A stretch of 64,000 nt of DNA from Halalkalicoccus subterraneus (GTDB lineage Archaea; Halobacteriota; Halobacteria; Halobacteriales; Halalkalicoccaceae). The stretch's first letter is position 1. The number at the start of each line of letters is the position of its first letter. This document shows, piece after piece, positions 1 through 64,000 of this stretch. The notes under the pieces are model-generated. The model was not told the DNA's origin, made no database searches, and was given only the letters and a program-made list of their open reading frames with translations. The stretch is from contig NZ_RDQG01000009.1 of the NCBI RefSeq assembly GCF_003697815.1, forward strand, positions 1 to 64,000, in the 5' to 3' direction. Both the position numbers and the translations under genes were made by a program.

Positions 1-121
1 CGCCCGGCGAATACGCCAACGAGAGGTCGCGCTGTGTGTTCGTGGGTTTGGTCGTGGCGATCTCGATCTTGCCCGGCGGGTCCGATTCGTGGTAGTCGAG
101 GGAGTCGTCCTCCAGTGACAT
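1..121 (-). CDS. maeB: NAD(P)-dependent malic enzyme, N-terminal fragment (gene runs off the left edge)
   Basis: Reading the reverse strand from the ATG at 119-121 gives about 40 residues that match the conserved start of haloarchaeal malic enzymes, including [14 protein letters not shown] and [10 protein letters not shown], the region that leads into the substrate-binding part. The rest of the gene lies outside the window. Malic enzyme decarboxylates malate to pyruvate, linking the TCA cycle to the pyruvate pool that the neighbouring lactate genes also feed. It is divergent from lutC, so 122-238 should carry promoters for both. The family call rests on a short but distinctive stretch; NAD versus NADP preference cannot be seen. 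Confidence 0.8.
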
Positions 122-238
122 ACTGGACCCTCTTGCGATATCGACAAAAAGGTATCGACAGGGGAAGTTCCTACATTCGACGATTGACGAATCCGTTTGA
201 TGAAAACACCCATTGGGGCCGTGCCCGAAGGAGTAGGT

Positions 239-739
239 ATGCCCACCGTTGACACGTTCGAGGACGCCCTCGACGGGCTGGCCGTCGAAACCACCCGACT
301 CGCGCCCGAGACGTTCGAGGAGACGATCGCGGAGGTCGTCACCGTACCCGCCGTCGGGACTTCACTCCCTGTCGAGTCGGTCTCGCTCGAAGACACCGCT
401 GTTCTCACCGATCCGTCCCCTGCGGAGATCGATACGGCCATCACCGGGGTCACGGGTGCGACCCTCGGCATCGCGGAGTACGGGTCCGTAATCCTGCCCT
501 CGACTCCGGCGGGCGACGAGGCGGTGAGTCTCTTCTGTGATCACCACGTCGTCGTGATCGACGGCGACGATATCGTCCCCGACATGCCGACCGCGGTCGG
601 AACGATGGCGACGACCCTCGCCGACGACCGCGAGAGTGCCGTCATCGCCACCGGACCGAGCGCCACGGCCGATATGGGTGCACTCGTGCGGGGCGCACAC
701 GGTCCCAAAACGGTCCACGCGCTGGTGATCGAGTCATGA
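239..739 (+). CDS. lutC: LUD-domain protein, LutC-like (lactate utilization)
   Basis: A 166-aa protein of the LUD (LutC/YkgG) family. In bacteria LutA, LutB and LutC together oxidise L-lactate to pyruvate in the cytoplasm. Typical family segments are visible: a central strand region ending in [12 protein letters not shown], then the [18 protein letters not shown] segment and a C-terminal [19 protein letters not shown], which is the usual LutC signature. The start at 239 is chosen over 197 because a GGAG ribosome-binding site lies just upstream and the family begins here. The stop overlaps the next ATG by four bases, so it is translationally coupled to lutB. Confidence 0.85.
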
Positions 740-2937
740 GCACGGATGAGAAGGCGGCCCACATTCGGCGGCTGCTCGACACCGAGGGCGACAGCGTCCA
801 GGAGAACACCCGGGTGTTCAACCAGGGTCGCTACGCTGCCGTCGAGGACTTAGAGGACTACGAGGGGCTCAAAGATCGTGCCCGTGATATCAAAGAGGAC
901 GCCATTTCCCGCCTGCCCGAGCTGATCGACGAACTCACCGAGACCGTCGAGGAAAACGGCGGGCACGTCTATCTGGCGAGCGACGCGGCGGACGCGAACC
1001 GCTATATCTCCGAGGTGGCCGAAAAAGAGAACGCCGAGACGCTCGTGAAAAGCAAGTCGATGACCAGCGAGGAGATCGACGTCAACGAGGCGCTCGAGGC
1101 GGCGGGCGTCGAGGTCTACGAGACCGACCTCGGGGAGTTCGTTCTCCAGGTCGCCGACGAATCGCCCTCGCACATCGTCGGCCCGGCGATCCACAAGTCC
1201 CGACGGGAGATCGCCGACCTGTTCAACAGCGAGTTCGAGCCCGACGAGCCCTTAGAGACCGCAGAAGAGCTGACCATGTTCGCCCGCGAGTACCTCGGCG
1301 AGCGGGTGAAGGAGGCGGACATCGGGATGACCGGCGCGAACTTCCTTGTCGCCGAGAACGGGACGCTGCTGCTCGTCACGAGCGAGGGCAACGCCCGGAA
1401 ATCCGCCGTCGCACCCGATACCCACATTGCCGTGTCGGGCGTCGAGAAGATACTCCCGAACTTCGAGGACCTTCAGCCATTCATCGAACTCATCGCGCGC
1501 TCGGGGACGGGTCAGGACCTCACCTCGTATCTCACACTTCTCACACCGCCCGTATCGACCCCGACGCTCGATTTCGAGAGCGACGAGCCCCTTTCCGAGG
1601 CCGACGGCGACCGGGAGTTCCACCTCGTCCTGATCGACAACGGCCGGATGGCGATGCGCGAGGACTCCGAATTGAAGGAAACGCTCTACTGCATTCGGTG
1701 TGGGGCGTGCGCGAACGTCTGTGCGAACTTCCAGCACGTCGGCGGGCACGCCTTCGGCGGCGAGACCTACTCGGGCGGGATCGCCACCGGCTGGGAGGCC
1801 GGCGTCCACGGCCAGGAAAGTGCTGAAGAGTTCAACGACCTTTGCACTGGGTGTTCACGCTGTGTCAACCAGTGTCCGGTAAAGATAGACATCCCGTGGA
1901 TCAACGAGGTCGTGCGGGATCGGATCAACCGCGGCGAGACCTCCAGCGAGTTCGACTTCCTCGTTGAGGGGCTGACGCCGGACGCCGAACCCGGTGGTGT
2001 GAGTCTGCAGAAACGCTTCTTCGGCAACTTCGGTACCGTCGCGAAGCTCGGCAGCGCGACCGCGCCCGTCTCGAACTGGTTCGCCGAACTGCCGCCGAGT
2101 CGCTGGGCGATGGAGAAGGTACTACGGATCGACAGCCGTCGTGAGCTTCCGACGTTTGCTGACGAAACCCTGCAGGAATGGTTCCTCGTCCGTGAGGGGC
2201 TTGCACCCGCCGATGCCGACCGGGAGGTGGTGCTGTATCCCGACACCTACACGAACTACATCAGTCCGGAACGGGGGAAGGCCGCGGTCCGCACGCTCGA
2301 AGCGCTCGACGTTCGAGTGGTGCTTCCGGACCTACCCGAAAGCGGGCGCGCGCCGCTCAGCCAGGGGATGCTCTCGACGGCACGCCAGCAGGCTCATGAA
2401 ACCTACGCCGGCCTCGCGGAGCAACTCGACGCCAGCCGTGACGTGATCGTCGTCGAACCGAGTGATCTGGCGATGTTCCGAGGCGAGTACGAGAAGTTCC
2501 TGCCCGAAGCCTCGTTCGACCGGCTCTCGGACGCGAGCTACGAGGTCCTCGAATACGTCTACGGACTGGTCGCGAACGACTCCGAGAAGACCGACGTCCT
2601 CTCGGGCGGCCCCGGACGGGTGGCGTATCACAGTCACTGCCAACAGCGCACGATGGGCCTCGGGGAGTACACCGAAGCGCTGCTGGAGGAACTGGGGTAC
2701 GACGTCCTCACCTCGACGGTCGAGTGTTGCGGGATGGCCGGTTCGTTCGGCTACAAGTCCCAGTACTACGAGCTCTCGATGGACGTGGGGTACGAACTCG
2801 AAGACGAGTTCGAACGGGCCGGCGAGCGCGACCGGACCGTGCTCGCGAGCGGAACGTCGTGTACGGATCAGCTGGATTCGCTACTGGAACGGAAACCGCG
2901 CCACCCGGTCGAGTTGATCGCGCCCGATACCGAATAG
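736..2937 (+). CDS. lutB: LutB-type iron-sulfur protein fused to a CCG (LutA-like) domain
   Basis: A 733-aa fusion. Residues about 50-300 are an LUD domain (IGMTGANFLVAENGTLLLV motif). Residues about 315-385 are a two-cluster ferredoxin with CIRCGACANVC and CTGCSRCVNQCP. The last 280 residues hold a cysteine-rich CCG domain (HSHCQQRT ... VECCGMAGSFGYK), the module that forms LutA/GlcF-like heterodisulfide-reductase-type subunits. In bacteria these are separate LutB and LutA proteins, so this one polypeptide plus LutC could supply the whole L-lactate oxidising complex. It overlaps lutC by four bases (ATGA). Its C-terminal half is clearly homologous to that of the dehydrogenase at 4832-7843. 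Substrate (lactate) is inferred from family and the adjacent permease. Confidence 0.87.
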   Translation: MSTDEKAAHIRRLLDTEGDSVQENTRVFNQGRYAAVEDLEDYEGLKDRARDIKEDAISRLPELIDELTETVEENGGHVYLASDAADANRYISEVAEKENAETLVKSKSMTSEEIDVNEALEAAGVEVYETDLGEFVLQVADESPSHIVGPAIHKSRREIADLFNSEFEPDEPLETAEELTMFAREYLGERVKEADIGMTGANFLVAENGTLLLVTSEGNARKSAVAPDTHIAVSGVEKILPNFEDLQPFIELIARSGTGQDLTSYLTLLTPPVSTPTLDFESDEPLSEADGDREFHLVLIDNGRMAMREDSELKETLYCIRCGACANVCANFQHVGGHAFGGETYSGGIATGWEAGVHGQESAEEFNDLCTGCSRCVNQCPVKIDIPWINEVVRDRINRGETSSEFDFLVEGLTPDAEPGGVSLQKRFFGNFGTVAKLGSATAPVSNWFAELPPSRWAMEKVLRIDSRRELPTFADETLQEWFLVREGLAPADADREVVLYPDTYTNYISPERGKAAVRTLEALDVRVVLPDLPESGRAPLSQGMLSTARQQAHETYAGLAEQLDASRDVIVVEPSDLAMFRGEYEKFLPEASFDRLSDASYEVLEYVYGLVANDSEKTDVLSGGPGRVAYHSHCQQRTMGLGEYTEALLEELGYDVLTSTVECCGMAGSFGYKSQYYELSMDVGYELEDEFERAGERDRTVLASGTSCTDQLDSLLERKPRHPVELIAPDTE

Positions 2938-2959
2938 AACACGAATCGGCACCGGCGGC

Positions 2960-4693
2960 TCAGAAGAGTCCCGGGAACAGGACGTACGAGAACAGCAACG
3001 CCCAGAACCCGACGAAGACCGCGTAGTAGACCAGCGGGATCAGGTTCAGGCGCATGACGCGACCCTCCTGGCCGACCAGTCCGACCGTCGCCAGCGCCGC
3101 GACGACGTTGTGGATGGCGACGAGGTTGCCCATTGCGCCGCCGACGGCCTGCGCGCCGACGATGATCTGCGTCGGCAGGCCGAGCTGTTGGGCGGCCTCG
3201 AACTGGAAGCCGCCGAAGGTGATGTTGCTGACGGTGTTCGATCCGGCCATCGCCGCGCCGAGCGCGCCGATCAGCGCCGCGACGGCCGGGTAAACCGGAC
3301 CGAACAGGTTCGCGGTCGCCTGTGCCAGCACGATGATCATGCTGCCGGCTTCCGGTGCGCCGGGATGGGCAGCGGAGTTGATCATCACCTGCACCATCGC
3401 GACGACGAAGACCAGCGCGATGAACGGCGAGACGATCTTCTCTGCGGCCTCGCGCCATGCCGCGGAGACCTGCCCACCACTCATGCCGAAGATCGGGATC
3501 GCCAGCAGCGCGCTGGCGATCAGCCAGAACCCGGGGACGTTCACCCACGCGATGCTGTTGGTGAGTCCCGTTCCGAGGATTTCCTGCCACTCGATGACGA
3601 AGACCGACTGCTGAATGAACTCGGAGATCGGTCCGATCGCACGCGTGATCACGAGCAACACGACCAGCAGGACGTACGGCGACCACGCCCGGAGCAGCGA
3701 CATCTCCGAGCCGCGGACCACGCCGCCATCGGGAACCGCCGTATCGGTTGCTCTACCCGTATTCGAACCGTTCTCGCCGGGTTCGATGGTCCCGACCCAG
3801 TGGCTCGGCCACTCCTCGCGCGGCGGGAAGTCCCAGTGGGAATCGGGAAGCAGGTAGCCGGCCTTCAGTACGCTGACGACGATCGCGCCGCCGACCATCG
3901 AACCGATGAGCGAGGGGAACTCCGCGGTGAAGAACCACGCCGATAGCCAGTAGGGAACCGCGAAGGCCACCCCGGAGAACAGACACAGCGGCGCGACCTC
4001 CCAGGCCGGCGACAGCGAGTCCTCCTCGCCGAAGAAGTACACCACCATCGCGACCGCGAACAGCGGCATCGCGAAGCCGACGAGCGCGTGATAGGTCGCC
4101 GCCCAGGCGGCGACCTCCGTCGAGAACTCAGCGACCGTGTAGCCCCCCTCCGAGATGGCCCCCTCGAAGCCCGTCGAGGCCAGCGGATCCTGAATGCCGA
4201 CGATGATCGGCGTGCCGACCGCGCCGTACGTGACGGCGATGATGTGGCCGATCAGTGCGGCGATCACCGCCGCCAAGGCCGGAAACCCGAGCCCCAACAG
4301 GAGCGGAGCGACGACCGCGGGTGGCGTCCCGAAGCCCGCCGCGCCCTCGATGAACGTCGCGAGGAAAAAGCCAAGCAGGACGATCTGTACTCTGCGATCG
4401 TCGCTGATGGTGGCAAATCCCCGGTTGATCCGGTCGAACGCGCCCGCCTGCATCAACGTATAGAGCAGAACGAGCGCCCCGAAGACGATCCAGAGGATCT
4501 CCAGGGCGGTCATCACCCCGACGATCGACGCCGCTGCGAGCCAGTCCGGTGGCATGTTCCAGGCGAAAAAACCGACGCCCAGCGCGGTGATCCACGCGAT
4601 CGGCATCGCACGGGTCGCCGGCCACAGCAGGCCGACCAACAACACCGCCACGACCAACAGCGGCAACGCCGCGAGAACGATCTCTACTACCAT
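2960..4693 (-). CDS. lctP: L-lactate permease (LctP family)
   Basis: A 577-aa integral membrane protein with about 13-14 hydrophobic segments and LctP hallmarks: an N-terminal ALPLLVVAVLLVGLLWPATRA, FLATFIEGAAGFGTPPAVVA, GHIIAVTYGAVGTPI and, near the C-terminus, SNTVSNITFGGFQFEAA. LctP proteins move lactate or glycolate with protons across the cell membrane. It lies between the two lactate-oxidation genes, convergent with lutB (22-bp gap), and on the same strand as the dehydrogenase upstream. The 138-bp gap before it contains an AT-rich TATA-like stretch near 4763-4775, so it may have its own promoter. Length is normal for the family (about 550-580 aa). Confidence 0.93.
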   Translation of the reverse strand: MVVEIVLAALPLLVVAVLLVGLLWPATRAMPIAWITALGVGFFAWNMPPDWLAAASIVGVMTALEILWIVFGALVLLYTLMQAGAFDRINRGFATISDDRRVQIVLLGFFLATFIEGAAGFGTPPAVVAPLLLGLGFPALAAVIAALIGHIIAVTYGAVGTPIIVGIQDPLASTGFEGAISEGGYTVAEFSTEVAAWAATYHALVGFAMPLFAVAMVVYFFGEEDSLSPAWEVAPLCLFSGVAFAVPYWLSAWFFTAEFPSLIGSMVGGAIVVSVLKAGYLLPDSHWDFPPREEWPSHWVGTIEPGENGSNTGRATDTAVPDGGVVRGSEMSLLRAWSPYVLLVVLLVITRAIGPISEFIQQSVFVIEWQEILGTGLTNSIAWVNVPGFWLIASALLAIPIFGMSGGQVSAAWREAAEKIVSPFIALVFVVAMVQVMINSAAHPGAPEAGSMIIVLAQATANLFGPVYPAVAALIGALGAAMAGSNTVSNITFGGFQFEAAQQLGLPTQIIVGAQAVGGAMGNLVAIHNVVAALATVGLVGQEGRVMRLNLIPLVYYAVFVGFWALLFSYVLFPGLF

Positions 4694-4831
4694 GCTCGAT
4701 CACCGTTTTCCAGCACTCTCGTGATCATTGTGAACGACTCACGCCTACGTGTTCAACGGTCGCTAATAAATATGAGGGATATGGTCGCCTCCACGTCGGC
4801 CGAATACCGGCTCGGAATCGAATCCGCGCGC

Positions 4832-7800
4832 CTACTGGATCGTCGCCGCGACCTTCTCGATCGGGTGGGGCGGGTTCCCGTCGTACTCCTCGCCGATCTG
4901 ACTCCGGCAGGAACCGCCGGGCGCGACGGGCGTCCCGCCGCTCTCGTCGATCTGGTCGAACAGCTGGTTCGCGATCGACTTCGAGAGGTCGTAGTGTTCG
5001 GTCTCGTAGCCGAAGGAGCCGGCCATTCCACAGCACGTCGAGTCCAGCGGGTCGACCGCGTAGCCTGCGCGCCTGAGGACGCCGACCGCGTGGTGGTCCT
5101 TGTTGGTCGCCTTCTGGTGGCAGTGGCCGTGGTACGTCAGGGGCTCACCGGTCTCGTTCACGTCGATCCCCTCGACCAGCCGGTGGACATCGAGGTACTC
5201 ACAGATACCATACGAGTGGGCCGCGACGCGCTCGGCTTCCGGCGTCGAGAGCAGGTCGAGATACTCGTCCTGGAAGACCACGGCGTCCGAGGGCTCGACG
5301 ACGACGACCTCGTAGCCGTCGTCGATGTACTCCTCGAAGCGCTCGACGTTGTGTCGGGCGCGTTTCTCGGCTTTTTCGAGCATCGATTTCGAGTAGGCCG
5401 CCCGGCCGCTGGGGCCGAGATCGTCGGGAATCTTCACATGGGTGTTCGCCGCCTCCAGCACCCGAATGGCGGCTTTCCCGGGCTCGGGATAGCTGTAGTT
5501 GGTGTAGGTATCCGGAAAGAGCACGACCTTGCGGTCGGCTTCGGCCTCGCTCACGCGCGGGCCGCGTGCGTCGTACCAGTCCTCCAGGGACTCCCGGCGG
5601 AACGGCGGGAGCTCCCGGTCCGGGGCGATCCCGGCGACCTTCTCCATCACCTTGCGCGCGCCGGGGACCTTCGTCCCGAGGTTCGAGACCGGCGCGAGCG
5701 CGCTACCGAGCTTCGAGAGCGTGTCGATGTTGCCGAAGACGCGCTCACGGAGCCCGATCCCCTCGCGCTCGTGGTACTGGTGTTTCGTCTCGGCTTTGAG
5801 CTTCGCGAGGTCGACCCCCGTGGGGCAGTCCGATTTACAGCCCTTACAGCCCACACAGAGGTCGAGCACCTCCTCTTGGAACTGCTCGGTGTACATCTCC
5901 TCCTCAGGGAGGTCGCCCGAGATCGCCGCCCGGAGCATGTTCGCGCGCCCGCGGGTGGTCGCGATCTCGTCCTTCATCCCCCGATAGGTGGGACACATCA
6001 CGTCGTCGGTCTGTCGGCAGGTCCCACAGCCGTTACAGAGTTCGACGAGGTGCGAGAACCCGCCCTCGTCGGTGAAGTCCAGCTTCGTCTGGGGCTCGAT
6101 CGACTGATAGCCCGCACCGTAGCGGAGGTTCTCACGGTTGTCCGCGCCGACGCCGCGCTCGTTCTCGGGCCCGGGGTCTTCCGGACCGTCGCGGTAGACG
6201 ACGTTACCGGGGTGCATCAGCCACTCGGGGTCGAACGCCGTCTTCAGCTCCTTGAATCCACCCCACAGGTCGTCGCCGAACATCTTCGGGTTGAACTCAG
6301 TGCGGGCCATGCCGTCGCCGTGCTCGCCCGAGAAGGCACCGTGGTGCTCGACGACGAGGTCGGTGATCTCGTCGGTGATCGAGTGCATCGTCTCGATGCC
6401 CTCGTCCTCCTTGAGGTTGAGGATCGGACGGATGTGTAGCGTCCCCGAGCCCGCGTGCGCGAAGTACGCCGCCGACGTGCCGTGGTTTTCGAGGACCTCC
6501 TTGAACGACTGGACGTACTCGGCCAGTTCCTCGGGGGGAACCGTCGCGTCCTCGATGAAGGGATACGGCTTCGGGTCGCCCTCCAGACTCATCAGCAGGG
6601 GAATCGCCGCCTTGCGGAGTTTCCAGATCTTTCCCTGATCTTCTTCAGTATATGCTTCCAGTACGTCGAAGGCGTCGCCCTCTTCGACGAAGCGTTCGTT
6701 GGTTTCACTGATCGCTCCCTCGAAGTCCTCGACCATCTCCGAGTCGTATTCGAGCATGATCGCGGCTTTCGCCTCCTCGGGGATCGGCTCGACGTACTGC
6801 GAGTAGCCGTCGGATTCGGCGGCCATCCGGAACACCTCGTCGTCCATCAGTTCGACGGCGCTGACGTCGTATTCGAGAGCTTGAGGGACCGCCTTCATCG
6901 AGTCGACGAGGTCGTCGAAGAAGTACAGCGCCAGTGCCGTCTCCTCGGGGACGCTCACCAGCGAGATCTCGGCCTCGACGACGATTCCCAGTGTGGACTC
7001 GGCGCCCACGAGCAGCTTCGAGAGGTTGATGACTTCCTCGCCGGCCTCGTTCTCGTAGATCACTCGGTTGAGGTTGTAGCCCGACACGACTCGTTTGAGG
7101 TTCGGGTATCGGTCCTCGATTTCGGCCTCGTTGTCCTCGACGATCCCCCGGACCGTCTCGTAGATCTCGGCCTCTCGATCCCCTTTCGAGACGATCCCCT
7201 CGTACTCGGGCGAATCGAGGACGACTTCTCTCGTATGGATCTCGGTCCCATCGGAAAGGATCACGTCGAGTTCCTCGGTGTAGGCGTCGGTGATGCCGTA
7301 TCGAACGGAGTGCGCGCCCGTCGAGTTGTTACCGATCCCCCCGCCGATCGTCGCGCGGTTCGAGGAGGCCGGGTCGGGCGCGAACTTCAGGCCGTACTCC
7401 TGTGCGACCTCGTCGAAGTGATCCTGGACGACGCCGGGCTGGACGCGAGCGCGCCGGTTCTCGGGGTCGATCTCGCATATCTCGTCCATATAGGTCGTCA
7501 TATCGAGGACGACACAACCAGGGCCGACGGTCTGCCCACCCAGCGAGGAACCGGCACCGCGGGCCATGACCGGCACGTCGTGTTCCGTGGCGATCTTCAC
7601 CGCATAGCGCACGTCGTTCCGATCGCGTGGGTGGACTACGCCCGCCGGTTTGGCCTTGTAGATGCTGCCGTCGGTCGCGTACAGTACCTGTGCGTACTCG
7701 TCGAACCGGACCTCGCCGTCGACGACCGCCCGCAGATCGGACGCGAGTTCGGCATACTCGGCCGCGTCCGGGTGGTCGTGCCCGAGCGCGTCGCTATACA

Positions 7801-7843
7801 CTTCGAAGTTGCTCATGTCCCCGTGGGGCTTTTCGACGGCCAT
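4832..7843 (-). CDS. dld: FAD-linked D-lactate/glycolate dehydrogenase fused to Fe-S/CCG module
   Basis: A 1003-aa, three-part protein. Residues about 35-270 form a PCMH-type FAD-binding domain (PVMARGAGSSLGGQTVGPGCVVLDM; SSNRATIGGGIGNNSTGAHS). Residues about 270-530 form the FAD-oxidase C-terminal domain (SGEHGDGMARTEF). A ferredoxin pair follows (CNGCGTCRQ...CPTYRG; CVGCKGCKSDCPTGVD) and then a CCG domain (HGHCHQKA ... STCCGMAGSFGYE). Such fusions oxidise D-lactate or other 2-hydroxy acids and pass electrons on through the clusters. Position next to lctP supports lactate. A TATA-like element (about 7873-7880) sits 30 bases before the ATG. Glycolate or D-2-hydroxyglutarate remain possible substrates. 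Confidence 0.88.
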   Translation of the reverse strand: MAVEKPHGDMSNFEVYSDALGHDHPDAAEYAELASDLRAVVDGEVRFDEYAQVLYATDGSIYKAKPAGVVHPRDRNDVRYAVKIATEHDVPVMARGAGSSLGGQTVGPGCVVLDMTTYMDEICEIDPENRRARVQPGVVQDHFDEVAQEYGLKFAPDPASSNRATIGGGIGNNSTGAHSVRYGITDAYTEELDVILSDGTEIHTREVVLDSPEYEGIVSKGDREAEIYETVRGIVEDNEAEIEDRYPNLKRVVSGYNLNRVIYENEAGEEVINLSKLLVGAESTLGIVVEAEISLVSVPEETALALYFFDDLVDSMKAVPQALEYDVSAVELMDDEVFRMAAESDGYSQYVEPIPEEAKAAIMLEYDSEMVEDFEGAISETNERFVEEGDAFDVLEAYTEEDQGKIWKLRKAAIPLLMSLEGDPKPYPFIEDATVPPEELAEYVQSFKEVLENHGTSAAYFAHAGSGTLHIRPILNLKEDEGIETMHSITDEITDLVVEHHGAFSGEHGDGMARTEFNPKMFGDDLWGGFKELKTAFDPEWLMHPGNVVYRDGPEDPGPENERGVGADNRENLRYGAGYQSIEPQTKLDFTDEGGFSHLVELCNGCGTCRQTDDVMCPTYRGMKDEIATTRGRANMLRAAISGDLPEEEMYTEQFQEEVLDLCVGCKGCKSDCPTGVDLAKLKAETKHQYHEREGIGLRERVFGNIDTLSKLGSALAPVSNLGTKVPGARKVMEKVAGIAPDRELPPFRRESLEDWYDARGPRVSEAEADRKVVLFPDTYTNYSYPEPGKAAIRVLEAANTHVKIPDDLGPSGRAAYSKSMLEKAEKRARHNVERFEEYIDDGYEVVVVEPSDAVVFQDEYLDLLSTPEAERVAAHSYGICEYLDVHRLVEGIDVNETGEPLTYHGHCHQKATNKDHHAVGVLRRAGYAVDPLDSTCCGMAGSFGYETEHYDLSKSIANQLFDQIDESGGTPVAPGGSCRSQIGEEYDGNPPHPIEKVAATIQ

Positions 7844-7948
7844 TAGCTTCCGGTCAGGGGTTGATGGTGATAAATACTGTGTTCGATGAACCCTCCCACG
7901 GGGCGCGGACCCACGGTTTTAATACGTCCCTCGCCACGAGGGGATAGC

Positions 7949-8317
7949 ATGGAACTGATCCATGTCAACATCAACGTCGCGGACGCCGAGGAGACCATCG
8001 ACTTCTACGAGCAGTTCGGGTTCGAGGAATCCTGGGAGTTCGAGACGGCCGATGGCGAGACCCACAACCGATACATCGCCGACGAGAACGGGACCGAACT
8101 CCAGCTCTCTGATACCAACGGCGAGGAGGAGTTCGAAGCCGGCAGCGCGTGGGACCACCTCGCGATCGGGGTCGACAGCGTCGACGAGGTCTTCGAGGGG
8201 ATCGACCACTACGGCGTCGACAAGGAACCCGGCGACCAACCCGAAGCGGGCGCGCGAACCGCGTTCGTGCGCGATCCCGACGGTCGGCGGGTCGAACTCG
8301 TCGAATCGCTGGACTAG
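7949..8317 (+). CDS. VOC (glyoxalase/bleomycin-resistance) family protein
   Basis: A 122-aa single-chain vicinal-oxygen-chelate fold protein: MELIHVNINVADAEETIDFYEQFGF at the start and RTAFVRDPDGRRVELVESL at the end are the standard beta-alpha-beta-beta-beta halves, with His5 and a Glu near the end as probable metal ligands. The start at 7949 is chosen because a TATA-like element (7917-7924) lies 27 bases upstream, as for leaderless haloarchaeal genes, and the family starts at MEL. Members include lactoylglutathione lyase, dioxygenases and epimerases. Next to lactate genes a methylglyoxal-detoxifying role is conceivable but not shown. Confidence 0.85.
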   Translation: MELIHVNINVADAEETIDFYEQFGFEESWEFETADGETHNRYIADENGTELQLSDTNGEEEFEAGSAWDHLAIGVDSVDEVFEGIDHYGVDKEPGDQPEAGARTAFVRDPDGRRVELVESLD

Positions 8318-8353
8318 GAGACCGAAAAAGAATCGAAAACTGGACGCCGCGTT

Positions 8354-9265
8354 TTAGAGGATGTCGGCGGCTTCGGCGTTGACGACGATCTCCTGAGCCA
8401 TCTTGTTGGTGGCCTCGTCGACCATCTGGCCGTCGACCTTCACTGCACCCTTGCCCTCCTCCATTGCTTCGGCGTAGGCCTCGACGATCCGCTCTGCGCG
8501 TTCGGCCACGTCGGGATCGGGTGCGAAGATCTCGTTTGCGATCTCGATCTGGCTGGGGTGGATCGCCCACTTGCCGTCACAGCCGATCATATTCGCGTTG
8601 TTACACGAGTCGCGGAAGCCCTGTTCGTCCTCGATATCGGCGTAGGGGCCGTCCAAACAGGGGAGACCGGCACTTTTGGCGGCGGCGTTACACTCCGAGA
8701 GCGCGTGGTGCCAGTAGTGGCCGGGGTAGTCGGGGAACTGTCCGATGTCCAGTCCCGGAGTCCCCATGGCCGCCGAGTAGTCGCCGGGCCCGAAGATGAT
8801 GCTGGAAAGACGATCGCTCGCGTGGGCGATCTCGTGGACGTTGTGCATCCCCTCGCCGTCCTCGATCTGCGGTTCGAGGCCGATCGCGCCGGACTCGAGG
8901 CCGGCGTTCTCCTCGACCTGTGCAAGCAGGTTCTCGACGGTGTGGATGTCGCTTGCGCCCTTGACCTTCGGGACGATGATGTCGTCGATGTGTTCGCCGG
9001 CGGCGCTCACGACGTCGATGACGTCGTCATACCACCATTTGGTGTCGATACCGTTCATCCGATAGGAGAGCACCTTGCCGCTCCAGTCGTGGCTCTGGGC
9101 GGCGTTGATCAGCGGTTCCCGGGCATCGGGTTTCGCGTTCGGCGCGACGCTGTCTTCCAGATCGAGGAAGACCTCGTCGGCGGCGCTGTTCGAGGCGCTT
9201 TCCATGAACTGCTCGTCGCTTGCGGGCGTCGCTAGCTGTGTCCGTCGTAGGGTCACGTCACTCAT
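8354..9265 (-). CDS. citE: HpcH/HpaI aldolase, CitE / malyl-CoA lyase family
   Basis: A 303-aa TIM-barrel protein of the citrate-lyase-beta/malyl-CoA-lyase group. The N-terminal LRRTQLATPASDEQFMESA and DEVFLDLEDSV (acidic metal-binding motif), the central IGLEPQIEDGEGMHN (metal-ligand Glu) and IIFGPGDYSAAMG, and the late GCDGKWAIHPSQIEIAN are all classical. There are no CitD or CitF partners nearby, so it is not a citrate lyase subunit. In haloarchaea such stand-alone proteins cleave malyl-CoA or beta-methylmalyl-CoA in acetate and C5 assimilation (methylaspartate-cycle context). Divergent from the IclR gene at 9701, which is a natural candidate regulator. Confidence 0.85.
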   Translation of the reverse strand: MSDVTLRRTQLATPASDEQFMESASNSAADEVFLDLEDSVAPNAKPDAREPLINAAQSHDWSGKVLSYRMNGIDTKWWYDDVIDVVSAAGEHIDDIIVPKVKGASDIHTVENLLAQVEENAGLESGAIGLEPQIEDGEGMHNVHEIAHASDRLSSIIFGPGDYSAAMGTPGLDIGQFPDYPGHYWHHALSECNAAAKSAGLPCLDGPYADIEDEQGFRDSCNNANMIGCDGKWAIHPSQIEIANEIFAPDPDVAERAERIVEAYAEAMEEGKGAVKVDGQMVDEATNKMAQEIVVNAEAADIL

Positions 9266-9700
9266 GACTGATTCACTCCGTTCGGTACTGTATGAGGACG
9301 GGTGATAAAGATATCCCTGGACCTAAACGGTCTCACGCTTTCGTCCCGGTCGCACCGTATTCATGGCTATCGAACGCTATCAACAGAGAAGAAAAGACAG
9401 CTATTCGAGTTAAAAGTGTTCATTTGATTGAATAATATAGATACTACTGTATGTACATATGGTTACTGGCGGATTCGAGGCGAGTGATGTACTCGTTCTG
9501 CGTTCTGCCAGTATGAACGATTACGTTCACAGATGGGAAATAACTATTGCCGCGGTGAACGAACCGCCCGGAAAGCCGGTTGATAGCCGTTGTACAAACG
9601 ACACTGATCGCGTGTTCGTTCATTGGGTAGATCCGTTCAGTCTATCGGAACGTCTACTTCGACCTGTAGAACTATTACCTTCGGCGTGATAGGGACCTCC
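9266..9700. promoter_or_regulatory. 435-bp divergent control region between citE and the IclR gene
   Basis: AT-rich stretch with no convincing gene. It holds a 16-bp palindrome TGAACGATTACGTTCA (9514-9529; 6-bp arms, 4-base spacer) and a second, spaced pair: TGAACGAAC (9556-9564) facing GTTCGTTCA (9614-9622). Operators of this shape fit a dimeric IclR regulator; the link to the adjacent gene is inference. Further AT-rich runs around 9415-9460 could hold the citE promoter. Confidence 0.5.
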
Positions 9701-10462
9701 ATGGCTGCTGACGAACCAACGACAGTGCGGGCGACCGAGACGAGTTTCCGGATCCTTGATGCGCTTCGGGCGCTTGACGGCGCGGGTGTAACTGAACTGG
9801 CGACCCATCTCGAATTTCCGAAGAGTACGGTTCACAATCACCTCCAGACCCTCCGTCGAAACGAGTACGTCACCAAACACGGTTCCGAGTACGACGTCGG
9901 TCTGCGATTCCTTCAGTTGGGTGAGTACGCGCGCGACAGGCGGGGAATCGCGACCATCGCCCCACCGGAGATCGACAAACTCGCCGAGGAGACCCGCGAG
10001 ATGGCGAATCTGCTGGTCGAGGAACACGGCCGCGGGGTGTTCCTCTATCGGGCGAAGGGGGCTGACGCGGTCCACATGGACACACACGCTGGAAAACGCG
10101 TCTATCTTCACACCACCGGGTTCGGGAAGGCGATCCTCGCACATCTGTCTGATGAGCGCGTCGAGGCAATCCTCGACCGCCATGGCCTCCCGACGGTGAC
10201 GCCGAACACGATCACTGACCGCGATCGCCTCGCGGAGGAACTGACCGAGGTGCGCGAGCGGGGGTACGCCTATGACGACGAGGAACGTCTCGAAGGCCTG
10301 CGCTGTATCGCCGCCCCGGTCGTCGTCGATGGGACTGTTCTCGGTGCGGTGAGCGTCTCTGGACCGAAGAGTCGCATGACAGGCGAGTGGTACACCGACG
10401 AACTCCCTGCGCTCACGATGAGCGCGGCGAACGTCGTCGAGATCAACAGTACGTACGCATGA
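9701..10462 (+). CDS. IclR-family transcriptional regulator
   Basis: A 253-aa regulator: winged helix-turn-helix at about residues 8-70 (VRATETSFRILDALRALDG, GVTELATHLEFPKSTVHNHLQTL) and an IclR effector-binding domain after residue 80 (GFGKAILAHLSDERVEAILDRHGLP, RCIAAPVVVDGTVLGAVSVSGPKSRM). These proteins bind small carbon compounds and repress or activate nearby catabolic genes. The start at 9701 is chosen over 9623 because the homologous core begins a few residues later. The palindromes in the upstream gap and the divergent citE gene suggest control of citE and itself. It is a paralogue of the regulator at 14834. Confidence 0.92.
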   Translation: MAADEPTTVRATETSFRILDALRALDGAGVTELATHLEFPKSTVHNHLQTLRRNEYVTKHGSEYDVGLRFLQLGEYARDRRGIATIAPPEIDKLAEETREMANLLVEEHGRGVFLYRAKGADAVHMDTHAGKRVYLHTTGFGKAILAHLSDERVEAILDRHGLPTVTPNTITDRDRLAEELTEVRERGYAYDDEERLEGLRCIAAPVVVDGTVLGAVSVSGPKSRMTGEWYTDELPALTMSAANVVEINSTYA

Positions 10463-10560
10463 CATCCATATCGTTACAATCGTACTCGTGTAATCGTATG
10501 TTCGTGACTGTGGCCAATTTTGTATAGTGAAATTCGATTTATGACCTCGAAATGAGAACG

Positions 10561-11595
10561 TTATTCGAGCCGGTATATATTCGATTCGTAGATATCGCGC
10601 ACGCGATCGCCCCAGTTGTGGGTGTAGGTATCGATCACGTCATCGGCGACGTCGCCCCGAAGGTATTTGACGATCCCACGTTCGCCCGTTTGGCCCCGCA
10701 GGTACGTCGTGAAGAAGTGACGGAAGTAGTGGGGAGTGACGTTCTCGCTCGCGCCGCCGCCGGTTCGGTACCACCCTCGCTCGCGCGCGTATCGTTCGAC
10801 GGTGTGGTGGACGGTCTGGGCCGAAACCCGATCGCCCCACTGGCGTGTCGTGTTACAGAAGAGCGGTTCGGCCGGCGAGCGAGCGTCGGGTCTGACCGCG
10901 AGCCAACGAATTAGCGCCCGACGGAGGTCGCCATCGATGGGGACGACGGTCGGACGGCGTCGCTTGTTCGAATCGATGCGTTCCTCGCCATTGACGGTCC
11001 GACCGCGGGCGGGCTCGGGGGAGACATAGATCGAATCCGGTTTTCCGTGGAGCTGTGGTCGTGGTTCGACGTTGAGTTCGATCGCATCCGTCGAGAGGGA
11101 GAGATCGCGAAGATCGAGGTTGCACAGTTCGCCGGCACGCATCCCCGTTTTCAACAGGGAGAGGATCATCGCCCGTGAGAGCGGATGCTCGATTCTTCGA
11201 ACGAACTCGCGCATCTCCTTGACGCTGATCTCACGACGGGTCGGGTCGACATCGATCGATTCGTCCATCTGTTCGACGACTAGTGCCATCGGGTTCTCCT
11301 CGAACTCGCCGATTTGCGCCATATAGGCGTAAAAACGGTGGAGATACGACGCGTAGGTCGCGAGCGTGCTTTCCGCGACTTCGTCGCGCTGACCGTGGAT
11401 CCAGGCCATACACCCCCGGTGTGAGACCCCAGAAAGGGAGTTCGCACGTGGGTACTTGATCTCGATGAACGCCTCGAAATCCCGCAATACGCGCTCGTAA
11501 GCCGACCGAGTGCGTTCGGTTTTACCCTGATACTCGATGTCTTGAAGGAAGTACGCGATCGGGTCTTCCGCGCTACCCGGTTCGGTCCCGCTCAT
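10561..11595 (-). CDS. Tyrosine recombinase / XerC-D-like site-specific integrase
   Basis: A 344-aa recombinase with an N-terminal SAM-like core-binding domain (about 10-110) and catalytic domain (about 120-344). Catalytic residues are visible: Arg153 in TGMRAGEL, His289-x-x-Arg292 in PHYFRHFF, and Tyr324 in IDTYTHNW. The protein is therefore probably active. The start at 11595 is chosen because its ATG overlaps the stop of the DUF5805 gene by four bases, an arrangement seen repeatedly in haloarchaea. It may resolve dimers, or be the remaining integrase of an element; no tRNA or attachment repeat lies within several kb, so an integrated element is not demonstrated. Confidence 0.9.
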   Translation of the reverse strand: MSGTEPGSAEDPIAYFLQDIEYQGKTERTRSAYERVLRDFEAFIEIKYPRANSLSGVSHRGCMAWIHGQRDEVAESTLATYASYLHRFYAYMAQIGEFEENPMALVVEQMDESIDVDPTRREISVKEMREFVRRIEHPLSRAMILSLLKTGMRAGELCNLDLRDLSLSTDAIELNVEPRPQLHGKPDSIYVSPEPARGRTVNGEERIDSNKRRRPTVVPIDGDLRRALIRWLAVRPDARSPAEPLFCNTTRQWGDRVSAQTVHHTVERYARERGWYRTGGGASENVTPHYFRHFFTTYLRGQTGERGIVKYLRGDVADDVIDTYTHNWGDRVRDIYESNIYRLE

Positions 11596-11978
11596 GAGCG
11601 GTCGTTCAGCGTATAACCGCCATCCCGGCCGCTGTACCGGAGACGATTTTCCTCTTGAAGGGATTGGAGCGCCTCGTCCAGCCGGTCCTCGAAATCGTCG
11701 GTCAACACCGCGACGAGTTCGTCCCACGAGAGCGGCCCGGAACCGGCGAGGACCGACTTCACGCGCGATTCGAGATCGGTGCCGTCATCCGCCACGTTCC
11801 GCTCGTTCGCCGGCCCCTCCGTTGGCTCGAATCCCTTACGACCCGCCTGAACCATCGTTCGAAGGAACTCGCTCTGGCTCATGTTGAGATCCTCGGCGTG
11901 GTCGACCCAGATCCGTTTTTGGTACGCTGGGACGTGTGTCTTTACGACTGTCCGTTCGGTGTCGCGTTCGGCTGCCAT
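11592..11978 (-). CDS. DUF5805-type small protein, ribbon-helix-helix-like, coupled to the integrase
   Basis: A 128-aa acidic protein. The N-terminus (RTVVKTHVPAYQKRIWVDHAEDLNMSQSEFLRTMVQAG) reads like a ribbon-helix-helix/MetJ-Arc type DNA-binding segment, and the C-terminus (LSWDELVAVLTDDFEDRLDEALQ...LRYSGRDGGY) like a small winged helix. It is known mainly as a haloarchaeal family found immediately before XerC/D-like integrases, with which it overlaps by four bases here. A role as regulator or accessory factor of the recombinase is inferred. A purine-rich GGAGGAGGGG lies upstream of the chosen ATG at 11978; the longer reading to 12044 lacks family similarity. Confidence 0.75.
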   Translation of the reverse strand: MAAERDTERTVVKTHVPAYQKRIWVDHAEDLNMSQSEFLRTMVQAGRKGFEPTEGPANERNVADDGTDLESRVKSVLAGSGPLSWDELVAVLTDDFEDRLDEALQSLQEENRLRYSGRDGGYTLNDRS

Positions 11979-12126
11979 ATTGGCCGTTTGATCCCCTCCT
12001 CCTTTAATGTACCAGAATAGGAAATAAGAGTGTTTATTATCCAAATTGGTTCCTAACTTAGCCCTATTTTCTATTCATATATTATTCTGTAGTACTACCC
12101 TTCGCCATCTAAGGGGCTAATTGAGA

Positions 12127-12690
12127 ATATAAATTCCGATTGGCACAGTCGGATGGATATCATTAGTACAGGGGCGACCTTCCGACAGTGGGCGCAACCT
12201 CGTGTCTTCCGCCTTGCCCTGGGGTAGCACCCGGAAGACACCCTTCCGGAGAAACTGGTTTCCCATCCCCTGCTCCATGGAGTTCGAAGCAATCGAAGTG
12301 ACGCGTACTGAGGTAGAGGAACCATCGGGGCCTCTGATAAGGGTTGTATCCCGGCCCGTCAGTCATCTAGCAGCGCGAAGAGCGATAAGACTGACCCTCG
12401 TAGTGAGGTCCAGAGGGGATGGCCCGGAGGATAGCTTTCCAAAGTGGCCTACGGTCGGTTGTAATCCGATCAGTTGTTAACTCGATGCATGGGGCAGCCG
12501 TGCCCCAGAAAACGACTGTCCCGTTCGGATAGGATCGGATAGGAGGTAGCGGACGAACCACTTCCCGACTTCGCGACCATCACGATGAGCCAACTCGCGT
12601 GGCTTCTATACTACTCTCTGGAACGGCGCTCCCTGTCCATCGATCCGACAACCGGTATTCGAACTGGGGAACAACGGTTTTCTTTTGGGC
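12127..12690 (+). ncRNA. Candidate structured non-coding RNA behind a TATA box
   Basis: The gap from 11979 to 12934 has no credible gene. A TATA-like AATATAAAT (12126-12134) would start transcription near 12155. From there come, in order: a perfect 10-bp stem (12202-12211 with 12232-12241), GGGCC/GGCCC (12328-12332, 12353-12357), immediately GTCAGTC/GACTGAC (12358-12364, 12389-12395), immediately CCTC/GAGG (12396-12399, 12405-12408), and a 7-bp stem with 4-base loop (12490-12496, 12501-12507). A T-rich run at 12677-12686 could end the transcript. I could not match it to RNase P RNA, SRP RNA or rRNA by eye. Alternative: remnant of an insertion element. Boundaries are approximate. Confidence 0.4.
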
Positions 12691-12934
12691 CAAAGGTCAT
12701 AAATCTCATATTGATATACAAACTATCCTTCTCTTGAGTTCCAGACTCTGACTGTTTGGATATCTACAAACCACCATCTCGTTAATACGTTTGTATGACT
12801 ATCCTGATCTAACGAGTTGATTTACCCTCTCGGTATGAATCTACGACAGCCTCGTGCAAAAGATAGTTCCTGACGCTCTAAACGATCCGTAAAGGATCAA
12901 CTATGTTGATAGTGCAATTCTCGAGCCGTGGTAT

Positions 12935-13291
12935 TTACGTCACTCGGAGGTGGTCATCCCGGGGTTCGTAGAGCTCACCGTTCATCCGCAGTTCACGCAC
13001 CGCCTCGAGCGTCTCGCCGATCGTCATGTCCCGCTCACTCATCACAACGGTCACGAGGCCGAGCGGGACGTTGCCCTCGACTCGGGTCTCCAGTGCTGCG
13101 ATAACGGATCGAAGATCCGCGCCCGATATTGCGCCTTCGTCGAGTTCCGCGTGCCTCCATTCGACGTCATGACCGGTGATCGCGTGATGGCGACGGTAGA
13201 AGGCGACTGCCTCGTTGACGTCGTCGATCGACTTTTTGACCGCACAGTCCGGACAGGCGACAATGAGCCGCACTCCGTCGGACCGGTTCAT
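12935..13291 (-). CDS. Unknown 118-aa protein, downstream partner of the Rieske oxygenase gene
   Basis: Not recognised. The 118-aa reading from the ATG at 13291 has an N-terminal pair CPDC in a VRLIVACPDCAVKKSIDD context, then a charged middle part with HHAITGH, and a C-terminal helix-rich segment (IGETLEAVRELRMNGELYEPRDDHLRVT) that resembles a winged-helix end, with the GELYEP turn seen in haloarchaeal MCM-like tails. It starts 14 bp after the stop of the Rieske gene on the same strand and is probably co-transcribed. A regulatory or metal-handling accessory role is possible; no function is claimed. The longer ORF to 13384 overlaps the Rieske gene and is not preferred. Confidence 0.65.
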   Translation of the reverse strand: MNRSDGVRLIVACPDCAVKKSIDDVNEAVAFYRRHHAITGHDVEWRHAELDEGAISGADLRSVIAALETRVEGNVPLGLVTVVMSERDMTIGETLEAVRELRMNGELYEPRDDHLRVT

Positions 13292-13304
13292 GGCGTGCCA
13301 GTCA

Positions 13305-14441
13305 TCACGCGTCGTAAGCCTCCTGGGTGAGTCGATGGAGGCGGTGGACGGTGTGTTCGTTCGGCCCGAGCTGGGCCTGAGCAAGTGCGCCGGATTTGAG
13401 TCCCTCGTACTGGCGCTCGACGAGCTCGAAGTCCTCTTCCTGGAGCTTGCGGCTCAACTGGACGAATTCCCGTTCCTCCTCGGTCAACTCGGAGTCCTTG
13501 AAGTAGTAATCGGCGATGAGCTGGAAACACCCCTCGTCGATCGGATCGATAATGTAGGTGCCATAGCCGTCGGCGTTGCCATACATGTTGAGTGTGAAGT
13601 TCGGCCAGAAGTAGTAGAACCGTGCCTCGCCTTCGATGAGCGATTCGGCGGCCTCAACGCCTTCGTCGTGGGTGTAATGCAGTACCCAGTAGTGGTCGTC
13701 GACCTCGAGTTCGGACTCGGAAAGCGAGATTCCCTTGATCCAGTCCTGGTGGTTGGCCTGACAGTGATCGCACTCGGAGTAGTTCCCGCTGAAGGTCTTC
13801 CAGTTGCACTCGACCTCCGAGACGTACCGCCGGGCGAGCTGGTAGTCCTCCAAGGGAAACGATTCGAGTTCCTCTTTGAGTGTGCCGGCCTGCTCGGCGA
13901 GGGGGGCCGGATCCTCCGCGAAGTTGACGAACAGCAGCGGACCGATGCTGTCGAGATGAACCTCCATGAGGCCGTTCTTTTCGGGATCGAGTTCAGGAAC
14001 GTCCTCGTCCTCGAGGTCGGGGTTCATCCCCGCTTTCTCGAAGCTCTGGGGTGTGCTGCGGAGTTTGCCGTCCAGCTCGTAGGTCCAGAGGTGGTACGGA
14101 CACCGGATCCCGTTGGCGTTGCCCGGATCGGTCATCGGGGTGTCATCGACCATCTTCGATCCCCGGTGGGCACAGACGTTGTAGAACGCCCGAACCTCGC
14201 GGTCCTTGTCCCGGGTGATGACGATTCCCTTATCGCCGACCGTCCGGGTGAAGTACTCGCCGGGCTCCTCGATCGCGTTCGCGTGGCCTGCGTACACCCA
14301 GTACCGGGAGAAAATTGTCTCTTTTTCCATCTCATGGACCGCCGGGTCGGTGAAGTATTTCGCCGGCAGTGCGTTCGTTTCGTCGGTTATATCGGGACTA
14401 ACCGCCGCAGTCACCTCTGTCCCGTCGTTCCACTGCGTCAT
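13305..14441 (-). CDS. Rieske-type aromatic-ring-hydroxylating-like oxygenase, probable glycine betaine monooxygenase (GbcA-like)
   Basis: A 378-aa oxygenase alpha subunit. The Rieske [2Fe-2S] site is CAHRG (Cys90, His92) and CPYHLW (Cys114, His117). The mononuclear iron site lies in NWKTFSGNYSECDHCQANH, giving two His ligands. Size and domain order match the Rieske demethylases for glycine betaine, carnitine and stachydrine rather than two-subunit ring dioxygenases. Betaine is favoured because a BCCT transporter, dimethylglycine dehydrogenase, sarcosine oxidase and serine dehydratase follow within 9 kb. No ferredoxin-reductase partner is encoded here, so electrons must come from elsewhere. 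Start at 14441 (MTQW) is chosen; a 14-residue longer form is possible. Divergent from the IclR gene at 14834. Confidence 0.8.
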   Translation of the reverse strand: MTQWNDGTEVTAAVSPDITDETNALPAKYFTDPAVHEMEKETIFSRYWVYAGHANAIEEPGEYFTRTVGDKGIVITRDKDREVRAFYNVCAHRGSKMVDDTPMTDPGNANGIRCPYHLWTYELDGKLRSTPQSFEKAGMNPDLEDEDVPELDPEKNGLMEVHLDSIGPLLFVNFAEDPAPLAEQAGTLKEELESFPLEDYQLARRYVSEVECNWKTFSGNYSECDHCQANHQDWIKGISLSESELEVDDHYWVLHYTHDEGVEAAESLIEGEARFYYFWPNFTLNMYGNADGYGTYIIDPIDEGCFQLIADYYFKDSELTEEEREFVQLSRKLQEEDFELVERQYEGLKSGALAQAQLGPNEHTVHRLHRLTQEAYDA

Positions 14442-14833
14442 ATGCCCGTATACAGCACCGAGATACAAAAATCTTGGTGCCACGATACCGATCCACAGCC
14501 GTCAGAACCCCGCGGTCATGAACACGGTCGTACGCCAATCGGTTTCGATATTCCGAACTAATTCGCCCCTCGTGGACGGTAGCTATCGAACGCCAGCTCG
14601 TGAGAACACATCGAATTACAGCAGTATTCGTGTAACGGTACTCTGATTCGGGTCCGCGAAACAGGGATACGCGACTGTGGAGATCCGAATCGTTCGGATA
14701 TGACGAACTAATCCACGGGAGTCAGATAGGACCGGTCTGGATCCGATCCGGTTGACGTCGTCCACCAAGCGTCGGCACCAGTTCGATTCGGTATGCCCGA
14801 ACTGTTTTATGGTCGTGGTGTGGAGACGTTCGT
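14442..14833. promoter_or_regulatory. Divergent control region with two CCGAA/TTCGG palindromes
   Basis: Between the Rieske gene and the IclR gene. It contains ATCCGAATCGTTCGGAT (14683-14699; perfect 7-bp arms, 3-base spacer) and TTCGGTATGCCCGAA (14787-14801; 5-bp arms). The second abuts the TATA-like TTTTAT (14805-14810), which is 24-29 bases before the IclR ATG, so a bound repressor would block its promoter. A weaker copy (TTCGATATTCCGAA, 14544-14557) lies nearer the Rieske gene. Likely IclR operators, by position. No coding region seen. Confidence 0.6.
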
Positions 14834-15649
14834 ATGACAACTGATAGCACTCGGAATGGAGTCAAGACGACCGAACGCTCGTTCGAGCTCGTCGCGGCGA
14901 TCCAGCGCCGGGACGGCGCGACCCTCGCGGAACTCGTCTCGGAGTTCGATCTCGCGAAAAGCACCGTCTACAAACATCTCTCGACCCTCGCATCCCACGG
15001 CTACCTCGAAAAGGAGGGCGAACAGTATCACGTCGGCCTGAAGTTCCACCACCACGGCGAATACGCCCGTCTCAGGAAGCGGGGCTACCGATTGGCCGGA
15101 CGGACGGTTCGGGATCTGGCCGAACGGACGGACGAGGAGGCGGACTTCGTCGTCGAGAACGACGGGCGCACGATCACCGTCTACGAGTCGTACCACCCTC
15201 AAAACAGCTACCGTGACGACCTGTTTGCCACCGCCAGCGACCTCTCACACTCGGGAACGTACTACCACATGCACTCTACGGCGGCGGGGAAGGCCCTACT
15301 TGCGGAACTTCCCGACAAGCGGGTCGACGCCGTCGTCGATCGCTGGGGGCTACCCGCGCGCACGGGGAACACGATCACTGACCGCGAAACCCTTCGAGAT
15401 GATCTCTCGCGTACGCGCGATCGCGGGTACGCCGTGGCCGACGAGGAGTACGTTGACGGGCTGTGTGCGGTCGGCGTCGCCGTCACGAACCCGGACGGAT
15501 CGCCGCTGGGGGCGCTCGGGATGTCGGTCCCGACCTACCGGCGCGAGAGCGAAGGCCTCGAAACGGAGGCGGCGGCGGTCGTCGTCGAAGCCGCGAGCGA
15601 TCTCGAGGACGCTCTCCGGGAAGGTGAGAAGACCGACCCGATCTCGTGA
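14834..15649 (+). CDS. IclR-family transcriptional regulator of the betaine island
   Basis: A 271-aa regulator with winged HTH at about residues 8-75 (VKTTERSFELVAAIQRRDG, LAELVSEFDLAKSTVYKHLSTL) and an IclR effector domain after about residue 90 (HSTAAGKALLAELPDKRVDAVVDRWGLPARTGNTITD, GLCAVGVAVTNPDGSPLGALGMSVP). It lies between the divergent Rieske gene and the dimethylglycine dehydrogenase gene on the same strand, the classic place for a pathway-specific regulator. The ATG follows a TATA-like element by about 25 bases. Effector is unknown; betaine or a demethylated product would be logical. The longer C-terminal tail ends in a charged segment. Confidence 0.92.
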   Translation: MTTDSTRNGVKTTERSFELVAAIQRRDGATLAELVSEFDLAKSTVYKHLSTLASHGYLEKEGEQYHVGLKFHHHGEYARLRKRGYRLAGRTVRDLAERTDEEADFVVENDGRTITVYESYHPQNSYRDDLFATASDLSHSGTYYHMHSTAAGKALLAELPDKRVDAVVDRWGLPARTGNTITDRETLRDDLSRTRDRGYAVADEEYVDGLCAVGVAVTNPDGSPLGALGMSVPTYRRESEGLETEAAAVVVEAASDLEDALREGEKTDPIS

Positions 15650-15698
15650 CGTATGTGACCGTGACACTTAATGTGCTGGTCCGACGAGGCCAGTACAT

Positions 15699-18200
15699 AT
15701 GACCGCCGAGACACTCCCGCAGAACGCGGGGACCGTCATCGTCGGGGCCGGCTGCGTCGGCTGTAGCGCCGCCTACCACCTCGCCGAGCAGGGACGCGAG
15801 GACATCGTCGTCGTCGATCAGGGCCCGCTGTTCGAGACGGGCGGATCGACTTCCCACGCCCCGGGGCTGGTCTTCCAGACCGCCGAGAACGAACTGATGA
15901 GTCGGCTCGCCCAGTACACCGTCGACCTCTACGGTGAGTTCGACAGTTTTGCGGACTGCGGCGGTATCGAGGTCGCTTACACCGACGAGCGCTGGGACTA
16001 CCTGAAACGAAAGCGCGAGTACGGCCGCTCGTGGGGGATCGAGGGCGGCGAACTGCTCTCGGCCGACGAAGTCGCGGATCGGATCCCGCAGATCGATCCC
16101 TCAGTGATCCACGGCGGCTACCACGTCCCCAGTGACGGCAAGGCCCACGCGGTCAACGCCTCCGAGACGATGGCCCACGCAGCCGAGGACCGGGGCGCAG
16201 CCGACTTCTACGGCCACACTACCGTTACGGACATCGAAACCAACGGTGGGGAAGTCGAAGCCGTGGTCACGGACAACGGCCGGATCGAGTGTGAGGAGGT
16301 GCTCGTGGCGACGAACATCTGGGGGCCGTTGTTCGGCGGGATGGTCGACGTCGACGTTCCGCTGGTTCCCTGTGCCCACCAGTACCTCGTGAGCGAACCC
16401 ATGGAGGAACTCGCGGACGCGAGCCAGGAACTCGAACAGCCGATTCTGCGCCATCAGGACTACTCGATGTACTTCCGCCAGCACGGCGAGTCCTACGGTA
16501 TCGGTTCGTATGATCACGAATCACTGCTCGTGGATCCCGAGGACATCCGCGCGCCCGAGGAGGCCGAGGAGATGCCCTCGATCCGGGAATTTACCGAGGA
16601 GCACTTCTACGAACCGACCCATCCCGATATCGACAAGTCCGCCTACGATGCCGCCCGCGAACTCGTGCCCGCCTTCGAAGATTGCGGGTTCGAGCGCGCC
16701 TTTAACGGGATGTTCTCATTTACCCCCGACGGAATGCCAATCCTCGGTGAGACCGAGGAAATCGACGGGCTGTGGTGGGCGCTCGCGGTCTGGGTCACCC
16801 AGTCGGGCGGCGTCGGCAGCGTCGTCGCCTCGTGGATGGACGAGGGCGTTCCCCGCCTTGACGGGGAGAACGTCGACATCAGCGGCGCGCACCTCGAACG
16901 GTTCCAGCCCCACTCGGGCAGTCGGGCGTTCTCCTACGCCCGCGGGGGACAGCAGTACCAGGAAGTGTATCAGTTGATCCACCCGAACGAACAGCCCCAG
17001 AACCAGCGCGAGCTCAGACGCAGTCCGTTTTACGAGCGCCAGAAGGAATTGGGCGCGGAGTTCTACGAATCGGGCGGCTGGGAGGTACCTCAGTGGTACG
17101 AGGCCAACGAATCCCTCCTCTCGGAGTACGAGGTGCCCGAACGGTCGGGCTGGCTGGCGGAAGGCTGGTCGCCGATCCAGGGGGCCGAGCACCAAGCCGT
17201 GCGGGAGAACGTCGGAATCTACGACCTCTCGCGCTACACGGGCATCGAGATCACCGGCGAAAACGCATTGGAGTTCGTCCAGCGGTTGTTCGCAAACGAC
17301 CTCGACAGCGACGTTGGCCAGGTCCGCTACACCCCGATGCTCAATGAGGACGGTGGGGTATTAGCGGACATGGCGGTTACCCGGCTGGGCGAGGACCGCT
17401 TCGTCGCCACGACCGGCGGCGGCGCCTCGGCGACCGAGCACACCCGCTGGATCCGCGAGCACGCACCCGACGAGGGGGTCGATATCGACGCCCACGTCTC
17501 GGATCAGTGCGGGCTGGGCGTCTGGGGGCCCAAAGCGAGGGAGGTGCTCCAGCCGCTCACCGACGAGGACCTCTCGAACGATTCCTTTGGGTACTTCCGC
17601 GCCAAGGAGTTCTACATCGATTCGATTCCAGTGCTCGCGCTGCGGGTCTCGTACGTCGGCGAGCTCGGCTGGGAGCTCTACGCACCCACGGAGTACGGCG
17701 GTCGGCTCTGGGACCTCATCTGGGAGCAGGGCCAAGAACACGACATGATCGCGCTCGGAAACGGCGCGTTCCTCGGCTCCCTTCGGTTAGAAAAGGGCTA
17801 TCGCCTGTGGGGGACCGACCTCACACCCGAGCACGACCCCTACGAGGCGGGGATCGGCTTCGCGGTCGATACCGACAAAGAGGAGTTCATCGGCCGCGAG
17901 GCGCTCGTCGAGGCGAAGGAGTCGGATCTCGAGAGGGAGATCGTCCCGATGACGCTCGATGACTCGGGCGAAGTCGTCGACGGGGGCAAACCGATCCTTG
18001 ACGGGGAGGAGGTCCTTGGCCACGTGAAGGCCGCCGACTACGGCTACAGCATCGACGCGGGCATCGTCTACGGCTACCTGCCGCCCGAGTATGCGGAGAC
18101 CGGCACCACACTCGACATCGAGTTCGAGGGCGAGCGCTACCCGGCGACGGTCGCCGAGGAGCCGCTGTTCGACCCCGACCGGGAGAAGATCATCCGCTGA
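15699..18200 (+). CDS. Dimethylglycine/sarcosine dehydrogenase-like flavoprotein with GcvT domain
   Basis: An 833-aa two-module enzyme. Residues 1-400 are a DAO-type FAD domain (VIVGAGCVGCSAAYHL; GGSTSHAPGL with His53 at the position that carries covalent FAD in mammalian dimethylglycine and sarcosine dehydrogenases). From about residue 430 come FAO_M and GcvT-like folate-binding domains (YDLSRYTGIEITGENALEFVQRL, GVLADMAVTRLG, ESLEKGYRLWGTDLTPEHDP-like LRLEKGYRLWGTDL) and the aminomethyltransferase C-terminal barrel. Such enzymes remove an N-methyl group and load it on tetrahydrofolate as methylene. In this island it should convert dimethylglycine to sarcosine. A TATA-like CACTTAAT lies about 30 bases before the ATG. 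It overlaps the next gene by one base. Dimethylglycine versus sarcosine cannot be decided by sequence. Confidence 0.88.
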   Translation: MTAETLPQNAGTVIVGAGCVGCSAAYHLAEQGREDIVVVDQGPLFETGGSTSHAPGLVFQTAENELMSRLAQYTVDLYGEFDSFADCGGIEVAYTDERWDYLKRKREYGRSWGIEGGELLSADEVADRIPQIDPSVIHGGYHVPSDGKAHAVNASETMAHAAEDRGAADFYGHTTVTDIETNGGEVEAVVTDNGRIECEEVLVATNIWGPLFGGMVDVDVPLVPCAHQYLVSEPMEELADASQELEQPILRHQDYSMYFRQHGESYGIGSYDHESLLVDPEDIRAPEEAEEMPSIREFTEEHFYEPTHPDIDKSAYDAARELVPAFEDCGFERAFNGMFSFTPDGMPILGETEEIDGLWWALAVWVTQSGGVGSVVASWMDEGVPRLDGENVDISGAHLERFQPHSGSRAFSYARGGQQYQEVYQLIHPNEQPQNQRELRRSPFYERQKELGAEFYESGGWEVPQWYEANESLLSEYEVPERSGWLAEGWSPIQGAEHQAVRENVGIYDLSRYTGIEITGENALEFVQRLFANDLDSDVGQVRYTPMLNEDGGVLADMAVTRLGEDRFVATTGGGASATEHTRWIREHAPDEGVDIDAHVSDQCGLGVWGPKAREVLQPLTDEDLSNDSFGYFRAKEFYIDSIPVLALRVSYVGELGWELYAPTEYGGRLWDLIWEQGQEHDMIALGNGAFLGSLRLEKGYRLWGTDLTPEHDPYEAGIGFAVDTDKEEFIGREALVEAKESDLEREIVPMTLDDSGEVVDGGKPILDGEEVLGHVKAADYGYSIDAGIVYGYLPPEYAETGTTLDIEFEGERYPATVAEEPLFDPDREKIIR

Positions 18201-19426
18201 TGGTGGGTGTCAGCTTCGCGGACATCGAGGCCGCCGGGGATCGACTCGACGACGAGAGTGTCGTCAAACGCACGCCCGTCGAGCGGAGCACCTCCTTGGG
18301 AGGGATGGTCGACGCCGAGGTCTATCTGAAGATGGAGCACCTCCAGTGGACGGGCTCGTTCAAGACCCGCGGTGCGTACAACAAGCTCTCACAGGCGGTC
18401 GCCGCAGGCAACGTCGAACACGCGGTCGCCGCGAGCGCGGGCAACCATGCCCAGGGGGTTGCGCTGGCGGCGACGACCCTAGGAATCGACTCGACCATCG
18501 TCATGCCGAAGACGGCCCCGCAGACGAAGATCGACGCCACCCGCGGTTACGGTGCGACGGTCGAACTCCACGGCAAGGACTTCCGGGAGGCGATGGCTCA
18601 CGCGAAGGAACTCGCCTCCGGTGGCGACTCGACGTTCGTCCATGCCTACGACGACCCCGACATCGTCGCCGGGCAGGGCACGCTGGGAGTGGAGATGGTC
18701 GGGGACTGTCCCGACGTCGACACCGTCATCGTTCCCATCGGCGGGGGCGGACTGATCTCGGGGATCTCGCTGGCGTTTTCGGAACTCGCGCCTGACGTCC
18801 GGATCGTCGGCGTCCAGGCCGAGGCGGCCGCAACGGTACCGAAGAGCCTCGATAAGGGGATCCCACAGACGCTCGATTCGGTCGACACCATCGCCGACGG
18901 GATCGCGACGGGTGGGGTTTCGGAGCTCACCCTCGGGCTCATCGAGGAGCACGTCGACGAGGTCCTCACAGTCTCGGACGACGAGATCGCACAAGCGATC
19001 CTGTTGTTGCTCGAACGCGCGAAACAGCTCGTCGAGGGTGCCGGTGCGGCCGGGGTCGCGGCGCTGTTGAGCGACGAGCTCGACGTGCGCGGCGAGACCG
19101 TCATGCCGCTTTTGTGTGGCGGGAACCTCGACATGCCGATGCTTCAGACGGTGCTCGTCCACGCGATGACGGACCGCCAGCAGCTGTTGAACCTCCGGGT
19201 TCACATCGACGACCAGCCCGGTCGGATGGCCGAACTCTCCCGAGTGATCGCCGACCACGACGCGAACATCCGGGACGTGCGCCACGAGCGGGCGGTCGAG
19301 GACCTCAACGTCGGCGACGCCTACCTCGTCTTCCGGCTCGTCACCAGCGGGTCGAGCCACTCACGGGCGATCACCGAGGCCATCGAGAACCGCGGTTACA
19401 CCGTCGAGATCGTCAACGCGAGCTGA
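18200..19426 (+). CDS. ilvA: Threonine/serine ammonia-lyase (dehydratase) with C-terminal ACT domain
   Basis: A 408-aa PLP enzyme of fold type II. Lys55 in the WTGSFKTRGAYNKL motif is the Schiff-base lysine; SAGNHAQGVALAA binds the substrate carboxylate, and GGGGLISGIS holds the phosphate. Residues about 330-405 form an ACT domain (NLRVHIDDQPGRMAELSRVIADHDANI), so it may be feedback regulated. It deaminates threonine to 2-oxobutyrate or serine to pyruvate. Its one-base overlap with the dimethylglycine dehydrogenase gene couples the two, which favours a role in the betaine route: glycine plus the one-carbon unit gives serine, and serine gives pyruvate. Isoleucine synthesis is the alternative role. 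Confidence 0.9.
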   Translation: MVGVSFADIEAAGDRLDDESVVKRTPVERSTSLGGMVDAEVYLKMEHLQWTGSFKTRGAYNKLSQAVAAGNVEHAVAASAGNHAQGVALAATTLGIDSTIVMPKTAPQTKIDATRGYGATVELHGKDFREAMAHAKELASGGDSTFVHAYDDPDIVAGQGTLGVEMVGDCPDVDTVIVPIGGGGLISGISLAFSELAPDVRIVGVQAEAAATVPKSLDKGIPQTLDSVDTIADGIATGGVSELTLGLIEEHVDEVLTVSDDEIAQAILLLLERAKQLVEGAGAAGVAALLSDELDVRGETVMPLLCGGNLDMPMLQTVLVHAMTDRQQLLNLRVHIDDQPGRMAELSRVIADHDANIRDVRHERAVEDLNVGDAYLVFRLVTSGSSHSRAITEAIENRGYTVEIVNAS

Positions 19427-19551
19427 GACGGCTCGCGGATCGGCTTCCGTCTCGATTTCGGGATTGCATGGAAACGGACTCGGCGCGAAGTACGTGGTCT
19501 TTTGTCGGACGAAGCGTGGTGAGAACGGGTAGAGTCGTGGGTCACCCGCGA

Positions 19552-21246
19552 TCAGTCGTCGTCGGTCGGAGCCGCCCCGGAGTTGGACTCCGATCCGGGT
19601 AACGCGTCGTCGTCCATACTCCGGATCCGCCGTTCGACCTCCCGGGACTGGAGGAGCCGGTGTTCGCTTTTGAGCCCGATCCAGAGGGTATAACAGATGA
19701 ACAGCAACACGATGGCGAAGGGCAGCCCGGTCGCGATCGAGGCGGTCTGGAGTGCGCTCAGGCCTCCCCCGATGAGCAACACGGCGGCCAGAATCCCCTC
19801 GAAGACGGCCCACGAGACGCGCAGGTTCCGGGTGGCGTCGTCCTGCCCGCCGGCGGTGATGCTGCCAAGCACCAGCGAGCCCGAGTCCGAGGAGGTAACG
19901 AAAAAGGAGACGACGAGGACGATGGCTACGACCGAAAGCACGAGCGTCAGCGGCAACAACGCGAACAGTTCGAACATCGCGACCGCCTCGCTTTCCTGGA
20001 CCGCCGCGATGATCGACGACTCGGTGAACAGTTCGAAATGCAGCGCCGTGCCACCGAACGCCGACATCCAGATGAACGAGAACAGCGCCGGCAGGATCAG
20101 CACGGCGAGGACGAACTCGCGGACGGTCCGTCCCTTCGATATCCGGGCGATGAACATCCCGACGAACGGCGACCACGCGATCCACCAGCCCCAGTAGAAG
20201 ATCGTCCACGCGGCCTGCCAGCCGTCGCTGCCACCTTCGTAGCTCGCGGTCCAGAACGCCAGTTCGGGGAGCCTGCTGAGATACGAGCCAAGCGTCTGGA
20301 CGAACGTATCGAAGACGAACAGCGTCGGCCCGATGATCACGATCGCCCCGAGTAGAGTGAACATGAGGTAGACGTTCAGTTGACTCAGGCGACGGACCCC
20401 CTTGTCCAGACCCGCCCAGACCGACACGACCGCACAGGCCGTGATGGCCGCGATGAGTACCACCTGAACGGACGTTTCGACCGGGATGGTCATCGGGAGG
20501 AATCCCTCCGAGATGATGTTGAGGCCGGCGTTGATCTGTTGGGCTCCCAACCCCAGCGACGTCGCGAGACCGAACACCGTCGCGAACACGGCGAGCGTAT
20601 CGACGAGGTGTCCCGGCCAATCGTAGATGCGCTCGCCGAGCAGGGGCCAAAAGAGCGACCGGAAGGTCAGGGGAAGTCCCCGGTTGTAGGCGTAAAACGC
20701 CAGTCCGAGCGCGACCAGCCCGTAGATCGCCCAGGGATGGATCCCCCAGTGGTAATACGTCGCGACCATCGACGTCTCGGCCGCCGCGGCGGTTTCGGCC
20801 TCGCCGAAGGGCGGTGCGCTGTAGTGAAAGACCGGTTCGCCGACGCTCCAGAACATGAGGCCGATTCCCATGCCCGCGCTGAAGAGCATGGACAGCCAGG
20901 AGAAATCGCTGAACTCCGGCTCCTGGGTGGGGCCGCCGATCCGAATGCTTCCGTACTTTCCGAGACCGAAATACAGCACGACCGCGATGAACACGTTCGC
21001 ACAGAGGATGTAGAACCAGCCCATGTACTCGGCGATACTGGCTTGGGTCTGTGTGAACACCGACGCCGCCTGCTCTTGGAACAACAGAGTCAACACGACG
21101 AACAGAAGGATCAGTCCGGTGGAGACGCCGAAGACGACCGGATGAACGTCGAATCCCCATTTCTGAACGTTGTCGTCGCCCGGTTCGTGGTCGGTATCGG
21201 CGTAGAAAACGTCCTGCTGAAGCGAGTCAGAATCGCTGTCAGCCAT
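19552..21246 (-). CDS. BCCT-family transporter (betaine/choline/carnitine)
   Basis: A 564-aa transporter with 12 predicted membrane helices and charged ends. The family signature is clear: WGWWIAWSPFVGMFIARISKGRT and the following REFVLAVLILPALFSFIWMSAFGG. The WSVGEPVFHYSAPP segment is the usual GEP loop. BCCT proteins import glycine betaine and related trimethylammonium compounds with sodium or protons. Here, next to demethylation enzymes, it probably feeds betaine to catabolism as well as osmoprotection. Convergent with ilvA; the promoter lies in the 21247-21634 gap, with a TATATA run at about 21320-21327. Exact substrate is inferred. Confidence 0.93.
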   Translation of the reverse strand: MADSDSDSLQQDVFYADTDHEPGDDNVQKWGFDVHPVVFGVSTGLILLFVVLTLLFQEQAASVFTQTQASIAEYMGWFYILCANVFIAVVLYFGLGKYGSIRIGGPTQEPEFSDFSWLSMLFSAGMGIGLMFWSVGEPVFHYSAPPFGEAETAAAAETSMVATYYHWGIHPWAIYGLVALGLAFYAYNRGLPLTFRSLFWPLLGERIYDWPGHLVDTLAVFATVFGLATSLGLGAQQINAGLNIISEGFLPMTIPVETSVQVVLIAAITACAVVSVWAGLDKGVRRLSQLNVYLMFTLLGAIVIIGPTLFVFDTFVQTLGSYLSRLPELAFWTASYEGGSDGWQAAWTIFYWGWWIAWSPFVGMFIARISKGRTVREFVLAVLILPALFSFIWMSAFGGTALHFELFTESSIIAAVQESEAVAMFELFALLPLTLVLSVVAIVLVVSFFVTSSDSGSLVLGSITAGGQDDATRNLRVSWAVFEGILAAVLLIGGGLSALQTASIATGLPFAIVLLFICYTLWIGLKSEHRLLQSREVERRIRSMDDDALPGSESNSGAAPTDDD

Positions 21247-21634
21247 GATCGATTACCCCCCACGTTCGGCGCGTCTCCCGTTTTCCGCCGTGCGAATCGC
21301 TGTCTCCTCGCTGTCGTGTTATATATGGATCCATCGTCTCACCTGCCGACCGACGTATCGATACGCTCATTCCCTGAATCGTCCCATAGGCCCACCTGCG
21401 TACGATCTATATGTGTTATCATATATCTCACTCACACCATGTGCGATAGTTTCGGTTAACATGTATAAAGCTTACTCACTTCGGACCGTGAGAACGGCGG
21501 AACGATCGTTCCGAATCGAGTACGGTTCGGCATTGACCCGACAGTTGAGAGGGTGTTCTCACAGTTCCGGAGCGGGATGAGGGAAACGCTTATTACTGAG
21601 CACGAAACGATAATACGTACTAGGAACAGTACTG
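21247..21634. promoter_or_regulatory. 388-bp gap between BCCT and UspA genes with promoters and a regulator remnant
   Basis: Besides the IclR-like scrap at 21461 (listed separately) it carries TATA-like runs at 21320-21327 (for the BCCT gene, reverse strand) and AT-rich sequence around 21415-21430. The uspA ATG at 21635 is preceded by an AT-containing stretch near 21605-21618. No intact gene is seen. Confidence 0.45.
21461..21580 (+). pseudogene. N-terminal remnant of an IclR-type regulator
   Basis: A short open frame from the ATG at 21461 reads LRTVRTAERSFRI near its start, which is nearly identical in pattern to the beginnings of the two intact IclR proteins in this window (VRATETSFRI and VKTTERSFEL). 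After that the similarity stops abruptly and the frame ends at 21580 without an HTH. This looks like the surviving first 15-20 codons of a third IclR gene that was deleted, lying exactly where a regulator of the flanking BCCT or sarcosine oxidase genes would be. Chance similarity of 11 residues cannot be excluded. Confidence 0.4.
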
Positions 21635-22081
21635 ATGTACGACGAGATTTTGGTTCCAACCGACGGAGGACGGAAATCCAAGCGAGCAGCCGAGCACGCT
21701 ATCGAACTCGCGGCCGCACTCGACGCGACAGTCCACGCGCTGTACGTCATGGACTTTCCGGGGGCCCCCCGGACGCCCTACATCTACGGGGACGAGGACG
21801 AGATGAAACAGGAGTACAGGGAATACGGGGAGGATGTCACCGGAGAAGTCCACGAGATGGCCGCAGCGGCCGATGTCGAGTGTGTCACCGCGATCAGGCA
21901 GGGATCGATACACGAGGGGATCATCAACTACGCCGAGAGGGAAGGGGTGGACCTGATCGTCATGGTGTCGGGGTACCGCGGCCGGTTCGGCGGGATTCTG
22001 GGAACGATCACCGAACGGGTCGTTCGTGGGGCGACCGTTCCGGTCACGTCGTTCCGAACGGGACAGGTCAAACGATCGTAA
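21635..22081 (+). CDS. Universal stress protein (UspA family)
   Basis: A 148-aa single-domain Usp. It starts MYDEILVPTDGG, has the usual KRAAEHAIELAAALDATVHALYVMD helix-strand unit, and ends with DLIVMVSGYRGRFGGILGTITERVVRGATVPV, where the ATP-binding G-2x-G-9x-G-S/T pattern is only partly kept (GYRGRFGGILGTITE). Usp genes often sit beside transporters in haloarchaea and are thought to modulate them under stress. Here it lies between the BCCT transporter and sarcosine oxidase genes and is transcribed towards the latter. Confidence 0.9.
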   Translation: MYDEILVPTDGGRKSKRAAEHAIELAAALDATVHALYVMDFPGAPRTPYIYGDEDEMKQEYREYGEDVTGEVHEMAAAADVECVTAIRQGSIHEGIINYAEREGVDLIVMVSGYRGRFGGILGTITERVVRGATVPVTSFRTGQVKRS

Positions 22082-22168
22082 ATACGGGCCCATTCGGCTG
22101 TAGCCCGGTGAATGCCACCAAAACGTTATCGTCCGGCTCACGCTCTATCGGAACGAACACGAAGCAGA

Positions 22169-23299
22169 ATGACCGATCACTACGACGACATCGTCATCGG
22201 CGTCGGCGGCATGGGCAGTGCGACCAGCTACCAGCTCGCGAAGCGGGGGCGGGACGTCCTCGGACTCGAACGCTACGACATTCCCCACGCGATGGGGTCC
22301 TCACACGGCGTTTCGAGGATTATCCGGCTGGCGTACTACGAACACCCCTCGTACGTCCCGCTGATCCGGCGGGCCTACGAGCTCTGGGACGAGATCCAGA
22401 CGCGCCACGGCGAGCAGCTGCTGTTCGAGACCGGTTCGATCGACGCCGCTCCCGAGGACGATCCCCTGTTCGAGGGATCGCTTCGTTCCTGCGAGGAGTA
22501 CGACATCGACCACGAGGTACTCACCGGAGCGGAGGTCAACGAGCGCTATCCGGGCTACGACATCCCCGACGAGCACATGGCGGTCTACCAGCCGAACGGC
22601 GGCTACGTCCTTTCTGAGAGAGCGATCGTCGCTCACGTCATGGCGGCTCAAAATGAGGGTGCGCGGATCCAGGCCCGCGAGCGCGCCACCGACTGGAGGC
22701 CGGAGGGCGACGGGGTACGCGTCACGACCGACCGTGGCGAGTACACCGCCGACAACCTCGTGATCGCCTCGGGCGCGTGGGCCGCCAAACACGTCGAGGC
22801 CCTCGACGGGCTCGCGATCCCCCAGCGACAGGTGCTCGCCTGGCTCCAACCCCAGAAACCCAAGCAGTTCATGCCGGAGAACTTCCCGGTCTGGAACCTC
22901 CAGGTCGAGGAGGGTCGATTCTACGGGCTACCGACCGTCAAGGTGCCCGGGTTCAAGTTCGGCCGGTATATGCACCGCGAGCAGGACGTCGATCCCGACG
23001 AGATGAACCGCCAGCCCGAGCCAGAGGACGAGCGGCTCCTTCGGGAGTTCGCGGAGAACCACTTCCCACAGGGGACGGGCCCGACGATGCAGCTGGCGAC
23101 CTGCATGTTCACGAACACTCCGGACGAGCACTTCGTCATCGACCGGCATCCCGAGCACCCACAGGTGGTCTTCGGCGCCGGATTTTCGGGGCACGGTTAC
23201 AAGTTCGCGAGCGTCATCGGCGAGGTGCTGGCTGATCTAGCCAGCGACGGGCGGACCGACCACCCGATCGACTTCCTCTCGCTCGCCCGCTTCGACTGA
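22169..23299 (+). CDS. solA: Monomeric sarcosine oxidase / N-methyl-amino-acid oxidase (SolA-SoxA type)
   Basis: A 376-aa flavoprotein. The N-terminal FAD motif is IVIGVGGMGSATSYQLAKRG, followed by GSSHGVSRIIRLAYYEHP, which is diagnostic of monomeric sarcosine oxidase and N-methyltryptophan oxidase. Cys312 in ATCMFTNTPDEHFVID is at the site of covalent FAD attachment in those enzymes. They demethylate secondary amino acids, releasing glycine, formaldehyde and hydrogen peroxide. In this island it should finish betaine breakdown (sarcosine to glycine). The start at 22169 fits the family; 22112 would add 19 unrelated residues. Pipecolate or other N-methyl amino acids are alternative substrates. 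Confidence 0.88.
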   Translation: MTDHYDDIVIGVGGMGSATSYQLAKRGRDVLGLERYDIPHAMGSSHGVSRIIRLAYYEHPSYVPLIRRAYELWDEIQTRHGEQLLFETGSIDAAPEDDPLFEGSLRSCEEYDIDHEVLTGAEVNERYPGYDIPDEHMAVYQPNGGYVLSERAIVAHVMAAQNEGARIQARERATDWRPEGDGVRVTTDRGEYTADNLVIASGAWAAKHVEALDGLAIPQRQVLAWLQPQKPKQFMPENFPVWNLQVEEGRFYGLPTVKVPGFKFGRYMHREQDVDPDEMNRQPEPEDERLLREFAENHFPQGTGPTMQLATCMFTNTPDEHFVIDRHPEHPQVVFGAGFSGHGYKFASVIGEVLADLASDGRTDHPIDFLSLARFD

Positions 23300-23655
23300 T
23301 CGAGCTCCCTGTTCGCCCGTTCTTCGGCATCCAAACGACCATCTATTGAGCGCTCGACATTGATCCGCTCGGAGGGAGGCCGCGATCGTTCCCGTGCGAC
23401 CGATCGATACGGTCAGTACCTATTTACCGAATCACTACGTATCGTACCGCGTAGTTGTTGCTTTGTGATTGCCGGCGGTACTTGTCCCTCCGAACGGATG
23501 GATTCCCACACGGGTAGCCTCTACTCACTTCGCCGGCTTCCACCTTCCGATCCGGGTCCCTCGATCGTTTCGCGGATGGTACTCGCTATCAAAGGGACAA
23601 ACCCTCCAGTACGATACCGTAAAACTGTCGTACCGACCGGTCGTACGGTGAGGTG
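23300..23655. other. 356-bp gap, no gene recognised
   Basis: The only long frame here (23360 onward) has no recognisable motif and atypical composition. A TAAAAC element at 23620-23625, about 31 bases before the next ATG, and a nested symmetric sequence around 23629-23647 (CGTAC ... GACCGGTC ... GTACG) could be promoter and operator for the VOC gene. Confidence 0.4.
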
Positions 23656-24072
23656 ATGACCCCGTCTGCACACCACGTCGGCGTGACGGTCGCAGACCTC
23701 GAACGGGCCGTCGAGTTCTACCGGGACGTCCTCGGACTCGAGGTCGTCGACCGGTTTACCGTCTCGGGCGAGGCGTTCGGGGCGGCCGTCGGCGTCGAAG
23801 GGGCGACCGGGAACTTCGTCCATCTCGACGCCGACGGGGCCCGGATCGAGCTGATCGAGTACGAACCCGAGGGCGAGGAGCGTGCCGCTTCGAACGTGAA
23901 CCAACCCGGTGCGACACACGTTGGTCTCGCCGTCCCGGATCTCGACGAGTTCTACGAGTCGCTCTCCGAGGAGGTCGAGAGCCTGAGCGAGCCACGGACG
24001 ACCGAGAGCGGCACCCGGATCCTGTTCGTCCGCGATCCTGAAGGGGCCCTCGTCGAACTCCTCGAGGCGTAG
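23656..24072 (+). CDS. VOC (glyoxalase/epimerase/dioxygenase) family protein
   Basis: A 138-aa vicinal-oxygen-chelate protein: HHVGVTVADLERAVEFYRDVLGLEVV at the start, then NFVHLDADGARIELIEYEP, THVGLAVPDLDEFYESL and RILFVRDPEGALVELLEA. Two half-domains with His and Glu metal ligands are present, so it is likely an active metal enzyme such as a lyase, epimerase or extradiol-type enzyme. ATG 23656 follows a GTG at 23653; either could start translation. It precedes galactonate dehydratase by 125 bp on the same strand, but a functional link is not evident. Confidence 0.83.
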   Translation: MTPSAHHVGVTVADLERAVEFYRDVLGLEVVDRFTVSGEAFGAAVGVEGATGNFVHLDADGARIELIEYEPEGEERAASNVNQPGATHVGLAVPDLDEFYESLSEEVESLSEPRTTESGTRILFVRDPEGALVELLEA

Positions 24073-24197
24073 CCGGGGGCGAGCTAGACGGCGTCGATCC
24101 CCGGATTCGTCGGGAAAGTCGGCTTCTCGTCGGTACTCCGAGGTGGTTCCCGGACCAACCGAAGCACTCATTCGCTCCAATCGAGAACACTGCTCCG

Positions 24198-25352
24198 ATG
24201 ACGGAACTCGTGGACTACGAGCTGTACGAAGTACCGCCGCGCTGGCTGTTTCTGCGCCTCGAAACGAGCGACGGGCTGGTCGGCTGGGGCGAACCCGTCG
24301 TCGAGGGGCGGGCGAAGACGGTCCGAGCGGCCGTCGAGGAACTGCTCGATACCTACCTCCTCGGCGAGGACCCGAGTCGGATCGAAGACCACTGGCAGGC
24401 GATGTATCGGGGCGGCTTCTATCGGGGCGGGCCGGTCCTAATGAGCGCCATCGCCGGCGTCGATCAGGCGCTGTGGGACATCAAGGGCAAGCGCTTCGGC
24501 GCGCCGGTGTACGAGCTGCTCGGCGGCCGCGCCCGCGACCGCATCAGGGTCTATCAGTGGATCGGCGGTGACCGGCCGAGCGAGGTCGGCGAGGCCGCCG
24601 CCGAGAAGGTGAGCGAGGGCTTTACCGGCCTGAAGATGAACGCGACCAGCGAACTCCGGCGCGTCGATACGCCCGCCGCGGTCCGCGAGGCCGAAGACCG
24701 CCTCGCGGAGGTCCGCGAGGCGGTCGGCCCCGAGGTCGACATCGGCGTGGACTTCCACGGGCGGGTCACCAAGCCGATGGTCAAGCGACTGGCCGAGGCG
24801 CTCGAACCTTACGAACCGATGTTCATCGAGGAGCCCGTCCTCCCCGAGCACAACGATTCCCTTCCAGCTATTGCCGCCCACACCTCGATCCCGATCGCGA
24901 CAGGGGAACGAATGTTCTCGCGCTGGGATTTCAAGGAGGTCTTCGAATCCGGTAGTGTGGACGTCATCCAACCGGACCTCTCGCACGCGGGCGGGATCAC
25001 CGAGGTGAAGAAGATCGCGGACATGGCCGAGGCCTACGACGTCGCGCTCGCGCCCCACTGCCCGCTGGGACCGATCGCGCTGGCCTCCTGTATCCAGGTC
25101 GACGCCTGCTCGCCGAACGCGCTGATCCAGGAGCAGAGCCTCGACATCCACTACAATAAGGGCGGCGACGTGCTCGACTACCTCGCGGATCCGGACGTCT
25201 TCGAGTACGAGCAAGGCTACGTCGAGGTTCCCTCCGGGCCCGGGTTGGGGATCGACATCAACGAGGAGTACGTCGAGGAGCAAGCCGAGACGACCGTCGA
25301 CTGGCACAACCCCGTCTGGCGCCACGATGACGGCAGCGTCGCGGAGTGGTGA
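24198..25352 (+). CDS. dgoD: D-galactonate dehydratase (mandelate racemase/enolase superfamily)
   Basis: A 384-aa protein closely patterned on bacterial DgoD along its whole length: PPRWLFLRLETSDGLVGWGEPV, GGFYRGGPVLMSAIAGVDQALWDIKGK, DFHGRV (first metal Asp), FIEEPVLPEHN (metal Glu), ATGERMFSRWDFK (metal Glu) and APHCPLGPIALAS (catalytic His), ending in NPVWRHDDGSVAEW. It removes water from D-galactonate to give 2-keto-3-deoxygalactonate in a De Ley-Doudoroff or semi-phosphorylative route. KDG kinase or aldolase genes are not adjacent, though a PfkB-family kinase occurs at 41179. D-gluconate or D-arabinonate activity cannot be excluded. Confidence 0.9.
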   Translation: MTELVDYELYEVPPRWLFLRLETSDGLVGWGEPVVEGRAKTVRAAVEELLDTYLLGEDPSRIEDHWQAMYRGGFYRGGPVLMSAIAGVDQALWDIKGKRFGAPVYELLGGRARDRIRVYQWIGGDRPSEVGEAAAEKVSEGFTGLKMNATSELRRVDTPAAVREAEDRLAEVREAVGPEVDIGVDFHGRVTKPMVKRLAEALEPYEPMFIEEPVLPEHNDSLPAIAAHTSIPIATGERMFSRWDFKEVFESGSVDVIQPDLSHAGGITEVKKIADMAEAYDVALAPHCPLGPIALASCIQVDACSPNALIQEQSLDIHYNKGGDVLDYLADPDVFEYEQGYVEVPSGPGLGIDINEEYVEEQAETTVDWHNPVWRHDDGSVAEW

Positions 25353-25424
25353 TCGGACCGGTGACGATCCGTGCCGTTGGTGGGTCGAGCCGTGCGTTTA
25401 TTGGCGTGGGGTGATAATCGGTGC

Positions 25425-26045
25425 ATGATGGCCAGCGAAGGACGTTCTCAGGGTAAGGTCGGTCGGGTGATCGAGGAGTACGGCCTTGAGGGATTCGGCG
25501 AGGAGCTTGAGGCGCGCTGGACGGGCGAGCGCGGCGAGCAGTCGAGTCTGCGGGCGCTCGCGGACCTGTTCAACCGTCGTGTGCTCGAGGCCGCCCTCTC
25601 GGAGGCCGGGGTGCGATCACTGGACGGCGAGGTCGAAAACCGGTACCGACTGCTCACGGACGACGACGTCAGCGCGGGAATGCGCGAGCAGACCCGGCGC
25701 GAACTCGACCGCGCCGGGGTGCCCATCGAGGAGGTCGAATCGGACTTCGTCTCCCACCAGTCGATCTATACCTACTTGACCCAACACCGCGAGGCGACTC
25801 ACCCTTCGAGCGTCGAGCCGACGCCCGAGGAGCGCCGTCAGCGCGAGCTCGATAAGATCGGGGCGCTGATCACGCGCACGACCGTCGTTACCGAGGACTC
25901 CTTCAAGCGCCTCGCGTCAACCGAGGCGCTCTCGACGGGGATATCGGACGTCTTCGTCGACGTGCAGGTGACCTGTGCCGAATGCGGGCGGACGAGTGCG
26001 GCGACGACGCTCCTGGAGGAGGGGGGCTGTTCCTGCCGGGAGTGA
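25425..26045 (+). CDS. rdfA: RdfA-family protein (rod-determining factor)
   Basis: A 206-aa haloarchaeal protein with the family pattern KVGRVIEEYGLEGFGEELEARW, LADLFNRRVLEAAL, DGEVENRYRLLTDDDVSAG, ESDFVSHQSIYTYL and a C-terminal zinc-ribbon-like pair (CAECG ... CSC). In Haloferax volcanii a member of this family is needed for rod-shaped cells. A TTTATT element about 27 bases before the ATG suggests a leaderless message. The following SMC-related gene starts 75 bp later on the same strand, an arrangement found in other haloarchaea, which hints at a shared role in cell or chromosome organisation. Whether this paralogue controls shape is inferred. Confidence 0.82.
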   Translation: MMASEGRSQGKVGRVIEEYGLEGFGEELEARWTGERGEQSSLRALADLFNRRVLEAALSEAGVRSLDGEVENRYRLLTDDDVSAGMREQTRRELDRAGVPIEEVESDFVSHQSIYTYLTQHREATHPSSVEPTPEERRQRELDKIGALITRTTVVTEDSFKRLASTEALSTGISDVFVDVQVTCAECGRTSAATTLLEEGGCSCRE

Positions 26046-26120
26046 GATTACACGAATACTGCTGTCAGACCTCGATGCGGACATCTGAAGGCTTATGCGG
26101 TGGGAACGGGTTACGTTACC

Positions 26121-27995
26121 ATGGCTTTGGCAGACGATTCGGATCAGTCGGACGAGTCGGTCACCATACGGGCCGAGAAGATCGGCGGGATCGACGCGAC
26201 GAGCGTCGAGTTCGGCCCCGGCGTGACTGCGCTCGCGGGGCGCAACGCGACGAACAGGACCTCGTTTCTCCAGGCGATCATGGCAGCTCTCGGGAGCGAG
26301 CGCGCCTCGTTGAAGGGGGATGCGGAACGCGGCCGCGTCGAGATGTACGTCGGCGACCGGACCTACACGCGGACCCTCGTCAGGAACAACGGGACGGTGG
26401 CCTTCGGTGGCGAGCCGTATCTCGACCGGCCCCAGATCGCGGATCTGTTCGCCTTCCTGCTCGAATCGAACGATGCCCGACGGGCGGTCGTCCGCGACGA
26501 CGATCTACGCGAACTCATCCTCCGTCCGATCGACGTCGACGAGATCGAGGCGACCATCGAACGCCTACAGGCCGAAAAACGCGAGATGGACGAGGAGCTC
26601 TCGGCGCTCTCGGCGGCCGAGCGCGAACGGGGGGAGCTCGTCGAGGAGCGCGCGCGCCTCGAACACGACCTCGAATCGGTCGAAGAACAGTTAGCGGAGG
26701 CTCGCGAGGCGCTCTCCGAGGAGGGCCCCGTGGAATCGGGCTCCGAACAGTTCGACCGGCTTCGGGAGACCCAATCGACTCTCGAGGACGTGACCTACGA
26801 CCTCGACACCGAGCGTGCGAGCGTTGAGTCGCTTGAGGACGAGCGCGGGGAGCTTCGCGAGGAGCGCTCGGGGATCGAACTGGACGCGGACGACGCCGAC
26901 GATCTCGCAAGCGAGATCGAGCGCCTCAGGGGGCGAAAGCGCGAGCTCGACGAGACCGTCTCCCAACTCCAGACGGTGGTCCAGTTCAACGAGGACATGG
27001 TCGATGCGGAGTATCCCGAGCTGCTCGGCGGCGAGGACGACCTCACCGACCAGCTGCTCACCGACCGCGAGGTGACCTGCTGGACCTGCGGCAGCACGGT
27101 CGAGACCGACCGCATCGAGGAGACGCTGTCGAGCCTACGTGACCTGCGCCGCGAGAAGGTCGAACGACGTAACGAGGTCGCCTCACAACTCGAAGAGCTG
27201 ACAGACGAACGCGACCGGTACCGGCAGCGCCGCGAGGAGCGCGACCGACTCGACCGGAGGCTTTCCGATCTCGAAACCGAACTCGATGAGCGCCGCGACC
27301 GGATCACTGAACTCGAGACCGAACGCGAGTCGCTACTGGAGACGGTTGAGGAGCTCGAATCCGAGATCGAAGCCGACGAGGACGAGACCCTCGACGCCCA
27401 GAAAGCCGTCACGAAACACGAGCTCGAACGCGATCGCCTCGAGCGCGAACTCGCGGCCATCGAAGAGGACATCGAGGAAATCGACGATCGACTGGAGGAG
27501 AAATCGGAGCGCGAGGAGCGCCGCGAGGAGATCAACGCGGAGCTCGAGAACCAGCGAACCCGGATCGAGCGTCTCGAACGCGAGGCGATCGGGGCGTTCA
27601 ACGAGCAGATGGAGACCGTTCTCGACCTCCTCGAGTACGCCAACCTCGAACGGATCTGGATCGAGCGCCTCGCAACCGGCGACGAGGCGACCTTCGATCT
27701 ACACGTCACCCGAAGCACCGATTCGGGTACGACCTACGAGGACTCGATTGCCCACCTCAGCGAGAGCGAACGCGAGGTGACGGGTCTCATCGTCGCGCTC
27801 GCGGGCTATCTCGTCCACGACGTCCACGAACAGGTCCCCTTCATGTTGCTCGATTCGCTCGAAGCGCTCGACTCCGAGCGCATCGCCGCGCTCGTCGAGT
27901 ACTTGGAGCAGTACGCCTCGTATATCGTCGTCGCGCTCCTGCCCGAGGACGCGAGCGCACTCGACGAGGACTACCCGCGGATCACCGAGATCTAG
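26121..27995 (+). CDS. Archaea-specific SMC/Rad50-related coiled-coil protein with zinc hook
   Basis: A 624-aa protein with SMC/Rad50 layout: N-terminal ATPase half (residues 1-110), long coiled coil (about 145-295), zinc-hook pair Cys320-x-x-Cys323 (CWTCG), second coiled coil (about 330-490), and C-terminal ATPase half with signature-like LSESEREVTGL. The nucleotide site is unusual: the Walker A segment is GRNATNRTS (residues 40-48) with Arg46 where Lys is expected, and Walker B is FMLLDSLEALD with Ser579 after Asp578 instead of Glu. It follows RdfA in a probable operon. ATP hydrolysis is doubtful; a structural DNA-tethering role is inferred. Confidence 0.85.
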   Translation: MALADDSDQSDESVTIRAEKIGGIDATSVEFGPGVTALAGRNATNRTSFLQAIMAALGSERASLKGDAERGRVEMYVGDRTYTRTLVRNNGTVAFGGEPYLDRPQIADLFAFLLESNDARRAVVRDDDLRELILRPIDVDEIEATIERLQAEKREMDEELSALSAAERERGELVEERARLEHDLESVEEQLAEAREALSEEGPVESGSEQFDRLRETQSTLEDVTYDLDTERASVESLEDERGELREERSGIELDADDADDLASEIERLRGRKRELDETVSQLQTVVQFNEDMVDAEYPELLGGEDDLTDQLLTDREVTCWTCGSTVETDRIEETLSSLRDLRREKVERRNEVASQLEELTDERDRYRQRREERDRLDRRLSDLETELDERRDRITELETERESLLETVEELESEIEADEDETLDAQKAVTKHELERDRLERELAAIEEDIEEIDDRLEEKSEREERREEINAELENQRTRIERLEREAIGAFNEQMETVLDLLEYANLERIWIERLATGDEATFDLHVTRSTDSGTTYEDSIAHLSESEREVTGLIVALAGYLVHDVHEQVPFMLLDSLEALDSERIAALVEYLEQYASYIVVALLPEDASALDEDYPRITEI

Positions 27996-28010
27996 TAGAA
28001 ATAATTGTAA

Positions 28011-28424
28011 TTACAGCTCCCGAAGGAGCCGACGGACATGCCCCAAGGAATACTCGACACCGTACTCGTGTCGAATGTGCTCCCTGACTAGCTCGGTCGA
28101 CCACGATGACGACTCGTAACCGGCCTCCTCCGGCGGCGCTTCGAACGTTTCGGCGAGTGCATCGCGCTCCTCGTCGCCGAGTTTTCGCGGCCGGCCGGAA
28201 CGCGGTTCGTCCTCCAGGGCTTCCTCAAGCCCCCTCTCATCGAAGCGGTCGAGCCAGTAGTAGATCGTCGACTGCGGAACGCCGTACAGGCGGCTCAGAT
28301 GCCCGACGGACCGACCATCAGTGTAAGCGAGCGCGATCATCAGCCGTTGAACTGCTTTGTGGTCCGTCGTCGCGGCCAGCGCGGTGCGGAGTTCGTCCCC
28401 CGTGATCGATTCGAGTTTCGCCAT
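28011..28424 (-). CDS. Stand-alone helix-turn-helix protein of IS630-type transposase N-terminus
   Basis: A 137-aa protein with two DNA-binding units typical of the first third of IS630/Tc1 transposases: HTH_29-like VQRLMIALAYTDGRSVGHLSRLYGVPQSTIYYWLDRF and a winged-helix part SSSWSTELVREHIRHEYGVEYSLGHVRRLLREL. The DDE catalytic domain is absent and the frame ends cleanly in LREL, with no DDE-like sequence downstream, where the SMC-like gene ends 15 bp away. It is either a truncated transposase or a domesticated regulator; such stand-alone genes are frequent in haloarchaea. No inverted repeats were found at its ends. Confidence 0.75.
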   Translation of the reverse strand: MAKLESITGDELRTALAATTDHKAVQRLMIALAYTDGRSVGHLSRLYGVPQSTIYYWLDRFDERGLEEALEDEPRSGRPRKLGDEERDALAETFEAPPEEAGYESSSWSTELVREHIRHEYGVEYSLGHVRRLLREL

Positions 28425-28542
28425 CGGCTCGAGTCGGTTGTACAATTAGTTATGTTTGACGGATCGTTCACGGACAAATGATGTGGTGATTAAACACATA
28501 CTAAATAAAGTCTATGCTGATATATTAAGTTCCGGAGAACGC

Positions 28543-29595
28543 CTACAGTTCACAGACCTCGATTCCGGTGGTCGTAAACTCGTCCATCGCTTCGATACGC
28601 TCGGGTACCGCCTCCAAAGCGACGGTTCGCGTGACGAGTTGCGCGGGGTCGATCGCTCCGCTCGCGACGAACGAGAGGAGTTCGTCGTAGCGCGTCGGCG
28701 GCATCCCCCTCGACCCGAGGAAGTCTATCTCGCGGCCGACCATCGAGTCTGTGGGGAGGGAAACCTCCCCGCGTTCCGCGGCCGTGGAGAGTCCCATTTG
28801 GAGGTGCTGGCCCAGACCGCCGAGACAGTCCACCGAGTTCCGGCAGGTTTCTGCGATCCCCAGTGCGTCGACCGAGACCGCCGCGCCACCGTCGGTTCGC
28901 TCACGGATCCTCGCGGGGACGTTCCCGTCGCCCGCGACGGTTTCGTGGGCGCCGAGTTCGAGCGCTTTCTCCAAAGCTTCCTCCCGGATGTCGACGGCGA
29001 TCACGCGTGCGCCGAGCGCGCCCGCGATCTGCACGGCCGAGAGCCCGACGCCGCCACAGCCGTGGACCGCGACCCAGTCGCCGGGCGTGAGCTCCGCGCG
29101 GTGGGCCAGGCCGTGATAGGCCGTCATGTACCGACAGCCGAGTGCGGCCGCGGCGGTCGCCTCGAGGTCGTCGGGGAGTTCGGTGAGGTTGTAGTCGGCG
29201 GCGGGCACCGCGACCCGGTCGGCGAACGCGCCCTGGCCGGCCGGTTCGAACCCCAGGGCAATACCGTCCTCACAAACGTTGCCGTGGCCGTTTCGACACC
29301 GCCGACAGGTGCCGTCGCCGAGGCTGAAGGGGACCGCTACCCGATCCCCCTCGCTCAGGGTTTCGACGCGCTCGCCCGCCTCGATCACCCGACCGGCGGG
29401 TTCGTGTCCGAGGATCTGGCCCTCAGGGGGAACGTCGTCGACCCACTCGCCGTGGCCCTTCCAGGCGTGCCAGTCCGACCGACAGATCCCGCAGGCCTCG
29501 ACCGCGACGATCACACCGTCGTCGGGGCAGTCGGGTTCGGGGACCTCGGTGAGTTCGAGCGGTGCACCGTGTGATTCGAGGACGACTGCTCGCAT
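28543..29595 (-). CDS. Zinc-dependent alcohol dehydrogenase (MDR superfamily)
   Basis: A 350-aa medium-chain dehydrogenase. Catalytic zinc ligands are Cys35 (CGICRSDW) and His64-Glu65 (GHEPAG). The structural-zinc loop reads GDGTCRRCRNGHGNVC, in which Asp94 replaces the usual first Cys. The Rossmann motif is VHGCGGVGLSAVQIAGALGARVIAVD. These enzymes oxidise alcohols or polyols with NAD(P). ATG at 29595 begins MRAVVLESHG, the normal family start; 29622 would add nine residues. Divergent from the ABC ATPase gene. Substrate unknown; sugar-alcohol, L-threonine or simple alcohols are all possible. Confidence 0.9.
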   Translation of the reverse strand: MRAVVLESHGAPLELTEVPEPDCPDDGVIVAVEACGICRSDWHAWKGHGEWVDDVPPEGQILGHEPAGRVIEAGERVETLSEGDRVAVPFSLGDGTCRRCRNGHGNVCEDGIALGFEPAGQGAFADRVAVPAADYNLTELPDDLEATAAAALGCRYMTAYHGLAHRAELTPGDWVAVHGCGGVGLSAVQIAGALGARVIAVDIREEALEKALELGAHETVAGDGNVPARIRERTDGGAAVSVDALGIAETCRNSVDCLGGLGQHLQMGLSTAAERGEVSLPTDSMVGREIDFLGSRGMPPTRYDELLSFVASGAIDPAQLVTRTVALEAVPERIEAMDEFTTTGIEVCEL

Positions 29596-29734
29596 GGGTT
29601 CACCCACGCGACGGATCGACAAGGTCCCTCGGGTTTCCCGGGCGAACCCGACGGTGATTTGACCCGACGGGCGGTAGGTCGATGTGTGAACCGCGAGCGC
29701 CAGTCGACACGGACGGAACGGGGGGATCGATAGC

Positions 29735-30778
29735 GTGGGCGGGATCCGGCTCGACGGCCTCTCGAAGCGCTACGGGGGTGACGGCGGTGTCGACGCGGTG
29801 TCGGATCTCTCGCTCGACATCGAGGACGGCGAGTTCTTCACCCTGCTGGGACCGTCGGGCTGTGGGAAGACGACGATCCTACGTACGATCGCGGGGTTCG
29901 AAGCACCGACCGAGGGAACGGTTTCGTTCGGCCGGGAAACGATGGACGGCGTACCGCCCGAAGAGCGCGATATCGGGATCGTCTTCCAGAACTACGCGCT
30001 GTTCCCCCATATGAGCGTGGCCGAAAACGTCGCCTACGGACTCCGGTTTCGTGATCCGCCCGGCGGCGGCTCGGAACAGCGGGTCGAAGAGCTGCTCGAC
30101 CTCGTCGATCTCGGCGGGATGGGCGGGCGGGATCCCGAACAGCTCTCGGGCGGCCAACAGCAGCGCGTCGCGCTCGCGCGTGCGCTGGCTCCGGGTCCGC
30201 GCCTCCTCCTGCTCGACGAGCCACTGAGCGCACTCGACGCGCGGTTGCGAACCGATCTCAGGGCGCAGATCAGGCGAATCCAGTCCGACCTCGGCGTCAC
30301 GACGGTGTACGTCACCCACGATCAGGCCGAGGCACTCGCGATCAGCGACCGGATCGCGGTGTTGCGCGACGGTCGCGTCGAACAGATCGACACTCCCCGG
30401 GGGATCTACCGGAATCCGACTACCCCGTTCGTCGCCAGCTTCATCGGCGAGAACAACGTTTTCGATGCGCGCGTGCGCGAAAGCGGGGCTGAATCCACTC
30501 GCCTCGAAATCGAGGGCGAATCTATCACCGGTCCCCCGCTCGAAACCGCCGCTGAGAGCGTACTGTGCTGTGTTCGCCCGGAGGCGTTCTCGATGGACGG
30601 GGGCGAAAACCGGCTCGACGTCGCCGTCGAGAGCTGGGAGTTCCTCGGCGAGTCGGTGCGGGTCCACTGTCGCTGGCTCGGACGGGAACTCGTCGTTCGT
30701 ACCTCGGACGTCCCCCACTCGGAGACGCTGACGGTCGGATTCGATCCTGAGGACGTCCACGCCATCGAAACGCGCTGA
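29735..30778 (+). CDS. ABC transporter ATP-binding protein (PotA/FbpC-type importer ATPase), orphan
   Basis: A 347-aa importer ATPase from a GTG start. Walker A is GPSGCGKTT (39-47), Q-loop VFQNYALFPHMSV, signature LSGGQQQRVALARAL, Walker B LLLLDEPLSALD, H-loop VTHDQAEAL; the last 110 residues form a TOBE-like domain (FIGENNVFDARV ... CCVRPEAFSM). This architecture serves polyamine, ferric iron, sugar or molybdate importers. No permease or binding-protein gene is adjacent, so it must work with components elsewhere or be a leftover. GTG at 29735 is preferred because a G-rich stretch precedes it and the family starts here. Confidence 0.88.
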   Translation: MGGIRLDGLSKRYGGDGGVDAVSDLSLDIEDGEFFTLLGPSGCGKTTILRTIAGFEAPTEGTVSFGRETMDGVPPEERDIGIVFQNYALFPHMSVAENVAYGLRFRDPPGGGSEQRVEELLDLVDLGGMGGRDPEQLSGGQQQRVALARALAPGPRLLLLDEPLSALDARLRTDLRAQIRRIQSDLGVTTVYVTHDQAEALAISDRIAVLRDGRVEQIDTPRGIYRNPTTPFVASFIGENNVFDARVRESGAESTRLEIEGESITGPPLETAAESVLCCVRPEAFSMDGGENRLDVAVESWEFLGESVRVHCRWLGRELVVRTSDVPHSETLTVGFDPEDVHAIETR

Positions 30779-30808
30779 GAAACCGTTTTGTCCGTGCGAG
30801 CGATACTA

Positions 30809-31125
30809 TCATTCATTCCAGTGATCAAGTGGCCCCACGATTTCGACTCGGGGCTCGGACTCGCCTGTCAGACGCGCGTCGAAGGTGACGCTGAGGTGGA
30901 AAAACACGGCGGGTTCTGGGGACAAAAGGTCGATACGTAGACCTCAAGCGGACACCACGATAGCGCGTGGGTGGCGGCGGAATCGACGGTAGCGGGCGTA
31001 TCGAGCGATACCTGCTCGGCGTGGGTGTGCATTGCCTCGCCGACGTCGTCGTTTTCGAGTTCGATCAGGTACCGGACCGTCGGCCCGGGGGACAGATGGT
31101 CGATTACCTGACCGGCGACTCTCGT
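30809..31125 (-). pseudogene. Decayed haloarchaeal gene, frameshifted and without start codon
   Basis: Read on the reverse strand from about 31125, one frame gives a protein-like stretch (TRVAGQVIDHLSPGPTVRY, LIELENDDVGEAMHTHAEQV, SLDTPATVDSAATHALSWC) that runs to about 30905. The sensible reading then continues in another frame (VFFHLSVTFDARLTGESEPR, then VEIVGPLDHWNE) to a stop at 30809. A stop codon sits at 31126-31128 exactly where the ATG should be, about 25 bases after a TATA-like element. So at least one frameshift and loss of the start are visible. The family is not recognised. It is probably no longer expressed. Confidence 0.55.
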
Positions 31126-31225
31126 CTAGTCGTCCTCCGGAGCGAACCTATAAAGCCGGTCGCACCACCTCCTCTGGAGAGGTGTTCCGACGATGTCGTC
31201 GTCTACCTATCGTACCGTCTCTGTA

Positions 31226-31239
31226 TTAGGCTAACCTAA
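31226..31239. promoter_or_regulatory. TTAGG-N4-CCTAA palindrome (DtxR/Idr-like operator), copy 1
   Basis: Perfect inverted repeat TTAGG CTAA CCTAA. Its half-site and spacing resemble the metal-dependent repressor (DtxR/IdeR) box. It lies upstream of the decayed gene and of phaR. Confidence 0.5.
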
Positions 31240-31297
31240 AAATATGAAATTTCCGGCTGACGGCCACTAAAACGAAACGGCCACAAGGCGGCGGTGA

Positions 31298-31319
31298 TTT
31301 TTTAGGTACTCCTAAAAAA
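31298..31319. promoter_or_regulatory. TTAGG-N4-CCTAA palindrome, copy 2, extended 9-bp arms
   Basis: Core TTAGG TACT CCTAA at 31302-31315, with arms extended by T and A runs to nine perfect base pairs each. Same 4-base spacing as copies at 31226 and 40157. It could be an operator or, because of the terminal T/A runs, a bidirectional terminator. Confidence 0.5.
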
Positions 31320-31348
31320 CAGTCGTTTCTCTAGATATTTGGGTATTG

Positions 31349-31393
31349 GAACCATCTGATGGTTCTGAGTGGTTTTCAAGGGCAACCCTTATG
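31349..31393 (+). promoter_or_regulatory. phaR promoter with two palindromes (probable autoregulation)
   Basis: A TATA-like CCCTTATG (31386-31393) is about 27 bases before the phaR ATG. A 17-bp palindrome GAACCATCTGATGGTTC (31349-31365, 7-bp arms) lies upstream, and a second, AAGGGCAACCCTT (31378-31390, 5-bp arms), overlaps the BRE/TATA region. PhaR of Haloferax mediterranei is known to repress its own promoter, so these are the obvious PhaR sites; binding here is inferred. Confidence 0.55.
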
Positions 31394-31419
31394 TCGGTGG
31401 CCGCCTTTCTCCCGAGTAG

Positions 31420-31749
31420 ATGACGAACGACGCCGATGAGACGTTGTGGCCGCCTGCGATGTTCGCGAATCAGATGCAGGAAGCCGGCGAAGAGGCTGTC
31501 GAACGGCAACAGGAGCTGTTCACACAGTGGATGTCGGGAATGAATCCGACCGGTTCGTCGGGGATGGGCGGGCTGTCCCAGCTCTCGGCGATGAGCATGG
31601 GGGCGGCGACGTTCAAGACCCGTGTCCAGAGCGGTGGCCGGATCAGTATTCCCGACGCGGAACGAGAGGCGCTCGGAATCGACGAGGGCGACATCGTTCA
31701 AACGATCGTCATCCCCCTCAATACCAATACGGAGACCAACGATGACTGA
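31420..31749 (+). CDS. phaR: PhaR-like AbrB-domain regulator of PHA granule genes
   Basis: A 109-aa protein. The C-terminal part (TRVQSGGRISIPDAEREALGIDEGDIVQTIVI) is a SpoVT/AbrB swapped-hairpin DNA-binding domain; the N-terminal part (WPPAMFANQMQEAGEEAVERQQELFTQWM) is an amphipathic helix region like that of PHA-granule proteins. In Haloferax mediterranei the equivalent PhaR senses PHA and represses phaRP. The stop overlaps the phaP ATG by eight bases, so the two are coupled. The order phaR-phaP-phaE-phaC is the haloarchaeal norm. Confidence 0.87.
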   Translation: MTNDADETLWPPAMFANQMQEAGEEAVERQQELFTQWMSGMNPTGSSGMGGLSQLSAMSMGAATFKTRVQSGGRISIPDAEREALGIDEGDIVQTIVIPLNTNTETNDD

Positions 31750-32206
31750 CACACTTATGACCCCGATGTTCGACGCACAGCGCACGATGATCAACCAGAG
31801 CAACGAGCTGTTCAAACAGAACCTGAAGCTCCAGCACGACGCCTTCGAGGCGTTCCGGGGCACCTTCGACACCCAGGAGTCGACCCAGCGCCGCGGGGTC
31901 GAGGCGACCCAGCGCGCGGTCGATGCCTACTTTGAGGCGATCGAGGACGCCGGCGGCGAGGCGGGCGTTCAGGAGGTCCACGAGGCCGTCGACGAGCAGT
32001 TCGACGTCCTCCTCGACCTCCACGAGCAGTCGTGGGACACCGTCGAGCAGCTCTCCGAGGAGAACGCGGCGGCCTACGAGCAGCTCGTCGAGCAACTCGA
32101 GACGATCGCCGACGATTCGACGGAGATGGCCGTCGAAGCCAGCGAGCAGGCCGAAGAACAGAGCGAGATCGCGATCGAGTCCACCGAGGACGCGGTCGAG
32201 CAGTAA
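31742..32206 (+). CDS. phaP: Phasin (PHA granule-associated protein)
   Basis: A 154-aa, almost entirely helical, acidic protein rich in Gln, Glu and Ala, with segments such as MTDTLMTPMFDAQRTMINQSNELFKQNLKLQHDAFEAF that match haloarchaeal PhaP. Phasins coat PHA granules, set their number and size and help recruit other proteins. It overlaps phaR by eight bases. The C-terminal 40 residues repeat acidic heptads (SEQAEEQSEIAIESTEDAVEQ-like) and may extend a coiled coil. Start at 31742 fits the family; the longer frame from 31622 is inside phaR. Confidence 0.87.
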   Translation: MTDTLMTPMFDAQRTMINQSNELFKQNLKLQHDAFEAFRGTFDTQESTQRRGVEATQRAVDAYFEAIEDAGGEAGVQEVHEAVDEQFDVLLDLHEQSWDTVEQLSEENAAAYEQLVEQLETIADDSTEMAVEASEQAEEQSEIAIESTEDAVEQ

Positions 32207-32254
32207 GCGAACACGAACACAGCTTTTTGAGAGCGACCCCCGATACTATAACCC

Positions 32255-32818
32255 ATGCCAGAGATGACCTCACCGATGGCCGACCCCGAACAGTGGAACG
32301 AATTCATGCAGACGATGAACCAGCAGTTCGCCCAGGCGCTCGAACAGAACGTCGAGGCCCAGGCGTCGTTCGTCGAATCGTGGGTCGACGCCGTCGAGGA
32401 GGCGACCGACCCCAAGCAGTTCGAGGACGGTGCCGAGGGATACGCGAACGCGTACACGACGTGGATGGAGGCCTCCCAACAGGCCTACGAGCGCTCGATG
32501 GACCTCGCATCGGGCGAAGAGGTCCGCCCCGAGGAGTTCCGCGACATCTGGCTCAGCGCCGCCAACGAGGCGTTCAAGGACATCACCGACACGACGGCTT
32601 TTGCTGCCGTGACCGGTAAGACCGTCGAGGAAGCCCTCGACTACCGCCAGGAGGTCGACGAGATGGCCGACGAGACACTGCATAACCTCGGATTTGCCAC
32701 TAAGAACGACGTTCAGGAGGTCGGCGAGCGCCTGATCGAACTCGAGCGCCGCCAGCACGCCGTCGAGAACAAACTCGATACGGTCATCGAGCACCTCGAA
32801 GGCGAGGACGAGGAATGA
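32255..32818 (+). CDS. phaE: Class III PHA synthase subunit PhaE
   Basis: A 187-aa protein with the haloarchaeal PhaE pattern: [32 protein letters not shown] near the start, [19 protein letters not shown] in the middle, and a C-terminal coiled coil ([23 protein letters not shown]) that contacts PhaC. PhaE has no active site but is essential for activity of class III synthases. Its last codons overlap the phaC start (ATGA), ensuring equal amounts. The 48-bp gap after phaP contains a T-rich CTTTTTGAG and may hold a weak internal promoter or terminator. Confidence 0.9.
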
Positions 32819-34248
32819 CCTCGAACCCGTTTACCATGGGGTTCGACCTCTATCGCCAAAGCTGGGAGCAGGCGACCGAAACGCTCGAAAAGAGCGTCGA
32901 CGCGCCCGAACAGCTCGAACGGATGGCCGAGGTCGACGTCGGCCAGACCCCAAGCGAGGTCGTCTACGAGGAGAACAAACTCGAACTGCTGCATTACGAG
33001 TCCCAGACCGACGAGCAGCACGACGTCCCAATCCTCATCGTCTACGCGCTGATCAACAAGCCGTACATCCTCGACCTCCAGCCCGATCGCAGCGTCATTC
33101 GAACTCTGCTCGAGAACGGGTTCGACGTCTACATGATCGACTGGAACGAGCCATCGACGATGGACGCCTCCCTCACGCTTGAGGACTACGTCGAGCGCTA
33201 CACCGACAACTGCGTCGACGTGGTGCGCGAGCGCTCGGGGCAGGACTCGATCAATCTCCTGGGGTACTGCATGGGCGGAACGATGAGCGTGATGTACGCC
33301 GCGCTCCACCCCGAGAAGGTCCGGAACCTCGGACTGATGGCCGCGGGCCTCTGCTTTACGGGGACCGGCGGCGTCCTCGAACAGTGGGGCGACGAGGAGT
33401 ACTACTCGCCCGAGGCCGTCACCGACGCCTTCGGGAACGTCCCCGCGGACTTCCTCGACATCGGCTTCGCGACCATGGACCCCGTCCAGAACTTCCTCAC
33501 GAAGTACGTCCAGCTCTACGACAACATCGAGGACGAGGAGTTCGTCGAGAACTTCGCGCGCATGGAGCAGTGGATCGGCGACGGTATCGACGTCGCGGGC
33601 GCTGCCTACGAGCAGTTCCTCACCGACATCTACCAGGAGAACAAGCTCGCCGAAAACGAGCTGTATCTGGGCGAGAAGCACATCGACCTCTCGGAGATCG
33701 ACATGCCCCTGCTTCAGATCATGGGCGAGTACGACCATCTGATCCCGCCGGAGGCGAGCAAACCGTTCAACGATCTGGTCGCGAGCGAGGACACGACCAC
33801 GATGGAGTTCCCGACGGGTCACATCGGCCTCTCCGTCTCCTCGCGGTCCCACGCCGAGCTCTGGCCGAGCGTCTGTGAGTGGTACGCCGAGCGCTCGACG
33901 GCCGAGGACGACGAGCCAGACGAGGGAGCGGAGGCCGAGCCGATCACCGAGCCCGAAGAGTCCGACGCCGCGCTCGCGGAAGACGTCGCGGGCGACGAGA
34001 CGGGCACCGAGGAAGACGCCACTGTCGACCGGGAAAGCTCCGGGAGAGAACCAATGGAGGGGACCGACCTCCAGACGATCTCCGGCATCGGTCCCACGTT
34101 CGCCGGGCGTCTCGAAGACGCCGGCGTTCCGAACGTCGAGGCTCTCGCCGGGTCGGATCCCGGCGAACTCGCCGACGAACTCGATGTCACCTCGACCAAC
34201 CTGGTCGAGGACTGGGTGGCCGAGGCGAGCGATAGCGTCGAAAACTGA
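32815..34248 (+). CDS. phaC: Class III PHA synthase subunit PhaC with C-terminal helix-hairpin-helix extension
   Basis: A 477-aa alpha/beta-hydrolase. The nucleophile is Cys152 in GYCMGG, with Asp307 (GEYDHLIPP) and His336 (PTGHIGLS) completing the triad. It polymerises hydroxyacyl-CoA into polyhydroxyalkanoate on granules together with PhaE. Bacterial class III PhaC ends near residue 355; here about 117 residues are added: an acidic linker (361-420) and then [21 protein letters not shown] with [17 protein letters not shown], a helix-hairpin-helix of the kind usually found in DNA-binding or repair proteins. Long C-termini are known in haloarchaeal PhaC; the HhH reading is my observation. Confidence 0.93.
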
Positions 34249-34354
34249 GTCGCATCCAGGGTCGCGCCCACGATATCGATCTCTCGGGACAACACTTAGG
34301 GTGGCACGGTAGCATATCTCATTTCGGAGCGGGGCATCCGACTCCGGATTCACT

Positions 34355-35098
34355 ATGGAACTCGAAGGTCGCACCTGCCTGGTCACAGGCTCGTCACGGG
34401 GTATCGGTCGCGGAATCGCAGGGGAACTCGCAAACGAGGGCGCGAACGTCGCCATCAACTATCGGGCCTCATCGGCCGCGGCGGAGGAGGTCGTCGACGG
34501 AATCAACACGACGGGTGGGTCGGCGATGGCGACCCAAGCCGACGTCACCGAGGAGGCGGAGGTCGCGGCGATGCACGAGGAGATCACCGACGCGTTCGGT
34601 CCCGTGGACATCCTCGTCAACAACGCCGGGATCAACGTCGACACCCTCTTCTCGGAGATGACGCGCGCCGAGTGGGATCGCGTCATCGACGTGGACCTCA
34701 CGGGCGCATTCGTCTGCACCAAGGAGTTCTTCGACGACATCGCCGCCGCCGAGGAGGGACGACTGATCAACATCTCCTCGATCGTTGGCAAACAAGGGAA
34801 CCTCGGACAGGCGAACTACGCCGCCGCCAAGAGCGGGATGTTCGGGCTCACACGAACGCTTGCGCTCGAACTCGCCGACAGCGGATCGACGGCCAACTGT
34901 GTCGCCCCCGGGTTCACCGAGACCGAGATGATCGAGGGGATCCCACAACAAGTACGCGAGAAGATCAAATCGGAGATCCCGCTCGGCCGCTTCGCGACCA
35001 TCGAGGAGATCGCTTGCACCGTTGCGTTCGTCGCGAGTCCCAAGGCCTCCTACATCACCGGCGAGGTGCTCGACGTCAACGGCGGCATGGACCTGTAA
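34355..35098 (+). CDS. phaB: SDR-family acetoacetyl-CoA / 3-oxoacyl reductase (PhaB/FabG-like)
   Basis: A 247-aa short-chain dehydrogenase: cofactor motif TGSSRGIGRGIAGELA, NNAGINVD, catalytic Ser (NISSIVGKQGNLGQ) and YAAAKSG (Tyr and Lys), and C-terminal PLGRFATIEEIACTVAFVASPKASYITGEVLDVNGGMDL. It reduces acetoacetyl-CoA to 3-hydroxybutyryl-CoA with NADPH, the step before PHA synthase. Its place directly after phaC supports PhaB rather than fatty-acid FabG, since archaea lack the latter pathway. The 106-bp gap before it suggests its own promoter. Confidence 0.87.
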   Translation: MELEGRTCLVTGSSRGIGRGIAGELANEGANVAINYRASSAAAEEVVDGINTTGGSAMATQADVTEEAEVAAMHEEITDAFGPVDILVNNAGINVDTLFSEMTRAEWDRVIDVDLTGAFVCTKEFFDDIAAAEEGRLINISSIVGKQGNLGQANYAAAKSGMFGLTRTLALELADSGSTANCVAPGFTETEMIEGIPQQVREKIKSEIPLGRFATIEEIACTVAFVASPKASYITGEVLDVNGGMDL

Positions 35099-35209
35099 GT
35101 CGCCCTCGTTCCGTTCGTGTCGATCCTCGTGGATACTAGGGATAGTTCCCACCAACTGGGAACTGTCGCCGGGATGTATTCGGCGTCTCGTCCAACGATC
35201 ACATGTGAG

Positions 35210-35779
35210 ATGAGCACGATGGAAACCACAACCGGAACCACGACGGAGTTCGAAAACGTGCCGACTGAGGGCATCCGCTCGCGGATCGCCGGTGTCGCCG
35301 TCGGCCTCCGCCTCCTGATGGGCTGGATCTTCCTGACGGCCGGCATCGGGAAGCTGACCGGCGAGCCGTTCGACGCCGCGGGCTACCTCGCGAACGTCGA
35401 TCCGACCAGCCCCACGGCGGGGCTCTACGGGGCGATGGCCGCGAACCCGATGCTGATGGACCTGATCAACGTCGCCGTTCCGTGGGGGCAGGTCCTGATC
35501 GGGCTGGGCCTGCTGGTCGGGGGACTAGTGAGGGTGGCCGCGTTCTTCGGGGCGCTCCAGATGGCGGCGTTCTACTTCGGCAACTGGGAGCTCGCGGGCG
35601 CATACGAGGTCCTCACCGGGTTCGTCACCTCGGAGCTCGTCTACCTGGCGGTCCTCGTTGCGATCGGCGCGCTCGCCGCGGGGCGCTACTGGGGACTCGA
35701 CGCGATCATCGCCCGCTACGAGCGGGAGGAGGTGCCGGTAGCCGAGCGCTACCCTCGGCTGCGATACCTGCTCGGTTGA
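35210..35779 (+). CDS. DoxX-family membrane protein
   Basis: A 189-aa membrane protein with four hydrophobic segments and DoxX features: LRLLMGWIFLTAGIGKLTGEPFDAAGYLA, PWGQVLIGLGLLVGGLVRVAAFFGALQMAAFYFGNWE. DoxX proteins are subunits or relatives of thiosulfate:quinone oxidoreductase but most act in unknown redox or membrane roles. The ATG at 35210 (MSTMET) is preferred; the upstream frame to 35117 lacks hydrophobic or family character. No cofactor partner gene is adjacent. Confidence 0.83.
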   Translation: MSTMETTTGTTTEFENVPTEGIRSRIAGVAVGLRLLMGWIFLTAGIGKLTGEPFDAAGYLANVDPTSPTAGLYGAMAANPMLMDLINVAVPWGQVLIGLGLLVGGLVRVAAFFGALQMAAFYFGNWELAGAYEVLTGFVTSELVYLAVLVAIGALAAGRYWGLDAIIARYEREEVPVAERYPRLRYLLG

Positions 35780-35861
35780 GTGGGGACGTTCGGGTCGGCC
35801 TCCTCCTAGGAATTCGGTGTCATAACATAGCAGATATAGTCCCCCCGTGTGAGCAATCGGT

Positions 35862-37016
35862 ATGGACCGCGTAGCGATCATCGGCGCATCGATGACCCAG
35901 TTCGGCCAGCGGGAGGGCTGGCTTCGAGACCTCCTCGTGGAGGCCGCACTCGATTGTCTCGACGACGGGGAAATCGAGGCGGGCGAGATCGAACATCTGT
36001 ACGTCTCGAACATGGCCAGCGGCGAGTTCGAGGGCCAAACTGGGGCCCCGAACATGCTCGCCCACGACATCGGGGCAGTGCCCGCGTACACACAGCGAGT
36101 CGACCAGACCAGTTCCTCGGGCGGGGCAGGCACCTACGCGGCGTGGCAGTCGGTCGCGAGCGGTGCGAGCGATCTGACCATGCTCGTCGGCGGCGAGAAG
36201 ATGACGCATCGCTCGACGGCCGAGGCGACCGACGTGATCGCCTCGATCACGCATCCCTACGAGTACAAACAGGGGGTCACGCTCCCCTCCTTTGCGGGAT
36301 TGACCGCCCGACACTACCTCGACAAATACGACGCGCCCCGCGAGAGTTTGGGCAAGGTCGCGGTGAAGAACCACAAGAACGGCGTCGACAATCCCCACGC
36401 CCAGTTCCAGAAGGAGGTGAGTTTAGAGGAAGTCCTCGAATCGCCGATCGTCGCCGACCCCCTCCGGCTCTATGACTTCTGTCCCATTACCGACGGGTCG
36501 GGGGCACTGCTTCTGTGTCCCGAGTCGAAGGCCGAGGAGTACACCGACGACTACGCCGTGATCGCGGGCGTGGGCGGCGCGACCGACACCCACGTCGTTC
36601 ACGAGCGCGAGGACCCGACCGTGATGGGCGGCGTGGTCGAAAGCGGGAAGATCGCCTACGAGATGGCCGATCTGGGCCCCGAAGACATCGACGTGGCCGA
36701 ACTCCACGACATGTTCACCATCTTGGAGTTCCTCCAGAGTGAGGATCTGGGCTTCTTCGAGAAGGGCGAGGGCTGGAAGGCCGTCGAGGAGGGTGTCACG
36801 GAAAAGGACGGCGACCTCCCAGTGAACACGTCGGGCGGGCTGAAATCGAAGGGCCATCCGCTGGGAGCCAGCGGCGTCGCACAGATCTACGAACTCTACC
36901 AGCAGGTCCGCGGCGAGGCGGGACCGCGTCAGGTCGACGCCGAAACGGGCATCGCCTGTAACGTCGGCGGGTTCGGCAACTGCGTGATCACCACCATCCT
37001 GGAGGCAGCACGATGA
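35862..37016 (+). CDS. phaA: Haloarchaeal-type beta-ketothiolase, catalytic subunit
   Basis: A 384-aa thiolase (SCP-x-like). The nucleophile position, normally Cys in a CxSG motif, reads SSSG (Ser84), followed by His282 (ELHDMF) and His332 (GHPLGASG); Cys366 lies in ACNVGGFG. Two-subunit beta-ketothiolases with a catalytic Ser have been described for PHBV synthesis in Haloferax mediterranei. It condenses acyl-CoAs to beta-ketoacyl-CoA, the first PHA step. Its stop overlaps the OB-fold gene by four bases and the PHA cluster is just upstream. PhaA and BktB types cannot be told apart; another acyl-CoA role is possible. A GATATAGT box is 27 bases upstream. Confidence 0.82.
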   Translation: MDRVAIIGASMTQFGQREGWLRDLLVEAALDCLDDGEIEAGEIEHLYVSNMASGEFEGQTGAPNMLAHDIGAVPAYTQRVDQTSSSGGAGTYAAWQSVASGASDLTMLVGGEKMTHRSTAEATDVIASITHPYEYKQGVTLPSFAGLTARHYLDKYDAPRESLGKVAVKNHKNGVDNPHAQFQKEVSLEEVLESPIVADPLRLYDFCPITDGSGALLLCPESKAEEYTDDYAVIAGVGGATDTHVVHEREDPTVMGGVVESGKIAYEMADLGPEDIDVAELHDMFTILEFLQSEDLGFFEKGEGWKAVEEGVTEKDGDLPVNTSGGLKSKGHPLGASGVAQIYELYQQVRGEAGPRQVDAETGIACNVGGFGNCVITTILEAAR

Positions 37017-37375
37017 GCATGAACGCGATCAAGTACGACGACGGCACGATCAGCTATCCCGCCCACCCGCGAGGGTTGGAGGGCGGCGAACCGGTCGAGG
37101 AGATCGACCTCACGGAGCGAGTAGCGCAGATCGTGACGTGGACGACCTCGACGGCCACCCCGCCGGGCGTGCGCCAGCCCAACCACCTCGCGATCGTCGA
37201 GTTCGAGATCGACGGACAGGTGGTCAGAGTCCTCGGCCAACTCACGACCGGCGAGGTCGAGATCGGCGACGAGGTCCGGCCGACCTACGTCGAGGAACTG
37301 CGCGAGCCGGGTGCGGGGATGCGCGAGCCCGAGAGCCAGGACTGGGACGGCTATCGGTTCGAGCCGACCCAGTAA
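37013..37375 (+). CDS. OB-fold (DUF35-type) partner subunit of the beta-ketothiolase
   Basis: A 120-aa protein with a DUF35/OB-fold core: LTERVAQIVTWTTSTATPPGVRQPNHLAIVEFEIDG, VLGQLTTGEVEIGDEVRPTYVEEL. The family usually carries an N-terminal four-Cys zinc ribbon; here that part (YPAHPRGLEGG) has none, so the zinc site is lost. It overlaps the thiolase by four bases. In haloarchaeal two-component ketothiolases this small subunit is needed for activity, and by analogy with HMG-CoA synthase complexes it may organise CoA channelling. Confidence 0.82.
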   Translation: MSMNAIKYDDGTISYPAHPRGLEGGEPVEEIDLTERVAQIVTWTTSTATPPGVRQPNHLAIVEFEIDGQVVRVLGQLTTGEVEIGDEVRPTYVEELREPGAGMREPESQDWDGYRFEPTQ

Positions 37376-37427
37376 ACTCCCGTTCGAACCGACGAGGAGA
37401 GCCGGCCAAGTGATTTCGGTCGAACAG

Positions 37428-38054
37428 CTACTCCTCGTCGTCCGCGTCGTCCAAGTCGTCCGTTTCCTCGTCCTTGTTCTCATCGAGTTCCGCACGGATC
37501 GAGTCGAGTTCGTCCTCGACGTCTATTTCGACGCCGCCGTCGGCAGTCGAACCCGCCTGCGGGCCGCTCTCGCGCTCGACGTCGCGAGCGCGCTGGCGGT
37601 CGCGCTCGACCTCGCCGATGCGATCTGCGATCTCCTCGCGCAGGTCGCGGGCCTCCTGCAGGACGTCGCGTGCGTCGCCGTTTTCCGGAAGGGTGTCCCC
37701 GCGCGTCGCCTCCTGGAGGTCTTCAAGAACCCGGTCGAGTCGGTCGAGACTCCGGCGGCTCGCGTCCGCGGCGCGTCGGCGGGTGCGTTCGGCCTCCTCG
37801 CCGGCGGCGCGCCCCGAGTCCGCGAGCCGCAGTGCCCCCTGCAGGAGTTCGAGCGCACGGACGTTCGCCTCGAGCACCGCGATGGCCGTGGGAATGGCCT
37901 GCTGGTCGGCAAACCGGATCAGCTCGCCGGGCGTCGGCGGACGGGGCAGTCCGCCGGGACCGCGGGGCGGTCGCGGTTCGATCTCCCGGCGCAGTTCCTC
38001 CAAGGTGCGCTGGAGTTCGTCGACGCGCTCCTCCAGGTCGTCCTCGCGTGTCAT
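37428..38054 (-). CDS. Haloarchaeal coiled-coil protein (DUF7547-like)
   Basis: A 208-aa, highly charged helical protein: an N-terminal coiled coil (DDLEERVDELQRTLEELRREI), a Pro-rich hinge (RPPRGPGGLPRPPTPGE), then a helical core (LIRFADQQAIPTAIAVLEANVRALELLQGALRLAD) and an Arg/Glu-rich coiled coil, ending in an acidic tail. It belongs to a conserved but uncharacterised haloarchaeal family as far as I recognise. Convergent with the thiolase operon and downstream-neighbour of the OYE gene, 37 bp away on the same strand, so possibly co-transcribed with it. Confidence 0.75.
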   Translation of the reverse strand: MTREDDLEERVDELQRTLEELRREIEPRPPRGPGGLPRPPTPGELIRFADQQAIPTAIAVLEANVRALELLQGALRLADSGRAAGEEAERTRRRAADASRRSLDRLDRVLEDLQEATRGDTLPENGDARDVLQEARDLREEIADRIGEVERDRQRARDVERESGPQAGSTADGGVEIDVEDELDSIRAELDENKDEETDDLDDADDEE

Positions 38055-38091
38055 ACCCGTCCTTGGACGGGCGAGCGGAAAAAGGGTCGAC

Positions 38092-39180
38092 TCAGAACGC
38101 CCGATCGTACTGGACCGGCGGCTCGACGTCTTCGCCCAACTCTTGAGCGGCGTGCAGCGTGAAGTAGGGATCGCGCAGGTGCTCGCGGCCGATGATCGTC
38201 AGATTCGCGTCGCCCTCGCGGATCAGCTCGTCGGCCTGCTCGACCTCGGTGATCCCGCCGACCGCGCCGACCGCGATGTCGGTGTCGCGCTCCTCGCTGA
38301 CCTGCGCCGCGAGCGGGAGCTGGCTCGCGGAGCCCTCGTCGGGGAGCTGCTGGTCGGGGTGGAGCATCCCGCTGGAGACGTCGAGCAGGTCCGCGCCGAG
38401 GCCGTACAGCTCGTCCGCGAGCTCGACGGACCCCTCGATGGTCCACGACTCGCGCTCGGGCAGCCAGTCCGTTCCCGAGATCCGCACGAAGACGGGCTTT
38501 TCGTCGGGCCAGACCTCCCGAACCGCCTCAGTGACCTGTCGGACCAGTCGGGTTCGGTTCTCGAAGCTCCCCCCGTACTCGTCGGTGCGGTCGTTGGTCA
38601 CCGGCGAGAGGAACTCGTGGAGCAGGTAGCCGTGGGCGGCGTGGACCTCCGCGATCTCGAAGCCAGCGTCGAGTGCGCGTTCGGCGGCCGCACGGTAGTC
38701 CTCGATGACGCCCTCGATGTCGGCCTGCGTCATCGCATTCTGCTCGGGCGTCTCGCCCTCGTACGGCCAGGGGTCCTCGTTCGGGGCCAGCACCTCCCAG
38801 CCGCCCTCGTCGGGCTGGAGCGGCTCGTTGCCCTCCCACGGACGGCTCTTGCTCGCCTTGCGGCCCGCGTGGGCGAGCTGAATCGCCGGAACGCTCCCCT
38901 GATCGCTGATGAACTCCGCGATCGGCGCAAGGCGCTCCTTGTGCTCGTCGCTCCAGATCCCCAGGTCTTCGGGGGTGATCCGGCCCTCGGGCGAGACCGC
39001 GGTCGCCTCGGTCATGACGACGCCCGCGCCGCCGACCGCCCGTGAGCCCAGATGGACGCGGTGCCACTCGGTGGCCAGTCCGTCGCGATCCTCACAGGAG
39101 TACTGACACATCGGCGAGACCATCACGCGGTTCGGGAGCTCCGTCTCGCGGAGCGCAAGGGAATCGAAGAGGTCTGTCAT
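38092..39180 (-). CDS. NADH:flavin oxidoreductase / old yellow enzyme (YqjM-like)
   Basis: A 362-aa TIM-barrel flavoprotein: FDSLALRETELPNRVMVSPMCQYS, where the Cys of MCQYS is the redox-tuning residue of the thermophilic-like OYE group, HLGSRAVGGAGVVMTEATAV, QLAHAGRKA (flavin and substrate His region), EVHAAHGYLLHEFLSPVTNDR and the FMN-phosphate end. It reduces activated alkenes with NAD(P)H; the natural substrate is generally unknown. Start at 39180 (MTDLF) is preferred over 39300 since the extra 40 residues are not family-like. Divergent from the NIF3-like gene. Confidence 0.9.
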   Translation of the reverse strand: MTDLFDSLALRETELPNRVMVSPMCQYSCEDRDGLATEWHRVHLGSRAVGGAGVVMTEATAVSPEGRITPEDLGIWSDEHKERLAPIAEFISDQGSVPAIQLAHAGRKASKSRPWEGNEPLQPDEGGWEVLAPNEDPWPYEGETPEQNAMTQADIEGVIEDYRAAAERALDAGFEIAEVHAAHGYLLHEFLSPVTNDRTDEYGGSFENRTRLVRQVTEAVREVWPDEKPVFVRISGTDWLPERESWTIEGSVELADELYGLGADLLDVSSGMLHPDQQLPDEGSASQLPLAAQVSEERDTDIAVGAVGGITEVEQADELIREGDANLTIIGREHLRDPYFTLHAAQELGEDVEPPVQYDRAF

Positions 39181-39293
39181 CGACCACCCTAAGGTGGCGA
39201 GGGGAAAAGGCTCCGCGGCATCGGAGGGGGTTGCCGCCTCGACGACCTTGCCGGGATCGAGGGATACCAAAGGGAGCGCGAAAAACGGAGGGC

Positions 39294-40124
39294 ATGGCAC
39301 TCAGTACCGAGGAGATCATGCAGCTCAGCCTCGACCTGGTCGGGTGGAAGAAGGTCCCCGCCGACAGTCAGGTGTACGTCCCGGGCGAGGACATCGAGAG
39401 CGCTCTCGTGGGAATCGATCTCGAGAGTCCCGAGATCCAACTCGCCGAGCGCGAGGGCTACGACCTGGCGCTCGCCCATCACCCCGTCGGCGAGAGCGCA
39501 CGCCTCGATTTTTCGGCCGTTCTCTCCCGCCAGATCGAGTTCATGACTGCCCACGGCGTTCCGGAGAGCGAAGCGGAGGCGGCCGTCTCGGACCTCCGAG
39601 AGAACGTCGAGTTCGGTGCGCACAGTTCGAACTACCGCCACGACCCTAGCGTGGCCGAACTGCTCGACCAGCCCTACGTGAACATCCACCTCGCACCCGA
39701 CGAGATCGGCCGCCGGCGGTTCGTCGAGGTCGCCGAAGGGATGGATGAGGGGAGCTCCGTCGGGGAGTTCGTCGACGAGTTGGAGAAAATCCCCGAACTC
39801 GATGAGGCCGCAACCGATGTGGAAGTTCGAGTCGGCGGTGAAGAAAACGACCTGGGCGAGGTCGCCGTTCACCACGCTGCGGGTACCAACGGCGGTGCGG
39901 ACGTCGCATGGGCGTACTTCGAGAACGGGGTCGATACGGTCCTCTACATCCACGTCGGTGCGGGCGACGCCCGCGAACTGCGCGAGGAGTTCGAAGGGAA
40001 CACCCTCGTCGTGACGGGTCACATCGCGAGCGATGCGATCGGGCTGAACGCCCTGATCGACGCCCTCGAGGAACGGGGCGTCGAGTGTACGACGATCTCG
40101 GGCTGTTCGATCGGCCGAAGGTAG
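39294..40124 (+). CDS. NIF3-like (YbgI/YqfO) metal-binding protein
   Basis: A 276-aa protein with NIF3 hallmarks: ALVGIDLESPEIQLAEREGYDLALAHHPVGES (metal-binding HHP), HSSNYRHD in the middle and, near the C-terminus, VVTGHIASDAIGLNALIDALEERGVE, matching the family GH-x-ASE segment. NIF3 proteins form hexamers with a dinuclear metal site; some act as GTP cyclohydrolase-like or assembly factors, but function is poorly known. Start at 39294 follows a short promoter gap shared with the divergent OYE gene. Confidence 0.75.
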   Translation: MALSTEEIMQLSLDLVGWKKVPADSQVYVPGEDIESALVGIDLESPEIQLAEREGYDLALAHHPVGESARLDFSAVLSRQIEFMTAHGVPESEAEAAVSDLRENVEFGAHSSNYRHDPSVAELLDQPYVNIHLAPDEIGRRRFVEVAEGMDEGSSVGEFVDELEKIPELDEAATDVEVRVGGEENDLGEVAVHHAAGTNGGADVAWAYFENGVDTVLYIHVGAGDARELREEFEGNTLVVTGHIASDAIGLNALIDALEERGVECTTISGCSIGRR

Positions 40125-40147
40125 ATGGCTTTTGGCCGACCAAAACC

Positions 40148-40170
40148 TATATGCGTTTAGGCCCACCTAA
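40148..40170 (+). promoter_or_regulatory. TATA box plus TTAGG-N4-CCTAA operator, copy 3
   Basis: TATAT at 40148-40152 is 27-31 bases before the ATG at 40179. The palindrome TTAGG CCCA CCTAA (40157-40170) sits between TATA and start, so a bound DtxR-like repressor would block initiation. Confidence 0.6.
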
Positions 40171-40178
40171 GTCGATAC

Positions 40179-40352
40179 ATGGCTGTCACGGACGCGCACG
40201 ACGTCGATCCGACCGACGAAAACGACGACCAGGAAGAGCCCGCCGCCATCGTCTCGGCCCTCCGTACCTCCCCTGATCGAACCGTCTTCACCGAAGACGG
40301 AAACTCCGAGGGCTGGATCGCGACCGATCACACCGTCGAGCTCTCCCGCTAG
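40179..40352 (+). CDS. Small 57-aa acidic protein under a DtxR-like operator
   Basis: A 57-aa ORF with TATA box and operator correctly placed for a leaderless gene. It is Asp/Glu-rich at the start (MAVTDAHDVDPTDENDDQEE) and ends in a beta-like strand pattern (DRTVFTEDGNSEGWIATDHTVEL), like the small haloarchaeal DUF7331-type proteins. Function unknown. The operator implies it is made under low metal, most likely low iron. Its end faces dpsA, the iron-storage gene, 79 bp away on the other strand. The ORF was missed by length cut-offs; the promoter geometry is the main support. Confidence 0.7.
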   Translation: MAVTDAHDVDPTDENDDQEEPAAIVSALRTSPDRTVFTEDGNSEGWIATDHTVELSR

Positions 40353-40431
40353 ATCGGTTGGACTCTGCCGCACCTCCGGCTAGCGTAGTCCTTTCTCCAC
40401 TCAAAAAACAACTGATCGAAGCTCCGGTGTA

Positions 40432-40980
40432 TTACTCGTGGATCGCTTCCTCGACGACGAGGGTGTCGTCCTCGAGGTAGTGATGGAAGTGGTGGGCGTC
40501 GTCCTCGACGATCACGAGCGACTCGCGGAGGATCTCCTCGCTGCCGTAGTCGCCCAGATCGCCCGCGAGCTGGACGTGCTCGCGCATCCGCTCGACGGTT
40601 TCGGCGTAGATCTCCAGATCGTTCGACAGCGAAGTGCGGACGTCGTAGACGTCCTCGCCCTCGAAGTCGACGGTCGCGCGCTCTTCGAGGTTCGACGGGC
40701 CCGAAACGGGGACGCCGCCGATGGCCTGGGCGCGCTCGGCGATGATGTCCGCGCGCTCCTCTGCGTGCTCGTAGGCCTCCTCGAGGAACAGGTGCAGGTC
40801 GCGGAACTCCGCGCCCTCGACGTTCCAGTGGTGCTTCTTGAGCTGGTGGTAGATGACGTAGAGGTTCGCGAGGTCGGTGTTCAGCGCGTCGATGACCTGT
40901 TCTGCCTTCTCCGTGTCCAGCCGAATCGGGTTCTCCTCTACCTGGTCGGCCTGCTGACGGACGGATTTCTGAGTGCTCAT
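40432..40980 (-). CDS. dpsA: DpsA ferritin-like DNA protection protein
   Basis: A 182-aa Dps. Ferroxidase-site residues are in YHQLKKHHWNVEGAEFRDLHLFLEEAYEHAEERADIIAERA (His, Asp and Glu ligands shared between two subunits), with the helical VRTSLSNDLEIYAETVERMREHV afterwards. DpsA forms a 12-mer that stores iron and protects DNA from peroxide, which fits the peroxide-producing oxidases elsewhere in this window. A GGAGGGAG ribosome-binding site lies just before the ATG. The upstream region carries degenerate TTAGG boxes, consistent with iron regulation. Confidence 0.93.
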   Translation of the reverse strand: MSTQKSVRQQADQVEENPIRLDTEKAEQVIDALNTDLANLYVIYHQLKKHHWNVEGAEFRDLHLFLEEAYEHAEERADIIAERAQAIGGVPVSGPSNLEERATVDFEGEDVYDVRTSLSNDLEIYAETVERMREHVQLAGDLGDYGSEEILRESLVIVEDDAHHFHHYLEDDTLVVEEAIHE

Positions 40981-41015
40981 CTCACTCCCTCCTACAACCG
41001 CCTCCCACTTAAGGA

Positions 41016-41050
41016 TTAGGTTTATGAAAAACAGTTTTCGCCTTACCTAA
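41016..41050 (-). promoter_or_regulatory. dpsA promoter with degenerate TTAGG half-sites
   Basis: TTAGG at 41016-41020 with a poor second arm, and CCTAA at 41046-41050 with a poor first arm. The reverse-strand CATAAA (41021-41026) could be the dpsA TATA element, overlapped by the first half-site. Confidence 0.35.
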
Positions 41051-41178
41051 AATATTATTCTCTGTTTGTCATCGGGAGACGTGGCGTTGGGAAACACATG
41101 CACATCCTATTGCGGGCGCGAACGCGAACCGTCACGGCGATCCGCTATGCCTTTGGTCGTGTCGTTTGGAGGTGGGGT

Positions 41179-42144
41179 ATGTCGGAGCCGGACATCCTCG
41201 TCGCGGGCGAGACGCTGATCGATTTCCTGCCGAATCGACCCGGCTCGTTGCGCGAGGTCGAGACCTTCACGCGGCGGCCGGGTGGCGCGCCAGCGAACGT
41301 CGCCGTCGGCCTCGCCACGCTCGCCGAGACGCCGTGGTTCTGGACGCGCGTGGGAGACGATCCCTTCGGCGACGACCTCGTCGAGACGCTCGTGGGCCAC
41401 GGCCTTCCTGACGAGTTCGTCGAGCGCGATCCGGAGACGAAAACGACCCTCGCCTTCGTCTCCCACGACGAGCACGCCGATCGGGAGTTCTCGTTCTATC
41501 GCGACGGCACGGCCGACACCCGCATGGAACCGGGTACGATCGACGACGCACTCTTGGAGCGCGTCTCGTGGGTCCATCTCGGCGGCGTGACCCTCGCGAG
41601 CGAGCCCTCGCGGGCAGCGACGCTGGACCTCGCGGCGCGCGCAAGCGAGCGCGACTGTACCGTTTCGTTCGATCCCAACGCCCGACCCGAACTCTGGGAC
41701 GACCGAGCTGAGTTCGAGCGGCTGGTCGGCGAGGCCCTCGGGCACGTCGACGTCCTGAAGGCGACCCCCGATGACCTCGCCGAGGCGGGGATCGACGGCG
41801 ACGGGGCCGACCTCGCGCGCGCGGCCTGCAAGCGGGGCCCGCACACGACGTTGCTGACGCTGGGTGGTGAGGGTGCGCTCGCGGTCGCAACCGAGGAGGC
41901 GCCCTGGGAGGGCAAGGCGACCCATTCGGGCTACCGGGTCGAGCCGGTCGACACGACGGGAGCGGGTGATGCCTTCACCGCCGGCGCGATCGCGGCCCTC
42001 GCCGGGGGGGATGGTCTCGCGGAAGCGCTCGCCTTCGCGAACGCCGTTGCGGCGACCACCACGACCGCCGAGGGCGCGATGACGGCGCTCCCCGACCGCG
42101 AGCGCGTCGAGCGCGTTCGGGGAGGGACGCCGGACGACGAGTGA
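41179..42144 (+). CDS. PfkB-family sugar kinase (fructokinase/KDG kinase-like)
   Basis: A 321-aa ribokinase-fold kinase: ILVAGETLIDFLPNRPGSL, TFTRRPGGAPANVAVGLATL (PfkB signature 1), and VEPVDTTGAGDAFTAGAIAAL with the catalytic Asp (signature 2 and anion hole). It phosphorylates a sugar or 2-keto-3-deoxy sugar acid with ATP. Start at 41179 (MSEPD) is chosen since the family starts there. It could act on the product of galactonate dehydratase, though the genes are 16 kb apart; fructokinase is the alternative. Confidence 0.87.
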   Translation: MSEPDILVAGETLIDFLPNRPGSLREVETFTRRPGGAPANVAVGLATLAETPWFWTRVGDDPFGDDLVETLVGHGLPDEFVERDPETKTTLAFVSHDEHADREFSFYRDGTADTRMEPGTIDDALLERVSWVHLGGVTLASEPSRAATLDLAARASERDCTVSFDPNARPELWDDRAEFERLVGEALGHVDVLKATPDDLAEAGIDGDGADLARAACKRGPHTTLLTLGGEGALAVATEEAPWEGKATHSGYRVEPVDTTGAGDAFTAGAIAALAGGDGLAEALAFANAVAATTTTAEGAMTALPDRERVERVRGGTPDDE

Positions 42145-42178
42145 GCACGCTTTTGTGAACCGCCGCGTAACGCCGCGT

Positions 42179-42649
42179 ATGCACCCACGCGCGGCCGAGT
42201 TCCGCGAGCGCGCGGCCGACGAATACGACCTAGACGTCGAGATCGAGGAGTTCCCCGAGGGGACCAAAACCGCCGCCGAGGCCGCCGACGCCGTCGGCTG
42301 TGACGTCGCCCAGATCGCGAGCAGTCTGGTCTTTACCGCCGACGGCGAGCCGCTCGTGGTCGTCACGAGCGGCGCGAATCGCGTCGACGAGGAGGGCGTC
42401 GCGGCGGCGCTCGACGCCGACGCGGTCGAGATGGCTGACGCGTCGCTGATCAAGGAGACGCTCGGCTGGTCGATCGGCGGCGTCCCGCCCATCTGTCACG
42501 ACACCGACGTTCCGGTGCTGTTCGACACCACGTTGACGGAGTACGGGACGGTCTGGGCCGCGGCCGGTACCCCGCAGACGGTCTTTCCGATCGATCCCGA
42601 GCGGCTGAAACACCTCGCGGACGCCGAGGAGTACGCGGTCGCCGTCTAG
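42179..42649 (+). CDS. YbaK/ProX-type aminoacyl-tRNA deacylase domain protein
   Basis: A 156-aa YbaK/EbsC-like protein: TAAEAADAVGCDVAQIASSLVF, ANRVDEEGVAAAL, ETLGWSIGGVPPICH and LFDTTLTEYGTVWAAAGTP; the conserved lysine that follows SSLVF in bacterial enzymes is not obvious. These proteins remove mischarged amino acids from tRNA (for example Cys-tRNA-Pro). It begins 35 bp after the kinase and may be co-transcribed. Family call is firm, substrate unknown. Confidence 0.85.
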   Translation: MHPRAAEFRERAADEYDLDVEIEEFPEGTKTAAEAADAVGCDVAQIASSLVFTADGEPLVVVTSGANRVDEEGVAAALDADAVEMADASLIKETLGWSIGGVPPICHDTDVPVLFDTTLTEYGTVWAAAGTPQTVFPIDPERLKHLADAEEYAVAV

Positions 42650-42675
42650 TAACGCGATCCCGATCGATGGCTCGG

Positions 42676-42705
42676 GTTATTAACATCGATATAGATAATA
42701 ATAAC
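42676..42705 (+). promoter_or_regulatory. AT-rich inverted repeat before znuA
   Basis: GTTATTA (42676-42682) faces TAATAAC (42699-42705) across an AT-rich 16-base spacer containing a GATATAGAT TATA-like element, about 31 bases before the znuA ATG. Candidate site for a zinc-responsive repressor. Confidence 0.45.
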
Positions 42706-42735
42706 ACTTTTACGGCTCCCAGCGTACCGATAGAT

Positions 42736-43776
42736 ATGGACGAGACACGACGCCGGTTGTTGAAGGGGGGAGCGGGAGCGATCGCGTCGGCGAGCCTCGC
42801 CGGGTGCACCGACTCGCTGGGTGGCGGGGCACCGAGCGTCGGGACCGAGACGGATGGGGAGGGCGCCGCCACGGCGACGGCGGCGTTTTTCACGCTCGCG
42901 GATTTCGCGCGCAACGTCGGCGGCGACGCCCTCGCGGTCGAGAACGCGGTCCCGACGGGCCAGCACGGCCACGGCTGGGAGCCCCAGTCGGACGTAACGG
43001 TCGAGATCGTCGAGGGCGACGCGTTCGTCCACCTCGGGATCGAGGGGTTCCAACGGTGGGCCGACGACGTCGCCGGCGAGATCGAGGCGAACCACGACGA
43101 CGTGGCACTGATCGCCGTTACCGAAGGGGTCGATCTCTCGGAGTACGGCGATCAGCGCCACGAGGACGGACATGGCACTGACCACGACGAGAACCACAGT
43201 CACGAGGGCTCCGGCGAGCACGACCACGGGAACGGCGACTACGATCCCCACTTCTGGATGGACCCGGTGCGGTCCCAGCAGTCCGTCGAGACCATCCGTG
43301 ACGGTCTGATCAAGGCCGACGACGGCAACGCCGAGTCCTACGAGGAGAACGCCGCGTCGTACGTCGCCGACCTCGAGGAGCTACACGAACGCTTCGAGAC
43401 GGAGCTCGCGGACCGCGACCACGACACCGTCGTTGTCGCCGGGCACGACTCGTATCAGTACCTCGCCGAGCGCTACGACTTCGGGATCCACACGCCCCAG
43501 GGCGTCTCGCCCGACGACGAGGCGAACCCGAACGAGATCGCCGACACGGTCGAACTCGTCGAGCGGGAGGGGATCGAGGTGATCCTCTATGACTACTTCG
43601 ATGGCGACACCCTCGCCCAAACGATCGTCGAGGAGGCAGACACCGCGACCGACGTCGCGATGCTCTCGCCAACCGAGAGCACCACCGGGGAATGGGAGTC
43701 GGAGGGGCTCGGCTACGTCGGCCAGATGGAAGGGATTAACCTCCCGTCGCTCCGAGACGCCCTGGGGGCATCGTAA
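42736..43776 (+). CDS. znuA: Zinc ABC transporter substrate-binding lipoprotein (ZnuA-like)
   Basis: A 346-aa exported binding protein. It has a Tat-type signal (ETRRRLLKGGAGAIASASLAGC) with lipobox Cys for membrane anchoring. The metal site uses His residues in GHGWEP, YDPHFWMDP, VAGHDSYQYLAERY and the final Asp in ILYDYFDGDTL. A His/Asp-rich loop (about residues 148-170, HEDGHGTDHDENHSHEG...) is the zinc-collecting feature of ZnuA rather than MntA proteins. Followed after one base by the ATPase gene. Start 42736 is set by the Tat motif. Confidence 0.92.
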   Translation: MDETRRRLLKGGAGAIASASLAGCTDSLGGGAPSVGTETDGEGAATATAAFFTLADFARNVGGDALAVENAVPTGQHGHGWEPQSDVTVEIVEGDAFVHLGIEGFQRWADDVAGEIEANHDDVALIAVTEGVDLSEYGDQRHEDGHGTDHDENHSHEGSGEHDHGNGDYDPHFWMDPVRSQQSVETIRDGLIKADDGNAESYEENAASYVADLEELHERFETELADRDHDTVVVAGHDSYQYLAERYDFGIHTPQGVSPDDEANPNEIADTVELVEREGIEVILYDYFDGDTLAQTIVEEADTATDVAMLSPTESTTGEWESEGLGYVGQMEGINLPSLRDALGAS

Positions 43777-44529
43777 GTGAACGGAACCGAGTCACCAGTC
43801 ATCGCCGTCGAGGACGTCACCTACTCCTACGGCGGGCGGCCGGCGGTCGAGGACGTCTCGCTGACGGTCGAGTCCGGCGAGTTCCTCGGGCTCGTCGGGC
43901 CGAACGGGTCGGGCAAGACGACACTTCTGAAGCTCATGCTGGGGCTGCTCTCGCCCGACTCCGGGAGCGTCAGGCTGTTCGACCGGCCCGTCGAATCGTT
44001 CGACGCGGGCGAGCGCATCGGCTACGTCTCCCAGCACTCGACGGGCAAGGAACGGACGATGCCGGTGACGGTGCGGGAAGTCGTCACGATGGGGCGCTAT
44101 CCCCACACCCGGTTCGGGTGGCTGCGGAGCCACGACCGCGAGATGGTCGAGGAGGCGCTTTCCCGGGTCGGGATCGCGGAGCTGGCCGACCGGCGGATCA
44201 ACGAGCTCTCGGGCGGGCAGAAACAGCGCGCGTTCATCGCGCGCACGCTCGCGGGCGAGGCGGACCTGCTCGCGCTCGACGAGCCGACCGTCGGGGTCGA
44301 CGCCGACTCCCGGGATCGGTTTTACGACCTGCTCGACGAACTCAACGGCCAGGGGATCACGGTCATCCTGATCGAACACGACATCGGCGTCGTCACCGAC
44401 CACGCCGACCGGATCGCCTGCATCAACCGGGAGCTCTACCACCACGGCGACACCGAGACCTTCGTCGAAAGTGACGCGCTCGCACGGGCCTACGGGACCA
44501 GCAGCCGAATGATCGAACACGGCCACTGA
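43777..44529 (+). CDS. znuC: Zinc ABC transporter ATP-binding protein
   Basis: A 250-aa ABC ATPase from a GTG start right after the znuA stop. Walker A is GPNGSGKTTLL, signature ELSGGQKQRAFIARTLA, Walker B LLALDEPTVGVD, and the H-loop LIEHDIG. It energises uptake by ZnuA/ZnuB. The next gene starts on its last base. Manganese is an alternative substrate for this ATPase class, but the His-rich ZnuA argues for zinc. Confidence 0.92.
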   Translation: MNGTESPVIAVEDVTYSYGGRPAVEDVSLTVESGEFLGLVGPNGSGKTTLLKLMLGLLSPDSGSVRLFDRPVESFDAGERIGYVSQHSTGKERTMPVTVREVVTMGRYPHTRFGWLRSHDREMVEEALSRVGIAELADRRINELSGGQKQRAFIARTLAGEADLLALDEPTVGVDADSRDRFYDLLDELNGQGITVILIEHDIGVVTDHADRIACINRELYHHGDTETFVESDALARAYGTSSRMIEHGH

Positions 44530-45503
44530 TGGGGTCGAACACGCTCCAGCGGTTCGTCCTCGTCGCCTTCGGGCTCGCGGTCCTCGGGCTGTTCGTCCCG
44601 ATCGCCTTCGGGCTCATGCCGCGGGTCTTTTTCGAGTCCTCCTGTAGCCTCGGCCGATCGTTCGGAACCTCGATCGCCTGTTACGGCTTCATCTGGAACG
44701 CGCTCACGACGGCGGTGTTCATCGGGATCGTCGGGCCCGTCATCGGCACCTATCTGGTCCACCGCGAGATGGCACTGATCGGCGAGACGCTCGCCCACGC
44801 CGCCTTCGCGGGCGTCGCCATCGGTACCCTGCTCTTTGCGGGCTCGGGCTGGGGAACTCCACTACTGCTCTCGGCGCTCGTCGCGGGGATCGTCGGGGCG
44901 CTCGCGGTCCAGTTCCTCGCCGAGCGGACCGGCTCGTACGGCGACGTCCCGATCGCGATCATGCTCACGGGGAGCTTCGCGGTCGGCACCCTCGTAATCA
45001 GTCTCGGGGGCGGGTTCGCGACCGTCGACATCAACAGCATCCTCTTCGGGTCGATCGCGACCGTCGACGGCGAGAACGTCCTGTTGATGGCGGTCCTGAG
45101 CATCGCCGTCGTCGGGACTGTCGCGCTGACGTACAAACCGCTGTTGTACATCACGTTCGACGAGGAGGCCGCCCGGGTCGCGCGGTTCAACGTCTCGGCG
45201 TACAACACGCTGCTGATCGTCCTGACTGCGATGGTCGTCGTCGGCTCGATGCAGATCCTCGGGGTCATCCTCGTGGCGGCGATGCTGGTCGTCCCGGTCG
45301 CCGCCGGCTCGCAGGTCACCAATAGTTTCCGGGACTCGCTGTACGCCTCGGTGGTCGTCGGCGAACTCTCGGCCGTGTCGGGCCTGCTGCTTTCGTGGCG
45401 CTACTCGCTGGCGCCGGGCGCGACGATCGTCGTCGTCGCCATCGGGATCTACCTGCTCTCGATCGCGCTCGCCGACCGAACGAACCGCACGAACGCCGGC
45501 TGA
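44529..45503 (+). CDS. znuB: Zinc ABC transporter permease
   Basis: A 324-aa permease of the ABC-3 family with about eight to nine membrane helices. Typical stretches are TYLVHREMALIGETLAHAAFAGVAIG, GSYGDVPIAIMLTGSFAVGTLVISL and ILGVILVAAMLVVPVAAGSQVT. It forms the membrane channel for the znuA-znuC system and overlaps znuC by one base. The N-terminus includes a cysteine-containing outside loop (FFESSCSLGRSFGTSIACYG) not seen in most bacterial versions. Confidence 0.92.
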   Translation: MGSNTLQRFVLVAFGLAVLGLFVPIAFGLMPRVFFESSCSLGRSFGTSIACYGFIWNALTTAVFIGIVGPVIGTYLVHREMALIGETLAHAAFAGVAIGTLLFAGSGWGTPLLLSALVAGIVGALAVQFLAERTGSYGDVPIAIMLTGSFAVGTLVISLGGGFATVDINSILFGSIATVDGENVLLMAVLSIAVVGTVALTYKPLLYITFDEEAARVARFNVSAYNTLLIVLTAMVVVGSMQILGVILVAAMLVVPVAAGSQVTNSFRDSLYASVVVGELSAVSGLLLSWRYSLAPGATIVVVAIGIYLLSIALADRTNRTNAG

Positions 45504-45556
45504 CCGGGGAGCACCACGATCCGCACCCCTAAGTGCTCGACGCCGGTAGCGGGCGT

Positions 45557-46492
45557 ATGGCGTGGTACGCGCTGCGGGCGGCCGGCGAGTCCGTGCGGGC
45601 GACGCGGGTCCTGCTCGCGAGCGCCTCGCTCGCGGCGTGGGGCCGCCTCGCAGTTCTCGTGCCGTTCGTCGGCACGCTCGTGACGCCCTTTCTCACCGAT
45701 TTTAATCGGGGGCCGTCCCCGGTGGCGCTCGTCGCAAGCGCCACGGCGCCGGGACTTCTCACGGCGGCGCTCGTTGCGGCGCTCGCGCTCTTCGTGGGGG
45801 CCGTCTTCGAGTTCGTCTTCCTCGATGCGCTTCGTGGCCGGCAGATACGACTCCGCTCGGAAAGCCGGCGCCACCTCCGGTCGGGTCTAGAACTGTTCGC
45901 GCTTCGGGTCGCGCTGGCCGTCCCCGTCGGACTCGCGCTGGTCGCACCGATCGTAATCGAGGGATGGCTCGCCTTACTCCTCCCGCTCGCGGTCGTGATC
46001 AGCGCGCTCGCCCTCGATCGGTTGACGGTCGCGTTCGTCGTTCCAATCGCATTGGTCGAGGCCTGTTCGCTCCGCGAGGCGTGGCGGGCGTTCGCGCGAA
46101 CGCTCCGTGCGGCTTGGCACGAATACGCGGCGTATCTACTGGTCGCGGCGACCCTCTGGGTCGCGATCGCCCTCGTCGGCGGCTTGCTCGGCGGGCTGGT
46201 GGCGGTCGCGCTGCTCGTTCCCTTTGGAATCCTCGGGGTAACGATCGACGCCGCGCTCTCGGCGCAGGGACTTTCGGGGGCGCTCGTGGGTCGAACGGTC
46301 CTCACAACCCTCTCGATCCCCTACGTTCTCGCGCTCCTGGCGGCGGTCTCGCTCGTTCACGTCCCGCTCGTCACGTACCTGCGGTACGTCGCACTGTTCG
46401 TCCTCGGCGACGTCGACGAGCGCCACGACCCGATCCCGCGGCTTCGGGCGTCGATTCGACGCGGAACGGGGACCGGACGACCCGGGCAATGA
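45557..46492 (+). CDS. DUF7544-like multi-pass membrane protein
   Basis: A 311-aa hydrophobic protein with about six membrane helices, beginning MAWYALRAAGESVRATRVLLASASLAAWGRLAVLV and ending in a basic tail (RRGTGTGRPGQ). It fits an uncharacterised haloarchaeal membrane family. It follows znuB by about 50 bp on the same strand, so could be in the same transcript, but nothing ties it to zinc. Start at 45557 is preferred over a GTG at 45533. Confidence 0.72.
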   Translation: MAWYALRAAGESVRATRVLLASASLAAWGRLAVLVPFVGTLVTPFLTDFNRGPSPVALVASATAPGLLTAALVAALALFVGAVFEFVFLDALRGRQIRLRSESRRHLRSGLELFALRVALAVPVGLALVAPIVIEGWLALLLPLAVVISALALDRLTVAFVVPIALVEACSLREAWRAFARTLRAAWHEYAAYLLVAATLWVAIALVGGLLGGLVAVALLVPFGILGVTIDAALSAQGLSGALVGRTVLTTLSIPYVLALLAAVSLVHVPLVTYLRYVALFVLGDVDERHDPIPRLRASIRRGTGTGRPGQ

Positions 46493-46813
46493 CTGCAAGA
46501 GGTCCCGTCGGCACTACTGTATGGCGAGTACACCCGAAAAGGGTGGCGGCCGGTCCCGGGCATGGACGGCCGCTCGTGCCGGTCTGTCAGAGGTACCCGG
46601 CGATCTTTGTTATCCGATCGACCGTCTTTATCCCATCGACTGGAGTAACGATCCGGCCGTGTCTCCTCCCATATATGGATTTCTCTGTTTTATATATGCG
46701 AGCGCGGGCGGCAGCGATCCGTCCGGCTCGGAGCGCACCGTGGGCAGTAGACGAACCGCAGGACGAGCCGCCGTATCCGAGGGTATAATAACCCTACCGT
46801 TCGACGTGCGGGT
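46493..46813. other. 321-bp gap, only a promoter seen
   Basis: No gene is recognisable; frames here lack motifs. TATAATAA (46783-46790) is about 27 bases before the PRC-barrel ATG and is its likely promoter. AT-rich stretches around 46668-46698 have no assigned role. Confidence 0.5.
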
Positions 46814-47113
46814 ATGGATCAGGAGCGTCCCTCCCAGGAGATCACGTCGCTCGTTGGTCGAGAGGTCTACTCGAGCAACGGCGTGTTCGTCGGCGAAATC
46901 GAGGACATCAAGCTCGATCTTGGAACGGAGATCGTCACCGGGCTCGCGCTGCGCGAACCCAACGAGGAACTGTTCGGCGCACAGATCCGCGGGACGCGCG
47001 GCGTCCTCGTTCCGTATCGCTGGGTGCGGGCGGTCGGGGACGTCGTTCTGGTGAACGACGTGGTCGAACGCCTCGTTACGCCCGAAGAGGAAGGCGAAGA
47101 AGTCGTCGCCTGA
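46814..47113 (+). CDS. PRC-barrel domain protein
   Basis: A 99-aa small beta-barrel: EITSLVGREVYSSNGVFVGEIEDIKLDLGTEIVTGLAL and GTRGVLVPYRWVRAVGDVVLV are the two halves of a PRC barrel. Such small archaeal proteins are thought to help RNA processing or, as recently named for haloarchaea, cell division (CdpB-type proteins). Leaderless promoter at 46783. It lies beside a DHH phosphoesterase on the opposite strand; the pair is often seen together in haloarchaea. A cell-division role is family-based inference. Confidence 0.88.
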   Translation: MDQERPSQEITSLVGREVYSSNGVFVGEIEDIKLDLGTEIVTGLALREPNEELFGAQIRGTRGVLVPYRWVRAVGDVVLVNDVVERLVTPEEEGEEVVA

Positions 47114-47125
47114 GCAGCCTACGAG

Positions 47126-48601
47126 CTACGACCCGTTCGAGCCCTCGCTTTCGACGCCCATCGCGGCGAACAGTTTCTTCCGAACCGCCTCCTCGGTGAG
47201 GTGCAACAGCGTCTCGCGGTTGTCCTCGTTGGTCTCGATGCCCGTGAAGATGCCAAGCGGGATCTCGACGCGTGCCTGCGTGGAGTGGCCCATCGTCTCG
47301 CCGATCTCCTCGAAGGCGTCGAGCAGCACGCGCCCGATGTTGAGCCGGATGTCCTTCGAGCGCGCTGCGAGGTAGATGGTGTTGTCCGCGATCCCGAAGA
47401 CGGCGGTCGTGGTGATCCCTTCCAGATTGAGGAGGTGCTGGGCGGCCTGTTCGAGCGCCTCGCGGTCCCGGATGAATCCCGCATTCGAGACGAGGTGACT
47501 CCCCTGGACCTCGCGGTTCGTGATGGCCTCGGCGAGCACGTCGAGCGTCTCGGGGCTCATCGAGGGTGATTCGACCTGCTCTAAGGTGTCGTGGTTCGCG
47601 AACGGGTAGAGGTAGGCTGCCGCCGTCAGATCCGCCGGGGTCGTATCGCGCTTGAAGTCGAGCGTCTCGGCGCGGATCCCGTAGAGCAGCGCGGTCGCGA
47701 CCGACTCGCCCAGGCTGAGGTCGAACTCCTGGATGTACTTCGTGAGGATCGTCGACGTGGAGTTCATCTGCGGGCGGATGTCGATGAAGGGGAGGCCGTC
47801 GGGCAGGTCTCGATCGATATCGATGTCGTGGTGGTCGATGAGGACGTCGACCGGCTCGTCGAACTCGACGTTCGCATCGGTCAGCATCGCGTGATCGACC
47901 AGCGCGACCGTATCGAACCCGTCGAACGCGTCGACGTCCTCGCGCGCAAGCGACGTCATCTCGACGTCGAGTAAGTTGACGAACGCGCGGTTCTCCTGAT
48001 GACCCATGTCCCCAAAGTAGAAGATCTCCGCCTCGACGTCGAGGTACTCTGCGATCGCCCGCAGCGCGACCGCGCTCGCGATCGCGTCCGGGTCGGGGTT
48101 CTCGTGGGTAACGATCGCGAGTTTCTGTTCGGTGGCGGTGATGATCTCCGAGAGGTGCTGGGCGCGGTGTTCGAGCTCGCCCGATTCGAGCAGCCGGAGA
48201 GCGGACTCGGCGATGACCGCCGAGGGGTTGATGACGCTGTTGGCACCGAGGTCGGCGAGCTCGTCGCCCGAGACGGGATCGCTCGCGCGAGCGATGATGA
48301 ACTGGTCGTCCCCGAGTCCGCGGACGTTCGAGACGGCGGCCTTGTTCGCCTCGACGTCCGAGGAGAGGATCAGGACTACGTCTCGGTCGGCGACGCTTTC
48401 TGCGACCGCTTGCTCGCGGATATCTCCCGCCTGTGCGTTCATGTCCCGATCCCGCAGGGTCTCGACGCGGTCCTCGTCGCGGTCGACGATCAGCACCTCC
48501 TTGCCCTGATCGAGCAGTTCGTCGGCGACCGCGTGGCCGACGCTACCACAGCCGAGAATCGCATATCGAGACATCGAGGAGATCGTGACGCCGGTACTCA
48601 T
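47126..48601 (-). CDS. DHH-family phosphoesterase with N-terminal TrkA-N (RCK) domain
   Basis: A 491-aa protein. Residues about 10-140 form a TrkA-N/RCK NAD-binding domain (YAILGCGSVGHAVADELLDQGKEVLIVD). Residues about 160-330 are a DHH domain with metal motifs HENPDPDAIASA, VDHAM, and DHHDID. The rest is DHHA1-like, with GHSTQARVEIPLG. Members hydrolyse cyclic dinucleotides or nanoRNA (NrnA/GdpP-type); the fused RCK may make it nucleotide or redox responsive. ATG at 48601 has a TTAAG element about 30 bases upstream; 48574 is an alternative start. Confidence 0.88.
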   Translation of the reverse strand: MSTGVTISSMSRYAILGCGSVGHAVADELLDQGKEVLIVDRDEDRVETLRDRDMNAQAGDIREQAVAESVADRDVVLILSSDVEANKAAVSNVRGLGDDQFIIARASDPVSGDELADLGANSVINPSAVIAESALRLLESGELEHRAQHLSEIITATEQKLAIVTHENPDPDAIASAVALRAIAEYLDVEAEIFYFGDMGHQENRAFVNLLDVEMTSLAREDVDAFDGFDTVALVDHAMLTDANVEFDEPVDVLIDHHDIDIDRDLPDGLPFIDIRPQMNSTSTILTKYIQEFDLSLGESVATALLYGIRAETLDFKRDTTPADLTAAAYLYPFANHDTLEQVESPSMSPETLDVLAEAITNREVQGSHLVSNAGFIRDREALEQAAQHLLNLEGITTTAVFGIADNTIYLAARSKDIRLNIGRVLLDAFEEIGETMGHSTQARVEIPLGIFTGIETNEDNRETLLHLTEEAVRKKLFAAMGVESEGSNGS

Positions 48602-48848
48602 CGTCCACTTCCTAGCTGCGGACCGTACTTAATCCCCTGCTTTTCGACACACGGGACGCGCCGAATCCCGGAAACATCCCCCGTACGTCGATCTATCCAC
48701 TCCTCAGAAAGGGCTTCGTGACCGGTATCCCATCCTGCCCGTCCGTCAAGCGATCCCGGTCATCGGCGGTGACGGACCAGCTCCAACGGGGATGCGGTCG
48801 CCGCGAGAAGGGAAAGCCTCTTTATCCGCTCTGTGGAACTACGGGTGA

Positions 48849-48922
<74 letters not shown>

Positions 48923-49048
48923 TTGGTCTTGTATACGTATCCGCAAGCGATGGGTGACGAACCCGAACGATTCGTAATCGATGAGTCCCGAACAACTATA
49001 TCGTGCGTGATATCGTCTCGCAATGGGGATGACTGAAGTATCAGGACG

Positions 49049-50215
49049 GTGTATGGACTCACAGTGGATGGGGAGTCGCGGTCGGTAGGAGAGGGGAGGC
49101 CACCGGCGGAATCGACCGACAGGTCAGGATCGAGTATCGGCCGTCGGCGGTTCGTCAAGGCACTCGGCGTATCGGGACTCGGACTCGCGAGCGCCAGTCG
49201 GCTCTCGGGGCGGGAGTTCGAGGTAGCGAGCGGCGGGTCGGTCGAGATCGTCTACGCGTACGCCCGGACCGATCCCGAGGACCCGATGTCGTTGGCCCCG
49301 CGGACCAAGACCGTCGACGCCGAGTGGTACAACGAGCTACAGGCGGCGCTGTCGAACTACGACGCGATCGACTTATCCGAGATCAGCGGCGTGCTCGAGG
49401 CGGCTCTCGTCCCCGGCGACGGTGACGAAGGAAGTTCGGTCGCCGTCGGCGTGACGGACGAGGAAGTCGGCGACCGACTACGCGCCCTGCTCGACGGGGT
49501 TCCGGTCGACGGGTCGGTCGCCGAGGTGACGGCGAACGAGGGGGGTGTCGACCTCGAACCAGTCAGGGAGTTCGACCTCGACAGCGGCGTTTCGGTTCCC
49601 GGCGGGGTCGCCTGTGGGGAAACGGAGGGACTCGCGACGCTCGCGCCGGCGATCTATGACTCCGCCGACGGTCAGCGGTTCTTCGCGACCGCGGGACACC
49701 TCTACGCCGACACCGACAGCACCGAATTGACGCTCGTCTCGGCCGGCAAGCGCGTCGGTATCGGCCGGATGGCCCACCGGTATCGAGACGAGGACCTCGC
49801 GTTGATCGCTCCCATGGGCGAGTTCGCACCCGATAACGCGCTCGCCGGCGGCGCACCAAACCGAGTCGTGGGTCAGTTCACCCGTCTGGGGCTCGCGGAT
49901 CTCGCGGCCCGCGATGCCGAGATCCACAAGATCGGCGCGATGAGCGGGCACACCACGGGCGAGATCCAGGCGATCGACGGCGTGACCTGCGTCTACGGTG
50001 ACCCCTGCAAGCGTGGTCAGCTGAAGTGGGGCCACGAAGCGGATTTCACGGACGGCGACAGCGGGTCGGTCTCCTTCGCCCCGGACCCCGAGAACCCCGA
50101 CGAGCAGGTGCTCGTCTGCGGGCTGAACAACGCCCGGACGTGGTGGCCCGGTGAGGACTACATCTGGGGGACGGGTGCATATCGCCTTCAAGAGGAGTAC
50201 GGATATACCTTCTAA
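49049..50215 (+). CDS. Tat-exported trypsin-like (S1) serine protease
   Basis: A 388-aa protein with a twin-arginine signal (GRRRFVKALGVSGLGLASAS, residues 31-50) after a 30-residue N-tail. The catalytic triad is His217 (FATAGHLY), Asp249 (DEDLALI) and Ser338 (DGDSGSVSF), the chymotrypsin-fold order. Cys314 and Cys320 may form a disulfide. It is probably secreted, or membrane-held, and folded in the cytoplasm first, as usual for haloarchaea. Starts with GTG at 49049; the ATG at 49053 is out of frame. Natural substrate unknown; the specificity pocket cannot be read by eye. Confidence 0.8.
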   Translation: MYGLTVDGESRSVGEGRPPAESTDRSGSSIGRRRFVKALGVSGLGLASASRLSGREFEVASGGSVEIVYAYARTDPEDPMSLAPRTKTVDAEWYNELQAALSNYDAIDLSEISGVLEAALVPGDGDEGSSVAVGVTDEEVGDRLRALLDGVPVDGSVAEVTANEGGVDLEPVREFDLDSGVSVPGGVACGETEGLATLAPAIYDSADGQRFFATAGHLYADTDSTELTLVSAGKRVGIGRMAHRYRDEDLALIAPMGEFAPDNALAGGAPNRVVGQFTRLGLADLAARDAEIHKIGAMSGHTTGEIQAIDGVTCVYGDPCKRGQLKWGHEADFTDGDSGSVSFAPDPENPDEQVLVCGLNNARTWWPGEDYIWGTGAYRLQEEYGYTF

Positions 50216-50234
50216 CGGATCTTTTTCATCGTTG

Positions 50235-50307
50235 GGTTCGCGCTTCGCGCGAACCACTCCTCGAAAGATCTCCTCCAAAAAGCCGCGAGCGCCAACGACG
50301 CTCGCGG
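50235..50307. terminator. Two perfect 9-bp hairpins between convergent genes
   Basis: GGTTCGCGC/GCGCGAACC (50235-50243, 50247-50255; 3-base loop) and CCGCGAGCG/CGCTCGCGG (50283-50291, 50299-50307; 7-base loop), between the protease stop and the convergent small membrane gene. Placed and shaped like a bidirectional terminator or mRNA 3'-end stabiliser. Confidence 0.5.
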
Positions 50308-50344
50308 TCCGCACGAAATCGGCGACGATAGACCGTGTTCGAGA

Positions 50345-50551
50345 TCAGTTCCCGACTCGGACTCGGAGACGCGCCAGCCCGTCCGCATAGATGAGCCAGT
50401 ACGAGAGCGGAATCGCGAGGATCACCACCGCGACGGTGACTGGGAGCTGAGTCAACGGATCGGGAGGGAGTAGCAGCGTACCAATAGCGAACCCAATACT
50501 GACTAACACGACGTTCGTCACGAGAAATCGAGTCCAGTGGGCTTGGTTCAT
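50345..50551 (-). CDS. Small two-helix membrane protein
   Basis: A 68-aa protein with two hydrophobic segments (FLVTNVVLVSIGFAIGTLLL and VTVAVVILAIPLSYWLIYA) and a basic C-terminus. Not recognised as a named family. A TTTATTTAC element sits about 27 bases before the ATG, supporting a leaderless real gene. It lies between the protease and guaB and is transcribed in the guaB direction, 64 bp after guaB ends. Confidence 0.65.
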   Translation of the reverse strand: MNQAHWTRFLVTNVVLVSIGFAIGTLLLPPDPLTQLPVTVAVVILAIPLSYWLIYADGLARLRVRVGN

Positions 50552-50615
50552 ATATTACAAATAATACAAATGTAAATAAACCATCCGGCCGAGCCCGACG
50601 GGAGGCGAGGCGAGC

Positions 50616-52097
50616 CTACTCCTGTGTCGGGCTGTAGTTCGGAGCCTCGTCGGTGATGACGACGTCATGGGCATGACCCTCGGCCTGGCCCGCAGAGGAG
50701 ACGCGTACGAACTCCGCGCGCTCCTTGAACTCGGGGACGGTCCCCGCGCCGACGTAGCCCATCCCGCTTTTCATCCCGCCGGTCAGTTGGTGAAGCTCGC
50801 TTTCGAGACTGCCCTTGTAGGGCGTTGCGGCCTCGACCCCTTCGGGGACGTACTCCTCTTCCTCCTCGGGGTCGTCCTTCAGGTAGCGGTCGCCGCCGCC
50901 CGAGCGCATGGCGCCCACCGAGCCCATGCCCCTGTACTGTTTGTAGCGCTTGCCGTTCATCGTGATGACCCGGCCCGGAGCTTCGTCGGTGCCGGCGAAG
51001 TAGGAGCCGAGCATCACGGCGTCGGCGCCGGCGGCGATCGACTTGATCGCGTCGCCCGAGTAGCGGATACCGCCGTCGGCGATCACGGGCACGCCACGGT
51101 CGGCGGCGACGTCCGCGACCTGCGCGACGGCGGTGATCTGGGGCATTCCCGAGCCCGAGACGATTCGGGTCGTACAGATCGAGCCGGGGCCGATCCCGAC
51201 CTTGAGGCCGTCTGCGAACCCGACGATCGCTTCCGCGGCCTCGCGGGTCCCGACGTTGCCGACGACGACGTCGGCCTCAACGTTCTCGGTGATCGCGCGC
51301 GCGCTGTCGATGACGTTCAGGTTGTGGGCGTGCGCACAGTCGATGAAGAGGACGTCCGCGCCGGCCTCGTCGGCGGCGACCGCGCGTTCGTCGTCGAAGG
51401 GACCGACCGCGACGCCGACCCGCAGCCGGTCGTTTTCGTCGTGGATCGCGTCGCCGTACTCGCGGCGCTGGAGGATCCCCTGCATGGTGACGAGCCCCTG
51501 CAGGCGGTTGTCGCCGTCGACGATGGGGACGCGCTCGATCTTGTGCTCGTACATGAGTTCGAGCGCCTCGCGCGCCGAGACGTCCTCGGGGGCGGTGATG
51601 ACCTCGTCGGTCATCGCCTCGCGCACGGCGTCGCGCTCGCCGACCTCGAGGTACGGCCGGATGTCGGTCCCCGAGATGATCCCGAGGACCTCCCCCTCGT
51701 CGTTGATGACGGGGGCCCCCGAGACCCCCTCGTGTTCCATCATCGCGTCGACGTCCCGTACTGTTTGCTCGGGGTTCGCGGTGACCACGTCCCGAATGAT
51801 GAGTTCATCGGCACGTTTGACGCGCTCGATCGCTTCGACCATCGCGGGCACGTCCATGTTCCGATGAAGGACGCCCAGCCCACCCTGCCGGGCCATTTCG
51901 ATCGCCAGATCGCTCTCGGTGACGGTGTCCATCGCCGCCGAGAGGACGGGGACGTTGAGCTCGACGTTCGTCGAGACACGTGTGGAAAGGTTCGCGTCGT
52001 CGGGTTCGACGCGGCTCTCTTTGGGTCTGAGCAGCACGTCGTCGAACGTCAGCGCTTCCGGTACGTCGAGTTTGTCGAGGAAAGCGTTACTCGCCAT
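50616..52097 (-). CDS. guaB: Inosine-5'-monophosphate dehydrogenase
   Basis: A 493-aa [30 protein letters not shown] is the family start; two CBS domains occupy about residues 95-215; the catalytic loop is [18 protein letters not shown] (nucleophilic Cys), and [25 protein letters not shown] plus [10 protein letters not shown] hold IMP. It converts IMP to XMP with NAD, the committed step to GTP. ATG at 52097 is preceded by a CCCTTTTGG box about 28 bases upstream; the 71-residue longer frame is not family-like. Confidence 0.97.
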
Positions 52098-52499
52098 ATA
52101 AACCGTCTGCAACGCCGGCCCAAAAGGGTTGCGAGACAAGCGACCGTTTGGGTGATGGGCCCACCCGAAAACCGTCCCGACCGCCACCGTCACGGCCGGT
52201 TTCGAACCACGGGATACCACACCAACGGAGAAACTCGTGGACGTTCGCACGGGAATGTACACCGATGACCGGACGTGCGTACTGCAGAGTGGCGACACCA
52301 CCCACACAACGCTTATGAATATACATCATTGTTGTACTTAGTATGGACGCTATCAGCGCAACCCGGTGGAACGTGAGTCGACAGCGAAGCGAGTTCGACA
52401 GCACGTTCACCGGGTTCACCACTCTGATGGAGTCCAAACGATCCTGCTCGCAGTCGGGGCGCGTGAGCCGGAGATCTGGCGGTTCGTTACGCGATCGTC
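52098..52499. other. 402-bp gap with divergent promoters and a possible 54-aa leader ORF
   Basis: A TATA-like CTTATGAAT (52312-52320) is about 27 bases before an ATG at 52343 that opens a 54-aa frame (MDAISATRWNVSRQ...) ending at 52506, just inside the next gene in another frame. It could be a leader peptide or chance; either way the next gene has a roughly 157-nt leader. The left part holds the guaB promoter. Confidence 0.35.
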
Positions 52500-53339
52500 A
52501 TGAGTAGCTCCCAGCACCCCGTCGCACTCCGGCTCGAACGGGCGCTCGGGCTTCGGGGGGCCGTCTCCGGGCCGACGAAGCTGCTCGCGATCGTGATGTT
52601 CCTCCCGCTGATCGACGGGATCTTCCCCGCACTGATCCTGGCAGGCGGGATCGACTCGATTGCGGGCATCCTGCAGGTCGGCCTGCTCGTCTTCGGTGGC
52701 AGCGCGGTGCTCGCGGTCATCCTCGCGGAGATGGACGGCTCCCCGACAGAACAGGCGAAGATCGTCCTGCTCGTCGCCGCGGGGTTGTTGCCGCTTGCGG
52801 CCTTGGAGGCCGCCCTCGCGCCGACCATCGCGAGCGTGATCGATCTCGCGATCTTCGAGCGCTTCGCCGCACTGGTCATCGCCGCCATCGCCGCCAAGAC
52901 CGCGAGCGCCCGGATCGGCGAGTACCTCCCCTCGCCCGGCGTCATCGTCGGATTGGGGTTCGTCGCGAGCGTCAACCCGGCCGGCTTCGAAATCGTCCTG
53001 CTTCCGGATCCGGGGCTGATCCTCAGGGCGGTCGCGGCTGCCGGCGTCGGCGTCGCCTTCGCGCTCTCGATCGCCCTCGGAAGCCCGTGGCTGCGTCGGA
53101 ACCTCGATATCGACTCGTTCCGGTTCGGGAGCGCGGTCGCCCTCGGGGTGCTTCCGCTGGCGTTGCTCGGGGTCGTCTTCGAGCAGGCCCCGCTCGCGGT
53201 ACTGGTCGTCGCGGGCGTGCTCGCGTTCGATCCCGGTGCGGAGATCCACTCGGAGGAAGAGGGCGACAACGAGACCGCCGAAGCGAACTCCCGCGAGCGG
53301 CCCTACGCGCCCGACCGGGAGCGCGAACCCTGGCTGTAA
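52500..53339 (+). CDS. DUF5794-like membrane protein
   Basis: A 279-aa protein with about seven hydrophobic helices (for example LLAIVMFLPLIDGIFPALILAGG and IVLLVAAGLLPLAALEAALAP) and a charged C-terminal tail (EEEGDNETAEANSRERPYAP). It fits an uncharacterised family common in haloarchaea, generally found before a DUF5795 zinc-ribbon gene, as here (36-bp gap). The start at 52500 is fixed by a stop codon about 12 codons upstream. Function unknown. Confidence 0.75.
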   Translation: MSSSQHPVALRLERALGLRGAVSGPTKLLAIVMFLPLIDGIFPALILAGGIDSIAGILQVGLLVFGGSAVLAVILAEMDGSPTEQAKIVLLVAAGLLPLAALEAALAPTIASVIDLAIFERFAALVIAAIAAKTASARIGEYLPSPGVIVGLGFVASVNPAGFEIVLLPDPGLILRAVAAAGVGVAFALSIALGSPWLRRNLDIDSFRFGSAVALGVLPLALLGVVFEQAPLAVLVVAGVLAFDPGAEIHSEEEGDNETAEANSRERPYAPDREREPWL

Positions 53340-53375
53340 CGCGGCGTTTTTGTGTCGCGCGGTCGTTCTCGATCC

Positions 53376-53603
53376 ATGAGCCAGAACCGCGTCGTCGAGG
53401 GCCGCATGGTCAACGCCGACCGCCTCGCGGAGCTTATCGAGGGCGAGCGCCCGATGGAGGCCACCGAGATCGAGGACGCCGACCGCGAATGCCCCGACTG
53501 TGGCGGGGACGTCATTCAGGTGGGATACATGCCGAGCGTCAGCGAGTTCGTTACGGGCTACAAATGCCAAGAGTGCTCGTGGAGCGAAACGGACCGCGAG
53601 TAA
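53376..53603 (+). CDS. DUF5795-like small zinc-ribbon protein
   Basis: A 75-aa protein with two CxxC knuckles, CPDCGG and CQECSW, forming a predicted zinc ribbon, preceded by an acidic helix (VNADRLAELIEGERPMEATEIEDADREC). It follows the DUF5794 gene and is likely co-transcribed. Small zinc ribbons in haloarchaea often tune transcription or assemble complexes; no role is known to me for this one. Confidence 0.78.
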   Translation: MSQNRVVEGRMVNADRLAELIEGERPMEATEIEDADRECPDCGGDVIQVGYMPSVSEFVTGYKCQECSWSETDRE

Positions 53604-53643
53604 TCGAAACCCCTTTAGGGCGGTTCGACATAGCGTGGGACGC

Positions 53644-53845
53644 GGGGTCGTGGCCAAGCCCGGAATGGCGACTGACTCCAGAGGTATACACTGCGGTACG
53701 CCGTGGTGTACGCGTTCGGTGACGAGACTCCAGACTGATATACAGAGCGGCCGACTGATCATCGCGCCGCGTTGACGACCCTCTGGAGTACCGAGACGCG
53801 ACCGGAGATATCAGTCGATCGGGGGTTCAAATCCCTCCGACCCCA
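53644..53845 (+). tRNA. tRNA-Trp (anticodon CCA) with intron
   Basis: Acceptor stem GGGGTCG (53644-53650) pairs with CGACCCC (53838-53844). Anticodon stem ACTGA (53671-53675) pairs with TCAGT (53811-53815), anticodon CCA at 53678-53680. Between G53681 and A53810 lies an intron of about 128 nt (53682-53809), at the usual position 37/38. Haloarchaeal tRNA-Trp introns carry a box C/D guide for 2'-O-methylation of the tRNA itself; CTGA boxes near 53733 and 53754 and a C-like TGACGA near 53719 fit. Exact splice points need the bulge-helix-bulge drawn. Confidence 0.93.
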
Positions 53846-54005
53846 TTCACATAGTAACTGTTACCCAGTATTAACTATCGATACAGATGAGAATGAATAC
53901 CCGTCAGCGACCTATGGTTCCCGGAATCAGTCTTCACGACAGCTACAGCCGAACGCCGATAGGGTCGACGCTCGGTGACGTCATCACCGCAGGGGTGCTA
54001 CTCGG

Positions 54006-54215
54006 ATGGTGAACAGTCCACGACCGAGAAACGCCACGACCGACACGAACCGCGGTGCGATCGCCATCGCCATCGCGCTTGCGGGAGTCGCCATCGCCAT
54101 CGGCGCGCTCGTCGTCGTTCTCGCACTCTATCTCCCCGAAGGAATCGACGCCGTTCGGAGTGCGACCGAAGCGGCCTACCGACTCGCCGAGGCCATCGAG
54201 GGGAGTGGCTTGTGA
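54006..54215 (+). CDS. Small single-helix membrane protein
   Basis: A 69-aa protein with one strong membrane segment (AIAIAIALAGVAIAIGALVVVLALYL) between an Asn/Arg-rich N-terminus and a short amphipathic C-terminal helix. Not recognised. No clear TATA box is seen, and the ORF could be a chance frame, but the hydrophobic pattern and codon use fit a real gene. It lies between tRNA-Trp and the DUF2062 gene. Confidence 0.45.
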   Translation: MVNSPRPRNATTDTNRGAIAIAIALAGVAIAIGALVVVLALYLPEGIDAVRSATEAAYRLAEAIEGSGL

Positions 54216-54287
54216 CGGCGATCCAATGAACCTCGCGACGACGCGACTGCGAAGCCTTGATCCCGTCTACCGCCGTTAGACCGGGTA

Positions 54288-54773
54288 GTGCTCCGTGAGA
54301 GGCTCTCGTCGTACCGCGCCGGGATCGAAGCCGAGTTCGAGGCGATATCGGCGGAGGGGCACCCGCCCCACGACATCGCCGCGAGCTTCGCCGTCGGCGT
54401 GTTCATCACGGCGCTGCCGACGCTCGGGGCTGGCCTGCTGCTTTTCGTCCTCATCGCCGCCGTCTTCGAGCGGGTGAGCAAACTCGCACTCTTCGCGTCC
54501 GTACTCGTGCTCAACCCGGTCGCGAAGTGGGGCGTCTACGCCGCGAGTTTCTGGCTCGGGACCCTCCTGCTCGGTCCGGCTCCGGGGGCTCGCCGCTCGG
54601 ACGTGTCGTTTTCGGCCGGCCCGGAGATCGCGACCCGGCTGTTGCTCGGCAACGCGATCCTCGCGGTGGTGTTCACGGTCGTCGGCTACCTTCTCGCGCT
54701 CCGGTTCGTCCGTGCGTGCCGACGACGCGATATCGAGGCGGCCGAACTCCTCCCTGAGGAACTCTCGGAGTGA
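54288..54773 (+). CDS. DUF2062-family membrane protein
   Basis: A 161-aa protein with three membrane helices. The DUF2062 pattern is clear: SFAVGVFITALPTLGAGLLLFVLIAAVFERVSKLALFASVLVLNPVAKWGVYAASFWLG. It starts with GTG. The family is widespread in bacteria and archaea without a firm function. The C-terminus is basic then acidic (RACRRRDIEAAELLPEELSE). Confidence 0.85.
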   Translation: MLRERLSSYRAGIEAEFEAISAEGHPPHDIAASFAVGVFITALPTLGAGLLLFVLIAAVFERVSKLALFASVLVLNPVAKWGVYAASFWLGTLLLGPAPGARRSDVSFSAGPEIATRLLLGNAILAVVFTVVGYLLALRFVRACRRRDIEAAELLPEELSE

Positions 54774-55101
54774 CTCGGGAGGGGAACGAAGCCGACGGAG
54801 TTGCCGATGCCGGCGGAGCGGGCCGCCGACGTCGGGTCGTAGGAGGACTGATCGCGAGTGTGCAGTGGTTTCGTGCCGGTACGTGGTTGGCGAGCGATGC
54901 GATGGGTCGGCCTGTTTCGAGTCCGTGTTCGATATCGTGTGCTGGCAGCGATGCGTTCGTCGGTCGATGCCACAGGGTCGACCCCGCCATATCCCGGTCG
55001 GGGCTGGTGCGCATGCTATGCTATGACATGGCTTGTAATAAGTCTTCTGCGGGACGGTTCCACTCTGGGGTGGCGAGAGGCCAAGTGTCATACGGGGACG
55101 A
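54774..55101. other. 328-bp gap, nothing recognised
   Basis: Between the convergent DUF2062 gene and the 381-aa reverse gene. Frames here are short and without motifs, and no palindrome or RNA fold stood out. Confidence 0.4.
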
Positions 55102-56247
55102 TTACGGAGGGGGACTCTCACCGACCCAGTCGTCGTCCTCGATTCGGGGCGTTCCATCCGGGTGGCCGAACGCCCGCCACAGTTCCGAGAGCACCGGTTC
55201 GATCCCGTCGAGCACTGCCGAGCGCTCGCGGTCGGTGATCGAGAGCGTCCCGACCCGTGTCGAATACCGATCAAACCCGAGCGCCGGGGCGTCCTCGATC
55301 CCGTCACCGGCATCCAGCCGGGCGTCAGCGGCGTCGAGCAGCGACACCCAGACCGACGCGGTCGCCGAAAACCCCATCGTCGAGACGTGCGCCAGCGCCT
55401 CGCGGGTCGCGGCGACGACGGCGGCGTCGGAACCAGGTTCGTCCCCGTTCCCGACGGCCCGCATGGTCAGCGTTTCCCCGATACGCTCGAACAGCGCGGT
55501 CGTGACCGCCTCGTAGAGCCCGTCGGTACGCAACAGCCCGTAACCGGTGTACTCGTCCTCCATTCGGCGCTCGTAGGCGATCTTCAGGTCGGTCCGCGCG
55601 TCGACCGCGGTGGCCCCGCCCCCCGAAAGGGTGACCGGATCAGGGAGGTCGCTCGAAGCCCGACGGCGCTCGGTCGCGAAGATCCCGTTCGGAACGACGT
55701 GGAGCGCGACGATCGGTCCTTCGGGGAGGTCTGCGGCCTCCTCTCGCCTGTTTGCGATCGCGTCGAGACGCTCGTCGCGCAACTCTTCGAGAACCACGAG
55801 GTGGTCCGTGTCGAACCCGAGGTTGATGTCCAGGTGGTGTTTCGCCAGCCCCGGCGCGGTGTTGTAGAGCTCGCCGATGAGGTCCTGACGGTGATAGAGC
55901 CGGAGCCGCCAGCCGTACTCGCGGGCGATCTCGTCCTCCATGTCGAACTCCTGGAGGCCGGTCACGTCCTGGTTGGTGACGAAGACGAACAGTCCGTACT
56001 CGGTCTCACGTTCGCGTTCGATCCGTTTCGCCTTCCGTGCCGAGGAGCGAAGCGCCTCGCGCCAGTCGGGCGCGACGCTCGCACAGGCGATCCCGGGACG
56101 CGAACGCATCCAGATCCGAGCGCTCCACTCGCCCGAGCCGGCGCGAAACTCCTTGGTCCGGTAACCCCGCGAGCGCAGAAACGCCGCCGCGAGGTTCACG
56201 AACGTCGCCCCGTCGGCCACGTCGAGCGCGTATTCGAGTTCCTTCAT
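55102..56247 (-). CDS. Unknown 381-aa protein with restriction-endonuclease-like N-terminus
   Basis: The first 150 residues (ATFVNLAAAFLRSRGY, EALRSSARKAKRIERERET, YGLFVFVTNQDVTGLQE, YGWRLRLYHRQDLIGEL, HHLDINLGF) look like the PD-(D/E)xK-type or Mrr-like N-terminal domains that precede NTPase modules in many prokaryotic defence proteins. The remaining 230 residues have no NTPase motif and contain a beta-rich part (GPIVALHVVPNGIFAT) similar in feel to DNA-binding AlbA_2/Schlafen-like regions. I do not recognise a named family. No restriction, methylase or other defence gene is adjacent. Function is left open. Confidence 0.65.
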   Translation of the reverse strand: MKELEYALDVADGATFVNLAAAFLRSRGYRTKEFRAGSGEWSARIWMRSRPGIACASVAPDWREALRSSARKAKRIERERETEYGLFVFVTNQDVTGLQEFDMEDEIAREYGWRLRLYHRQDLIGELYNTAPGLAKHHLDINLGFDTDHLVVLEELRDERLDAIANRREEAADLPEGPIVALHVVPNGIFATERRRASSDLPDPVTLSGGGATAVDARTDLKIAYERRMEDEYTGYGLLRTDGLYEAVTTALFERIGETLTMRAVGNGDEPGSDAAVVAATREALAHVSTMGFSATASVWVSLLDAADARLDAGDGIEDAPALGFDRYSTRVGTLSITDRERSAVLDGIEPVLSELWRAFGHPDGTPRIEDDDWVGESPPP

Positions 56248-56356
56248 ACGCTACGTAGGATACTCGATCAGTTAACGTGGCGGGGCGACGTGCCGCCCGT
56301 CGAACGGTTCCGAAAAAAGTCGCTCAAAGGGAATTCGAACCGTACGTTCGTCGTCC

Positions 56357-57124
56357 TTACTCCGAATCGACCGTGAGGACGATGTCGAACGCCTCGTCGG
56401 CGGGGGCGTCCTCGGGCATGACGTAGCCCGCCGCGAACGCGGAGGCGACCGAACCGCCCGCCGCCTCGACGTCCGCGCCCAACACGGCCTCCTCGCGCTC
56501 GCCGGCCGGGTAGACACACAGCCGGTAGTCGCCGGCGGGAACCTCGGCGTAGGCCGCGTCGCCGAACTCGACTCCCTCGAAGAGGGCGTCGCCGGTTTCT
56601 GCGACCACGACGTCGACCGCGGGCGCGTCGGGCGAGGCGTGGACCGCGCGGACGCGGGCCGTTCCATCGCCGGGATCGCTGTTGTCGTCCTCCAATACTG
56701 CGAGTTCGAGGGATTGGTTCTCGTCCGCGACCTCGCCGATCGCCGCGACCGTCAGGTCAGCAGCAGGAACGTCGAGGTCCTCATCCAAGACTGCGCCATC
56801 GGGGCCTGCGCCGGCGGGCGAGACCTTCACGTTGTAGCTACCGACAGGTAGTTCAAGGTAGTCGCTGACGGCCGTGAACGGGACGTCCTCGAGAACCACC
56901 TCGTCGTCGACGAAGACGTCGACGTTCGGGGCGTCGGGCGAGAGGTGAGCCACCCTGACGTTGGCCGTCTCGCCGTCGTCCTCAGCCGCTTCGTCCATCC
57001 CCTCGTCGTGGTCGTCACCGTCGTGACTGTCGGCGCTCGCGAACCCACCAGCCAGCGTCAGTGCTGCGAGGCCGCCCCCGATCTGTACGAATCGCCGCCG
57101 TGAAACACCGGATTTCTGTGCCAT
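56357..57124 (-). CDS. Tat-exported protein with two DUF4397 domains
   Basis: A 255-aa protein with a Tat signal (SRRRFVQIGGGLAALTLAGGFASA, residues 8-31), an acidic His-containing linker (HDGDDHDEGMDEAAEDD), then two repeats of the DUF4397 beta-sandwich (VRVAHLSPDAPNVDVFVDD ... LPVGSYNVKVSP; VRAVHASPDAPAVDVVVAE ... VPAGDYRLCVYP). Such domains occur in secreted surface proteins of many haloarchaea and bacteria. Probably a cell-surface or extracellular binding protein. Start at 57124 is set by the signal peptide. Confidence 0.87.
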   Translation of the reverse strand: MAQKSGVSRRRFVQIGGGLAALTLAGGFASADSHDGDDHDEGMDEAAEDDGETANVRVAHLSPDAPNVDVFVDDEVVLEDVPFTAVSDYLELPVGSYNVKVSPAGAGPDGAVLDEDLDVPAADLTVAAIGEVADENQSLELAVLEDDNSDPGDGTARVRAVHASPDAPAVDVVVAETGDALFEGVEFGDAAYAEVPAGDYRLCVYPAGEREEAVLGADVEAAGGSVASAFAAGYVMPEDAPADEAFDIVLTVDSE

Positions 57125-57177
57125 CGTTGAACTCCACTCTGTAATAGGACCGACTATTGCATCAACGCCGTACCCGA

Positions 57178-58752
57178 CTAGTCGGGTAATCCGCGATCGA
57201 AGAACTCGGCCAGCAGTTTTCGCTCGGCCGCCCGGAGGTGTTGGTGGAACGTCGAGCGGCTGATCCCCATCGAATCGGCGATCTCGTCGCCCGTGATCCG
57301 GCGGGTCGGGTCGAAGTAGCCGCTGACGTAGGCCTTCCGTAGCGACAGCAGCTGGCGATCGGTGAGTTCGGCTGCGACCGACAGACGGTACTCCTTATCG
57401 GTCTGGGGCGGCCGGTCGTGTTCGTGCGAGGAGACGAGCGTCGCGTCAGGACACGAGTCGGTCACGAGTTCGACGACCGAGCGCGAACCCACGCCGCCGG
57501 GGACGAGCAGGCGGATCCGTCCCGTGCCGCCCTCCGCGCGCATCGAGCGGATCCGAACGCCTCGATTGGCCAGTTTCGTCACGAGCGAAACGCCCGAGAG
57601 GCGGAACTCGACGAGGGCCGAACTGGCGTTCGCCGTCAGAACGGTCGCTTCGACGAGCTCCGGGTACTCAGCCGCCAGTTCGTCGACCCGCTCCGGATCG
57701 ACGCCGTCGACGGTGAGAAACAACAGCGAGTCGCCGTCGGTGGCCGACCCCTCGTACTCGAACCGACAGTCCGCACGCGCCGACAGGGAGACGAAAAAGA
57801 GGTCCTCGGTACCGAGGTCGAAGGCGAGTTCGACGGCACTGTCGGCGGTCAGGATCCGCCGGCTTTCGAGGGTGTTGCACGCGTTCGCGATGGCCCGACC
57901 GATCGACTGCAGGACGACTCGCTCGTGGTCGTCGAACGTCGCCGACTGCGTCGTCCCCACGACGAGCACCCCGTAGCCCGTTTCCCCGGAGACGAGCGGG
58001 ATCGCGGCGATGGTTCCTCCCATCCCGTCCGCCGCCCCCTCCAAGCCGGCGACGAACCGCGCTCTACCGGTCGAAATCGCCTCCCCCACCGGGTTCGATC
58101 GGTCCATCGGGAAGCTGGCGTCGGCGAGGTCGATCGACCCGGCCCACGTCGACGGGACGACCGCCTCGCGGGTCGGGAGACGCTCGCCGATCCAGGCCGT
58201 CTCGTAGGCGTCGTCGGTCGTCAGTCGGTCACAGACCTCCCGTTCGATCCCCTCCCGGGTGGTCGCGCCCACGAGCGTCCGGGTGATGTCCTCGAGCAGA
58301 CCGTCGATCCGTTCGAGTACCTCTTCCAGCTTTCGGCGCTCGCGTTCGACCTCCTCGATTCGGCGTTCGACCTCGAACTCCGCGCGCTTTCGGGCGGTGA
58401 TGTCGGTCTGGAAGCCGACGAAGTGGCTCACCTCCTCGCCGTCGTGGAGCGGGGCGATGTCGACCTGGTTCCAGAACTCCGTGCCGTCCTTGCGGTAGTT
58501 CCTGAGTTCAACGGAGATCGCCTCCCGATCCGCGATCGCCTCACGCATCGCCCGGACCGGTTCCTCGGTGGTGCCTTCGCCCTGGAGGAACCGACAGTTG
58601 GTGCCGAGCGTTTCGTCCTTCGGATAGCCAGTCAGCCGCTCGAAGGCGTCGTTGAGATAGATCAGCGGGTTGTCGGGTTCGTTCGCGTCCGCGATCGTGA
58701 TCCCGATCGGGGCCTCGTCGATCGCCCGCTCGAGCAACCGATCCGTGCTCAT
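57178..58752 (-). CDS. LOV-type PAS / GAF / bacterio-opsin-activator-like regulator (HTH_10)
   Basis: A 524-aa regulator. Residues 1-125 are a PAS domain with the LOV blue-light motif GTNCRFLQG, including photo-adduct Cys53, and the FMN-contacting residues in NYRKDGTEFWNQVDIAPL and FVGFQTDIT. A coiled-coil linker (about 125-160) leads to a GAF domain (about 165-300), a Bat-like region, and a C-terminal HTH_10 (LTDRQLLSLRKAYVSGYFDPTRRITGDEIADSMGISRSTFHQHL). This is the architecture of Bat, the opsin activator, with a complete LOV sensor. It probably switches transcription in response to blue light and a second signal. Target genes are not evident nearby. Confidence 0.9.
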   Translation of the reverse strand: MSTDRLLERAIDEAPIGITIADANEPDNPLIYLNDAFERLTGYPKDETLGTNCRFLQGEGTTEEPVRAMREAIADREAISVELRNYRKDGTEFWNQVDIAPLHDGEEVSHFVGFQTDITARKRAEFEVERRIEEVERERRKLEEVLERIDGLLEDITRTLVGATTREGIEREVCDRLTTDDAYETAWIGERLPTREAVVPSTWAGSIDLADASFPMDRSNPVGEAISTGRARFVAGLEGAADGMGGTIAAIPLVSGETGYGVLVVGTTQSATFDDHERVVLQSIGRAIANACNTLESRRILTADSAVELAFDLGTEDLFFVSLSARADCRFEYEGSATDGDSLLFLTVDGVDPERVDELAAEYPELVEATVLTANASSALVEFRLSGVSLVTKLANRGVRIRSMRAEGGTGRIRLLVPGGVGSRSVVELVTDSCPDATLVSSHEHDRPPQTDKEYRLSVAAELTDRQLLSLRKAYVSGYFDPTRRITGDEIADSMGISRSTFHQHLRAAERKLLAEFFDRGLPD

Positions 58753-59102
58753 GGCCCCACCACGAATGGAGGGTGCAAGTCACTGTCGACGCGGGACGGC
58801 GAGTGCCCGACGGCGGGCAGCGAAGCGACCGCGAACGCGCGGCGAAGACCGAATTATTTATCGGGTTACGGATGGCATACACGGACACGCTGGTGTGAGC
58901 CAGCGTGGACTACGAAGGTGGATGGGGACGAGTCGGCTCGTCCCTTCTTCTATGCCCCGTACCGCTTCCCGAGATCGCACAGCGATGCGGTTGTGCGGCG
59001 CTCGCCGGTCGAGAAACGTACCGGTTCCGTCGACGGGCGGTCGGACGACTGCTGGGATGCGGACCGGAAAGGCTATAACGAGCTATCGCCGGAGTACTCG
59101 GC
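58753..59102. other. 350-bp gap with small-RNA candidate and promoter
   Basis: Holds the candidate small RNA (58882-58950, separate entry), and TATAA (59074-59078), 25-29 bases before the ATG at 59103, as promoter of the next small gene. The rest is featureless. Confidence 0.5.
58882..58950 (+). ncRNA. Candidate small RNA: two tandem perfect hairpins behind a TATA box
   Basis: TTATTTA (58854-58860) would start a transcript near 58882-58886. It would contain hairpin 1, CACGCTGG/CCAGCGTG (58886-58893, 58900-58907; 6-base loop), and hairpin 2, GGGACGAG/CTCGTCCC (58925-58932, 58937-58944; 4-base loop), followed by TTCTTCT, a terminator-like T-rich tail. Both stems are perfect 8-bp. The next gene has its own promoter, so this seems an independent unit of about 65 nt. 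Strand is chosen from TATA and tail; the reverse orientation or a terminator-only role are alternatives. Confidence 0.45.
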
Positions 59103-59342
59103 ATGCAGGAGGAGTTCCTCGAACTGGCGATCCATACGCTATTATTTGCCCTCTACGGCGTTCTCACCGCCGGCCTCACGGCCGTAAGCGCCCTCGTCGA
59201 GTACCGAAGCTACCTCACCGTGACCGGCGGAGATCTGTTGCTGGCGGGGTGGATGGCGGCGATCGGGGTCGTCGCGCTCACGTTCGCGTACTTCCTCCTT
59301 CGCGACAAGGCGATGATCGAGTACCGATATCTGACCGGATAG
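59103..59342 (+). CDS. Small two-helix membrane protein
   Basis: A 79-aa protein with two membrane segments (LLFALYGVLTAGLTAVSALV and LLLAGWMAAIGVVALTFAYFLL) and a short polar C-terminus (RDKAMIEYRYLTG). Supported by a well-placed TATAA element (59074-59078). Family not named by eye; similar small proteins are common and uncharacterised in haloarchaea. Confidence 0.68.
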   Translation: MQEEFLELAIHTLLFALYGVLTAGLTAVSALVEYRSYLTVTGGDLLLAGWMAAIGVVALTFAYFLLRDKAMIEYRYLTG

Positions 59343-59381
59343 CTCCCTTAGGAACTCTTCGGCGTCTCCGTCCGCGTCAGT

Positions 59382-60038
59382 TCAGACCCGCCAGCGGAGC
59401 ACAACGCCGTCATCGAGCCGTTCGACGGACTCGAGCGAGAGCGCCGGAAATCCCTCGACGAAGCCCTCGCCGTCGGCCAGCGTCGGCGCGTTGCGACCGC
59501 CGATGATCGTCGGTCCGACGAAAACCGATAGTTCGTCGACCAGTCCGGCCTCGAACAGCGAGGAGATGAGTTCGCCCCCACCTTCGACCATCACTCGTTC
59601 GATCCCCTCGGCAGCCAGTTGATCGAACGCCGGTTCGAGTGCGACCCGTTCGTCGCCCGCGACGATGATCCGAACGCCCCGCGCCTCGAGGCGCTCGACT
59701 CGTTCAGTAGGGGCACTCTCGCTGGCGAGCAGATAGGTCCTCGCGGCGTCGTCGGCGATTCGGGCGTCGGGTGGTGTGCGCGCCCGCGAGTCGGCGACCA
59801 CGCGGGCCGGCTGGGGCGGTTCGCCGCGCTCGGTGCGGGCGGCGCTGCTGGACGCATCGACCGTGAGGTGGGGATCATCGGCCAGTACGGTGCCGATCCC
59901 GACCATCACGGCGTCGGACTCGGCTCTCAGGGAATCGACCCGATCGAAGTCGTCGGGACCGCTGATCGCGATCTGTTCGCGCCGCCGGCTGGAGAGCTTT
60001 CCGTCGGCGCTGGTCGCGGCGTTGACGAGGACGTGCAT
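59382..60038 (-). CDS. arfC: 2,5-diamino-6-ribosylamino-pyrimidinone phosphate reductase (archaeal riboflavin pathway)
   Basis: A 218-aa RibD C-terminal-type reductase. MHVLVNAATSADGKLSSR, SDAVMVGIGTVLADDPHLTV, RVVADSRARTPPDARI, and VEGGGELISSLFEAGLVDELSVFVGPTIIGG are canonical. The archaeal enzyme reduces 2,5-diamino-6-ribosylamino-4(3H)-pyrimidinone 5'-phosphate with NADPH in flavin synthesis. Start at 60038 (MHVL) is used; 60068 adds ten unrelated residues. Divergent from the rpa operon, and their promoters share 60039-60118. Confidence 0.92.
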   Translation of the reverse strand: MHVLVNAATSADGKLSSRRREQIAISGPDDFDRVDSLRAESDAVMVGIGTVLADDPHLTVDASSSAARTERGEPPQPARVVADSRARTPPDARIADDAARTYLLASESAPTERVERLEARGVRIIVAGDERVALEPAFDQLAAEGIERVMVEGGGELISSLFEAGLVDELSVFVGPTIIGGRNAPTLADGEGFVEGFPALSLESVERLDDGVVLRWRV

Positions 60039-60118
60039 ACCGGGTCTACGCGGGCGGGCGAAAACCACTTTCGGCCCGCGGGCGACCGTTTATACCCGGG
60101 GACGCTCAAGGGAGGGTG

Positions 60119-61384
60119 ATGAGCGTAGACGAACGTGCCGAGGCGCTCGCCTCCGACCTCGGTATCGACAAAGAGGAGGTCAAGCAGGATCTCGAAAACC
60201 TCGTCTCCTACAGCGTGCCGATGGACGAGGCCGTCCAGAGCCTCCGCCGGAAGTATGGCGGCGGCGGGGGAAGCGAACCCGAATCGAAGGCGATCGGCGA
60301 GATCACCACCGGTGACTCGAACGTCACCGTCACCGCGCGGGTGCTGACCGCCGGCAAGCGGTCGATCCGCTATCAGGGCAACGAGCAGACCATCACCGAG
60401 GGGGTGCTGGCCGATTCGAGTGGGACGATCGATTACACCGCCTGGGAGGAGTTCGGCCTCTCGCCGGGCGATACGATCACCGCCGGCAACGCCGGCGTTC
60501 GGGAGTGGGACGGCCAGCCCGAACTCAACCTGGGCGAGTCGACGTCGCTCGCCTTCGAGGACGAACCCGTAGAGGTACCCCACGAGATCGGCGGCGAACG
60601 GGACCTCGAAAGCGTCGAACCCGGCGGCCGGGGACTGACCGTCGAGGCCCGCGTGCTGGAGGTCGAGACCCGAACCATCGACGGGCGGGACGGCGAGACC
60701 GAGATCCTCTCGGGCGTACTCGGCGACGAGAGTGCCCGGCTTCCCTTCACCGACTGGGAGCCCCGCGAGGAGATCCGCGAGGGTGCGGATCTACGCTTCG
60801 AGAACGTCTACATCCGCGAGTTCCGGGGTGCACCCTCCGTGAACTGCTCGGAGTTCACGACCGTTTCGGCGCTCGGGCACGAGATCTCGGTGAGCGACTC
60901 GGCGCCTCGACGGCCCATCGGCGAGGCGGTCGAAAGCGGCGGGGCGTTCGACGTCGAGTTGGTGGGGACGATCGTCGCGGTCCGCGACGGTTCGGGGCTG
61001 ATCCAGCGCTGTCCCGAGTGCGGTCGAATGGTCCAGAAGGGTCAGTGTCGCAGCCACGGCCAGGTCGACGGCGAGGACGACCTCCGGGTGAAGGGAATTC
61101 TCGACGACGGGACCGGTACCGTGACCGCGATCCTGGGGACCGACCTGACCCGCGAGATCTACGGCGGGGACATCGACGACGCGCGCGAGCAGGCCCGCGA
61201 CGCGATGGATCAGGAGGTCGTCGCGGATTCGATCCGCGAACGGCTCGTGGGACGTGAGTATTCGGTGAGAGGGTCGCTGAGCGTCGACGAGTACGGCGCG
61301 AACCTCAACGCAAGCGAGTTCCATGAGGTCGACGAGCCGCCGGCCGAGCGCGCGGCGGCGCTGCTCGCGGAGGTGGGTCAATGA
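60119..61384 (+). CDS. rpa1: Replication protein A (single-stranded-DNA-binding, Rpa1-like)
   Basis: A 421-aa protein with three OB folds (about residues 65-155, 175-270, 285-385; for example SNVTVTARVLTAGKRSIRY, TVEARVLEVETRT, VELVGTIVAVRDGSGLIQRC) and a zinc finger CPECGRMVQKGQCRSH (Cys-x2-Cys-x8-Cys-x2-His). It coats single-stranded DNA in replication and repair. The size and the following rpap and rpe genes match the Haloferax rpa1 arrangement. ATG 60119 follows a GTG at 60116; a GTTTATAC box (about 60086-60093) is 26-33 bases upstream. Confidence 0.92.
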   Translation: MSVDERAEALASDLGIDKEEVKQDLENLVSYSVPMDEAVQSLRRKYGGGGGSEPESKAIGEITTGDSNVTVTARVLTAGKRSIRYQGNEQTITEGVLADSSGTIDYTAWEEFGLSPGDTITAGNAGVREWDGQPELNLGESTSLAFEDEPVEVPHEIGGERDLESVEPGGRGLTVEARVLEVETRTIDGRDGETEILSGVLGDESARLPFTDWEPREEIREGADLRFENVYIREFRGAPSVNCSEFTTVSALGHEISVSDSAPRRPIGEAVESGGAFDVELVGTIVAVRDGSGLIQRCPECGRMVQKGQCRSHGQVDGEDDLRVKGILDDGTGTVTAILGTDLTREIYGGDIDDAREQARDAMDQEVVADSIRERLVGREYSVRGSLSVDEYGANLNASEFHEVDEPPAERAAALLAEVGQ

Positions 61385-62892
61385 GTTCGAACGGTAGCGA
61401 ATCGGGCGGTGACTCCGGGCCCGGGGTCCGGGAGGTCGCCCATCGCCTCTTTGCCTGCGAGTTCGACGACGCCTCGCTCGAATACGCCGACAGCGACGAG
61501 GAGCGCGCCCCGAAGTACGTGATCACGCCGACGGGCGCGCGGGTCAACCGGCTGTTCGTCGTGGGCGTGCTCACCGAGATCGAGCGGGTCAACGAGGAGG
61601 TCGTCCGGGCGCGGGTGGTCGACCCCACCGGCGCGTTCGTCGTCTATGCTGGGCAGTACCAGCCCGACGCGCTGGCCTTCCTCGAACGGGCCGACCCGCC
61701 CGCGTTCGTCGCGGTGACGGGGAAGGCGAACACCTTCCGGCCCGAGGATTCGGATCGCGTCTACACCTCGGTGCGCCCCGAAAGCATCGCGGAGGTCGAC
61801 GCCGAAACCCGCGACCGGTGGACGGTGGGGGCTGCCGAGCACACGCTGGGGCGGATCGACGCGTTCGCCGCCACACTCGAAGAGGAAGACTCCATCGACG
61901 CCGAGAGCGGGATCGCGCTGGCCCGCGAGGAGTACGGAACGACGCCGGCCTACCTCGCGGCGCTTCGGGAGACCGCACTCGAGGCCGCGAGGCTCGTCGC
62001 CGGCGAGGTCGAGGAGGTGACCGCACCCGCCATCGCGCCCGGCGAGGACGACGGCGGGTCGGTGGACCTCACGGCCCTGCGGACGGGATTCGACGTCGAC
62101 GCGGTCGCGGAGCCCGCCGGCGAGACGACCGCCGAGGGGACCGCGAGTTCCGAAGGCGAATCGACGGCTCCGTCGACCGCCGAGACCGCGTCCGAGACGT
62201 CGGCGGACGGGCCGACGACGGACGAGCCCGTATCCGCCTCGGACGAGGACGCGACGAGCGCGACGGCCACGACCGATGACGAGGAGTCGGACGAACTCGG
62301 TGATTTCGGGGTCGAGAGCGATTCGACGCCGGAGGCGGGAGCAGGGACGGAAACGGAAACGCCGTCCGACGCCGATTCCACTCCTTCCGAGGGACCCGAA
62401 TCGACCGGCGGGACCGGCGGGGAGATGTACGAGTTCGACCCCGAGGAGCGCGCGGAGGTCGAGGCCGAGTTCGACATGGACTTCTCCTCGGGCAACGAGG
62501 TCGAGGAACCCGGCGAGGCCGACATCGACGCACCCGAACCCGACGGGATCGACGAGTCGGACGCGCCCTCGGAGGCGGAAACCGAATCCGCCTCCGAGGG
62601 CGAGGAAGCGACGGCGGCACCGGAGCAGACCGGTGGCGACCCGGGCGAAGTCGAGGACTCGGACGGGGCGGACACCCCGAACGCCCCGGACGAAGACGTC
62701 GACCTCGAGGACCGCGCGATGGCCGTCATGTCGGAGCTGGCCGACGGCGACGGTGCGGATCGGGAGGAAGTGATCGAGCGGGTCACGAGCGAAACCGGCG
62801 CCGATCCCGAGGCGGTCGACGACGCCATCGAGAGCGCGCTGTTGAGCGGACGGTGCTACGAGCCCCAGGACGGCGTGTTGAAATCCATCTGA
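61381..62892 (+). CDS. rpap1: RPA-associated protein (Rpap, COG3390)
   Basis: A 503-aa protein overlapping rpa by four bases. An N-terminal OB-like domain (about 15-215; VREVAHRLFACEFDDASLEY, RVNRLFVVGVLTEIERVNEE, GAFVVYAGQYQPDALAFL) is the Rpap core. A long, very acidic and Ser/Thr/Glu-rich linker follows (about 220-440), then a C-terminal winged-helix-like segment (EDRAMAVMSELADGDGADREEVIERV ... GRCYEPQDGVLKSI). In Haloferax volcanii Rpap co-purifies with its RPA and is needed with it for DNA repair. The low-complexity linker is longer than usual. Confidence 0.9.
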   Translation: MSSNGSESGGDSGPGVREVAHRLFACEFDDASLEYADSDEERAPKYVITPTGARVNRLFVVGVLTEIERVNEEVVRARVVDPTGAFVVYAGQYQPDALAFLERADPPAFVAVTGKANTFRPEDSDRVYTSVRPESIAEVDAETRDRWTVGAAEHTLGRIDAFAATLEEEDSIDAESGIALAREEYGTTPAYLAALRETALEAARLVAGEVEEVTAPAIAPGEDDGGSVDLTALRTGFDVDAVAEPAGETTAEGTASSEGESTAPSTAETASETSADGPTTDEPVSASDEDATSATATTDDEESDELGDFGVESDSTPEAGAGTETETPSDADSTPSEGPESTGGTGGEMYEFDPEERAEVEAEFDMDFSSGNEVEEPGEADIDAPEPDGIDESDAPSEAETESASEGEEATAAPEQTGGDPGEVEDSDGADTPNAPDEDVDLEDRAMAVMSELADGDGADREEVIERVTSETGADPEAVDDAIESALLSGRCYEPQDGVLKSI

Positions 62893-63662
62893 TGGCGCTC
62901 GTCGAGCCGATCCCCGGCGAGCCGGCCGCGCTCGCCGATATCGACGGCGAGCGCGCGCTCGTGCTCGCGGATTTTCACGCCGGGATCGAGGTCGCGCTTC
63001 GCTACGAGAACGGCGTCGAGGTCGCGAGCCGTGCCGAACAGCGTCGCGAACACGTCCGGCGCTTGCTGGATACGACGAGCGCGGGGCGACTCGTGATCCT
63101 CGGCGATTTCATGCACTCGATCGGCGGACCCGGCGGGGCCGAACGTGGCGAGATCGAGGTCCTCCTCGAATCCCTCGCTGTTCCCGTAACGATCGTCAAG
63201 GGCAACCACGACGGCGACATCGAGTCGATCGTCGAGAACGCCCGCTCGCCCCGGACGCCCGGGTCCGTGCCGGAGGTGACGGTGACGCCCGACGGGGGCT
63301 GTCGACTCGGAAACGTGGGCTTCTGTCACGGCCATAGCTGGCCGGCGCCGGAAGTGCTCGGCGCGCGAGTGATCTGTGTCGGCCACGAACACCCACAGGT
63401 CAGGCTGACCGACGAGGTCGGCGGGAGCCGAACCGAACGGGTGTGGCTGCGGGGCTCGCTCTCCCGCGAGCCCTTCGCCGACCGGATCGAGGCGTGGAGC
63501 GACACCGATCTCGTCGTCTTCCCGGCGTTCAACGAACTGATGGGGGGAACCTGGGTCAACGTCCGCGGGGAGTTCCTCTGCCCGTTTCTGCCCGAGGGGC
63601 TCGACGGGGGGGAGGCCTACCTGCTCGACGGGACGCGTCTCGGCCTCTATCATGAGATCTGA
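62892..63662 (+). CDS. rpe: RPA-associated calcineurin-like phosphoesterase (Rpe)
   Basis: A 256-aa metallophosphoesterase (COG1407). Metal motifs are DFHAGIE, GDFMHSIGG, GNHDGD, CHGHSW and GHEHPQV. It overlaps rpap by one base, completing the rpa-rpap-rpe operon. Such enzymes hydrolyse phosphodiesters; the operon suggests a role in processing DNA ends or nucleotides during repair, but no substrate is established. Start 62892 fits coupling; 62853 lies inside rpap. Confidence 0.92.
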   Translation: MALVEPIPGEPAALADIDGERALVLADFHAGIEVALRYENGVEVASRAEQRREHVRRLLDTTSAGRLVILGDFMHSIGGPGGAERGEIEVLLESLAVPVTIVKGNHDGDIESIVENARSPRTPGSVPEVTVTPDGGCRLGNVGFCHGHSWPAPEVLGARVICVGHEHPQVRLTDEVGGSRTERVWLRGSLSREPFADRIEAWSDTDLVVFPAFNELMGGTWVNVRGEFLCPFLPEGLDGGEAYLLDGTRLGLYHEI

Positions 63663-63670
63663 ACAGCTAG

Positions 63671-63979
63671 TTACGAATATTTGATACGAAATACGACGAT
63701 CAGTTCTACGATCAGCCCGACGACGACGAGTAACTGTGCGATCGTGAAACCCGTATCGAGATCGCTCAGAGATGCGATGAACGCCACAACCACCGGCGAA
63801 AGGAGGTAGCAACCAGCGGTAACGAGGGTCAACGGTGTGGTAAATCGTTCGTCAGTTCGATAGATGCGGAGAAACAGTCCGCCGATCAGAACTGCCGCAA
63901 CGATTACTCCAAGGAATCTGACTGGCAGTTGCCATCCGGTGAGAATATCAGTGAGCCACATGAAACTGCTAGCCAGCAT
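63671..63979 (-). CDS. Small three-helix membrane protein
   Basis: A 102-aa protein with three membrane helices (FLGVIVAAVLIGGLFLRIY, LVTAGCYLLSPVVVAFIASL and IAQLLVVVGLIVELIVVFRI). Family not recognised. Converges on rpe with eight bases between. ATG at 63979 or 63961 (MWLTD) could be the start; the promoter lies at the window edge and cannot be judged. Codon use is more AT-rich than the neighbouring rpa operon, which may hint at separate origin. Confidence 0.65.
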   Translation of the reverse strand: MLASSFMWLTDILTGWQLPVRFLGVIVAAVLIGGLFLRIYRTDERFTTPLTLVTAGCYLLSPVVVAFIASLSDLDTGFTIAQLLVVVGLIVELIVVFRIKYS

Positions 63980-64000
63980 TGTGACTGCGAGGACGAAATG

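Follow-up and report, generated by a model that had tools for sequence, protein, structure and literature searches.

Among the described systems nearest to the locus analysed here is the archaeal XerA/dif pair, a chromosome resolution system, for which the P. abyssi dif sequence was taken from Cortez et al. 2010 (PMC2958812). Other relevant systems are the single-recombinase Xer modules XerS/difSL and XerH/difH, in which the site adjoins the recombinase gene (PMC5357621), and invertible DNA switches that depend on a tyrosine recombinase, for example PsrA (PMC7096588). A review of Haloferax volcanii counts 12 XerC/D-like genes without an assigned site or role (PMC7776575), and no haloarchaeal dif was found in our literature searches.

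The locus is an undescribed module in which a core recombinase locus is bracketed by two facing sites; no description of such bracketing sites together with this locus was found in the literature searched. As in XerA/dif, there is a chromosomal, single-copy tyrosine recombinase, for which XerA and XerD are the nearest solved relatives, and an AT-rich site of ~29 bp. XerA/dif has one dif per replicon, whereas here the gene is enclosed by two facing sites and additional pairs lie at other places; the present locus also differs in its constant DUF5805 neighbour and in an Asp that replaces the His of the last catalytic motif. With XerS/difSL and XerH/difH the locus shares the location of a (here putative) recombination site beside the recombinase gene, but those modules have a single site, whereas two convergent sites are present here. 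The likeness to PsrA-type switches consists of inverted sites flanking a segment that lies next to, or contains, the recombinase; the difference is that the spacers of the two sites are unmatched here, and that none of the congeners whose flank was in view showed an inverted state.

Layout of the locus and its two facing sites

The window, by which we mean the whole 64-kb stretch of DNA that was analysed, belongs to a haloarchaeal genome of 3.6 Mb and contains the DUF5805 gene, the gap and an HVO_B0008-like gene in this order. The recombinase (integrase) and DUF5805 genes directly follow one another on the same strand, with a long gene-poor region upstream. The features of the locus, with site scores from a position weight matrix (PWM), are:

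10514..10546, plus strand: site 1, a copy of the ~29-bp site that points inward, shortly after the 3' end of the integrase gene (PWM score 31.8)
10561..11595, minus strand: tyrosine recombinase, Xer-like, 344 aa (Pfam PF00589, 8.8e-16, and PF02899)
11592..11978, minus strand: DUF5805 protein, predicted to be a small DNA-binding protein (PF19121, 3.8e-27)
11979..12694, no strand: gap from DUF5805 to site 2, without a gene, hypervariable, AT-rich in its first 150-200 bp
12127..12134, plus strand: TATA-like element ATATAAAT, a possible promoter element
12202..12241, plus strand: conserved palindromic hairpin, YTTC..ACCCnnGGGGT..GAAR
12679..12687, plus strand: T-rich run TTTTCTTTT, a possible archaeal terminator of a plus-strand transcript
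12695..12727, minus strand: site 2, the second copy, facing site 1 across the integrase, DUF5805 and the gap (PWM score 30.9)
12935-13291, minus strand: HVO_B0008-like gene on the far flank of the gap

In a same-genus comparison the congeners keep the order IclR, integrase, DUF5805, gap, HVO_B0008-like gene and Rieske oxygenase. Elsewhere in the window, a tRNA-Lys (ttt) at 48849-48922 is the sole Rfam match.

DUF5805 is present in 346 of the 347 good haloarchaeal genomes of the order, mostly in single copy, and the integrase in all 8 of the genomes checked (at least 88% complete, or with DUF5805), deep lineages included. The top solved relatives of the recombinase are XerA 5hxy (2.7e-7), XerD 1a0p and XerA 4a8e. 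The catalytic residues R (TGMR), HxxR (PHYFR) and Y (TYTH) align with those of XerA; in the last catalytic motif of the same alignment the integrase has an Asp where XerA has a His (RGD vs GH). DUF5805 itself is mentioned in no paper found by literature search. Its AlphaFold model, of low confidence (pLDDT 62), consists of the elements H18-30, H35-48, H66-80, H85-92, H97-109, E, E: an unstructured start leads into two N-terminal helices, and the C-terminus is helical and carries two strands. Such a model is compatible with a ribbon-helix-helix-like N-terminus and a helix-helix-wing (winged helix) C-terminus. The pattern TTCAAT...ATAAG....TTAT is conserved ~20-75 bp upstream of DUF5805 in most loci (~12004-12042 in the window), and is possibly an autoregulatory operator in the DUF5805 promoter.

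The ~29-bp site was first seen through weak blastn matches in two congeners, which lay in inverted orientation a little beyond the integrase genes; weak, noise-like matches within the genus at window 12694-12719 turned out to be the inverted site. A position weight matrix for the shared site was built on the congeners and refined over 78 loci, the refined model being ATTCGRTATAGCGAYATAYRRTTTAYNAGT. In these same 78 loci, on which the matrix was trained, a site is present on the plus strand past the integrase 3' end in 76 (median score 36.6) and on the minus strand upstream of DUF5805 in 73 (median score 33.3), while controls with the other strand or a reversed site, in the same regions and at the same threshold, give 2 to 5 of 78 (medians from −1 to −5). 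Pattern searches, which provide an independent check, return only two matches to the exact core in the genome of the window, namely site 1 and site 2; a degenerate version of the pattern is found in 273/294 genomes, and its reversed control in 1/294. By the matrix, site 1 and site 2 are the top plus-strand and minus-strand sites, respectively, of the entire window. At 28501-28533, on the minus strand, there is an isolated site of lower score (23.0), beside a remnant that by eye is IS630-type transposase-like (~28000-28420). Another lone site of the same genome (G000:C37 at 5189) is located just upstream of a truncated-integrase-like frame, where the surrounding sequence is plasmid-like and includes a ParA-like gene.

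The site contains an internal dyad, ATATAGCGATAT; it does not divide cleanly into two arms, and alternative dyad centres score slightly higher. At its left end the site reads ATTCGATATAG, which is similar (9/11) to ATTGGATATAA, the left arm of P. abyssi dif. With the full site model P. abyssi dif scores −23.7, below shuffles (mean −17.1), and thus membership in the dif family by sequence is unsupported; the left arm scores 8.4, with 203/3000 shuffles as good. Since P. abyssi dif misfits the site model, we do not claim that the locus belongs to XerA/dif.

Ownership of the sites

As the best explanation we tentatively favour a control flank together with a bracketed Xer-like recombinase module that has its own recognition sites and DUF5805. 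The contender that survives best, unlikely on balance and still a serious one, is that the sites are owned by some other DNA-binding protein (a regulator, or a chromatin or SMC-type boundary factor) marking small core loci, of which the recombinase locus would be only the most constant target.

Sites also occur at other loci. There are several convergent pairs per genome: in a hand tally of neighbouring sites within 5 kb in 18 genomes, ~34 were convergent, 2 divergent and 1 tandem. Convergent pairs bracket plasmid-type tyrosine recombinases, and also the genes for Rio2, DUF5783 and DUF7838 (a zinc-ribbon protein), three core loci bracketed in this way without any recombinase. Sites are present on the two sides of DUF7838 in 13/30 and 15/30 loci, and of DUF5783 in 13/30 and 12/30, with 0-4/30 for the opposite orientations. 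On secondary contigs of one genus, convergent sites ~1.5 kb apart enclose integrase genes that are related (weak PF00589).

The pairs at DUF7838 and DUF5783, and the Rio2 pair without a recombinase, are what would be expected if another protein owned the sites, and the internal dyad would suit a dimeric regulator. However, the recombinase locus shows by far the stronger association (76/78 and 73/78), and plasmid-type tyrosine recombinases show it again. The genes for Rio2 kinase, a DUF5805-like protein and the recombinase stand side by side in a deep lineage (G011; C116, 1826-5600), where they share sites arranged as + + before and − − after them. This adjacency suggests an ancestral linkage, and the Rio2 pairs may be relics of the linkage between Rio2 and DUF5805-Int; some of the other pairs may have the same origin.

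The gap, its hairpin and the bracketed segment

The first-pass annotation had seen, beside the integrase, a gene-free region with a possible new structured RNA; its pointer to the integrase proved to be the fruitful part. The absence of genes is real: there is none between 11979 and 12934, the DUF5805 gene starting at 11978 on the minus strand, and no candidate frame of at least 100 aa was found in the window gap. Homologous gaps are likewise long and gene-poor, with a median of 1.19 kb. According to a strict codon bias 11/72 of them carry a gene, and a lenient rule yields a candidate frame in 44/72; given these figures, it would be too strong to state that the gaps are always non-coding. The GC content of the gap region is below that of its surroundings. 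A blastn search with the gap across 394 genomes of the order returned chance-level matches only and no homologue, and the gap sequences of congeners are unalignable at the same syntenic position, where the flanking proteins are mostly 75-95% identical. Probably the gap serves a core recombinase locus of haloarchaea as its non-coding, fast-evolving control flank, and is not a long RNA.

One element of the gap is conserved, the hairpin at 12202-12241. It recurs in 6/7 congeners, in 5/5 genomes of genus g36 and in 2/3 of genus g47, the last two being genera of another family; the motif is limited to g1, g36 and g47. Its distance from the DUF5805 start is +229 to +251 (398 in one locus), and in most loci that carry it AT-rich TATA-like elements are found 80-90 nt upstream; the TATA box that had been reported in the window is indeed present as the TATA-like ATATAAAT. 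The P1 arms vary between loci, yet they pair in several of them, as for example GTGTCTTCCG/CGGAAGACAC (10 bp) in the window and GTGGTTT/AAACCAC in L073. The stability of the hairpin has no strand bias (mean z = −0.66 for the RNA strand, −1.24 for the opposite strand), and RNAalifold with 9 sequences gives 7 consensus pairs, 1 of the 7 with a two-sided change. Covariance-model matches that always fell at one position within DUF5805 genes were rejected as coding artefacts.

The hairpin could form the 5' end of a short divergent transcript, or else act as a DNA (binding) palindrome. The former would imply a short divergent non-coding transcript that starts near 12155, ends near 12690, and regulates or assists the recombinase. 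We consider such a transcript quite improbable: the fixed spacing between TATA-like element and hairpin in most of 13 loci, the arms that differ between loci and still pair in several, and the T-run that precedes site 2 all point towards it, but the unbiased stability, the confinement of the motif to g1, g36 and g47, and the single consensus pair with two-sided change point away from it.

The inverted orientation of the facing sites, with a tyrosine recombinase between them, also brings to mind a phase-variable segment that is flipped between the two sites by its own recombinase. Strand exchange requires matching spacers. If the proposed 7-bp centre of the site is assumed to be the crossover spacer, the spacers of the two copies are identical in only 2/70 cases, and their identity is 0.588 within and 0.560 between genomes. 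These usually unlike spacers speak against simple inversion; moreover, the integrase faces IclR1 in 6/6 congeners with that flank in view. An invertible segment is therefore very improbable.

OLE, GOLLD and omega RNA are large structured non-coding RNAs found beside mobile-element genes, and the window locus resembles theirs in having a long gene-free stretch with stems adjoining a recombinase. All the stems that had been listed are present: besides the 10-bp stem of the hairpin, there are 7-bp stems at 12358-12395 (GTCAGTC/GACTGAC) and 12490-12507 (TGGGGCA/TGCCCCA), and short ones of 5 and 4 bp at 12328-12357 and 12396-12408, respectively. With loops of 3-30 nt allowed, 4 perfect stems reach 7 bp or more, compared to 0.73 expected from dinucleotide shuffles (0/60 reach 4), and the 10-bp stem is matched in 0/60 shuffles. 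The fold of the whole region is similar to that of shuffles (z = −1.08 on the plus strand, −0.51 on the minus strand): local stems are above chance, but global RNA stability is not. A stem excess as a general property of the gaps was rejected, as the enrichment ratio is 1.25 in homologous gaps and 1.14 in coding controls. Over 72 homologous gaps the mean fold z is −0.29 on the plus and −0.27 on the minus strand, with coding controls at about zero; since this slight excess of stability is strand-symmetric, it is not what a structured RNA would be expected to produce.

Unlike OLE, GOLLD and omega RNA, the window gap has no conserved structure along its length, even among congeners at the same locus, and no match to a known RNA family in Rfam, either at the gathering threshold or at E≤5, save one chance match. 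Despite the excess of short perfect stems and the position beside the recombinase, a long (~560 nt) structured RNA of this kind, with ordinary folding energy, no blastn homologue in 394 genomes and unalignable congeners, is scarcely credible; of the RNA originally proposed, the part that survives is the hairpin at 12202-12241, and the structure along the whole length does not. As for a decayed transposon or pseudogene remnant, which the hypervariability and the GC content below that of the surroundings might suggest, it is practically out of the question, because the region is single-copy in its own genome, has no blastn match in phage or plasmid collections, and corresponds to a similar gap at almost every homologous locus.

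An Xer-like reading of the module

Overall, the locus is most likely a domesticated Xer-like recombination module with recognition sites to which the recombinase would bind. According to the explanation that we tentatively favour, the ~29-bp sites would be those that recombinases of this family recognise, DUF5805 would be a DNA-binding partner or an autoregulator, and the first 150-200 bp of the gap would contain divergent promoters. Recombination of each site would take place with the identical copy that a sister chromosome or multimer carries, in the service of genome maintenance as with Xer; recombination between the facing sites is less probable than between sister copies, because the two copies rarely share a spacer. 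That the module works like Xer is our leading hypothesis. It has to be weighed against the convergent pairs at recombinase-free core loci, which mean that another protein could own the site, and against the several convergent pairs in place of one dif per replicon, the failure of P. abyssi dif to match, the Asp for His, and a site that has no clean division into two arms.

A more general proposal, possible if somewhat doubtful, is that of a core haloarchaeal system in which one Xer-like recombinase, inherited vertically, would work together with DUF5805 on facing pairs of ~29-bp sites at single loci, on chromosomes as well as plasmids; such a system would be multi-locus, dif-like or cassette-like, and unlike any described.

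What began as an RNA claim is now a bounded regulatory region with one short conserved hairpin. The wider interest of the locus lies in the resolution of chromosome and plasmid multimers in haloarchaea, which the combination of a near-universal recombinase and a precisely mapped site makes directly testable. If instead the sites belong to another factor, they would at any rate point to a conserved element of genome organisation at named loci.
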